Assembly: GCA_023245235.1 (NCBI GenBank)
Contig: JAHFKT010000008.1
Coordinates: forward strand, 1-33,620
Length of the DNA: 33,620 nt
Direction: 5' to 3'
DNA from: Candidatus Yanofskyibacteriota bacterium
GTDB lineage: Bacteria; Patescibacteriota; Minisyncoccia; 2-02-FULL-40-12; GWA2-44-9
Shown here: positions 1-33,620 of the stretch, one piece after another
Position numbering within the stretch: the first letter of the stretch is position 1
Layout: the number at the start of each line of letters is the position of its first letter
Notes under the pieces: model-generated
Database searches by the model: none
The model's input: the letters and a program-made list of their open reading frames with translations, nothing else
What the model was told of the DNA's origin: nothing
Program-made: the position numbers and the translations under genes

Positions 1-1626
1 CTGGGGCGTTAAAACTCGTTGAGATTGATCAGAGGCTTGCTCGAGCACGTTACCATTCGAGTCTTCAACCCGCTGGATGATCCGCCAGGGATTCCTGATG
101 CCGTCATTGGCGAAGACACTATACGCGGAGACGAGGTCGATAGGATGTACTTCGGCGCCACCGAGGACCAGGGAGAGGCCATAGCGGCTCGGATCGGTCA
201 GGGTAGTGATGCCCATCTGCTGGGCCAGAGAGATGGTATCACTGACCCCGGCAAGATAGAGTACCTTTACGGACGGCACGTTCAATGACTGCTGCAGGGC
301 TTGGCGCATTGAAACAGGTCCGCGGAAGCGACCATCGTAATTTTGGGGGTGATAACAATCCAGGCCGTACTTATCCTTCTGTTGAGTGGAATCCGGGGAG
401 CAGTAGGGGTTAAACTCAGTTTTCAGGTCAAAGAGTATCGTCGAGTCGGGATACCCCTTCTCGAAGGCGGCCGCATAGGCGAATGGTTTGAATGATGACC
501 CCGGCTGCCGGCCCGTACCATCGATCGCGACGTCAAAATTACCCTGATTGGCGGTGTCAAAATAATTGGCTGAGCCGACCAGGGCCCAAACATCTCCGGT
601 TTTCGGATCCAGGGAGACCAGCGCGGCATTCGATGCCTGGTACTTTTCTTTATTGATCTGGGCATACTTAGTGACCGTGTCTTCGGCCGCAGATTGAAGA
701 CTCGCGTCCAGGGTCGTGATAACCGTAAAGCCCGAGCTCTCGACAGCGTCAGCGCCGTACTTCTTCTCCAGGTAGTCTTTTACCATGATCACGAAATGGG
801 GCGCATTGATATTTTCAGTGCTTGATTTGAAGACCGGCTTCTCGGTAAGCGCCTGCTGATATTGGAGGTCAGTTATAAAACCAAGATCTTTCATTCTGGC
901 CAGAATGCCATTTTTGCGTGTCGTCAGCTCATCGACGTGACTGCCGTAAGGGGAGTAGTGGCTCGGGGCTTGTATCAATGAAGCAAGGATCGCTGATTCG
1001 CTGAGCGTCAGCTCGGAGGCATTTTTGCCGAAGAATGTTTTAGCCGCCGCCTGGACACCGTAGGCATTCGAGCCGTACGGTATCTGGTTCAGGTACATCC
1101 AGAATATCTCATCTTTGGTGAATTTCCGTTCGATCTCGATAGAGAGAGCCAGCTCCTTTACTTTTCGCATTGCCGTTTTCTCGCTCCCCAGGAGGGCGTT
1201 CTTGACCAATTGCTGAGTAAGCGTAGATCCACCCTGCGAAAGATTGAGTGATGTCACATCCGTGACGATCGAGCGAAGGATACCCCTGAGGTCAAATCCG
1301 CCATGGCTGTAGAAATTACTGTCTTCGGCGGCCAGGGTGGCATTCTTCACGTTTACCGGTATCTGGTCCCAAGCGATGACGGTTCGTTTTTGTTCGCCGT
1401 GGATATCATAGAGCAGCACCTTGCCGGTCCGGTCGTAGATCTTTGTTGATTCGCTGACCTGCCGGTCCGCAATAGATTCGGGGTCGGGCAGGGTCTGATG
1501 AAGGTATATGAACAGACTGAAGAAACCGATCGCCCCCAGCACAACAAGCCAGAGGGCTGCCATACCGAGCTTGGATAAGAGGGTCCGCGTATGCTTACCG
1601 CGGCCTGATGATTCGCGAGTGCTCAT
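1..1626 (-). CDS. Class A penicillin-binding protein (PBP1A-like), 3' end outside window
   Basis: Bifunctional peptidoglycan synthase, anchored in the inner membrane and acting on lipid II outside it. Translating the minus strand from the ATG at 1626 gives 542 codons that run off the left edge, which is why the ORF track omits it. A basic cytoplasmic N-terminus is followed by one membrane helix (about residues 20-42). The GT51 transglycosylase signature EDSNFYSHGG starts at residue 101, with QGGSTLTQQLVKN after it. The transpeptidase part shows the catalytic SSFK tetrad near residue 377 and the SLN triad. The KTG motif must lie beyond the edge. It is divergent from tyrS. The family call is firm; whether it is PBP1A or another class A member cannot be settled from a partial gene. 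Confidence 0.95.
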   Translation of the reverse strand, partial: MSTRESSGRGKHTRTLLSKLGMAALWLVVLGAIGFFSLFIYLHQTLPDPESIADRQVSESTKIYDRTGKVLLYDIHGEQKRTVIAWDQIPVNVKNATLAAEDSNFYSHGGFDLRGILRSIVTDVTSLNLSQGGSTLTQQLVKNALLGSEKTAMRKVKELALSIEIERKFTKDEIFWMYLNQIPYGSNAYGVQAAAKTFFGKNASELTLSESAILASLIQAPSHYSPYGSHVDELTTRKNGILARMKDLGFITDLQYQQALTEKPVFKSSTENINAPHFVIMVKDYLEKKYGADAVESSGFTVITTLDASLQSAAEDTVTKYAQINKEKYQASNAALVSLDPKTGDVWALVGSANYFDTANQGNFDVAIDGTGRQPGSSFKPFAYAAAFEKGYPDSTILFDLKTEFNPYCSPDSTQQKDKYGLDCYHPQNYDGRFRGPVSMRQALQQSLNVPSVKVLYLAGVSDTISLAQQMGITTLTDPSRYGLSLVLGGAEVHPIDLVSAYSVFANDGIRNPWRIIQRVEDSNGNVLEQASDQSQRVLTPQ

Positions 1627-1664
1627 GTGTTTGATGTATATGATAATGCCATAAAAACCCCATA

Positions 1665-1693
1665 TTTACAAGACATTTGATACGGGCTATGAT
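1665..1693 (+). promoter_or_regulatory. Promoter of tyrS
   Basis: TTTACA at 1665-1670, a 17-nt spacer and TATGAT at 1688-1693 form a good sigma70-type promoter. Transcription would begin near 1700, downstream of the TTG/ATG starts used by the ORF track. This leaves a leader of about 7 nt before ATG 1707. Confidence 0.65.
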
Positions 1694-1706
1694 GGGAAAG
1701 AGTTTT

Positions 1707-2867
1707 ATGTCCGAACTTAAAAGACAACCGCTGGTCTCTGATGAAAAAGCCATCCAAGCGGCCCTGAAAAGACGCCTTGAACCTGCGGGCGTCTTTCCAA
1801 ATCGGGATGAGGCCATTGGGCTGCTGAAAACCCAACCACTGAGGGTCTATCTTGGCATCGACCCGACGGGACCTGATATTCATCTGGGACATACCATCCC
1901 GCTTTTATTCTTGAAACAGCTGTGGCAGCTTGGTCACACGCCCGTGATCGTTATCGGCGATTTCACCGCCAGGATAGGAGACCCGACCGGAAAAGACGCA
2001 ACGCGAAAACCACTCTCGCCCGAAGACATCACCAAGAATATGGCGCATTATCTGCCCCAGCTTAAGAAGATACTTCCGGAGGGGTCTTTTGAAGTTCTCT
2101 ATAACAACGACTGGTTGAGCAAGCTTTCATTCGGCGATGTGGTTCAGCTGGCAAGCCATATGACGGTACAGCAGATGATCAAGCGGGAAATGTTTCAGGA
2201 ACGATTGGCCAAGGAACGACCGATCGGATTGCATGAATTCCTGTATCCATTGATGCAGGGGTATGACTCCGTGGCCATGAAGATAGACGGAGAGGTGGGC
2301 GGCAACGACCAGACCTTTAACATGCTGGTCGGCAGAGAGCTGGAGAAAAAATTACTGAACAAAGACAAACTCGTATTTGCTACGAGGCTCTTAGTAGCCG
2401 CTTCAAGCGGTAAGAAGATGAGCAAGTCGGAAGGCGAACTGATAGCGCTTTCCGATGAACCGCAGGAGATCCGCCGCAAGATATTGGCCATCGACGACTC
2501 CATGATACAGACCGTGTTCGAACTGTGCACCGAAAAGCCGCAGGACTGGATAAACGAAAACAAAAGTAAGGCCCCGAGAGAGTGGAAGGAAGAGCTGGCA
2601 GATGAGCTGGTTCGGATGTACCGTGGCGAGACCGCAGTAGGAGAGGCCCATCAGGCCAAAGAAGTCAGCCTCGGTTCTGATACCATCCCGCTCACAGCAG
2701 CATTAAAACTATTTGGAGTAGCCTCTTCGATGACTATAAGCAAGACCCTGATTGATCAAGGGGCGGTGGAAGTAAATGAGGAGGTAATCAAGGACTGGGA
2801 TTTTCGGGTGAAGCTTGGGGACAGGGTACAGGTGGGAAAGGGTAAAAAATTTATAGCCGCGAAATAA
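1707..2867 (+). CDS. tyrS: Tyrosyl-tRNA synthetase
   Basis: Class I aminoacyl-tRNA synthetase that charges tRNA-Tyr. The product is 386 residues from ATG 1707. The HIGH motif reads HLGH (about residues 59-62) and the KMSKS loop is intact at residues 237-241, which puts it in the TyrZ-like subgroup rather than the KFGKT type. The C-terminal ~65 residues (SMTISKTLIDQGAVEVNEEV) are a typical S4 RNA-binding domain. The ORF track begins at TTG 1677, but the predicted promoter -10 box overlaps the upstream ATG codons, so the start at 1707 (MSELKRQ) is preferred. AUA codons are frequent here, which is relevant to the tRNA-Ile(UAU) later in the window. The gene ends in a strong terminator. Confidence 0.96.
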   Translation: MSELKRQPLVSDEKAIQAALKRRLEPAGVFPNRDEAIGLLKTQPLRVYLGIDPTGPDIHLGHTIPLLFLKQLWQLGHTPVIVIGDFTARIGDPTGKDATRKPLSPEDITKNMAHYLPQLKKILPEGSFEVLYNNDWLSKLSFGDVVQLASHMTVQQMIKREMFQERLAKERPIGLHEFLYPLMQGYDSVAMKIDGEVGGNDQTFNMLVGRELEKKLLNKDKLVFATRLLVAASSGKKMSKSEGELIALSDEPQEIRRKILAIDDSMIQTVFELCTEKPQDWINENKSKAPREWKEELADELVRMYRGETAVGEAHQAKEVSLGSDTIPLTAALKLFGVASSMTISKTLIDQGAVEVNEEVIKDWDFRVKLGDRVQVGKGKKFIAAK

Positions 2868-2893
2868 AAACGAGCCCGTACGGGCTCGTTTTT
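2866..2893. terminator. Bidirectional terminator between tyrS and acidic ORF
   Basis: A perfect palindromic hairpin, ACGAGCCCGT/ACGGGCTCGT, is flanked by A5 and T5. It starts at the tyrS stop codon and ends just before the stop of the convergent acidic gene, so it can serve both strands. Confidence 0.9.
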
Positions 2894-2895
2894 AT

Positions 2896-3078
2896 TTAGT
2901 ACTCCTCGGGTTCATCGTCTTCGTCATCGTCTATGTCGTCTTCATCGTCCTCGTCCAACTCATCGTCCTTATCCTCATCCTCCTCTTTTTTGTCGTCCTC
3001 TTTGTCCGCTTTATCATCTTCGACCTCACCGTCGAACTCATCCACATACAGACGCTTTTCTAAAGCCGTAATGACCAT
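2896..3078 (-). CDS. Small, extremely acidic protein of unknown function
   Basis: A 60-residue product in which 36 residues are Asp or Glu and only 7 are Lys or Arg. The first ~15 residues (MVITALEKRLYVDEF) look ordinary and could form a short strand or helix. The rest is a polyacidic tail ending in EPEEY. No domain is recognised. Such tails occur in nucleic-acid mimics, in the RNA polymerase delta subunit and in chaperone-like proteins, but nothing here decides between these. It lies directly downstream of ruvB-yebC-ruvC on the same strand and has its own probable promoter and hairpin leader. Real expression is supported by clean bracketing between that leader and a terminator. The repetitive GAT/GAC/GAG composition alone would be weaker evidence. 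Confidence 0.7.
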   Translation of the reverse strand: MVITALEKRLYVDEFDGEVEDDKADKEDDKKEEDEDKDDELDEDDEDDIDDDEDDEPEEY

Positions 3079-3094
3079 GGATTATCTTCTTTGT

Positions 3095-3150
3095 GCGGGA
3101 TGATTTCCGCGTTTCGGAGAAATCATCCCCGCAAAAACAAGGATATTATA
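3095..3150 (-). promoter_or_regulatory. Probable promoter and hairpin leader of the acidic ORF
   Basis: On the minus strand TATAAT (3145-3150) overlaps the ruvC stop codon. Transcription would start near 3138 and run into a 13-bp hairpin, with arms 3095-3107 and 3119-3132 and one bulged base. No U-tract follows, so this is a structured leader rather than a terminator. No good -35 box is seen. Confidence 0.45.
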
Positions 3151-3619
3151 CAGGGATTATATTATGGGAGCAGCAGATTGCAATAGCCAGGGCATCGGCA
3201 GCATCATCGGGCTTCACCGGCTCTTCCAGGTTTAATAACAGCTTCACCATCCGCTGTACCTGGTCTTTTCCCGCCTTTCCGTAGGAACTGATGTTTTGTT
3301 TTACCTGGAGCGGCGTAAACTGCTGAACGGGGACGCGATGTCTCGCCAGCGTAAAAAGGATGACGCCGCGCATTTCACTGACCGCCATCACGGTTTTCTG
3401 GTTCTTAAAGAAGAACAGTTTTTCAACCCCGGCGGTGTCGGGTTTATATCTCTCGATGAGCTTTGAGAGTTCTGCTTCGGCGGTAACGAGATTGGTCAGG
3501 GGATCGAGGTTCTTGTCCCCGATAGTTCCGTAGGCGAGACAGCTGATACGATTACGTTCGTGTTTGATCACGCCATATCCGATCTGAGCCGTACCCGGAT
3601 CGATGCCAAGGACTGTCAT
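3146..3619 (-). CDS. ruvC: Crossover junction endodeoxyribonuclease RuvC
   Basis: Holliday-junction resolvase with a RNase H-like fold. It cuts four-way junctions moved by RuvAB during recombination repair. The 157-residue product matches the family length. The acidic catalytic set is visible: D7 in GIDPG, E66 in GVEKLFF, and D139 and D142 in PDDAADALAIA. The LFFFKNQKT segment after E66 is the usual junction-binding loop region. The start codon overlaps the yebC stop as ATGA, so the two are translationally coupled. No ruvA is in the window. Confidence 0.95.
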   Translation of the reverse strand: MTVLGIDPGTAQIGYGVIKHERNRISCLAYGTIGDKNLDPLTNLVTAEAELSKLIERYKPDTAGVEKLFFFKNQKTVMAVSEMRGVILFTLARHRVPVQQFTPLQVKQNISSYGKAGKDQVQRMVKLLLNLEEPVKPDDAADALAIAICCSHNIIPV

Positions 3620-4122
3620 GAGCGGATATTAGAAACGACATCGCCGACATCGTCCTGGTTATCGAGGGCTTCAAAGAGTACTTCCAACTGCTGCTGAGCC
3701 TGCTCAGGCACTGTCACAGGGTTCTGGAACATCCACCCGATACTGCCGGGCGGGACCATCTTTGCGCCGTGATCAGAGAGTATCTTCTTCACTTCGGATA
3801 TCGTGCGGTTCTTATTATCTGTTACACCGGTGATTGTTAAGGCCACCCCGCCCGGACCGATAGCGTCGATCGCCACCTCTTCCAGCTGAGCGGAACTTTT
3901 TTCAGAGACTTTCTTGATGGCCCGGCCGATATTGTCGTTGGGCATATTGAGCGCCCGGGCCTGTTCAATGGCGCTGGCCAGGGCGATATTTGTATTGGGG
4001 TCACTACCCTTCCTGGCGGCTAACGTTATAGCCTTCGAAAGCTTCGAGAAAAGCTGGCCCTTCTTCTGGTCAGAGATCCCTTTTTTATGCTTTATTTGTG
4101 ACCACTTGGAATGACCGGACAT
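3616..4122 (-). CDS. yebC: YebC/PmpR (TACO1) family protein, short form
   Basis: The family is known as a putative transcription regulator and, in later work, as a translation factor that relieves stalling at proline stretches. The 168-residue product begins with the diagnostic MSGHSKWSQIKHKKG and keeps domain I, domain II (GPGGVALTITGVTDNKNRT, SIGWMFQNP) and the family C-terminus (LLDALDDHDDV-like: LFEALDNQDDVGDVVSNI). Usual members have about 240 residues. The missing ~65-70 residues correspond to the internal domain that normally lies between the WMF segment and the C-terminal helix, so this is an internal deletion and not a truncated gene. It lies 2 nt after ruvB and overlaps ruvC by 4 nt. 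Confidence 0.93.
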   Translation of the reverse strand: MSGHSKWSQIKHKKGISDQKKGQLFSKLSKAITLAARKGSDPNTNIALASAIEQARALNMPNDNIGRAIKKVSEKSSAQLEEVAIDAIGPGGVALTITGVTDNKNRTISEVKKILSDHGAKMVPPGSIGWMFQNPVTVPEQAQQQLEVLFEALDNQDDVGDVVSNIRS

Positions 4123-4124
4123 AA

Positions 4125-5141
4125 TCAGAATAGGGTATTGTTCGGTGGCGTCAGATCGAGGTGTTTGTAGCCGAAGGGAGTTACAACGCGGCCCTTGGGC
4201 GTTCGCGCGAGAAGCCCGAGCTGCATAAGATACGGCTCATAAACATCCTCGATCGTCGCCTCCTCCTCTGAGATTGCGGCTGCTATCGTCTTTAACCCCA
4301 CCGGCCCGCCGTTGAATTTTTCAGCGATCGTAAGGAGTATCTTCCGGTCGGTCTCCTCGAGCCCTTTTTCATCGATCTCGAGCATCTTAAGGCCCTTCTG
4401 TGCCATGTCGGCGGTGATGGAGCCCGTACCTTTCATCTGTGCAAAATCGCGTACCCGCTTCAGCAGTCTGTTTGCTACACGGGGCGTAAACCGGGAAGAG
4501 CGGGCGATAGTAGCCACAGCCGCGGGCTCTACGGTCACCCCCAGAAGAGCCGCGGATCGTAGGACGATCTGCTCTATTTCTTCCTGGGTATAGAAATCGA
4601 GCCTGAAACTGACGCCAAAGCGTGAGCGGAACGGGGCCGAAAGAAGAGATATCTTCGTGGTGGCCGCCACGAGCGTGAACCGGGGCAGATCGATCTGGAG
4701 CGTCTTGGCTGCGTTACCTTTGCCGATAATGATATCGAGATTAAAATTCTCCATGGCCGGATAGATGACCTCTTCGACGTTCTTATTCAACCGATGGACC
4801 TCATCGATGAACAGTACGTCGCCATCGGCGAGGCCCGTAAGGATAGAGCCGACATCGCCGGCTTTTTCCAGGGCGGTACCGGACGTGACCCTGATGTTAG
4901 TGCCAAGCTCCTTAGCGATGAGGTACGAGAGCGTAGTCTTCCCGAGACCGGAGGGGCCATGGAGGAGGAGGTGTTCGATCGGTTCATTTCTCTTTTTTGC
5001 CGCGCCGATCATGACCTTCAGATTGGCTTTTACTTTCTCCTGTCCGATGTACTCCCCGAATGTCCTGGGCCGGAGCGCCTGGTCCAATAATTGGTCGTCC
5101 GGAACGGTCTTCGGTGTTGCCGCTGATGGCTTGACATTCAT
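4125..5141 (-). CDS. ruvB: Holliday junction branch-migration ATPase RuvB
   Basis: AAA+ motor that with RuvA drives branch migration of Holliday junctions. The 338-residue length is normal. Walker A GPSGLGKTT is at residues 62-70 and Walker B FIDEVH at about 111-116. The sensor region RFTLVAATT and the arginine segment APFRSRFG follow. The C-terminal winged helix (GGPVGLKTIAAAI, YLMQLGLLARTPKGR) binds DNA. It is first gene of ruvB-yebC-ruvC. Upstream is the structured gene-free block 5142-5449. An AT-rich stretch directly ahead of ATG 5141 may hold the promoter, but no clear -35/-10 pair is seen. Confidence 0.97.
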   Translation of the reverse strand: MNVKPSAATPKTVPDDQLLDQALRPRTFGEYIGQEKVKANLKVMIGAAKKRNEPIEHLLLHGPSGLGKTTLSYLIAKELGTNIRVTSGTALEKAGDVGSILTGLADGDVLFIDEVHRLNKNVEEVIYPAMENFNLDIIIGKGNAAKTLQIDLPRFTLVAATTKISLLSAPFRSRFGVSFRLDFYTQEEIEQIVLRSAALLGVTVEPAAVATIARSSRFTPRVANRLLKRVRDFAQMKGTGSITADMAQKGLKMLEIDEKGLEETDRKILLTIAEKFNGGPVGLKTIAAAISEEEATIEDVYEPYLMQLGLLARTPKGRVVTPFGYKHLDLTPPNNTLF

Positions 5142-5178
5142 GGATATTTAGATTAAAATATAAGCGCAAATTCCCCCT

Positions 5179-5274
5179 CTCGGAGAAGTTTCCAGCGGGC
5201 TTTTAACCGCCGAGGATCTCCGAGGAAACGCGGTTTCTATCTATCCGAGCCTGGTCGGAGAGCGGAGAAAACCG
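5179..5274. ncRNA. Two adjacent stem-loops upstream of ruvB, possible structured RNA
   Basis: Stem A pairs CTCGGAGA (5179-5186) with TCTCCGAG (5217-5224) and contains a smaller GCGG/CCGC pairing. Stem B pairs CGGTTT near 5231 with AAACCG near 5269 and encloses CCGA/TCGG. Both are nearly symmetric, so the transcribed strand is uncertain. A ruvB 5' leader on the minus strand is the simplest reading. Confidence 0.35.
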
Positions 5275-5276
5275 TC

Positions 5277-5445
5277 AAAGAACCTTTTTAATCTGTAGGC
5301 AATTGGATCCATAATTAAAACTCATTGATCCAATCGGAATATTATCTAGACGGATGGCTTGGCCTAGCTGGGACACTCCTCGGAATTATTCTGCCCCGTT
5401 TTTTTATAAATCCGGGCCCTTGCCTACAGATTAAAAAGGTTCTTT
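5277..5445. repeat. 169-bp element bounded by a perfect 26-bp inverted repeat
   Basis: The left arm 5277-5302 (AAAGAACCTTTTTAATCTGT...) and the right arm 5420-5445 are exact reverse complements over 26 bases. Inside lies a second inverted repeat, ATTGGATC (5302-5309) and GATCCAAT (5327-5334). No obvious target-site duplication flanks the arms. It could be a MITE-like element without a transposase or a structured RNA with a long closing stem. A 64-residue plus-strand ORF crossing it is not believed to be a gene. Confidence 0.7.
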
Positions 5446-5449
5446 TCTT

Positions 5450-7108
5450 TTACCCCAAGATTCGCACGATCTCCTCCATTGATGTAACGCCTTCCAGTAG
5501 TTTTAAATATGCGTCCTGATGCATCGTGACCATCCCTTGTTTGATAGCCAGTTCTTGCATGGCTGATATCGACGGATTCGATAAAATGAGCCGCTCAACC
5601 TCCGGGGTCACTACAAAGACCTCGAACACTCCGATGCGGCCCTTATATCCGGTTCCATTGCACTCCTTACATCCCACCGGTTCATATATCGAGCCGGTCT
5701 CGAGGTCCGGCACTCCAAGGAGGTCTTTTACCGGCATCAGCGCCTCTTTCACTGTTTTAAGGTCCCCGGCTGATAATACTCCTTTCTTCCTGCAGGTAGG
5801 GCATAGTTTCCGCACCAGTCGCTGAGCCATGGCCACATGGATGGCCGGTGCGATGATCTGGGGGTTAACCTTGAGATCGATCAGACGGGGGACGGTCCCG
5901 GCCGCGTCATTGGTATGGATCGTCGAGAGCACCAAGTGTCCGGTCAGCGCGGCATTCAGGGCTATTTCTGCTGTTTCCGCGTCTCTGATCTCACCGACCA
6001 GGATCACGTCGGGGTCCTGACGGACGATGGCCCGGAGCCCATTCGCGAAACTATATCCGCGCTGAGGGTCGACCTGGGTCTGCGATACGCCGGCGACGTG
6101 ATATTCGATAGGGTCCTCGATGGTAATGATCTTGCTGCCGGGGCCGTTCAGGTAATTGACGAATGCGTAGAGCGTGGTCGTCTTTCCGGATCCGGTCGGG
6201 CCGGTTGTCAGGATCGCTCCCGTCGGCTTATCCAGTTGGGATTTCACAAGGGTCAGAAGATCCGGCCGCATACCCAGATCTTCAAGGCTGCCCTTGATCG
6301 AGCGCGGATCAAGTAATCGCATCACGATCGTCTCCCCGAACTCACTTGGCAGGATCGAGACACGGACTTCGATATCGATATCCTGCTGACGGATCGTGAA
6401 TCTGCCGTCCTGGGGAGCGCCATGGACGTTGAGCTTCAGTCTGGCCAGGACCTTGATGCGGTTCAGGACCTTCTGGTACGAAGCTTCATCGATGGCGGTG
6501 ACGCTCTCCAGTACGCCATCCATCCGGTAGCGAAGCCGGGTCGAACCGGTCTCGGGTTCGAAGTGGATGTCTGATGCGCCTATTTTCAGAGCGCCGGCTA
6601 TGAGAATCTCCAAAAGCCTGGTCACCGATACGGCTGAGATCTGACTCTTGAGATCGGCTACGTTCTTGATCTGCTGCTGGAGTGCGTCTATCTCGCTCTC
6701 CTGAATCTCCAGAGAACCGATCGCATAAGTCTCCGGATTCTTGAGGTTAGCATAGCGGGCCAGGATCTTCTCGAGGCTCTTCGGCGAGGTCATGATAAGA
6801 CTCAGCTTGTAGCCTTTCGCCTGAAGACCGGCGATGACCCCCTTTGAATTTTCGTCTTCCGGGTTTGTCAGTGCGATGGTCAGCTGCGAACCACTCTTCA
6901 AGATAATAGCAAGGCGGGCTTGCCGGGCGACCTCTTCCGACAATAGGGAAAGAGCGCTCGTATCGATCGGGGCGGATGCCAGGTCTGAAAAGGGAATATT
7001 GAGCTTGACCGCCAGCGCTTTGTACTCGTCTTCGGTTCCATGCGACCGGATAGCGCCCAATTTCTTCTCGAGCTCCTCCTCCTTGTTGGTTATCGTCGAA
7101 TTGGCCAT
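5450..7108 (-). CDS. pilB: PilB/GspE-type secretion and pilus assembly ATPase
   Basis: Hexameric cytoplasmic ATPase that powers type IV pilus extension or type II secretion. The 552-residue product has an N-terminal GspE/MshEN-like domain (to about residue 130). It then has a linker helix and the ATPase core: Walker A GPTGSGKTT (303-311), Asp box ITIEDPIEYH, Walker B ILVGEIRDAETAE and His box STIHTNDA. The zinc-binding tetracysteine motif that separates PilB/GspE from retraction ATPases is complete (C436-PT-C439 and C480-KE-C483). No pilin, PilC or PilT gene is nearby. An extended -10 (TGATACAAT) ends 8 nt before the ATG, so the leader is almost absent. Confidence 0.95.
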   Translation of the reverse strand: MANSTITNKEEELEKKLGAIRSHGTEDEYKALAVKLNIPFSDLASAPIDTSALSLLSEEVARQARLAIILKSGSQLTIALTNPEDENSKGVIAGLQAKGYKLSLIMTSPKSLEKILARYANLKNPETYAIGSLEIQESEIDALQQQIKNVADLKSQISAVSVTRLLEILIAGALKIGASDIHFEPETGSTRLRYRMDGVLESVTAIDEASYQKVLNRIKVLARLKLNVHGAPQDGRFTIRQQDIDIEVRVSILPSEFGETIVMRLLDPRSIKGSLEDLGMRPDLLTLVKSQLDKPTGAILTTGPTGSGKTTTLYAFVNYLNGPGSKIITIEDPIEYHVAGVSQTQVDPQRGYSFANGLRAIVRQDPDVILVGEIRDAETAEIALNAALTGHLVLSTIHTNDAAGTVPRLIDLKVNPQIIAPAIHVAMAQRLVRKLCPTCRKKGVLSAGDLKTVKEALMPVKDLLGVPDLETGSIYEPVGCKECNGTGYKGRIGVFEVFVVTPEVERLILSNPSISAMQELAIKQGMVTMHQDAYLKLLEGVTSMEEIVRILG

Positions 7109-7116
7109 GTACTAAT

Positions 7117-7122
7117 ATTGTA
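7117..7122 (-). promoter_or_regulatory. -10 box of pilB
   Basis: On the minus strand TGA-TACAAT (extended -10) lies 8 nt before ATG 7108. A weak TTCTGA -35 sits 16 nt upstream. Transcription would begin within 1-2 nt of the start codon. Confidence 0.5.
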
Positions 7123-7226
7123 TCACGTACATCAGGACTCAGAAGAGGAAGAAAATCCGAGCTCCGATGCCTCAATCTAGCGAACCTAGTTTCTTTGTAA
7201 ATAGCTTTTCGTGTGGATAAGAGCGT

Positions 7227-8015
7227 TCAGATGTCCGCTCGGAGCGCCCGCACCGGTTTTTTAAGGAGTTTTGATGCCACAGAAGCAAAATTTTCCGGGC
7301 TGCCGGTCGTAAAGTACCGTGTCAACCCGGCCCGGCCGCGGGTGTTGGCGGTTCCGGAGGCAATGAGCACGGACTTTGAACGTCTGGCGATTGCCGAGCC
7401 TGAATCGATCAGGCGTATCCGACGACCGAGCGACCTCCTGATCCGATTCTTAAGAAAAGGATAATGAGTGCAGCCCAGGACAAGAAGATCGGCCGACCGG
7501 GGCACCCTCGAAAGGTAGTGGTTCAGGAGTGTATCCGCGCGGGCCCCGTCCAGGAGCCCCGTCTCTACGGTATCTTCGAGCCCCTTGCATCCTATCCGCA
7601 CTACCCGGACACCCCGGGCATGAGTTTCTATAAGCATAGTCAATGCGTCACTTTTTATCGTTGCAGGTGTTCCAATCACCGCGACGGTCTTCGACCGGGA
7701 ATATTGAGCCGCCGGCTTCACCGCCGGTACGGTGCCGACGATAGGCAGATCGAACCTGTTTCGTAGCGTGTTGATGGCATAGCATGTTGCGGTATTACAG
7801 GCGATGACCAGCAATTTTATGTCGTATGTGAGGAGAAATTTCGTGATCCGAACTGCGAGAGTTCTCAGCTGGGCCGGGGTTTTCTCTCCGTAGGGGACGT
7901 GAGCCTGGTCGGCAAGGAAGACATAGTTCTCACCGGGCAGTTGTTTTTGGAGTTCCCGAAGTATGCTCAGCCCGCCAACCCCGGAATCGAATATGCCGAT
8001 CGGCCGCGTATTCAT
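7227..8015 (-). CDS. murI: Glutamate racemase
   Basis: Interconverts L- and D-glutamate to supply D-Glu for peptidoglycan. The 262-residue product starts with RPIGIFDSGVGGLS, the family N-terminus. Both catalytic cysteines are present: ACNTAT (C75 in track numbering) and GCTHYP (C184). The PYGEKT substrate loop is intact. The ORF track starts at ATG 8021, but the -10 box TATACT ends only 3 nt before that codon, so the second ATG at 8015 is chosen. The promoter is divergent from that of nusA and shares its -35 bases. Confidence 0.95.
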   Translation of the reverse strand: MNTRPIGIFDSGVGGLSILRELQKQLPGENYVFLADQAHVPYGEKTPAQLRTLAVRITKFLLTYDIKLLVIACNTATCYAINTLRNRFDLPIVGTVPAVKPAAQYSRSKTVAVIGTPATIKSDALTMLIETHARGVRVVRIGCKGLEDTVETGLLDGARADTLLNHYLSRVPRSADLLVLGCTHYPFLKNRIRRSLGRRIRLIDSGSAIARRSKSVLIASGTANTRGRAGLTRYFTTGSPENFASVASKLLKKPVRALRADI

Positions 8016-8024
8016 GACCATTCC

Positions 8025-8075
8025 AGTATAACGTCATCCGGGATATTGACAACGCCGGCCCCAATCTGATATGCT
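8025..8075. promoter_or_regulatory. Divergent murI/nusA promoters with overlapping -35 boxes
   Basis: The nusA promoter (+) is TTGACA 8046-8051, an 18-nt spacer and TATGCT 8070-8075. The murI promoter (-) is TTGTCA (complement of 8047-8052), a 16-nt spacer and TATACT (8025-8030). The two -35 hexamers share five base pairs, so the two polymerases should exclude each other. Confidence 0.75.
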
Positions 8076-8100
8076 GGTCATGTTTGATACTGAATCTTGA

Positions 8101-8123
8101 AAAGGTCCGCGCCGCGGGCCTTT
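8101..8123 (+). promoter_or_regulatory. Terminator-like hairpin in the nusA leader
   Basis: AAAGGTCCGC, a 3-nt loop and GCGGGCCTTT form a 10-bp stem with one G-U pair, about 20 nt after the expected transcription start and followed by the T-rich GTTCTT. A smaller CTAAG/CTTAG hairpin follows. NusA stimulates hairpin-dependent pausing and termination, so autogenous attenuation is plausible but is inference. Confidence 0.5.
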
Positions 8124-8186
8124 GTTCTTAACTAAGGGACTTAGGGCACGCTCGCGTACCGGCCGTGTTCTAAAGCCCTGATAACC

Positions 8187-9449
8187 ATGTTGGATACAAA
8201 ACAGTTCGCGTCGGCCATAAAGCAGATCTCGGAAGAGAAAGGCATTTCCGAGCAGAGCGTCTTTGAAACGATCGAAGCCGCTATCGCCGCCGCTTATAAG
8301 CGCGATTACGGCAAGAAAGGCCAGATCATAAAAGCTAAGATGGACCCCGAGACCGGCAAGCTTGAGATGACCCAGATACATTACGTTGTCGAGGGCGTCG
8401 ACGAAGCAGGCGATATCACCGGACCCCTCCCCGTCAAAGTCGTGGAGGAAAAACCAGACTTTCAGGATCTCGAGGGCATGCGCCGTTCGCGCCGTATGCC
8501 GGGTGAGTCTGCCCCGGAAGAGCCCGGGGAGCTTAAGATAAAATTCAATCCCGAGAAGCACGTGCTCCTGAAGGAGGCCAGAGAAAAAAGTAAACACGTT
8601 AAGGTGGGGGACGAGGTCATAACAAAACTTGAGCCGAAGACCGATTTCGGCCGCATCGCCGCCCAGACAGCCAAGCAGGTCATTATCCAAAGACTCAGAG
8701 AAGCGGAGCGGGGTGCGATATTCTCAGAATTCAAGGGCCGCGAAGGAGAGATCATCAGCGGCGTGGTTCAGCGCCGGGAGGGAACGCTTGTCTTTGTGGA
8801 CCTGGGAAAGACCAACGGACTTCTGACCCCTGCTGAGCAGATGTTCACCGACAACTACCGACTCAGCCAGCGTTATCGGTTCATGATAGTAAAAGTTGAG
8901 GAGACCTCCCGGGGTCCGGTAGTTCTGCTTTCCCGGGCTCACCCCAAATTAGTGCTTGGCCTGTTCCGTGTTGAAGTTCCGGAGATCGACTCCGGTAGCG
9001 TCGAAGTGAGAGCTATCGCCCGTGAGGCAGGCTCACGCACCAAGATCGCGGTAGCATCAAAAGAAGAGGGCATTGACCCGATCGGTTCCTTGGTCGGCCA
9101 AAAGGGCGTCCGCGTCCAGACGGTTATTAATGAACTCTCAGGCGAGAAGATAGACATTATTCTTTGGAGCGATACGCCGAAAGACTTTATTGCCAACGCA
9201 TTTTCACCGGCCAAGGTCCTTAACGTGAAGATACTCGATGATAAGCGCAAACACGCTCTCGTGGAGGTGTCGGATGACCAGTTCTCGTTAGCCATCGGCA
9301 AGAAGGGTCAGAACGTCCGTTTGGCAGCCAAGCTGACAGGCTGGAAAATAGACGTCAGGTCTCCGAAAGAAAACCTCGCCTTTGATGAAACTAAGGCGGC
9401 AGAAGAGAAAGCAGCCGAGATTCAGAAGGAAGAACCTGCCGCGGAATAA
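8187..9449 (+). CDS. nusA: Transcription termination/antitermination factor NusA
   Basis: RNA polymerase-binding elongation factor. The 420-residue product has an N-terminal polymerase-binding domain (SVFETIEAAIAAAYKRDYG). An S1 domain follows (about 185-255, GEIISGVVQRREGTLVFVDLG), then tandem KH domains (IGSLVGQKGVRVQTVINEL and SLAIGKKGQNVRLAAKLTGWKIDV). The C-terminus ends in a short Ala/Glu tail with no acidic repeats. The rimP gene that often precedes nusA is absent; instead there is a ~105-nt structured leader. No Shine-Dalgarno is seen before ATG 8187. Trigger factor follows after 1 nt. Confidence 0.96.
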   Translation: MLDTKQFASAIKQISEEKGISEQSVFETIEAAIAAAYKRDYGKKGQIIKAKMDPETGKLEMTQIHYVVEGVDEAGDITGPLPVKVVEEKPDFQDLEGMRRSRRMPGESAPEEPGELKIKFNPEKHVLLKEAREKSKHVKVGDEVITKLEPKTDFGRIAAQTAKQVIIQRLREAERGAIFSEFKGREGEIISGVVQRREGTLVFVDLGKTNGLLTPAEQMFTDNYRLSQRYRFMIVKVEETSRGPVVLLSRAHPKLVLGLFRVEVPEIDSGSVEVRAIAREAGSRTKIAVASKEEGIDPIGSLVGQKGVRVQTVINELSGEKIDIILWSDTPKDFIANAFSPAKVLNVKILDDKRKHALVEVSDDQFSLAIGKKGQNVRLAAKLTGWKIDVRSPKENLAFDETKAAEEKAAEIQKEEPAAE

Positions 9450-9450
9450 C

Positions 9451-10731
9451 ATGACATTCACCACAAAAAAAACAGATCAGAACGGGATCGAGTTGACTAT
9501 CGAGCTCGGCAAAGAAGATCTGGGGCATTACATTAAAGAAACTGAGCAGGCGCTCGGAAAGAGCCTCGAAGTTCCCGGATTCAGAAAAGGTAAAGTTCCG
9601 AACGATGTCATCAAGAAACAGCTTGGTGATTCCAAAATCCTTGAGGCCGCTCTCCAGACCGCGATGCAAAGAAGTCTGGCCCGCGTTATCCAGGAGCAGG
9701 GCCTCGATGTACTGGAAGCATCGGATCTGAAGATCAAAGATAACTCCGCTGAACGGCTGATATATACCGTGGCCTTGCGACTATTCCCGGCAGTGACCAT
9801 GCCTCCGCTCGAGACGATAAAAGTCCAACGACGGCCCGTTACGGTGGAAACAAAGGAGATAGACCAAACTCTTGAGACACTGAAGGCGTCCCGGGCGATC
9901 CTTACCGATAAAGATGGGGCCGCCGAGCAGGGCGACCGTGTCGAAGTTGATTTTGAGGTCAGCGAGGACGGCAAACTTATTGATGGGGGATCGAGCAAGA
10001 ATCACCCGGTAGTCATCGGTAATAAGAATTTTATCCCGGGCTTTGAAGAGGAGTTGATCGGACTCAGAAAGGGTGAGCATAAAGATTTTTCATTGACCGC
10101 GCCTAGGGATTTTGCCAATAAAGAGATCGCGGGCAAAAAACTCGACTTCAAGGTGACAATTCAGGAAGTGAAAAAAGTTACCATGCCGGAGTTGACGGAC
10201 GATTTCGCCAGAAGCATCGGTAAGTTCGATAATATTGACCAGCTGATCCTTAATTTAAAGGACGGTCTGGCTGAAGAAAAAAAAGATAAAGAACGGCAGC
10301 GTCTGCGGCTGGAGATCATAAACAAGATCATTGAAGGATCCCGCTGTGATGCGCCGGCCGTAATGATTACCGAGCAGCTTGATTCTATGATCGAGAATTT
10401 TGACCAGGACCTTCACCGTCACGATATGGAGCTCGGCCTGTATCTGTCAAAGCTCGGAAAGACCCAGGACGATCTCCGGAAAGAATGGCAAAAAGAAGCC
10501 GAGCGTCATGTTAAAATGGCCCTGATTCTTCATGCCGTCGCCCGTGAACGGGAGATCTCCGTTGAGCCGGAAGAAGTCACTCAGGCCCTGGAAGCACTGG
10601 TGCAATCGACCATGATCAGGGAGGGGGGCCAGAACCTGGATTTTGATATGGAGCGTATGCGCGCAAGCATCCGGTCACGTCTTCTGAACGAGAGGACGCT
10701 CGAGTTTCTCGAGCGGACCTGCGCGGTATAA
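9451..10731 (+). CDS. tig: Trigger factor
   Basis: Ribosome-associated chaperone with peptidyl-prolyl isomerase activity. The track ORF starts inside nusA at 9382; the true start is ATG 9451, one base after the nusA stop, giving 426 residues. The N-terminal ribosome-docking signature VPGFRKGKVP is present. The FKBP-type PPIase domain is recognisable (GDRVEVDFEVSEDG, NKNFIPGFEEELIGL, GKKLDFKVTIQEVK). A helical C-terminal chaperone domain follows, starting around SIGKFDNIDQL. The close spacing indicates co-transcription and probably translational coupling with nusA. Confidence 0.96.
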   Translation: MTFTTKKTDQNGIELTIELGKEDLGHYIKETEQALGKSLEVPGFRKGKVPNDVIKKQLGDSKILEAALQTAMQRSLARVIQEQGLDVLEASDLKIKDNSAERLIYTVALRLFPAVTMPPLETIKVQRRPVTVETKEIDQTLETLKASRAILTDKDGAAEQGDRVEVDFEVSEDGKLIDGGSSKNHPVVIGNKNFIPGFEEELIGLRKGEHKDFSLTAPRDFANKEIAGKKLDFKVTIQEVKKVTMPELTDDFARSIGKFDNIDQLILNLKDGLAEEKKDKERQRLRLEIINKIIEGSRCDAPAVMITEQLDSMIENFDQDLHRHDMELGLYLSKLGKTQDDLRKEWQKEAERHVKMALILHAVAREREISVEPEEVTQALEALVQSTMIREGGQNLDFDMERMRASIRSRLLNERTLEFLERTCAV

Positions 10732-10770
10732 AAACAAAAGGCCCCGGCTTGCGCCGGGGCCTTTTGTTTT
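10731..10770 (+). terminator. Terminator of nusA-tig
   Basis: The GGCCCCGGC/GCCGGGGCC stem with a TTGC loop is flanked by AAAACAAAA and TTTTGTTTT. It begins at the tig stop codon. Confidence 0.93.
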
Positions 10771-10905
10771 GGTACCAGGTACTCGTACCGCTTGTAGCCG
10801 GACCCATTTGTATATAAAATGGATATAAGAGTATCTCTTCGGGAAGGAAGGAATACCTGTGACTACAAAGATACGAAGCACCCAGTAACTAGATAGTATC
10901 TATTA

Positions 10906-10911
10906 TATACT
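10906..10911 (+). promoter_or_regulatory. Possible -10 box of the DoxX-like gene
   Basis: TATACT lies 20 nt ahead of ATG 10932 in an AT-rich stretch that also holds the TAGATAGTATCTA palindrome (10890-10902). No convincing -35 box is seen. Confidence 0.35.
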
Positions 10912-10931
10912 AACTTTTAATTATTGTCAAG

Positions 10932-11309
10932 ATGTGGCAATCGGTCAAACTTTCACACACTATTCTTCGGATTTCCCTTGCCATTGTATTCTTATGGTTC
11001 GGTATCGATAAGTTCTTTCATCCGGACTATTGGCTGAATGCTTGGATTCCCGCCTCGGTTGTGCAGGTAGCCGGACTATTTCATATAACCGCGTATTCGC
11101 TGGTATACGCCCTCGCTGTCTTTGAAGTCGTGGTCGGCGTCAGTTTTGTCACCAATATGTACATCGCGGTGTTCGGGTCATTGGCATTCTTATTTTTAGC
11201 CGTCATTCCGTTATTCCAGGGATTGAACGAGGTATTAGTGCGGGATATCGGCCTCATGGGAGGATTACTGGCTCTGGTCTTCTGGCCGGGCGGTCAGCGG
11301 AAGTATTGA
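10932..11309 (+). CDS. DoxX-like small integral membrane protein
   Basis: A 125-residue protein with four predicted membrane helices (about residues 10-25, 45-65, 68-90 and 100-117). The first helix carries RISLAIVFLWFGIDKFFHP, which resembles the DoxX/MauE-type fold, where an Arg-Xn-Gly-Xn-Lys pattern opens the protein. DoxX-like proteins are linked to redox and thiol metabolism in some bacteria. Here there is no partner to confirm that, although the next gene on the same strand is a cysteine desulfurase with its own promoter. The function is left open. Confidence 0.72.
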   Translation: MWQSVKLSHTILRISLAIVFLWFGIDKFFHPDYWLNAWIPASVVQVAGLFHITAYSLVYALAVFEVVVGVSFVTNMYIAVFGSLAFLFLAVIPLFQGLNEVLVRDIGLMGGLLALVFWPGGQRKY

Positions 11310-11341
11310 TGGTTTTTATAGAATGATCTCCGGATATATGG

Positions 11342-11374
11342 TATAGTACTTTGGCCAGCGAGAACTGGCTTTTT
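11342..11374 (+). promoter_or_regulatory. Extended -10 and 5' hairpin of the cysteine desulfurase gene
   Basis: TGG-TATAGT (-10 at 11342-11347) would place the transcript start at about 11354. That is exactly where a GCCAG-cgagaa-CTGGC hairpin followed by T5 begins. The U-run ends 2 nt before ATG 11377. The hairpin is too close to the start of transcription for ordinary termination. It could occlude the ribosome or stabilise the 5' end. Confidence 0.5.
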
Positions 11375-11376
11375 AG

Positions 11377-12546
11377 ATGAAAAAAATTTACCTGGACAAT
11401 GCGGCCGCTACACCGATCGATCCCCGTGTCGTTCGGGCAATGGCCGAGGCCGCTGCATATTTCGGAAATCCGTCCTCGTTTAACGATGCCGGCCGGACCG
11501 CCCGGGGGGAGCTTGAAAAAGCCCGGCATATCATCGCCGGCTTTCTGGGCGCGCGACCGGACGAGATCGTCTTTACAGATTCCGGTTCGGAGGCCAACAA
11601 TCTGGCTATCTTGGGAACAATGACCCGGTTCGGTTCCGGCCGTATCGTAACTACGCCCATCGAACACCCCTCGGTTCTTGGACCACTCAGAAAACTCCCG
11701 AAGCTAAAAATAGGATATCTGAAAGTAGACTCCTCTGGCCGTATTGATGTTTCGGGTCTGGAAAAGACGCTGACCCCCGGCTGCCGTATGATTTCGGTGA
11801 TGTATGCTAATAATGAGATCGGCACTATCGAACCCATCCGGAAGATCGGGAGGATGATAGGGCAGTATAGGAATAAAAAAAGTAGCGACAGACCCCTGTT
11901 CCATGTTGATGCCTGCCAGGCGGCCGGATATCTTGACATGAATGTTCAACGCCTCGGCGCCGACCTCCTGACATTTAACGGGTCCAAGATCTACGGCCCG
12001 CACGGCATTGGAGCGCTGTATATACGTCGGGGTACTCCTATTCAGCCGCTCATTATCGGCGGAGGTCAGGAGCATGGCTTGAGGGCGGGTACCGAGAATC
12101 TCCAGGCCATCATCGGGTTCGCAAAAGCCGTTACGCTGATCGGCAAGAACGATACAAAGACCATCGCACTCATCAGAGATTATGCGATAGCTCAGCTGCA
12201 AAAGAAGCTGCCGGGCATTATCCTGAACGGTCCGATAGGGGACGAGCGTCTCGCGAATAATATCAATATCTGCATTCCGGGTCTTGAGAGCGAGGCCATA
12301 CTCTTGGAACTTGATAAGTACGGCATTTCAGCCGGCAGCGGTTCGGCCTGTACGGCACATTCAGTTGAGCCGTCTCATGTATTGAAGGCGATAGGCGTAC
12401 CGGCAAAATACATCAACGGAGCCCTAAGATTCTCTCTCGGCCGGGACACAACAAAAGCCGATATGGATCGGCTTGTTGGGGCGCTGGAGAGAGTATTCAA
12501 GGACCTGCGACGCAGGTACCAGAACAAGACTACAAAGGCTTCTTGA
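11377..12546 (+). CDS. Cysteine desulfurase (IscS/NifS family)
   Basis: PLP enzyme that removes sulfur from L-cysteine as an enzyme persulfide, for Fe-S clusters or tRNA thiolation. The product is 389 residues. It shows YLDNAAATP at the N-terminus, FTDSGSEANNLAI, the cofactor region HVDACQAAG and the Schiff-base lysine in FNGSKIYGPHGIGALY. The usual His before this Lys is Ser. The mobile catalytic cysteine is in SGSACTAHS. An intact RAGTENLQ loop is also present. No iscU, iscA or mnmA is adjacent, so the sulfur acceptor is unknown; supply for tRNA thiolation is a reasonable guess for a reduced genome. Its 3' end overlaps the convergent gene by 17 nt. Confidence 0.93.
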   Translation: MKKIYLDNAAATPIDPRVVRAMAEAAAYFGNPSSFNDAGRTARGELEKARHIIAGFLGARPDEIVFTDSGSEANNLAILGTMTRFGSGRIVTTPIEHPSVLGPLRKLPKLKIGYLKVDSSGRIDVSGLEKTLTPGCRMISVMYANNEIGTIEPIRKIGRMIGQYRNKKSSDRPLFHVDACQAAGYLDMNVQRLGADLLTFNGSKIYGPHGIGALYIRRGTPIQPLIIGGGQEHGLRAGTENLQAIIGFAKAVTLIGKNDTKTIALIRDYAIAQLQKKLPGIILNGPIGDERLANNINICIPGLESEAILLELDKYGISAGSGSACTAHSVEPSHVLKAIGVPAKYINGALRFSLGRDTTKADMDRLVGALERVFKDLRRRYQNKTTKAS

Positions 12547-12952
12547 GCAGTGCTTTCAGGAGATCCCGCTCCTCCGGACTCAAACGTTCCCTGAATTCTT
12601 TTTCGTATTCGCGGGCGGCACCGTGGGCGGTATTTTCCAGACCCGCCTTCTTGAACTGGATCTCGACTAATTCATGGAGCAAGAGGAGACGCTTTAAATT
12701 AGCCGGCAGGTCTTCCCAAATAAAAATTCGCCAGAGTCCGCGCTCGGGTGGGAAGAACTCGGCCGGTTGGCCGTTCGACGTCCCGTCTTCATTGCTGTTT
12801 GGAACGTTAATGAACTCATAGATCTCTCCGTTCAGTTCGAATGTCGCGTTGGATGCAAAAGAGGAACCGGCCTCTATTGTCGAGATAGCTTCTTTTATAG
12901 CCCGCAATCCCTCTGGAGTTATGCGCGGCGGTCGGGGAGGTTTTTCAGCCAT
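12530..12952 (-). CDS. Conserved-looking protein with HELVE motif, function unknown
   Basis: A 140-residue soluble protein. The middle carries LLLLHELVEIQFKKAGLEN, followed by TAHGAAREYEKEF. His-Glu followed by Glu and a later His, in amphipathic helices, resembles the metal-binding helix of zincin-like peptidases. However, the canonical HExxH is not present (HELVE has Glu in the last position), so catalytic activity is only a possibility. The N-terminus is proline-rich. ATG 12952 lies 3 nt after the stop of the DUF155 gene, so it is the distal gene of that operon. Confidence 0.75.
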   Translation of the reverse strand: MAEKPPRPPRITPEGLRAIKEAISTIEAGSSFASNATFELNGEIYEFINVPNSNEDGTSNGQPAEFFPPERGLWRIFIWEDLPANLKRLLLLHELVEIQFKKAGLENTAHGAAREYEKEFRERLSPEERDLLKALLKKPL

Positions 12953-12955
12953 GGT

Positions 12956-13792
12956 TTATCTGAACATATACGTTAGCATGGTAACTATGGAATCAAAGGG
13001 TACAATAAGTAATATCTCGATCACGATGAGTACGATGACTATCCATTCAAGAAAGGTACTCCTCTTTTCGGCGAGAAAATTAATGAGCATCTGCGACGTA
13101 TCTGACAGGTAATTTATCTTCTTGTCGAGGACATCGAACCTGACCTTGATGTCATACTCCGAATCCATCCGGACATAGAGGGTCTCAAGCTCCGGCGACT
13201 CCCAGACCTCCTCGGGCTTATCGAAAAGGGCCAGATGGACCACTGCTGTTTGTTTTACCGATAAGACCCGGCCGATCTGTTTCAGAAGTTCTTTCTCGGA
13301 GAGGAGAGCCCGACCGCTTAACTTGAGATTCTCAACGATCGTCCCGACCTCACCTAAGCTTGCTTCGATCTCGCCCTCGTAGCGTTCGAGAGCCACTGAT
13401 TGAGACAGGACATACGAAATGATCTTTATCTTTTCCACGTCCAACTGAGTCGAGTACACTTTCTCAAAGGTTACCTTCTCAACAGTTCCGCCGACAAAGA
13501 CCTTCGTATCCTCATCATAGGGATATTCGGCCCGCTTGTTCTTTACGAACGACTGCACTTCACGTAAAAATTGGGCGCGCAGCCGTTCAGTCACATTCCA
13601 GAATGTCACCGAACCAAATTTGGTCAGAACGGCGTACTGATCCTTGAGGAGTTTTATCACCAGGGGACTGTCCCGGTTCAAAAATGAATACTGCTTCAAT
13701 CCCTCCTGAACTCGCTTCAGGTCGATAAAATCACCCACATAGAGGGCTTCCACATGGTATTTCTGATAGTTTTGAGGCGTTTTCTGGGCCAT
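12956..13792 (-). CDS. DUF155 / RMND1-Sif2-like family protein
   Basis: A 278-residue protein. It has the family landmarks: LTKFGSVTFWNV (about residues 53-64), a YVLSQSVALERYE segment near 145-157, and a C-terminal KKINYLSDTSQMLINFLAEKRSTFLEWIVIVLIVIEILL that ends in one or two membrane helices. Eukaryotic relatives (RMND1, Rmd1) are membrane-anchored mitochondrial or microtubule-linked proteins; the bacterial role is unknown. The bulk should face the cytoplasm, anchored by the C-terminus. An extended -10 (TGGTATGGT) ends 8 nt before the ATG. It is paired with the HELVE-motif gene and lies next to a second C-terminally anchored protein. Confidence 0.82.
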   Translation of the reverse strand: MAQKTPQNYQKYHVEALYVGDFIDLKRVQEGLKQYSFLNRDSPLVIKLLKDQYAVLTKFGSVTFWNVTERLRAQFLREVQSFVKNKRAEYPYDEDTKVFVGGTVEKVTFEKVYSTQLDVEKIKIISYVLSQSVALERYEGEIEASLGEVGTIVENLKLSGRALLSEKELLKQIGRVLSVKQTAVVHLALFDKPEEVWESPELETLYVRMDSEYDIKVRFDVLDKKINYLSDTSQMLINFLAEKRSTFLEWIVIVLIVIEILLIVPFDSIVTMLTYMFR

Positions 13793-13800
13793 ATACTACA

Positions 13801-13806
13801 ACCATA
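13801..13806 (-). promoter_or_regulatory. -10 box of the DUF155 gene
   Basis: On the minus strand TGG-TATGGT ends 8 nt before ATG 13792, with a weak TTGAGC 18 nt further upstream. The mRNA should begin 1-2 nt before the start codon. Confidence 0.45.
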
Positions 13807-13864
13807 CCACAGCTGAGTTTATTGGCTCAAATAAAGAATCGCTCCCCGGTTTCTTGCCTGCTGC

Positions 13865-15046
13865 CTATATATCCTTAGCCCGGTCGGTAAATTTTAGTGT
13901 GTATTTTTTGTTTCTGTAAAGAGCGGAGATAGAGAAGTTGATCAGCCACGTAATCGCTATTATGACTATGAAATATATGGCACCCAGGGCAGTAAATGTC
14001 GGCAACTCACTTTTAGAGAAGTAGCCCATTATGCCGGAGACTACGCCGATGCTGGTGATCACCTGCAACGATTGTATGCCCCTGCTGGTACCCTGATTCT
14101 TGATCTCTATGATGTTTTGTATGGCCGATGATAGATAGTCCGTGGTCATCTTCCAGATCTCTTTTATATAATCCAGCGTATCTGTTAAAACCTCGAATTT
14201 GAACTCGAACAGTTTTCTGAGATGCTCTTCGATGTTGGAACCTTTTGCGATGGAAGAGCGGGTGCGGATATAAGAACCCATCTGATTGATCCTATTACTG
14301 ATCAGGCTTATCGTTTTCTGATAGCTGTCCAATTTGGCCCGGATCGGTTCGATCTCGTTACCCCGCAGTGATCGTCTTTCTTTAATGTCTGAGATCTCTT
14401 CCCAGAGATTTCTGTGGATGTTCAGGTACTTCTCCAGCTGGTCCTTGAACTCCCTGAAGAATATCTGCATTTCGACCAATCCCGCGACTGCGCCTTCTGA
14501 CTTAGGGGAGGAGACTATAAAGATATACCCCGGCGTCTTGTGGACGATAATATCCTCAGACGAGATGGTGCTGTAGATATCACCGAATTCATCCCGGGAG
14601 GGTCGGAAGGCTTTCGGGTCGGCCTGGACCACACTTACGACGATCGGATGAACCGTCTTAATGTTCGCCAAAACTTTAGGCGTCGGCGCTCCGAGGGAGA
14701 AAATGTAAGAGGTCGCAGGATTTAATACCTCATTGAAATAGGCCTCAAGGAGCCCCTTCGCCTTCTTTATAGCGTCCAGGGCGTCCATCTCGATCTCAAG
14801 AATGTACAGACCGTCCTCGTAGTATCTCACTTCGACCCCGTTCTTACTTTTTGCTTTTACAAACTCAAAGTACCCTGCTTCTCTGCTGACCGATTCGAAG
14901 GCGAACTTTTTATGAAATTCTGAGAGCTTCTCTTTCGAGAGTTCGAGGCTTGACTTAGCAAGGGCAAAAAGGTCATAGATCTCGCTTAGGTGAAGCGTTG
15001 TTCTTTGATACCAGCCGCCATACGTAACTCTAAATTTTTGTTCCAC
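13865..15046 (-). CDS. Large cytosolic domain with two C-terminal membrane helices (CorA-shaped), unknown
   Basis: A 393-residue protein with a GTG start. Residues 1-200 are a mixed alpha/beta domain. About 215-315 is helical and coiled-coil-like (LEKYLNIHRNLWEEISDIKERR). Two membrane helices follow near 325-345 and 348-370, with a short basic tail. This topology and the GIMGYFSKSEL loop between the helices recall CorA-type transporters, but the GMN signature is absent, so ion transport is not claimed. The start is supported by TATAAT exactly 6 nt before the GTG. A GGAGG directly abutting the GTG is too close to act as a normal Shine-Dalgarno. Confidence 0.7.
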   Translation of the reverse strand: MEQKFRVTYGGWYQRTTLHLSEIYDLFALAKSSLELSKEKLSEFHKKFAFESVSREAGYFEFVKAKSKNGVEVRYYEDGLYILEIEMDALDAIKKAKGLLEAYFNEVLNPATSYIFSLGAPTPKVLANIKTVHPIVVSVVQADPKAFRPSRDEFGDIYSTISSEDIIVHKTPGYIFIVSSPKSEGAVAGLVEMQIFFREFKDQLEKYLNIHRNLWEEISDIKERRSLRGNEIEPIRAKLDSYQKTISLISNRINQMGSYIRTRSSIAKGSNIEEHLRKLFEFKFEVLTDTLDYIKEIWKMTTDYLSSAIQNIIEIKNQGTSRGIQSLQVITSIGVVSGIMGYFSKSELPTFTALGAIYFIVIIAITWLINFSISALYRNKKYTLKFTDRAKDI

Positions 15047-15052
15047 CTCCGA

Positions 15053-15081
15053 ATTATATGATTAACGGACCCCGCAGTCCA
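15053..15081 (-). promoter_or_regulatory. Leaderless promoter of the CorA-shaped gene
   Basis: On the minus strand TGGACT (15076-15081), a 17-nt spacer and TATAAT (15053-15058) are followed by exactly 6 nt and GTG 15046. The upstream DNA holds CGGACCCCGCA twice (15066-15076 and 15083-15093). Confidence 0.65.
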
Positions 15082-15097
15082 CCGGACCCCGCAAAAC

Positions 15098-15125
15098 AGA
15101 AACCCAGTCAAAGGACTGGATTTCT
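15098..15125 (-). terminator. Terminator of the tRNA-Arg/tRNA-Lys unit
   Basis: The CCAGTC/GACTGG stem with an AAAG loop is extended by AGAAA/TTTCT around a mismatch. On the minus strand it is followed by TTTCTGTTTT. It lies just downstream of tRNA-Lys. Confidence 0.7.
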
Positions 15126-15133
15126 GAACATTG

Positions 15134-15206
15134 TGCGCCCGGTAGGATTCGAACCTACGACAATCTCCTTAAGAGGGAGCTGCTCTACCAACTGAGCTAC
15201 GGGCGC
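15134..15206 (-). tRNA. tRNA-Lys(CUU)
   Basis: A 73-nt cloverleaf with acceptor GCGCCCG/CGGGCGC, D-arm GCTC/GAGC, anticodon loop CTCTTAA and T-loop TTCGAAT. The anticodon is CTT. The top pair of the anticodon stem is a G-A mismatch. CCA is not encoded. It is read on the minus strand after tRNA-Arg. Confidence 0.95.
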
Positions 15207-15222
15207 ATATATTTGCTGACGG

Positions 15223-15294
15223 TGCGCCCGGAGGGAATCGAACCCCCACCAACAGCTTCGAAGGCTGCTGCTCTATCCGTTGAGCTACGGGCGC
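15223..15294 (-). tRNA. tRNA-Arg(UCG)
   Basis: A 72-nt cloverleaf with the same acceptor stem as the neighbouring tRNA-Lys. The anticodon loop is CTTCGAA (anticodon TCG) and the T-arm is GGGGG-TTCGATT-CCCTC. CCA is not encoded. It is the promoter-proximal gene of the pair. Confidence 0.95.
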
Positions 15295-15316
15295 GAACGA
15301 GTTTTCAAATACGGCT

Positions 15317-15345
15317 ATTTTACCAGGAAATTGACCCTTTAGCAA
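15317..15345 (-). promoter_or_regulatory. Promoter of tRNA-Arg/tRNA-Lys
   Basis: On the minus strand TTGCTA (15340-15345), a 17-nt spacer and TGG-TAAAAT (-10 at 15317-15322) would start transcription about 16 nt before tRNA-Arg. The -35 abuts the terminator of the upstream gene. Confidence 0.65.
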
Positions 15346-15380
15346 TCAAAAACTCCGCGAACCGTTCGCGGAGTTTTTGA
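15346..15380 (-). terminator. Terminator of the 3D-domain gene
   Basis: A perfect 16-bp stem, TCAAAAACTCCGCGAA with a 3-nt loop, and flanking A/T runs begins 2 nt after the stop of the 3D-domain gene. Confidence 0.92.
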
Positions 15381-15382
15381 TG

Positions 15383-15967
15383 TCAGGAGACGATCTCGAT
15401 CCTGACGATTCTGCGGCCAAGGTTCATGGCTGAAGCGTAATCGGGAAGCAGGACGTCGATATTATTACAATAGCGCTTATTCATGCGGTCCTCAACAAAG
15501 AAGATAGTATCGCCGTAGAGACTGGGAATCTTAATAGCCGTATGGAGGGGGATTATATTATTACCATGACTGTCGCAGATATTAGCGGCGACAATATTTA
15601 AGTCGGTAGTACATATATTCAGTCCACTGGCGGCTCTGCAGGGCGAAGCATCTGTCTGTCCGCGAACGGCATTGTAACCGGATGCACTGACTACGTATGT
15701 CTTCGGGGGAACCTTCGATTTAGCCGTGCTTGCGGCGGGGTTGGTCACAGAGGTTACCGTACTCGCCTGAATAGCCGGATTATTAGTGTCTATCGTGAGT
15801 CCCTGGATGGTTCGGAAAATGCCCTCACCCAAAAATAGACTCGAGGAACCGTTATCTGTGTTACTGCCGGCTTGTGCGCTCGACTGGAACCAGCCGGCGT
15901 TAGCTTTAGCCGCAGTTGCTACGTTAAACATGACGAGTAAAAGAGCGATACCGGTGACCTTTTTCAT
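15383..15967 (-). CDS. Secreted 3D-domain protein
   Basis: A 194-residue exported protein. The preferred start is ATG 15967 (MKKVTGIALLLVMFNVATAAKANA), which gives a clean Sec signal peptide with an AxA-type cleavage site. A second ATG at 15976 is possible. The track start at 15997 is a TTG inside the structured leader. After a Ser/Thr/Asn-rich linker, the C-terminal ~95 residues form the 3D (RlpA/MltA-like double-psi barrel) domain. This has TDLNIVAAN, VEDRMN and IDVLLPDYASAMNLGRR, matching the three-aspartate pattern of cell-wall lytic proteins. It probably acts on peptidoglycan. Three cysteines in the domain suggest a disulfide. Confidence 0.85.
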   Translation of the reverse strand: MKKVTGIALLLVMFNVATAAKANAGWFQSSAQAGSNTDNGSSSLFLGEGIFRTIQGLTIDTNNPAIQASTVTSVTNPAASTAKSKVPPKTYVVSASGYNAVRGQTDASPCRAASGLNICTTDLNIVAANICDSHGNNIIPLHTAIKIPSLYGDTIFFVEDRMNKRYCNNIDVLLPDYASAMNLGRRIVRIEIVS

Positions 15968-16106
15968 TGTATTCATGAGCCTGTGAGAAGTAGGCAATCC
16001 GGGGCCTTTTAGGGAACAAAAAAACGGCCTACTAAGCCATTGATTGCACTAGGTTACTTCTTTTAGGTTGTGCCTACATACTATCAGATTTAGCCCCAAA
16101 AGTCAA
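15968..16106 (-). promoter_or_regulatory. Promoter and structured leader of the 3D-domain gene
   Basis: On the minus strand TTGACT (16101-16106), a 17-nt spacer and TAGTAT (16078-16083) give a transcript start near 16071 and a leader of about 100 nt. The leader contains AGTAGGC...GCCTACT, whose 3' arm lies just before the start codon, plus a poly-U stretch between the arms. Cell-wall hydrolases with this domain are controlled by c-di-AMP riboswitches in some Gram-positives, but the ydaO consensus was not recognised here. Confidence 0.5.
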
Positions 16107-16137
16107 GACCCTCCGGAAGACTCCGGGGTTCAATTTT

Positions 16138-16629
16138 TTAACCCTGAGCCAGGCCCTTTTCGCGGGCTTTTCTGGCAAAGTGACGGCGCCAGGCCCGGGA
16201 TCCGGATTCTGCTGAAATAAGAAGCGTGAAAAGGCCGATCAGAATAAGAACCCCGTCATAGCTATAGCGGTTGACGCTGTTATCGGCCAGGTGTAGCCAC
16301 AGGCCGAATTCGTCGAACGAAAGGCCAAGACCGAAGCCATGGAGCAGGGAGATGAGGTATTTATCGCGGGGCCTGTAATTGACCAGGGCAAGATAACCGG
16401 AAACCGCGAGGATAATGAAACCGTACGAGTAGTGATGAACATGAAGACCGAGAATGGGGATGAATAACCAGGGAGCGACATGACTGAGGAGGCGTGCTCC
16501 GCTAAAAGTAATTAGAAAAGCCACCGCGATCGGGAACAATATGTACAGATATACGTCAGTTTCTTTGTTGGCGATTTTCTCGCTCAGCTTCTTTTTCTGA
16601 GTGATCCTCGAGAAGATACTGAAAAGCAT
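16138..16629 (-). CDS. Small four-helix membrane protein, unknown
   Basis: A 163-residue product from ATG 16629. The track ORF starts at 16743 and reads through tRNA-Gly, so its first 38 residues are not real. Four membrane helices are likely. Distinctive conserved-looking motifs are GLHVHHYSYGF in the second helix region and GFGLGLSFDEFGLWLHLAD in the third. The His-His and Asp-Glu pairs inside membrane segments suggest a metal or proton site, but no family function is recognised. The tail is basic (SRAWRRHFARKAREKG). The A of the ATG is also the final A of the tRNA-Gly CCA. Confidence 0.75.
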   Translation of the reverse strand: MLFSIFSRITQKKKLSEKIANKETDVYLYILFPIAVAFLITFSGARLLSHVAPWLFIPILGLHVHHYSYGFIILAVSGYLALVNYRPRDKYLISLLHGFGLGLSFDEFGLWLHLADNSVNRYSYDGVLILIGLFTLLISAESGSRAWRRHFARKAREKGLAQG

Positions 16630-16702
16630 GGAGCGGGTAACGGGAGTCGAACCCGTCTCTGGTCCTTGGCAAGGACCCATAATACCGATATACGATACCC
16701 GC
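16629..16702 (-). tRNA. tRNA-Gly(GCC), CCA encoded
   Basis: A cloverleaf with acceptor GCGGGTA/TACCCGC, anticodon loop TTGCCAA (anticodon GCC) and T-arm ACGGG-TTCGACT-CCCGT. The mature 71-nt body is 16632-16702. The next three minus-strand bases are CCA, the last of which starts the ATG of the downstream membrane-protein gene. The D-arm is short and irregular (GTAT-ATCGGT), as in many bacterial tRNA-Gly. Confidence 0.92.
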
Positions 16703-16746
16703 AATATAGCACCTATAGTAGGATAATTTCCGCTTCGAGGCAAATC

Positions 16747-17403
16747 TTAGACCAGCAATTTTTGATACAGATCTATCCAGGTCAGGATCTTCTCTTTGAG
16801 TCCTTTGTTATTCACGTAAATGTTGCAAACCCCATATGATAAACGTTTGGATGGGCGCCTACTCTTGATATAAACCGACCTTCGAAATTGTGAATGAGGT
16901 ATTCCCGTCGCCTTGCTCCAGAATGACTTCATCATGTCATCCGAAAGATCGGGGTAGAGGACCAGATACACCCCGATCGTATCCGGGGGAACCCCGAGCT
17001 CCCGTTTCAGGAAATTAAAAAAGGTGCGGACCATGACGGGGTCGCTATCGGCCAGCTTAAGGATGCTTGTCGGGGATTTGCCCCCTTTGCCCCAGTAGAG
17101 CATGGTGCCGGCAAGAAATAGGGGCCGGGCTTTACGGACAGGGAACTCTCCTTCAGCCTGGTCGCGGAAGGCTTGTCTCCAGGCATTCCAGCGGATTCTA
17201 TTAGATCGGGCCACGGCAATAGTCTTGGCCGGGAATGAGAAGGATGCTTTGGCGCCAAGCCGTGCCCGGATCTTTTTTGACCAGCCCTCTTTTTTAAACC
17301 AGGAAGCCAGGGTGCTTTTAGGGATCCGAAGAGCCGCTCTTATCTCAGAATAGCTTTTACCATTCCGCCGTAATTCATAGGCCCGTACTTTGTCTTTCCG
17401 CAT
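16747..17403 (-). CDS. HTH protein with LAGLIDADG-like C-terminal domain, unknown
   Basis: A 218-residue basic protein. Residues 5-40 are a helix-turn-helix of the resolvase/homeodomain type (NGKSYSEIRAALRIPKSTLASWFK). From about residue 92 it has FLAGTMLYWGKGGKS, LADSDPVMVRTFFNFLKRELGV and a YPDLSDDMMKSFWSKATGIPHSQF segment. This layout occurs in a CPR-enriched group whose second part resembles a LAGLIDADG homing-endonuclease fold without the classic catalytic motif. DNA binding is likely; cleavage is not established. It lies 44 nt upstream of tRNA-Gly on the same strand and could be a domesticated homing enzyme or a regulator. Confidence 0.65.
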   Translation of the reverse strand: MRKDKVRAYELRRNGKSYSEIRAALRIPKSTLASWFKKEGWSKKIRARLGAKASFSFPAKTIAVARSNRIRWNAWRQAFRDQAEGEFPVRKARPLFLAGTMLYWGKGGKSPTSILKLADSDPVMVRTFFNFLKRELGVPPDTIGVYLVLYPDLSDDMMKSFWSKATGIPHSQFRRSVYIKSRRPSKRLSYGVCNIYVNNKGLKEKILTWIDLYQKLLV

Positions 17404-17512
17404 AATGTTGATAGATTTCTGAACTCATAGATGATATATAGATTTATTATAACAACGGGGTCCAGTTTTAAAAGAGCCTTTGTTGATAGGTCAGAGTTTC
17501 GGGGGATAATTC

Positions 17513-17542
17513 TTGTAAAAGATGAGGTTTTTGTGGTATAGT
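17513..17542 (+). promoter_or_regulatory. Promoter of the tRNA-Phe/Leu/Val unit
   Basis: TTGTAA (17513-17518), an 18-nt spacer and the extended -10 TGG-TATAGT (17537-17542) would start transcription a few bases before tRNA-Phe. The same TGGTATAgT sequence drives the cysteine desulfurase gene. Confidence 0.7.
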
Positions 17543-17552
17543 ACAGCCACTT

Positions 17553-17624
17553 GCCGCGGTAGCTCAGTGGTAGAGCGCAGCCCTGAAGAGGCTGGCGTCG
17601 GGGGTTCAATTCCCTCCCGCGGCA
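17553..17624 (+). tRNA. tRNA-Phe(GAA)
   Basis: A 72-nt cloverleaf with acceptor GCCGCGG/CCGCGGC, anticodon loop CTGAAGA and T-arm GGGGG-TTCAATT-CCCTC. CCA is not encoded. Confidence 0.95.
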
Positions 17625-17654
17625 CAAGGTCGGCATGGCTGACTTTAACAATCT

Positions 17655-17742
17655 GCGGACGTGGTGGAACTTGGCAGACACACTACCTTGAGGTGGTAGC
17701 GCTCGCAAGGGCATGGAGGTTCGAATCCTCTCGTCCGCACCA
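17655..17742 (+). tRNA. tRNA-Leu(GAG), CCA encoded
   Basis: A class II tRNA with a long variable arm (CGCTCGCAAGGGC). The acceptor is GCGGACG/CGTCCGC and the anticodon loop TTGAGGT gives GAG. The 85-nt body ends at 17739 and is followed by genomic CCA at 17740-17742. Confidence 0.94.
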
Positions 17743-17752
17743 GAAACATGAC

Positions 17753-17825
17753 GGGCGGTTAGCTCAGTTGGTAGAGCGTCTCATTGACGTTGAGAAGGTC
17801 ATAGGTTCGAATCCTATACCGCCCA
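17753..17825 (+). tRNA. tRNA-Val(GAC)
   Basis: A 73-nt cloverleaf with acceptor GGGCGGT/ACCGCCC, anticodon loop TTGACGT and T-arm ATAGG-TTCGAAT-CCTAT. CCA is not encoded. Its acceptor and T-arm match those of tRNA-Val(UAC) at 19053. Confidence 0.95.
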
Positions 17826-17827
17826 CA

Positions 17828-17863
17828 CAAACCAAAACCCCGCATCTGCGGGGTTTTGGTTTG
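17828..17863. terminator. Bidirectional terminator between tRNA-Val and rplS
   Basis: A perfect 16-bp stem, CAAACCAAAACCCCGC with an ATCT loop, lies between the convergent tRNA unit and rplS and has T-rich 3' arms on both strands. Confidence 0.92.
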
Positions 17864-17868
17864 AGAAT

Positions 17869-18279
17869 TTATTCGGTAACTTCTTTGGCAGCCTTCTTTT
17901 TCTTGCTGACCGCGGTGATCACCTTCGGTACCTCGGTGCGGAGTTTCTTTCTGATCTCCTTGGTCGTCTTGTCCCGGAGATAGTAGAGCTTTGCCCGCCG
18001 GACCTTTGTTTTGCGGACGACTTTTATGCTTTCGATGGACGGAAGATGTACCGGGAATACTTTTTCAACTCCGATCCCATCGGTCACTTTTCGGATGGTG
18101 ATCGTTCCGCCGGCTTCTCCGCCATGCTTCTGGGCGATGACCATGCCTTCGAATGCCTGAACACGGGTCTTCTCGCCCTCCTTGATCCGTTGGTTAACAC
18201 GGACGGTCCAGCCCGGTCTTACGCCCTCGAATTTGTTTGTCGTATTGAGCGTCGATTGAAATTTTGAAATCAGGTCCAT
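17869..18279 (-). CDS. rplS: 50S ribosomal protein L19
   Basis: Large-subunit protein at the 30S/50S interface. The 136-residue product has the family core: [61 protein letters not shown] and [12 protein letters not shown] Lys/Ala-rich tail adds about 20 residues to the usual length. The common partners rpsP, rimM and trmD are not adjacent; the gene is transcribed alone from its own promoter and ends at the bidirectional terminator. No Shine-Dalgarno is evident before ATG 18279. Confidence 0.96.
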
Positions 18280-18305
18280 ATGGATATAAATTTAACAGCC
18301 CTGCT

Positions 18306-18334
18306 ATTCTAACCTAAATCGGGTTATTTATCAA
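18306..18334 (-). promoter_or_regulatory. Promoter of rplS
   Basis: On the minus strand TTGATA (18329-18334), a 17-nt spacer and TAGAAT (18306-18311) overlap the 3' end of the pseudouridine synthase gene and give a leader of about 20 nt. Confidence 0.7.
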
Positions 18335-19040
18335 GCCCGGCCAGGAATTGACTCAGGTCTTCGGGCAGGTCGCATTCCAATGTCAGCGAGCGGCCTTCGG
18401 GCGTGGTCATCTCAAGTTTGTAGGCATGAAGGAAGAGGCGCGAAAGTCCGGGAGGACGTTGCCAGCCCTTGGGAGCATAGACCGTGTCGCCGACGATAGG
18501 GTGGCCGATAGATTTCAGGTGCACCCGGATCTGATGGGTTCGGCCGGTCTTCGGCGATACATCCAGGAGAGCGTACTTACCGAAGCTCTTAAGCGTCTTG
18601 TATTCAGTGACAGAATCCTTGCCGTCTATCATCTTATTGCCTGTCATTTTGGTGGTGCGCTTCATACCGATACGGCCGAGGGGGGCATCAATGACACCGG
18701 ACCTTTCCCCGGGTTGGCCGTAGACCAATGCGTAGTAGTGTTTGCGGATAGTTCTGTCCTGGAACTGTTTCTTCATATACTCGAACGCAGTCTGGTTCTT
18801 CGCGATGACCAACAGCCCCGATGTATCCTTGTCCAATCTGTGAACGATGCCGGCCCGGGGCAGAAGGGCGCCAGAAGCAATGAACGGTTCCCCGACATCT
18901 TTGAGTTCGGGGTAATGAAAAACGACCCAGTCGGTCAGGCTCGGCTGAGTATCGGTCGCGTTCTTCGGGTGAACGATGAGCCCGACCGGCTTATTGATAA
19001 CGAGAATGTTATCATCTTCGTAAACTTTTGAGACATCCAT
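18324..19040 (-). CDS. RluD/RluA-family pseudouridine synthase
   Basis: Isomerises uridine to pseudouridine in rRNA or tRNA. The 238-residue product has the catalytic motif HRLDKDTSGLLVIAKN (Asp is the nucleophile), an N-terminal VINKPVGLIVHP and GRTHQIRVHLKSIGHPIVGDTVY, all typical of the RluA/RluD group. It lacks the N-terminal S4 domain of RluC/RluD, so it is a short RluA-sized form. ATG 19040 lies 12 nt after the 3' end of tRNA-Val(UAC) with no promoter between, so it is probably read from the upstream tRNA transcript. The target nucleotide cannot be predicted. Confidence 0.92.
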   Translation of the reverse strand: MDVSKVYEDDNILVINKPVGLIVHPKNATDTQPSLTDWVVFHYPELKDVGEPFIASGALLPRAGIVHRLDKDTSGLLVIAKNQTAFEYMKKQFQDRTIRKHYYALVYGQPGERSGVIDAPLGRIGMKRTTKMTGNKMIDGKDSVTEYKTLKSFGKYALLDVSPKTGRTHQIRVHLKSIGHPIVGDTVYAPKGWQRPPGLSRLFLHAYKLEMTTPEGRSLTLECDLPEDLSQFLAGLDK

Positions 19041-19052
19041 AATGGGTTCCTG

Positions 19053-19125
19053 TGGGCGGTATAGGACTCGAACCTATGACCCTCTCGGTGTAAACGAGAT
19101 GCTCTACCAACTGAGCTAACCGCCC
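19053..19125 (-). tRNA. tRNA-Val(UAC)
   Basis: A 73-nt cloverleaf with acceptor GGGCGGT/ACCGCCC, anticodon loop TTTACAC (anticodon TAC) and T-arm ATAGG-TTCGAGT-CCTAT. CCA is not encoded. It lies between tRNA-Ile and the pseudouridine synthase gene. Confidence 0.95.
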
Positions 19126-19139
19126 TGAATTACTAACGG

Positions 19140-19211
19140 TGGGTGCGGATGGGATCGAACCATCGACCGCGTCATTATAAGTGACGTGCTCTACCACTGA
19201 GCTACGCACCC
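19140..19211 (-). tRNA. tRNA-Ile(UAU)
   Basis: A 72-nt cloverleaf with acceptor GGGTGCG/CGCACCC, anticodon stem CGTCA/TGACG, loop CTTATAA and T-arm GATGG-TTCGATC-CCATC. The anticodon is TAT, which reads AUA directly. Most bacteria instead use a CAU anticodon converted to lysidine by TilS. CCA is not encoded. Confidence 0.92.
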
Positions 19212-19231
19212 ACATCTGTGCCGCTTCCCGC

Positions 19232-19265
19232 TAAGTGACGTGCTCTACCACTGAGCTACACGCCC
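19232..19265 (-). pseudogene. 5'-half tRNA remnant, partial duplicate of tRNA-Ile
   Basis: 28 bases (19232-19259) are identical to 19178-19205 of tRNA-Ile, from position 8 to the anticodon loop (ending CTTA). The preceding seven bases, GGGCGTG, look like a different acceptor 5' strand. No matching 3' half follows; the sequence runs into GCGGGAAGCGGC. It sits 54 bp upstream of the intact gene, behind a TATTAT (19279-19284). Confidence 0.85.
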
Positions 19266-19290
19266 GACTGCCGTCCCAATAATATCATGT

Positions 19291-21105
19291 TTATCGAACG
19301 AGAGCGTAGAACTCTTTTTGTTCGAGAGTTTCCTTTTTGATAAGCTCCGTGGCTATGAGATTGAGCTTATCGATTTTAGCGGAGAGGACTTTTTTCGCGA
19401 TGGCTAAGCCCCGGGAGACGAATTTCTTGATCTCAGTATCGATCTGGTAGGCGATAGTTTCCGAATAATTCTTGGCCGAAGAAAGATCTTTACCGAGGAA
19501 TACCAGGTCGTCTTTTTCGTGGAAGGATACGGGGCCGAGCACTTCGGACATACCGAACTGGGTCACCATGCGCCGGGCGAGTTCGGAGGCGACCTTGAGG
19601 TCATTGGAGGCGCCGGTCGTAGTTTGTTTGAAGATCAATTTTTCGGCGGCGTAGCCGGCCAGAAGCATAGCCAGCTCGGCCTCGAACTCAGGTTTTGATT
19701 TCAGATATTTGTCCTCGCTTGCAACTTTCATGGTATAGCCGAGGCCCCGACCGCGGGAGATGATGGATATTTTATGGACCGGGTCGGAGTGAGGCAAAGA
19801 ATGGGCGACCAAAGCATGGCCGGCTTCATGGTAGGCGGTGATCTCTTTTTCCTTCTTGGACATGACGTGGCTTCGTCGTTCGGGTCCGAGGATGACCTTT
19901 TCGATGGCCTCCAAGATGTTGAGCTGGGTGATCTCAGTCTGATTGGCCCGGGCGGCGAGGATAGCGGACTCATTCAGAAGATTAGCCAGATCCGCGCCGG
20001 AGAATCCGACCGTACGCTGGGCGATGGGGGTAAGGTCTACGTTTTTAGCGAGGGGTTTATCGAGGGCATGGATCTTGAGGATGGCCTCGCGGTCTTTAAG
20101 CGACGGTTCATCAAGGACGACCCGACGGTCAAAGCGTCCCGGGCGTAGAAGCGCCGGGTCAAGAATATCCGGCCGGTTGGTGGCGGCCATGACAATAACG
20201 GCGTCATTCGTATCGAAGCCGTCCATCTCGACGAGTATCTGATTGAGCGTCTGCTCTCGTTCATCGTGGCCGCCGCCCAGTCCGGCGCCCCGGTGCCGAC
20301 CGACCGCATCGATCTCATCCACGAAAATGATCGATGGTGCCGTCTTCTTGGCGAGTTCAAAAGTGTCCCGGACGCGATTGGCGCCGACACCGACGAACAT
20401 CTCGACGAATTCTGATCCGGAAACAAAATAAAACGGCACATTCGCTTCATTCGCGACAGCCCGGGCCAGGAGCGTCTTACCGGTACCCGGAGCGCCGACC
20501 AACAGGACGCCTCGCGGAATGCGTGCACCGAGCTTCTGGAATTTCTTGGGGTCACGGAGGAACTCAACTACTTCGGAGATCTCCTCTTTAGCCTCGAGCA
20601 GCCCGGCGACATCGCCGAACGTTACGGGCTTTCTGCCGCCGACGTTGTTGGCGAGACGGGCCTTTGATTTACCGAATGAGAAGGTCTGAGCCGAACCTTT
20701 CTGAGCTTGGCGGAACATGAACCAGAAGATAAGCCAGATGAGCAGGAACGGAAGCACGATCGGGAGTACGTTCGACAAGAATGCGCTTAGGCCCGATTGG
20801 TCCTTAACCTCTGTTTTTACCGCGGCGAGCTTGCCCTTATCGGCACCAAGGTTCAGAAGGGACTCAAATACCGAAGTTCCCGTCTCTTTTTTTGAATTGA
20901 CCTGACTGCCGTCATTGAGCGTGAGTTGGATATCGTCACCCTGGATGCTCATTTCTTTCACGCTGCCGTTGTCGATCTTGGTTACAACATCGGAGAGGGG
21001 AATGGTCGTCGGGCTCTTGAGCGAGGAATCAAATAACGCGGTTAAACCCGCCAGGCCAAGCAGGATAAGGAATACGATCAGGAAATAACGCATAAATGAT
21101 TTCAT
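19291..21105 (-). CDS. ftsH: ATP-dependent zinc metalloprotease FtsH
   Basis: Membrane-bound AAA+ protease for quality control of membrane and regulatory proteins. From ATG 21105 it has 604 residues: one membrane helix (about 5-27), a periplasmic domain, a second helix (about 112-132) and a cytoplasmic AAA module. That module has Walker A GAPGTGKT, Walker [12 protein letters not shown] and the second region of homology [20 protein letters not shown]. The zinc site HEAGH and the distal metal-ligand region follow. The track start at 21144 is rejected because a consensus promoter overlaps those codons and its -10 lies 6 nt before ATG 21105, predicting a leaderless mRNA. Confidence 0.97.
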
Positions 21106-21111
21106 AGGCTG

Positions 21112-21140
21112 ATTATAATACAAAAAAATGGCTCTGGCAA
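21112..21140 (-). promoter_or_regulatory. Leaderless promoter of ftsH
   Basis: On the minus strand TTGCCA (21135-21140), a 17-nt spacer and perfect TATAAT (21112-21117) are followed by 6 nt (CAGCCT) and ATG 21105. Transcription should start at the A of the start codon. Confidence 0.8.
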
Positions 21141-21164
21141 TCATGAATCGTAAAACAAAAAAAG

Positions 21165-21205
21165 CTCGTCAGTGACGGCGCGCCGCGCGCGCCGTCACTG
21201 ACGAG
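21165..21205 (-). terminator. Terminator of the coiled-coil gene pair
   Basis: A perfect 18-bp stem, CTCGTCAGTGACGGCGCG, with a 5-nt loop is followed on the minus strand by T7. It separates the accessory pair from the ftsH promoter. Confidence 0.95.
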
Positions 21206-21208
21206 ACA

Positions 21209-22093
21209 TTACTGCCTGGGCTTTTTCTTGCCTTTCTTCTTGCCCTTGGCGTCGTCCTCGTCGGACTTCTTCTTCTTGACCTCATCGGGCTTGGCGACTC
21301 CGCCCTTGAGCCAGACGCCTCCCTTCGGAACACGGTCGAGCATCCAGCCCTGCCGCTTCTTGGCCTGGGCCATCCGTTCGGCCCGGGCCGACGCAGCGGC
21401 AATGAGAGCCTTCAGTCGTGCCTTGAGCACCGGATATTCGTTGCTCGTGAAGCGCTCGTTGGCGTAGCAGACGTCGAAGGCCTCGAGAGGGTCTCCGGCG
21501 GCGACGCACTGATGCAGCATCGTCGTGATGATGCGTTCGTTGTCGATCTGTTCACGACGGAGCTTGCGCTGTGACGGGCCGCTCCTCCGTTGAGGCTTCG
21601 CCTCAAGGAGGGTCGTCAGTTTCCGAAGTCTTACTGAACGCAGGGCTTCGGAATCGTCCTCCGGTACCCGGATGCCGAACTGTTCGTACGGCTTCCAGGT
21701 CTGGGTCTCGACGCCTTCTTCCGGCTGGGCGAAGTTCATGCTTCGCTGCAGCTGGAATCGTGCGTCCAGGGCATTGCGGGTCCCGATACGGCCATCGAGC
21801 ATTTGAGTCTCGGCGGCCATCCAGGCCTGCTTGGCTTTCTGAAGCCGATGGATCTCTCCGATCGCTTCATCGAGCCGTTCGAACTGCGTGACCTGCTCCA
21901 GCGCCCGGTAGGCGTTGATGCGGGTTTCGCGGAGCCGTTGCCGGACGCCGTCCAGCTTCTGAAACGTTCTGCCTACGTTGCGGAACGTCTCCCGCTGGGC
22001 GGTTTCCCGGACAACGGAGTCGAAGACGTCGAGTGAGCCTCCGGCCGCTTCCAGTATGACCGGAGGAGCGGCTTCTCGTAGCACCATATTCAT
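21209..22093 (-). CDS. Accessory protein of unknown function with Lys-rich tail
   Basis: A 294-residue soluble protein of no recognised family. Residues 30-110 are strongly helical and charged (FQKLDGVRQRLRETRINAYRALEQV). A middle part has a run of Arg/Lys (KPQRRSGPSQRKLRREQ), followed by an Ala-rich helix. The C-terminal ~30 residues are almost all Lys, Asp, Glu and Gly (KKKKSDEDDAKGKKKGKKKPRQ), suggesting nucleic-acid or ribosome contact. AAGGAG lies 6 nt before ATG 22093. It begins 12 nt after the stop of the upstream gene and ends at a strong terminator, so the two form an operon. GC content and G/C-ending codons are visibly higher than in ftsH. Tail sequences of this kind also occur in disordered linkers. 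Confidence 0.75.
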   Translation of the reverse strand: MNMVLREAAPPVILEAAGGSLDVFDSVVRETAQRETFRNVGRTFQKLDGVRQRLRETRINAYRALEQVTQFERLDEAIGEIHRLQKAKQAWMAAETQMLDGRIGTRNALDARFQLQRSMNFAQPEEGVETQTWKPYEQFGIRVPEDDSEALRSVRLRKLTTLLEAKPQRRSGPSQRKLRREQIDNERIITTMLHQCVAAGDPLEAFDVCYANERFTSNEYPVLKARLKALIAAASARAERMAQAKKRQGWMLDRVPKGGVWLKGGVAKPDEVKKKKSDEDDAKGKKKGKKKPRQ

Positions 22094-22105
22094 AGCCTCT
22101 CCTTC

Positions 22106-23350
22106 CTACAGGTTAGCGGCCGCCGCGAGCAACGCATCGGCGTCGCCTTCGGCAGCGTCTTCGGCATCGTCGATGAGGAACTTCTCCAGCATCAGCCGGG
22201 TCTGGCCGTCCAGATATTCTTCGGACGGCGCAAAGCCGGTTGTCCGGTCTTCCCGATCGAGCTCCGGCACCATCTCATCGATCTGACGGTCCGTGAAGAC
22301 GATCTCGTCGATGAGCTGCAGCGCCCCTCGCAACCGGCTTTCGGCCTGTTGCAATGTGGCGTTGATGGCGGACAGTTGAGCGCGGAGGTTGACGAGCTGA
22401 TCGAGCAGTCCGACGATGTCGCGGGCTTGTTCGACGGCCCCCGGCCAGTCATCGACGTGGTCGAGTCCGAGCTCGTGACGGCATTCCCGCAGATTCTCCC
22501 GAAGCTGTTTTTCGCGTCGGTAGTCCTGGCAGTTTTCGAGCCGTTCATCGATCTCCAGCAGCCAGCGGAGCCAGCCGTCGTCGTCGCGCCGGTCACGGTT
22601 GAGCAGTTGCCTGGACAGCCGTTTGCGCTCGCGATCGAGGTCATCGACCTCGCTTTCCAGATAGTCGGCCTGTTCGCGTCTCGTGCGGCCGGTCGGGTTG
22701 CCGTTCACGTCGTAGTGTTCGTCGAGAATATGCGGCAGGGTTTCCGCCGCGATCGCTTTCAACGCATGGAATGCTTCCTCGCGCTGATAGCTCGCCGTGC
22801 GAATGTCAGCGAGAACGGTCCCGGCATCCGGCAGCTCGATCTGAGTTGCCAGCGTCTTGATCATGTTCTTGCCGCGCCCGAGCGCTTCGTTGATCTTCGC
22901 CTTGGCCTGACGGCTGTAGCGGAACTCGAGGATCGCCAGACGATCGCGTCCGCGCGTCGATTGGACCAGGAGGTCCTCCAGCAGCGTATGCCGAAGAAGG
23001 ATCTCCGGACTCTTGTCCCGGCAGGTCTGCTGGACATGCCAGAACAGGTTTACCACGTTCGGAACCGAGTAGGTTCCGAGCCGGTAGCCCGTCAGGCTTG
23101 CCAGTGCGAACGCGTGTGACGCGATGCGGCCTTCCCGGTCAGGGAACAGGACCGACAGCATATGGGCAGCCTGGTCAGGCTGCAGAGCCGCGACCTCGCT
23201 GCGAAGCTCCTGGCGGAGCGACTTCGGAAGCGCGCTCACCTCGTCACGAAGCGGTTGTGCTTCTGCCGGTGAGGTACTGACCGCCGCCGTTACCAAACGG
23301 AAGATGTCAGCTTGTTCAGCCTCCGTGGGCTGATGTCGGTGCCGTTTCAT
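22106..23350 (-). CDS. Accessory helical protein of unknown function
   Basis: A 414-residue protein, nearly all predicted helix. Residues 1-70 contain PTEAEQADIFRLV and a PKSLRQELRSEVAALQPDQAAHML segment. About 125-200 is a basic helical part (LEFRYSRQAKAKINEALGRGKNM). About 235-345 reads as a long charged coiled coil (LESEVDDLDRERKRLSRQL). The last ~60 residues are acidic (FLIDDAEDAAEGDADALLAAA). No membrane segment, signal or catalytic motif is seen. A structural or scaffold role would fit but is inference. It has a strong promoter, GGAGG 5 nt before ATG 23350, and is first gene of a two-gene operon. The Lys tail of its partner and this acidic tail could interact. Confidence 0.75.
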   Translation of the reverse strand: MKRHRHQPTEAEQADIFRLVTAAVSTSPAEAQPLRDEVSALPKSLRQELRSEVAALQPDQAAHMLSVLFPDREGRIASHAFALASLTGYRLGTYSVPNVVNLFWHVQQTCRDKSPEILLRHTLLEDLLVQSTRGRDRLAILEFRYSRQAKAKINEALGRGKNMIKTLATQIELPDAGTVLADIRTASYQREEAFHALKAIAAETLPHILDEHYDVNGNPTGRTRREQADYLESEVDDLDRERKRLSRQLLNRDRRDDDGWLRWLLEIDERLENCQDYRREKQLRENLRECRHELGLDHVDDWPGAVEQARDIVGLLDQLVNLRAQLSAINATLQQAESRLRGALQLIDEIVFTDRQIDEMVPELDREDRTTGFAPSEEYLDGQTRLMLEKFLIDDAEDAAEGDADALLAAAANL

Positions 23351-23438
23351 GTGATCCTCCCTCAGAGGAGAGCGGGCTTTCTATGTCCTACACAGAGGCC
23401 CTAGGTTGAATGGGTTGTTATAGAACTGATTGTTCAAT

Positions 23439-23467
23439 ATTGTATAGTATTTTCAATAAAAAGTCAA
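23439..23467 (-). promoter_or_regulatory. Promoter of the coiled-coil gene pair
   Basis: On the minus strand TTGACT (23462-23467), a 17-nt spacer and TACAAT (23439-23444) are followed by a leader of about 80 nt ending in GGGAGGATCAC-ATG. Confidence 0.8.
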
Positions 23468-23498
23468 TTGCTGAATCGGATGGTATTTTTGTATTAAA

Positions 23499-23525
23499 AA
23501 AGGCGGGGGCCAAGCCCCCGCCTTT
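23499..23525 (-). terminator. Terminator of the 373-residue accessory gene
   Basis: The AAAGGCGGGGGC/GCCCCCGCCTTT stem with a CAA loop is followed on the minus strand by T6. It precedes the promoter of the next accessory unit. Confidence 0.92.
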
Positions 23526-23567
23526 GAGATTCCCGTTCCGGATGGAACGGTACGTTTCGTGTGCCGA

Positions 23568-24689
23568 CTACGCGCTCGCGCCGGTCGTCAGCTTCTCCAT
23601 CTGGACGAGCTGGCTGACCAACGCCTCGTCGGTCATCTCGTGGCGCTCCCATTTCTTGTAGAAGATCTGGGTGGCGCGCTCGTTCTTGCCCGCACCGATG
23701 GTGCAGTACTCGACCGCGAGGTCGATGGAGGCCTTCGTCCCGTTCGACGCGACCGGCGCCGGAGCGGAGGCCACGGCAGCCTGGACGACTTCCTGAACCG
23801 ACGTCTCGGCGACGGGTGTCGCCGCCGGAACCGCCTTGAGCTGCGTCTCGAGCTCGGCGATGAGCGTGTTGGCGGTGGTCAGGGCATCCCGATCACGATC
23901 GGTGATGGCCTTCTGCCTGTCCGTCTTCGCCGCCTCGAGCTGCTCCTGGAGAGTCGGTCCGGCGGTTTCGACCACCGTCTCGATCACATCCGTCCCTGGC
24001 AAGACTTCGTCGCCTTCGGGAGCGACGCCGTGGGCATCGATCTGCGCCACGATGTCGTTGAGCTTGGCTTCGGCCGTCGCGATGAGCGTCGGGTCGCCGG
24101 TCGTCCAGGCCTTGTCGAGGGCCGTCTGAGCCTCCGCTCTCTGCTGTTCGAGCGTCTGCTCCTGCGGCGTCGGCGTGCCGTGGCTGGTCTGCCGTCGCGC
24201 GAACAGGCCGGTCTTGTTGACGAACTCCCGCAGGACCCGGTCCGGCCGCGGTCTGGAATCCTCGACGACCGCGTCGAGGATCGAGAGCGGATCGTTCGGA
24301 TCCGCCTTGCCTGCCCCCGCCGGCGGGAACTTCTTGTCGAGTTCCCGGATGACGAAGGCGACCGTCTTCTCGGTGAAGAAGCCGATGCGTTCGACCTCGG
24401 CGAGCTTCATCGCGGGGCCCAGGGCGCCCACGACGCGGCCGATCTTGTAGCCGAACAGCATGTTGACCACGGGCCGGTAGGTCGCCGGTGCCGCCAGTGC
24501 CGCCTTGACGAGCCAGTCACGAGCCTGGCTGTAGCCGTCGCCGACGTCGGAAACGGCCTTGAGGAAACGGTCCATGATGTCCCGTTTCTTGTCGCGGGAT
24601 GCTCCGACGTTCGCAAGCGCCTCGACCACGAATGGCCGGACGACCTGCTTGATGTCCGATGCTGACGCGCGTTCTCTCCTTGAGTCCAT
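23568..24689 (-). CDS. Accessory two-part protein of unknown function
   Basis: A 373-residue product from ATG 24689, where GGAG sits 5 nt upstream. The track start at 24725 is a codon inside the leader. Residues 1-110 form a compact helical, fairly hydrophobic domain (FVVEALANVGASRDKKRDIMDRFLKAV, PVVNMLFGYKIGRVVGALGPAMKLAEVERIGFF). A Pro/Gly/Asp-rich linker and an Ala/Glu/Gln coiled-coil region (about 180-320, EQQRAEAQTALDKAW) follow. The C-terminal ~50 residues look folded again (DLAVEYCTIGAGKNERATQIFYKKWERHEMTDEALVSQLVQME). No known family is recognised. Third-codon positions are overwhelmingly G or C, the strongest deviation in the window. It is divergent from the beta-CASP gene. Confidence 0.75.
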   Translation of the reverse strand: MDSRRERASASDIKQVVRPFVVEALANVGASRDKKRDIMDRFLKAVSDVGDGYSQARDWLVKAALAAPATYRPVVNMLFGYKIGRVVGALGPAMKLAEVERIGFFTEKTVAFVIRELDKKFPPAGAGKADPNDPLSILDAVVEDSRPRPDRVLREFVNKTGLFARRQTSHGTPTPQEQTLEQQRAEAQTALDKAWTTGDPTLIATAEAKLNDIVAQIDAHGVAPEGDEVLPGTDVIETVVETAGPTLQEQLEAAKTDRQKAITDRDRDALTTANTLIAELETQLKAVPAATPVAETSVQEVVQAAVASAPAPVASNGTKASIDLAVEYCTIGAGKNERATQIFYKKWERHEMTDEALVSQLVQMEKLTTGASA

Positions 24690-24701
24690 GACTGCTCCTT
24701 T

Positions 24702-24717
24702 TCCGCAATATTGCGGA
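24702..24717. promoter_or_regulatory. 16-bp perfect palindrome beside a Shine-Dalgarno
   Basis: TCCGCAATATTGCGGA is a perfect palindrome a few bases upstream of the AAGGAG ribosome site of the 373-residue accessory gene. It could be an operator or an RNA hairpin that holds the ribosome site. Confidence 0.5.
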
Positions 24718-24806
24718 GGCAACACACGAATTACGAATTAAAGGTGCTTTCCTAAGGAGGGGACCCTCCCGAGTCGGGAAAGGCGCCTCCACTGCTGATT
24801 GTGCGT

Positions 24807-24850
24807 ATATTATCAGAATGATTGACTTTTGTCAATATTTGCAGTATGCT
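24807..24850. promoter_or_regulatory. Divergent accessory promoters sharing a palindromic -35
   Basis: Plus strand: TTGACT 24822-24827, a 17-nt spacer and TATGCT 24845-24850, for the beta-CASP gene. Minus strand: TTGACA (24830-24835), a 17-nt spacer and TAATAT (24807-24812), for the 373-residue gene. The two -35 boxes are arms of ATTGAC-TTTT-GTCAAT, so the two units are probably mutually exclusive or jointly controlled. Confidence 0.8.
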
Positions 24851-24865
24851 ATGGACGTTTTGAGC

Positions 24866-24910
24866 CCGGACAACAGTTCATCAGCCTCAAGCGGACGGCC
24901 TGTTGTCTGG
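24866..24910 (+). promoter_or_regulatory. Stem-loop in the leader of the beta-CASP gene
   Basis: CCGGACAACAG (24866-24876) pairs with CTGTTGTCTGG (24900-24910) over 11 bp with one G-U pair, enclosing 23 nt. It ends just before the AATGAGG ribosome site and may control translation or mRNA decay. Confidence 0.5.
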
Positions 24911-24932
24911 ACTTTCACAATGAGGCAATCCC

Positions 24933-26360
24933 ATGAGTAAGCTGACAATTGTCGGCAGTTCGAAAGAATCGGGGGTCCTTGGCTCCCAGTGTTATGCGCT
25001 TGACGATATTCTGATCGATTGCGGTATCGGCATGGTGCGCAGAGACGGCGTAACGCGAAGCGTTCCGCCGGAGCTTGCGACCCTTGCCGGTCGCTCCACT
25101 AAGATCAAGGCCGGACTTCTGACCCACAGCCACTTGGACCATATCGGTGCCTTGCCGATCCTGGCCCGGAACAACCTGATCGATCTTAATGCGAAGATCT
25201 GGGCAACACCCCAGACCTGCAACGTGTCGTTCGACGTATGCAAGGACAGCGTCCAGCATACCGATCTATACGATGAAGGGGACTTTCTCCTGATGCCGGA
25301 TTTCTCTCCTATCGCCGCTCCGGGTGAGTTCGAAGTATTGCCGGGCCAGCGGGCCTGGGCATTTCCGAACGGCCACCTGAACGGTTCCAGCGGTTTCGTG
25401 TTCCGGCTCAAGTCGGGCAAGAATGCGCTGGTGATGGGCGACTGGTGCTCTCATGATCAACCGATCGTGAAAGGCATGTTGCCGGTCAGCGAATGGCCGG
25501 AGGAATGGATCCCGGATATGGTGATCGCAAGTGATTGGACGTACGGCTTGAGCAGTCTTGAGGCCAAACGCACGTTCGCCTCGGAGGCGGCACGAATGCG
25601 TACGGTCATCAGGCATCGCTTTGAGCAGGGTATGTTCATCCGCGTCTTCGTTTTTGCGAACGGTAAGATGCAGAATGTGGCCCGGATCCTGGCCGATGAG
25701 TTCAGGAGCATCGGGGTACCGATCTACATCGATGGCCGTCTCGGTAAGAAGGTCTGGAAGACCTACCGGGATGTGCAATGGTCGGACCGGGACGTTCCGG
25801 TTCCGGCGCTCGGCGAACAGAGCGGCATCTACGAAGTCGAAGGACGGCGTCATCGCGAAGAGCTGATGAACGCTCAACAACCCAATATCATCATCACGTC
25901 GCCCGGCATGGGTGACGTCGGTCTCGGACCTCAGTATCTTCAGGCGAGTCTCCCGCGCCGCGATCATTTCGTAGCGTCGAGCTCGTTCTTGGCTGAAGGT
26001 TCGAATCTGTATGAGTTGGAGCGGCTGCTTGACGGTCACCCACGGTACCGTGATGGCGATGATATCTCGTTCTCGGTCACCAGTCGTAATAAAGAGCAGG
26101 AAGAAGAAGCGGTATTGGTCCCGATGAGAGCGGAGTACGACCACTTCGGGTTGAGCGCTCACAACGGCCCGGCCGATAACCTCGCCTTCCTTGATGCGTT
26201 GATCGAGCGTCGCGGCGGTGCGAAGCTTGAACGCTATGGCGTAGGTCATGGTGCGCCGGAAGCCCGGGCGATGGGCGCCCAACTGGTCCGGCACTATGTG
26301 ATCGATCCCGATCGCAATGTGATCGATCTGGCACCGGGAACGGTCATTGACCTTGATTAG
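24933..26360 (+). CDS. Beta-CASP metallo-beta-lactamase-fold hydrolase (RNase-like)
   Basis: A 475-residue predicted metal-dependent nuclease. Visible metal motifs are THSHLDHIG (HxHxDH, about residue 67), GHLNGSSGF and VMGDW. The beta-CASP part shows RVFVFANGKMQNV, SPGMG, HFGLSAHNG and GVGHGAPEAR, corresponding to the conserved His-bearing motifs B and C. This is the general layout of CPSF-73/RNase J-type enzymes. It lacks an obvious RNase J C-terminal domain or KH domains. RNA processing is therefore the best guess, DNA less likely. GAGG lies 8 nt before ATG 24933. It is driven by the divergent promoter shared with the accessory coiled-coil gene. Confidence 0.85.
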   Translation: MSKLTIVGSSKESGVLGSQCYALDDILIDCGIGMVRRDGVTRSVPPELATLAGRSTKIKAGLLTHSHLDHIGALPILARNNLIDLNAKIWATPQTCNVSFDVCKDSVQHTDLYDEGDFLLMPDFSPIAAPGEFEVLPGQRAWAFPNGHLNGSSGFVFRLKSGKNALVMGDWCSHDQPIVKGMLPVSEWPEEWIPDMVIASDWTYGLSSLEAKRTFASEAARMRTVIRHRFEQGMFIRVFVFANGKMQNVARILADEFRSIGVPIYIDGRLGKKVWKTYRDVQWSDRDVPVPALGEQSGIYEVEGRRHREELMNAQQPNIIITSPGMGDVGLGPQYLQASLPRRDHFVASSSFLAEGSNLYELERLLDGHPRYRDGDDISFSVTSRNKEQEEEAVLVPMRAEYDHFGLSAHNGPADNLAFLDALIERRGGAKLERYGVGHGAPEARAMGAQLVRHYVIDPDRNVIDLAPGTVIDLD

Positions 26361-26362
26361 AC

Positions 26363-26386
26363 AGGCGGCTTCTGCCGCCTTTTTTG
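26363..26386 (+). terminator. Terminator of the beta-CASP gene
   Basis: AGGCGGC-TTCT-GCCGCCT is followed by a T-run just after the stop codon. Confidence 0.92.
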
Positions 26387-26400
26387 TTTGAAGCGGAGTC

Positions 26401-26430
26401 TAATAAAAAAAGCCGCACCCAAGGTGCGGC
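26401..26430 (-). terminator. Terminator of the Nudix-like gene
   Basis: GCCGCACC-CAA-GGTGCGGC is followed on the minus strand by T7, 14 nt past the stop codon. Confidence 0.92.
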
Positions 26431-26444
26431 AACCGATCCCTTAA

Positions 26445-27221
26445 TTAGATGAGATGCAGTTTGCGCTGCGTGTATACGCGCCACATAATGGCGTGGTCAT
26501 TCAGGAAGCAGCTGTGAGTTTCATCACCGGCGATGAGCGCATCGACTTCCTCAGCGGTCATCTTGGCGACCCATTCCTGCTCGCCACCCTTGATGACCGG
26601 TGTGTCGCCGGGGAGCACGACTTCAAAGAATGTCTTGTAGTGACTGCCCCCCTGCTGACGGTCCGGCCGGGCGATGGTGTCGATGATGTCATCCTCGGTT
26701 ACTTCGGGGATGCTGACCGAGAGGCCAAAGAAGATCTCCTCGGCCAATTCCCGGCGTACCGTAGCGAAGATGTCGGGGTCGACGATATCCTGTTCGGGAG
26801 CGTCTTTTCCGCCGTACGGAAAGCCCGGGTCGGTCTTTGAAAAGTCCTTTATCACCGCGAACGTCCGCGGGACAGTCAGGAACTTGGTTATCATCCCGAC
26901 ACCGTGGCTTTGAGCCAGGCTCAGATCGGAACCGTGCGGCAGGATCTGCCGGTCGATCCGAACAGCCTTGAAGCGCTCGAGAAGCTCCTGGCGGGTCTGT
27001 CTGGCCCGGAACTCTTCGATGATCGCCTCGGAAAGGGGACTCAACCTGACCTGGGCATGGCGCGGTTTGCGGCGCAGCCGCCGGCGCTCTGAGCGGGACA
27101 CAAAGTGGTCCAAGTCTCCATGACGCTTCAGCCGTGCAAGCATCGGTCTCGTCTTTCTTTTTAACGTTCTGAGCGCGATATCGATTCGCGCGTCCTCGAC
27201 ACGGACAGCCGTGTTTGTCAT
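26445..27221 (-). CDS. Nudix-like protein with basic N-terminal region
   Basis: A 258-residue product from ATG 27221. Residues 1-95 are basic and helical (LKRKTRPMLARLKRHG, SERRRLRRKPRHA) and could bind RNA. The region after about 125 resembles a Nudix domain: RTFAVIKDF, then FPYGGKDAPE and VRRELAEEIFFGL. Compared with GX5EX7REUXEEXGU, the spacing before RE is about five residues too long and one extra residue precedes the final Gly. The Glu pair for metal binding is kept. The substrate is unknown; nucleotide or RNA-cap cleavage would be typical. A leaderless promoter supports the start, in contrast to the SD-led accessory genes beside it. Confidence 0.65.
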   Translation of the reverse strand: MTNTAVRVEDARIDIALRTLKRKTRPMLARLKRHGDLDHFVSRSERRRLRRKPRHAQVRLSPLSEAIIEEFRARQTRQELLERFKAVRIDRQILPHGSDLSLAQSHGVGMITKFLTVPRTFAVIKDFSKTDPGFPYGGKDAPEQDIVDPDIFATVRRELAEEIFFGLSVSIPEVTEDDIIDTIARPDRQQGGSHYKTFFEVVLPGDTPVIKGGEQEWVAKMTAEEVDALIAGDETHSCFLNDHAIMWRVYTQRKLHLI

Positions 27222-27227
27222 GGCCAG

Positions 27228-27256
27228 ATAGTGCCACAAAAATTAAAAAAAGTCAA
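27228..27256 (-). promoter_or_regulatory. Leaderless promoter of the Nudix-like gene
   Basis: On the minus strand TTGACT (27251-27256), a 17-nt spacer and CACTAT (27228-27233, weak) are followed by exactly 6 nt and ATG 27221. This rules out the track start at 27239. Confidence 0.55.
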
Positions 27257-27263
27257 CCACATC

Positions 27264-27304
27264 AGTAAAAGACCCGCGAGAGCATCTCTCGCGGGTCTTT
27301 TACT
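27264..27304 (-). terminator. Terminator of the S1-domain gene
   Basis: A perfect 19-bp stem, AGTAAAAGACCCGCGAGAG, with a CAT loop is located 24 nt after the stop; the A/T ends supply the U-run. Confidence 0.92.
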
Positions 27305-27328
27305 ACTCCAAATAAAAATCCCGTAACT

Positions 27329-28411
27329 TTACGCCGCCGGTTTGTCGAGCGTCAGGGTAAGCTTATGTTCTTTGGCATCGATGTGTACGATGGCCATGTC
27401 GTATTCCTGTCCTGCTACGAGTGCCTCCTGCGGGGTCTGTCCGCCAAGCTCGGCTACCGGAATGAATCCGACGATATTGCCGGCGAGTTCCACAAATGCG
27501 CCGCTGTTGCGGATCTTCGAGATCTTGCCGCGCACCTTCTGGCCAACCTGATATATGGTGTCGATAGTGAGCCAGGGGTCTTCTTTCAATGCTTTGAGCG
27601 AGAGCGAAACGCGGCCGCCATCGAGACTGATGATCTTGGCCCGGACCTTATCGCCCGGGTGCAAAATCTCGCGCGGGTCTTCGATGAACTTCCAATCGAT
27701 CTCGGAAGAATGGATGAGTCCGTCCAGGGTGTCGCTCAATTTCACGAATGCGCCGAAGTCCGTGACCTCGGTGATCTCACCGTCCACGATCTGCTCGACT
27801 GAAAGTTTCGCCAGCTCTTCCTTGGCGGCTTCTTCCTGGATGGCCCGCTCCGAGACGATGAGCTTGTTCTCGGCTTCGTTGAAGTCGAGAATCTTTACCT
27901 TGAACATCTGACCCTTGAATTTCTGAAGCGCCTGGACGATCTTTGTTGTATCGCCGCCGTCCACCTTCGGATAGTGTTCGGACGAGAGCTGTGAAAGGGG
28001 AAGGAATCCCTGGATGCCGCTCACTTCGATGATGAGGCCTCCTTTATTGATATTAACGATCGTCGTAGTGATGATCTCTCCGGCTTCTTTCTTTTCTTTG
28101 ATATCCTGCCAGGCAGTCGTGACCTGGGCGGCTTTCAGGGACAGTTCGCGGTAGCCGTCATCGTTCTCAAGATCCAGCAGCATAGCCGAAACATGGTCGC
28201 CCGGTTTCAGGACTTTCATCCGGTCCGGGTTGTCATAGAACTCTCCCGGATAAACGATGCCGATGCCGACCGATCCGAGGTCAAGGATTACATTAGCCTT
28301 AGAAACGCCGATAATGATGCCGCTCAAAATATTTCCCGGCTTGGGAAGAAAAAACTCCTCTTTCGACAAGAGGTCTTTCATCGACTTGATATCAGATTCT
28401 GCGATAGTCAT
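27329..28411 (-). CDS. rpsA: 30S ribosomal protein S1-like, four S1 domains
   Basis: RNA-binding protein that assists mRNA recruitment to the 30S subunit. The 360-residue product carries four S1 repeats, at about 25-95, 108-180, 205-275 and 293-357. The third (VDGEITEVTDFGAFVKLSDTLDGLIHSSEI) and fourth (VRGKISKIRNSGAFVELAGNIVGFIPVAEL) are closest to consensus. Typical proteobacterial S1 has six repeats and about 557 residues; short forms are usual in CPR and Firmicutes. It has its own promoter and an ~85-nt folded leader, consistent with autogenous control of S1 in other bacteria. Confidence 0.9.
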   Translation of the reverse strand: MTIAESDIKSMKDLLSKEEFFLPKPGNILSGIIIGVSKANVILDLGSVGIGIVYPGEFYDNPDRMKVLKPGDHVSAMLLDLENDDGYRELSLKAAQVTTAWQDIKEKKEAGEIITTTIVNINKGGLIIEVSGIQGFLPLSQLSSEHYPKVDGGDTTKIVQALQKFKGQMFKVKILDFNEAENKLIVSERAIQEEAAKEELAKLSVEQIVDGEITEVTDFGAFVKLSDTLDGLIHSSEIDWKFIEDPREILHPGDKVRAKIISLDGGRVSLSLKALKEDPWLTIDTIYQVGQKVRGKISKIRNSGAFVELAGNIVGFIPVAELGGQTPQEALVAGQEYDMAIVHIDAKEHKLTLTLDKPAA

Positions 28412-28531
28412 AAACGATCACCGAGCATCGGTAGTAGCGCTCGTCTTTCAGGCAAGACGGGCTTTCCGATCCAGGGCATTAAGGATTTCTGTAAGTTTCA
28501 TGAGCATACAATAATTCTTCATAAAATGCAA
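28412..28531 (-). promoter_or_regulatory. Promoter and folded leader of rpsA
   Basis: On the minus strand TTGCAT (28526-28531), a 17-nt spacer and TATGCT (28503-28508). The leader contains a CGTCTT-gcctga-AAGACG stem-loop (about 28450-28470) and a small CCGA/TCGG hairpin near the start codon. Confidence 0.6.
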
Positions 28532-28552
28532 CAGAACCCGCTAAAGCAGGGA

Positions 28553-28582
28553 TTGACAAAACGCTATATTTTATGGTATAAT
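28553..28582 (+). promoter_or_regulatory. Near-perfect promoter of the small secreted protein
   Basis: TTGACA (28553-28558), an 18-nt spacer and TGG-TATAAT (-10 at 28577-28582): both hexamers match consensus and there is an extended -10. The leader is about 42 nt and ends in AAGGAG, 7 nt before ATG 28631. It is the strongest promoter in the window. Confidence 0.85.
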
Positions 28583-28630
28583 TCAGCTACAAGCTTCGGT
28601 TACAGCCCTTTTCCATTAAGGAGCATCTAA

Positions 28631-28957
28631 ATGCGCACAGCATCAATCATCGTTCTCACGGCCGCGGTTCTCATCGGCGCCTATGGTTCTTCGGTGAGCG
28701 CTTCCTCCGACGGGCCCTCCGACCAGGACGCGACCAGCCAGATCATCCGGATCGATCAGAGCTCGCGGATGATGCCCGCGGTGGTTCTCAGCGTGCACAT
28801 CCTGAACAAGAGTACTCACGGCGACGAGTGCACCGTTGTGGCAGAGGTCACCAAGCAATACAAGGCCACCAACGACGGTAGCAACAACGGTGAACCCGTC
28901 AGGGGACGCGAGGTCCACTCTTTCGTAAAAGACGGTGGTCGCTGGACCATCCGATGA
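28631..28957 (+). CDS. Small secreted protein, unknown
   Basis: A 108-residue product. It has a signal peptide (MRTASIIVLTAAVLIGAYGSSVSA) with a likely AxA-type cleavage after residue 24, then a Ser/Asp-rich linker. A short domain follows (VVLSVHILNKSTHGDECTVVAEVTKQYK ... EVHSFVKDGGRWTIR). The ending FVKDGGRWTI resembles the last strands of NTF2/DUF4878-like folds, but too little is present to assign it. A strong promoter, a good Shine-Dalgarno and a terminator flank the gene, so it should be abundant. Its GC-rich codons and SD-led expression resemble the accessory genes at 21-26 kb rather than its neighbours. Confidence 0.8.
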   Translation: MRTASIIVLTAAVLIGAYGSSVSASSDGPSDQDATSQIIRIDQSSRMMPAVVLSVHILNKSTHGDECTVVAEVTKQYKATNDGSNNGEPVRGREVHSFVKDGGRWTIR

Positions 28958-28984
28958 CAGCAGATTCTCCAGAGCGAAAGCTCG

Positions 28985-29008
28985 GGCGGTCCAACAGGAC
29001 CGCCTTTT
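28985..29008 (+). terminator. Terminator of the small secreted protein gene
   Basis: GGCGGTCC-AACA-GGACCGCC is followed by TTTTCGTTTG. It lies inside the N-terminal extension of the track ORF 28954-29703, which argues against that long start. Confidence 0.88.
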
Positions 29009-29035
29009 CGTTTGTTTTCGGGGCTGTTTTGGGCA

Positions 29036-29064
29036 TTGTCGAACGGCATCTTTTTTGCTACAAT
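29036..29064 (+). promoter_or_regulatory. Leaderless promoter of the UlaG-like gene
   Basis: TTGTCG (29036-29041), a 17-nt spacer and TACAAT (29059-29064) are followed by exactly 6 nt (GGATCC) and ATG 29071. Confidence 0.75.
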
Positions 29065-29070
29065 GGATCC

Positions 29071-29703
29071 ATGACGATATCTTGGTTCGGACAGAGCTGT
29101 TTCCGCATAGAAGCCAAAGAGGGGAGCGTTCTCATTGACCCTTTTTCTAAAGATATCGGACTGCGTCCGCCCAAGGTAAAAGACGATATCGTACTGGTCA
29201 CGCACCAGCATTTCGATCATAATAATATAGAAGATGCCGTCGAGGGGGCATTCATCGTTCAAAATCCCGGCGAATATGAAAAGCAGGGCATTGCGATCCG
29301 CGGCATTCAGTCGTTCCATGATAATAAGGAAGGGGCCGAGCGCGGCCTGAACACGATCTATATGATCAAGGCCGAAGAATTGACCGTTTGTCATTTAGGA
29401 GACCTTGGCCATAAGCTGGCCGACCAGCAGATAGAGGATATCGGCGATATCGACATCCTGATGATCCCCGTCGGCGGCAGCTATACCATTGACGCAAAGA
29501 CCGCCGTTGAAGTTATCGGCCAGATCGAACCCAAGATCGTCATCCCGATGCATTATAAGGTGGCGGGTCTGGGAATATCGCTGGACGGCCCCGAGAAATT
29601 CGTAAAGGAACTCGGCCTGCCGCCCGAGAAGGTCGATAAATACAAAGTAGCCAAAAAAACACTGCCGGTCGAAGAAACAAAATTGGTGATGTTTAATCTA
29701 TAA
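29071..29703 (+). CDS. UlaG/UPF0173-like metallo-beta-lactamase-fold hydrolase
   Basis: A 210-residue metal-dependent hydrolase from ATG 29071. The track start at 28954 reads through the previous terminator and is rejected. Motifs are SWFGQSCFRIE at the N-terminus, LIDPF, VTHQHFDHNN (HxHxDH), GEYE, LGDLGH and PMHYK near the C-terminus, typical of UPF0173/UlaG-like proteins. Natural substrates of the family are mostly unknown; UlaG opens L-ascorbate-6-phosphate. The following membrane-protein gene starts 5 nt later and is probably co-transcribed. Confidence 0.87.
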   Translation: MTISWFGQSCFRIEAKEGSVLIDPFSKDIGLRPPKVKDDIVLVTHQHFDHNNIEDAVEGAFIVQNPGEYEKQGIAIRGIQSFHDNKEGAERGLNTIYMIKAEELTVCHLGDLGHKLADQQIEDIGDIDILMIPVGGSYTIDAKTAVEVIGQIEPKIVIPMHYKVAGLGISLDGPEKFVKELGLPPEKVDKYKVAKKTLPVEETKLVMFNL

Positions 29704-29708
29704 ATACC

Positions 29709-30068
29709 ATGAGTAAATTTTTAGACGATATCAGAAGCCAGCCCGAACATATCCGAGAAATGTATGCGGGTTTGTGCACGGTCGTCGTGGTCGCGGTTGT
29801 CTTAATGATCTGGTTCCACTCATTCAAGCAGAACGTATACGCGCTCCTCAACCCTGATGAACAGACTCAGACCCGGGATCAGTTTTTTGCCAGCAACAAT
29901 GCTCCCTCCTCGTTGTTCGGCTATATCGGGCAGGCTGTCTCCGCCAGTCGGGCTACGATCGCGGACTTGCTGAAAGGCAACGTGCCAAGCGGATCGAACA
30001 GCCAGACCGGCACCGCAACGCATGATTCCGGCCAAGTCCACGTTCTGCCGATATCGGGAAATCGGTAG
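29709..30068 (+). CDS. One-pass membrane protein, unknown
   Basis: A 119-residue product. The N-terminus (MSKFLDDIRSQPEHIREMYAGL) is amphipathic and cytoplasmic. A single membrane helix spans about 22-40 (TVVVVAVVLMIWFHSF). The remainder is a polar, Ser/Thr/Asn-rich external tail that ends in a disordered stretch. The juxtamembrane pattern 'QPEHIREMYAGL...' followed by one helix recurs in small Patescibacteria proteins, as I recall; no function is known to me. Second gene of a two-gene unit with the UlaG-like hydrolase. Confidence 0.75.
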   Translation: MSKFLDDIRSQPEHIREMYAGLCTVVVVAVVLMIWFHSFKQNVYALLNPDEQTQTRDQFFASNNAPSSLFGYIGQAVSASRATIADLLKGNVPSGSNSQTGTATHDSGQVHVLPISGNR

Positions 30069-30069
30069 G

Positions 30070-30115
30070 TTGAGCGCAGGACCTTCTTTATATACAATGT
30101 TTGCAAAACAAACAT
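30070..30115 (+). promoter_or_regulatory. Promoter and operator-like repeat of gyrA
   Basis: TTGAGC (30070-30075), a 17-nt spacer and TACAAT (30093-30098). Overlapping the -10 and the expected start is ATGTTTG-caaaa-CAAACAT (30097-30115), a perfect 7-bp inverted repeat that could be an operator or a 5' hairpin. Confidence 0.6.
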
Positions 30116-30134
30116 CCTCATTTTAAATTCTCGT

Positions 30135-32564
30135 ATGACTACCGGCATAAAACCAAGAGAAATAACGGAAGAGGTCCAGCAGGCATACATCGAGTATGCG
30201 ATGAGCGTCATTGTGGCGCGGGCCTTGCCCGACGTCCGGGACGGCTTGAAGCCGGTTCATCGCCGTATCTTGTATTCAATGCAGGAAATGGGCCTGCGGC
30301 CGAGCGCGAAGTACCAGAAGTCCGCAAAAGTGGTCGGCCATGCGATGGGCAACTACCATCCCCACGGCGATTCGGCCATTTACGATTCACTTGCACGTAT
30401 GGCCCAGGATTTCTCGCTCCGTTACCCGCTCGTCGACGGCCAGGGTAACTTTGGTTCGATTGACGGCGATGCGCCGGCTGCGATGCGGTATACCGAAGCC
30501 CGATTAGCACCGATATCAGAACAACTCCTTGCCGACATCGATAAAGACACCATCGATTTCCGGGACAACTACGACGGTTCTCATAAAGAACCGGTTGTTT
30601 TGCCCACCCGTATCCCGAATCTTCTCATCAACGGTTCGATGGGTATCGCGGTCGGTATGGCTACGAATATCCCGCCCCATAATCTGAACGAGGTTCTTGA
30701 TGCTATGATGCATCTCATCGACAATGACGACGCTGATGTCCGGGAGCTTCTTCAATTCGTGAAGGGTCCTGATTTTCCGACCGGCGGAACGATCTATAAC
30801 GAACGCGACATCGTAAACGCGTATGCGACCGGCCGGGGCCCGATCATTATGAGGGGCGTTGCGGAGATAGTCGAAAATAAAAGGGGATTCCAGATCATCA
30901 TTTCCGAGATCCCGTATCAAGTGAATAAATCAGAGCTGATAAAACACATCGCCGATCTTGTTCTGGGGAAAGAAAAAAAGATCGACGGCATTAAAGATGT
31001 TCGCGATGAGTCTGATAAGGACGGCCTCCGTATCGCCATTGATCTCAAGCAGGATGCTTTTCCCCGCAAAGTTCTCAATCAGTTGTTCAAGTACACGGAG
31101 CTGCAGAAGGCCTTTCATTTCAATATGCTTTCACTTGTGGACGGCATCCAGCCCCAGATACTCGGCCTGAAAGGCATGCTCGAGAAATTCATTGAACACC
31201 GAAAAGTGGTCGTGACCCGCCGGTCCCGTTTCGAGCTTCAGAGGGCCAAGGATCGTGCCCACATTCTGGAGGGACTCAAAAAGGCGCTTGATCACATTGA
31301 CGAGATCATCAAGATCATCCGCGCCTCCGCATCCAAAGAGGAGGCGGCGGTTAATTTGATCAAAAAGTTCAAGTTTTCCGACAAACAGACGGCTGCGATC
31401 TTGGAGCTGCGGCTTCAAGCGCTCGCAGGCCTTGAGCGGAAGAAGATAAACGATGAACTGAAAGAAAAACTTGAGTTGATCGCGTTTTTAGAGGACTTAC
31501 TCAAGAGCCCGAAGAAGATCCTGGGCGTGGTAAAAACTGAATTCAAAGAGATAAGGGAGAAATATGGTGATGAACGCAGGACCAAGGTGGTGAAGTCGGC
31601 GCTCAGAGAGATCGGCGAAGAAGAACTTATTCCCGAAGAGGATTCGCTCTTTATGATCACCCATGACGGATATATTAAACGTATGGCCCCGGACCTGCTC
31701 AAGGCCCAAAAGCGCGGCGGCAAGGGTCTCATCGGCATGGCCACCAAGGAAGAGGACGTTATCTCGCATTTCTTTTTGGCCAATACGCATGACAACATTC
31801 TCTTCTTTACCAACTCGGGCAAAGTATTCCAGACAAAGGGATATGAGGTTCCGGAATCTTCGAGGCAGGCCAAGGGAAAGGCCATCGTGAACTTTCTCCA
31901 GGTTTCTCCGAGCGATGCGATCACGGCCGTAGTTCCGATACCGAAGGAACAGAAGGGGATGTTTCTTTTCATGGCAACCGATCATGGCGTCATCAAAAAA
32001 GTCGAGATAGATTCGTTCTCACAGGTCCGTCGTAATGGCATGATCGCCATCAAGCTGAAGGGCGCTGACCGGCTGGGCTGGGTTCTTTCCACGTCCGGCA
32101 AAGACCAGATCGTGATCGTAACTTCGGGCGGCAATGCCATCCGCTTTAAGGAAAGCGATGTCCGGCCGATGGGACGCGGGGCTGCCGGCGTGATCGGCGT
32201 TCGCCTCGAAAAAGACCAGAGGGTGGTCGGTGCTGATGTGGTCCCGTCCGGTGTTGAGAAAGGACTATACCTCTTGGCGGTCATGGAGAATGGGTACGGC
32301 AAGCGCTCGGACCTTCGGTCATATAAAATACAAAAGCGGGGAGGTCACGGTATTATGACCGCCAAGCTGACCTCAAAGACAGGCGCCCTTGTTTCCGCTC
32401 ACGTCACCTCAGAAGACAGCAAGGAGATCATTGCGGTTTCGCGAAAGGGCCAGGTCATCAGAACATCGGTCGCCAGCATATCGATCATCGGCCGGGCGAC
32501 ACAGGGAGTGCGTGTCATGCGGCTTGAGGCCGGGGACAAGCTGGCTTCTGTGGTCGTAGTTTAA
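30135..32564 (+). CDS. gyrA: DNA gyrase subunit A
   Basis: Type IIA topoisomerase subunit that cleaves and rejoins DNA during negative supercoiling. The 809-residue product has the winged-helix active site with catalytic Tyr119 in [10 protein letters not shown] and a quinolone-region sequence [12 protein letters not shown]. That has Ser and Asp at the positions usually altered in resistance, so there is no sign of resistance. The C-terminal beta-pinwheel begins near residue 500. The GyrA box reads QKRGGKG (consensus QRRGGKG), supporting GyrA rather than ParC. gyrB is not adjacent. No Shine-Dalgarno is seen. A terminator follows the stop. Confidence 0.96.
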
Positions 32565-32568
32565 TTCG

Positions 32569-32607
32569 ATCAAAAAGGACCGTCTCCGGACGGTCCTTTT
32601 TGATTTT
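32569..32607 (+). terminator. Terminator of gyrA
   Basis: The ATCAAAAAGGACCGTC stem with a TCCG loop pairs with its exact complement and is followed by TTT, 4 nt after the gyrA stop. Confidence 0.93.
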
Positions 32608-32636
32608 GGGTGGATAACTTGGGCTAGTTTTCGTGC

Positions 32637-32642
32637 TAGTAT
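32637..32642 (+). promoter_or_regulatory. Leaderless -10 box of the methyltransferase gene
   Basis: Extended -10 TGC-TAGTAT is followed by exactly 6 nt (TAAAGA) and GTG 32649. No good -35 is seen, as is acceptable with a TGn extension. Confidence 0.6.
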
Positions 32643-32648
32643 TAAAGA

Positions 32649-33203
32649 GTGCAGCCGCCTCCAAACTCATTGGATCAATTTTTAAATCCCGACGCTATCA
32701 TCGGAGACTTTGCCGTTCTCCCGGGCATGCAGATAGCTGACTTCGGCTGCGGTGCCGGACATATCGCGATATTGATCGCACAGCGTGCCGGTGAGAACGG
32801 AAAGGTCACCGCATTCGATATTTTGGAGGATAAACTTGATAGCGTCCGGGTTCGTGCAAAAGCGGCGGGCCTGAACAACGTCGAAACCGCCCGGGCAAAT
32901 CTTGAAGTGTTGGGCAGCACAGGTCTGGCCGAACAGTCCCAGGACATGGTCATCTTGGTTAATATCCTGTTTCAATCCCAGAAAAAATCGGAGATCCTTA
33001 AGGAGGCAAAGCGGGTTCTGAAGCCGAGCGGCACGGTGGTCTTTGTTGACTGGAAAAAGGGGACCAACGGATTCGGGCCTCCGGACGAGCTGCGGATGGA
33101 CGAGACCGCTATGCAGGCATTATTTACGAATGAGGGGTTCATACTCGGACGGAAGTTCGAGGCAGGCCAGTTCCACTACGGATTAATTTTTCAGAGAACC
33201 TAA
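32649..33203 (+). CDS. Class I SAM-dependent methyltransferase
   Basis: A 184-residue UbiE/Methyltransf_11-like enzyme with a GTG start fixed by the leaderless -10. Motif I is IADFGCGAGHIAILIA, followed by an acidic residue closing strand 2 (VTAFDIL). The post-I region (VETARANLE) and motif DMVILVNILF follow. LKEAKRVLKPSGTVVFVDWKK is the standard motif III region. The C-terminus GQFHYGLIFQR is a typical last strand. The substrate is unknown. Its stop codon directly abuts the next gene's start. Confidence 0.88.
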   Translation: MQPPPNSLDQFLNPDAIIGDFAVLPGMQIADFGCGAGHIAILIAQRAGENGKVTAFDILEDKLDSVRVRAKAAGLNNVETARANLEVLGSTGLAEQSQDMVILVNILFQSQKKSEILKEAKRVLKPSGTVVFVDWKKGTNGFGPPDELRMDETAMQALFTNEGFILGRKFEAGQFHYGLIFQRT

Positions 33204-33620
33204 TTGAACAGCAATCGACTTTTATACATTCTGGTCGGGGTCATAGGCGCGGTAGTATTTATCACGTTCATTTTGATCCTGCGTAATATAGGTGGCGGGA
33301 CGGCTCAGCCGGTAACTCTGACATTCTGGGGCGTTTTCGACGACCATAACGCATTCGATAAGGTGATCCAGGATTTCAAGAGCCAGAATCCGGGTATCAA
33401 TGTTAAATACCAGCAGCTGACTTATGATCAGTACGAGCAGTCGATAGTGAACAATCTCGCCGCGGGGACCGGCCCGGACATTCTGATGATCCAGAATAGC
33501 TGGCTTCCCAAGCATGGCGACAAGCTTGCCGCAATGCCCGCCGGTATTCCCGATACTAAAAATCCGTTCACGATCCAGAACTTTCAGAGCCAGTTAGTCG
33601 ACGATGCATATCAGGACCTG
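33204..33620 (+). CDS. Membrane-anchored extracellular solute-binding protein, 5' part
   Basis: 139 codons to the window edge. A TTG start directly follows the TAA of the methyltransferase gene. An uncleaved N-terminal helix or signal anchor (LLYILVGVIGAVVFITFILIL) precedes PVTLTFWGVFDDHNAFDKVIQDF and GPDILMIQNSW. Those match the N-terminal lobe of family 1 (sugar-type) binding proteins of ABC importers. No lipobox Cys is seen. The TTG choice rests on coupling and on the downstream reading frame; another start nearby cannot be excluded. The permease genes would lie to the right. Confidence 0.82.
   Translation, partial: MNSNRLLYILVGVIGAVVFITFILILRNIGGGTAQPVTLTFWGVFDDHNAFDKVIQDFKSQNPGINVKYQQLTYDQYEQSIVNNLAAGTGPDILMIQNSWLPKHGDKLAAMPAGIPDTKNPFTIQNFQSQLVDDAYQDL

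Follow-up and report, generated by a model that had tools for sequence, protein, structure and literature searches.

The window, a stretch of 33,620 nucleotides, belongs to a patescibacterial genome placed in the same family as Ca. Yanofskybacteria, and harbors a gene cassette bounded by rpsA (S1) and ftsH (Table 1). Three minus-strand open reading frames divergent from a β-CASP hydrolase gene, previously described from the letters of the DNA (the sequence-only reading), were all recovered and are designated here A, B, and C. The unit reaches farther than that reading had it and includes a NUDIX gene, which had been overlooked, as had a potential connection of that gene with ribosomal protein bS21.

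Table 1. Coordinates of genes and expression signals in and around the cassette (window numbering)
Feature	Position	Strand	Basis or remark
ftsH, conserved hotspot border; alternative upstream start 21144	19291..21105	-	synteny in relatives
Intrinsic terminator behind C, 19-bp stem then T-run	21165..21205	-	terminator scan
Gene C, 294 aa, Lys-rich C-terminal tail, without family	21209..22093	-	starts 12 nt behind B
SD of C, AAGGAG	22099..22104	-	pairing-energy rank 10/506
Gene B, 414 aa, helical-repeat-like N-terminal domain, long coiled coil, acidic tail	22106..23350	-	sequence and predicted model
SD of B, GGAGG	23356..23360	-	pairing-energy rank 12/506
Promoter of B-C operon, TTGACT-17-TACAAT	23439..23467	-	promoter scan
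Terminator-like GC hairpin and T-run behind A	~23502..23522	-	by eye; absent from scanner's list
Gene A, 373 aa, GC3 0.87	23568..24689	-	two predicted helical hairpins
SD of A, AAAGGAG	24695..24701	-	read from sequence; pairing energy scored
Promoter of A, TTGACA-17-TAATAT	24807..24835	-	promoter scan
Promoter of β-CASP gene, TTGACT-17-TATGCT	24822..24850	+	promoter scan
β-CASP metallo-hydrolase gene (P0004), 475 aa	24933..26360	+	catalytic His/Asp residues kept
Terminator behind β-CASP gene	26363..26380	+	terminator scan
Terminator behind NUDIX gene	26412..26430	-	terminator scan
NUDIX gene (P0005), 258 aa, marginal bS21-like N-terminus (residues 6-52)	26445..27221	-	no SD in window genome
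rpsA (S1), conserved hotspot border	27329..28411	-	synteny in relatives

The TTGACN-N17 promoters proposed earlier were found again for A, B, and the β-CASP gene, and inspection of the sequence reveals a palindrome, TTGACTTTTGTCAA, common to the promoters of A and the β-CASP gene. Gene C, immediately downstream of B, has no promoter of its own. Promoter-like sites number 11 in this region versus 3.6 in shuffled sequences. Shine–Dalgarno (SD) sites precede A, B, and C as claimed; the β-CASP gene in the window has merely GAGG at this position, and the NUDIX gene has no SD. The reported terminators are likewise borne out, three by the scan and one further hairpin by eye.

These signals are set in a genome whose 16S rRNA retains an intact anti-SD at the 3′ end (GATCACCTCCTTTCT). 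Across the S1–FtsH loci of relatives, an SD of at least five bases is found upstream of 74 of 92 cassette (interval) genes versus 9 of 123 flanking genes (p = 7e-30), the gene starts behind these counts coming from a simple caller that is biased towards SDs, and on this statistic the neighboring genes do lack SDs, as had been stated. Conversely, a −10 box 4 to 9 nt upstream of the start codon is present in none of 92 interval genes versus 16 of 122 flanking genes. Equipped with its own promoters, SDs, and terminators, the cassette would thus be expressed by SD–anti-SD initiation in a genome where most other genes are SD-less or leaderless, and its genes are probably translated from these SDs.

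The proposed tie to an RNase-like enzyme is upheld insofar as P0004 is a β-CASP metallo-hydrolase with kept catalytic residues. It scores above the Pfam cut-offs for Lactamase_B_2 (31.9 bits; cut-off 27) and Beta-Casp (30.4 bits; cut-off 27.7), and an alignment of β-CASP sequences reveals that H65, H67, D69, H70, H148, D170, and H410 are invariant, comprising the MBL motif HxHxDH and later His and Asp residues. P0004 aligns over about residues 26 to 357, catalytic motifs included, with TTHA0252, CPSF73/aCPSF1, RNase J, and Cas14 (PDB 3af5, E = 3.6e-13; 2dkf, 1.4e-8; NCBIfam aCPSF1, 2e-15; Cas14, 2e-13), which makes it a putative RNase. It nevertheless falls far under the cut-off of every family (55.9 of 580 bits for aCPSF1) and has its own cassette context. 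A type VII CRISPR Cas14 is ruled out by a score of 49.4 of 800 bits, by the lack of any Cas family among the neighbors, and by the lack of a clear CRISPR-type repeat array in positions 20,500 to 28,700; RNase J is likewise ruled out (MG423/RNase J family, 22.5 of 400 bits). A β-CASP scan of genome contigs returned mainly distant archaeal and bacterial β-CASPs.

In agreement with the sequence-only reading, A, B, and C have no match to a described family or system among the libraries searched, and 141 further genomes from the class yielded no homologues. Viral contigs gave no match to any of the three, phages none to B, and plasmids none to A. The AlphaFold models bearing on the tentative scaffold or nucleoprotein assembly with acidic and Lys tails are of low confidence (pLDDT 51 to 58), with residues 10 to 131 of B predicted as a helical-repeat-like domain (pLDDT about 80); a fold search with the B model, which is weak, gave no match below E = 0.1. 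The hairpins predicted in A span residues 175 to 219 and 234 to 289, and the second is UVR-like. UVR (PF02151) is detected in an A counterpart (L035:7024-8322; 27.6 bits, cut-off 21.5), whereas a Pfam search did not find it in A of the window (P0003), which is the top nonseed match of a local hairpin HMM at a weak E = 0.037. A and B are recognizable in their positional counterparts in relatives, with position and profile rank indicating homology of B to the B genes of genomes G159 and G061; single profile matches are weak (E = 0.002 to 0.02), and when A/B/C candidates are compared by profile, the seven top-scoring pairs all join proteins of the same position (chance, 3e-5). C has positional counterparts in loci L033, L035, and L036, with no profile match to them. 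The Lys-rich stretch, C-terminal in the window, lies at the N-terminus of the proteins presumed to correspond to C in G169 and G172. All three proteins are very fast-evolving.

Homologues of P0005 are found in cluster c1. As in NUDIX/RppH-type pyrophosphohydrolases, several cassette NUDIX proteins exceed the cut-off of PF00293 (21.1 bits), including those of L036 (39.1 bits), L035 (38.3), and L147 (37.4); in contrast, the window copy stays under it (13.4 bits, E = 0.077), its NUDIX box appears to contain an insertion, and its N-terminus is extended by a basic stretch. The L147 homologue carries a clear bS21 domain (PF01165, E = 1.7e-12). P0005 matches bS21 (TIGR00030) marginally, at E = 0.02, and is not recovered by a bS21 HMM derived from rpsU genes of this same order, so the bS21 domain of the window copy stays marginal.

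S1–FtsH is an old gene adjacency that, in the order of the window, is either empty or filled with SD-led cassettes. The gap is near-empty (about 10 to 230 bp) in G006, G148, G124, G157, G104, G143, G175, G176, G036, and G142, with the cassette of G143 located at another site, and is filled in more than 20 genomes of the order. Nearly all filled intervals contain a β-CASP gene, usually a NUDIX gene too, and in some cases NYN nuclease genes. The proposed check on co-occurrence came out positive: A/B/C-type genes adjoin the β-CASP gene in G061, G169, and G172, with A and B beside it in G159 and A alone in G179 (both at contig ends), and B–C coupling with a separate A recurs in L033, L035, and L036. 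This conserved synteny rules out contamination or misassembly as the source of the cassette. The species (S1+FtsH) topology is rejected for β-CASP (ΔlnL = 1762; AU p ≈ 1e-77), which argues for exchange or replacement of cassettes at this locus, although paralogy or long branches may account for part of the conflict, since the β-CASP sequences are mostly just about 25 to 45% identical. Cassette gene sharing correlates more strongly with β-CASP distance (rho = −0.52) than with the distance between species (−0.25). Elsewhere in the class, the corresponding gap of other orders is frequently occupied by tilS-type PP-loop, amino-acid-kinase, and nucleotide-kinase-like genes with no SD, and thus the β-CASP cassette is not class-wide. 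QueC-type PADLOC matches among interval proteins are probably such tilS-like PP-loop genes.

The strongly G/C-ending codons noted earlier are confirmed, with GC3 of 0.76 (C), 0.75 (B), 0.87 (A), and 0.68 (β-CASP) against a genome mean of 0.61 (sd 0.10; 522 ORFs in 535 kb of the same genome), A being the second highest. The label GC-rich fits the coding sequence but not the intergenic DNA, which is ordinary (0.46 to 0.51). Ordinary translational selection is ruled out as the cause, given that S12, L2, L7/L12, rpoB, and GroEL have GC3 of just 0.57 to 0.67. Cassette counterparts hold high GC3 in genomes of differing GC (flanking-gene GC3, 0.27 to 0.7); that GC is high solely in coding sequence and remains high in relatives argues against a recent GC-rich donor. 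Acquisition by transfer, as once suggested, therefore stands as exchange among related lineages at one site and fails as import of GC-rich foreign DNA. A recent origin from a single GC-rich donor, favored by the excess of cassette GC3 over the genome mean, is largely contradicted by the data and highly improbable, as the same style is syntenic across many genera and a close homologue was found nowhere among the collections searched.

The set of genes present, their conserved synteny, the segregation of SDs, the conflict between the β-CASP tree and that of the flanks, and the kept catalytic residues lead us to favor, with a probability of roughly 0.55, an exchangeable RNA-targeting accessory cassette that uses SD-dependent initiation within an SD-poor genome and resides in an S1–FtsH exchange hotspot. 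The β-CASP protein would act as a CPSF73/TTHA0252-type effector RNase; the NUDIX protein would ready RNA 5′ ends or hydrolyze a nucleotide; and A, B, and C may be helical adaptors, evolving fast, that select the target or keep it in place. The selective benefit may lie in RNA decay under certain conditions or in defense against mobile elements.

Anti-phage or anti-plasmid defense, in which A, B, and C would sense infection and the β-CASP RNase would degrade invader or host RNA as part of a small defense island, is a narrower form of the preferred reading, and we regard it as a tentative possibility. Patchy presence, one-site replacement, β-CASP and NYN nuclease genes, very fast evolution of the partner proteins, and weak similarity of P0004 to LmuA (PADLOC, E = 1e-4) and type VII Cas14 are all consistent with it, and fixed flanks with variable, quickly changing contents are reminiscent of defense islands and integration hotspots. 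Unlike these, the locus has no identified known defense genes and no recombinase, and its borders are two core genes. PADLOC detects no component in A, B, C, or NUDIX and no convincing system among 68 interval proteins; the lack of a clear CRISPR array in the region and the unmatched viral, phage, and plasmid searches also weigh against defense.

A conditional RNA-decay operon, in which an RppH-like NUDIX and an RNase-J-like β-CASP would form an accessory 5′-end-dependent pathway with helical cofactors, appears doubtful. The pairing of NUDIX and β-CASP recurs order-wide in most cassette types, and the bS21 domain of one NUDIX homologue points at the ribosome or mRNA; however, such turnover, replacement, and loss are rare among core decay enzymes, several close relatives do without the cassette, and the window genome has two further β-CASP genes, one RNase-J-like in length.

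The SD of rpsU, GAAAGGAGG, is very strong (−15.8 kcal/mol; rank 5 of 506), and all nine standalone rpsU genes read have an SD of at least five bases. In the bS21-dependent SD regulation of Bacteroidota (Flavobacterium johnsoniae; PMC9976891), the anti-SD is sequestered by bS21–bS18–bS6, bS21-less ribosomes prefer SD mRNAs, and rpsU likewise has a very strong SD. The SD-poor genome with an intact anti-SD and a very strong rpsU SD is a pattern shared at the level of gene sequence; unlike in Flavobacterium, the SD-led genes make up an entire exchangeable cassette, and a bS21 domain is fused to one of the NUDIX homologues. In the literature searched so far, this strong rpsU SD was known only from Bacteroidota, and it now extends to Patescibacteria, where the bS21–NUDIX fusion occurs in the same kind of cassette as the SD-led β-CASP genes. 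It is conceivable, if rather unlikely, that the cassette is a regulon of specialized ribosomes, in which bS21 would mask the anti-SD for most mRNAs, the SD-led cassette and rpsU would be read solely by ribosomes without bS21 or with the bS21–NUDIX protein in its place, and the β-CASP RNase could act on other mRNAs; such an arrangement would let translation and RNA turnover be switched by a unit that can itself be transferred. A nearly all-SD locus inside SD-poor genomes offers a natural test of why an intact anti-SD is kept, and it gives the mostly uncultured Patescibacteria a mappable hotspot of quickly evolving genes beside rpsA and ftsH.

Quite improbable is an origin as what is left of a virus or mobile element, or as a satellite of one, with genes retaining a foreign (SD, GC-rich) style. 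The distinct SD and GC3 style, the self-contained expression units, and the movement between lineages, with placement elsewhere in G143, would fit such an origin. Against it, no integrase, transposase, terminase, or att-like repeats were seen in the window's cassette, phages are unmatched, and B–C coupling and the high GC3 of A recur across long divergence.

In the window, which corresponds to C35, one of the 42 contigs of a small genome (826 kb, 95% complete), the genes for ribosomal protein S1 (rpsA) and FtsH flank an exchangeable, Shine–Dalgarno (SD)-led, beta-CASP-centred cassette that occupies a fixed hotspot. The beta-CASP protein P0004 scores above the cut-off of both the metallo-beta-lactamase and Beta-Casp models, as the sequence-only reading had proposed, and the helical orphans A, B and C, described there as lacking a recognisable family, indeed give no useful match in Pfam, PHROGs, PADLOC or NCBIfam.

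Genes of the S1–FtsH interval in the window and its flanks
Gene	Position	Strand	Location
ftsH	19291-21105	-	other flank of cassette
C	21209-22093	-	between rpsA and ftsH
B	22106-23350	-	between rpsA and ftsH
A	23568-24689	-	between rpsA and ftsH
beta-CASP gene	24933-26360	+	between rpsA and ftsH
NUDIX gene	26445-27221	-	between rpsA and ftsH
rpsA (S1)	27329-28411	-	flank of cassette

S1 and FtsH genes are direct neighbours (~10–230 bp apart) in ten genomes of the order, and elsewhere in the order their gap measures about 0.6 to 8.5 kb. Across the order, an SD of at least five bases precedes 74 of 92 interval genes versus 9 of 123 flanking genes (Fisher p=7e-30; 8.5 and 2.1 expected after shuffling), and a −10 box at leaderless-type spacing is found in 0 of 92 versus 16 of 122, with a start caller biased to SD-led starts equally for both sets. 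The earlier observation of an SD-led cassette with G/C-ending codons beside neighbours that are SD-less or leaderless was right, the scarcity of SDs in neighbours holding statistically. A beta-CASP gene forming one similarity cluster is present in 23 loci of relatives, inside the gap, at contig ends that break it, or relocated (G143); NUDIX proteins from several families co-occur with it, and an NYN-domain protein is an extra member of some cassettes. In other orders, a beta-CASP gene and a GC3-rich gene adjoin FtsH or S1 in G033, G059 and G027, the gap otherwise often being filled by housekeeping-type genes. Beside the relocated G143 cassette lie SD-led, GC-rich membrane-anchored proteins (L038:11420-12647), one with collagen-like GPQGPRGPRG repeats. 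In G166, G087, G068 and G133, a TAA breaks the S1 frame of the rpsA match in the search output, which may reflect sequencing or true truncation.

GC3 reaches 0.87 in A (second-highest among 522 ORFs), 0.75 in B, 0.76 in C and 0.68 in the beta-CASP gene against an average of 0.61; highly expressed genes (0.57–0.67) lack such bias, and because the cassette spacers are ordinary in GC (0.46–0.51), the bias sits in coding sequence. The genome's anti-SD is intact; nevertheless, among 432 longer genes only 31 carry a five-base SD (shuffled leaders would give 9), and SD genes have a GC3 of 0.678 versus 0.615 for others (p=3e-5). By pairing energy, C, B, beta-CASP, A and NUDIX rank 10, 12, 25, 54 and 325 among 506. 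The proposed TTGACN-N17 promoters are present for A, B and beta-CASP but not for C, which is coupled to B, and hairpin terminators close the transcription units, as predicted. The promoters of A and beta-CASP diverge and overlap, with the palindrome TTGACTTTTGTCAA (24822-24835) common to the two, so that binding or blocking could affect their −35 boxes jointly.

Co-occurrence in relatives, which the earlier reading had suggested testing, was also found: by cassette gene order, G061, G169 and G172 carry counterparts to A, B and C, whereas contig ends leave A and B visible in G159 (the window's family) and just A in G179. In relatives' loci L033, L035 and L036, the B and C genes overlap, with A 200–470 bp away. 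In pairwise profile comparison of the candidates, the best seven pairs are all same-position (chance about 3e-5), which supports homology for both A and B; the window's C is assigned from its position only. In the A family there is a helical hairpin of UVR-like type (the L035 counterpart matches PF02151, E 2e-6); a hairpin HMM recovers A (P0003) as its best non-seed match (E 0.037), and AlphaFold places confident hairpins where it matches. B is predicted to form a short helical repeat followed by a long coiled coil, and a fold search with this model returned no match below E 0.1.

The beta-CASP tree departs from that of S1+FtsH, both in a Mantel comparison (r 0.08, p 0.12) and in the AU test (p about 1e-77), with well-supported conflicts that place the G061 and G027 (another order) proteins each inside a group of the window's family and pair G168 with G171. 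The remaining cassette genes follow the beta-CASP gene better than species. Together, tree conflict and co-tracking point to exchange of whole cassettes, which appear to have been swapped at the S1–FtsH site, plausibly by recombination within the conserved flanks; the chief reservations about this reading concern deep divergence and hidden paralogy.

The earlier interpretation is right in outline. Family knowledge predicts that the cassette likely targets RNA, and defence, RNA decay and a specialised ribosome are each hypotheses for its role. In Flavobacterium, bS21–bS18–bS6 hold the anti-SD, and strong-SD mRNAs are translated by ribosomes without bS21 (PMC9976891). The G146 cassette NUDIX protein, in the BLAST cluster of the window's NUDIX protein P0005, harbors a textbook bS21 domain (PF01165, E 1.7e-12), which outscores every other bS21 match in the order; this SD-led fusion (L147:5305-6093) lies in the S1–FtsH gap, in a cassette without a beta-CASP gene. 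Weak matches occur at the equivalent N-terminal place in L035, L038 and P0005 (TIGR00030, E 0.02); a local bS21 HMM did not confirm that in P0005, which aligns poorly with the L147 protein head to head. In each of the nine order genomes read, standalone rpsU, encoding bS21, is preceded by an SD at least five bases long; in the window's SD-poor genome (L308, C19:6787-6933) this SD is the nine-base GAAAGGAGG (−15.8 kcal/mol, rank 5 of 506). A search of journal papers, mostly open-access ones, found no report of bS21/anti-SD control in Patescibacteria.

Finally, cassette-like expression style is also seen across S1 from the cassette, in a gene (28631-28957, plus strand) for a secreted-looking 108-aa protein with SD AAGGAG, GC3 0.75 and a perfect 12/12 TTGACA-18-TATAAT promoter (28553-28582). 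On contig C4 of the same genome, an adjacent SD-led pair (L102:3058-4572, GC3 0.78–0.80) codes for a secreted protein of 277 aa and for one of 225 aa whose N-terminal helical hairpin resembles the UVR-like motif of A. Further scattered SD-led genes for secreted or lipoprotein-like orphans (L119:7653-8090, L106:10817-13256 and L133:7310-7963) are a genome-wide class, with GC3 reaching 0.92, the top of the 522 ORFs.
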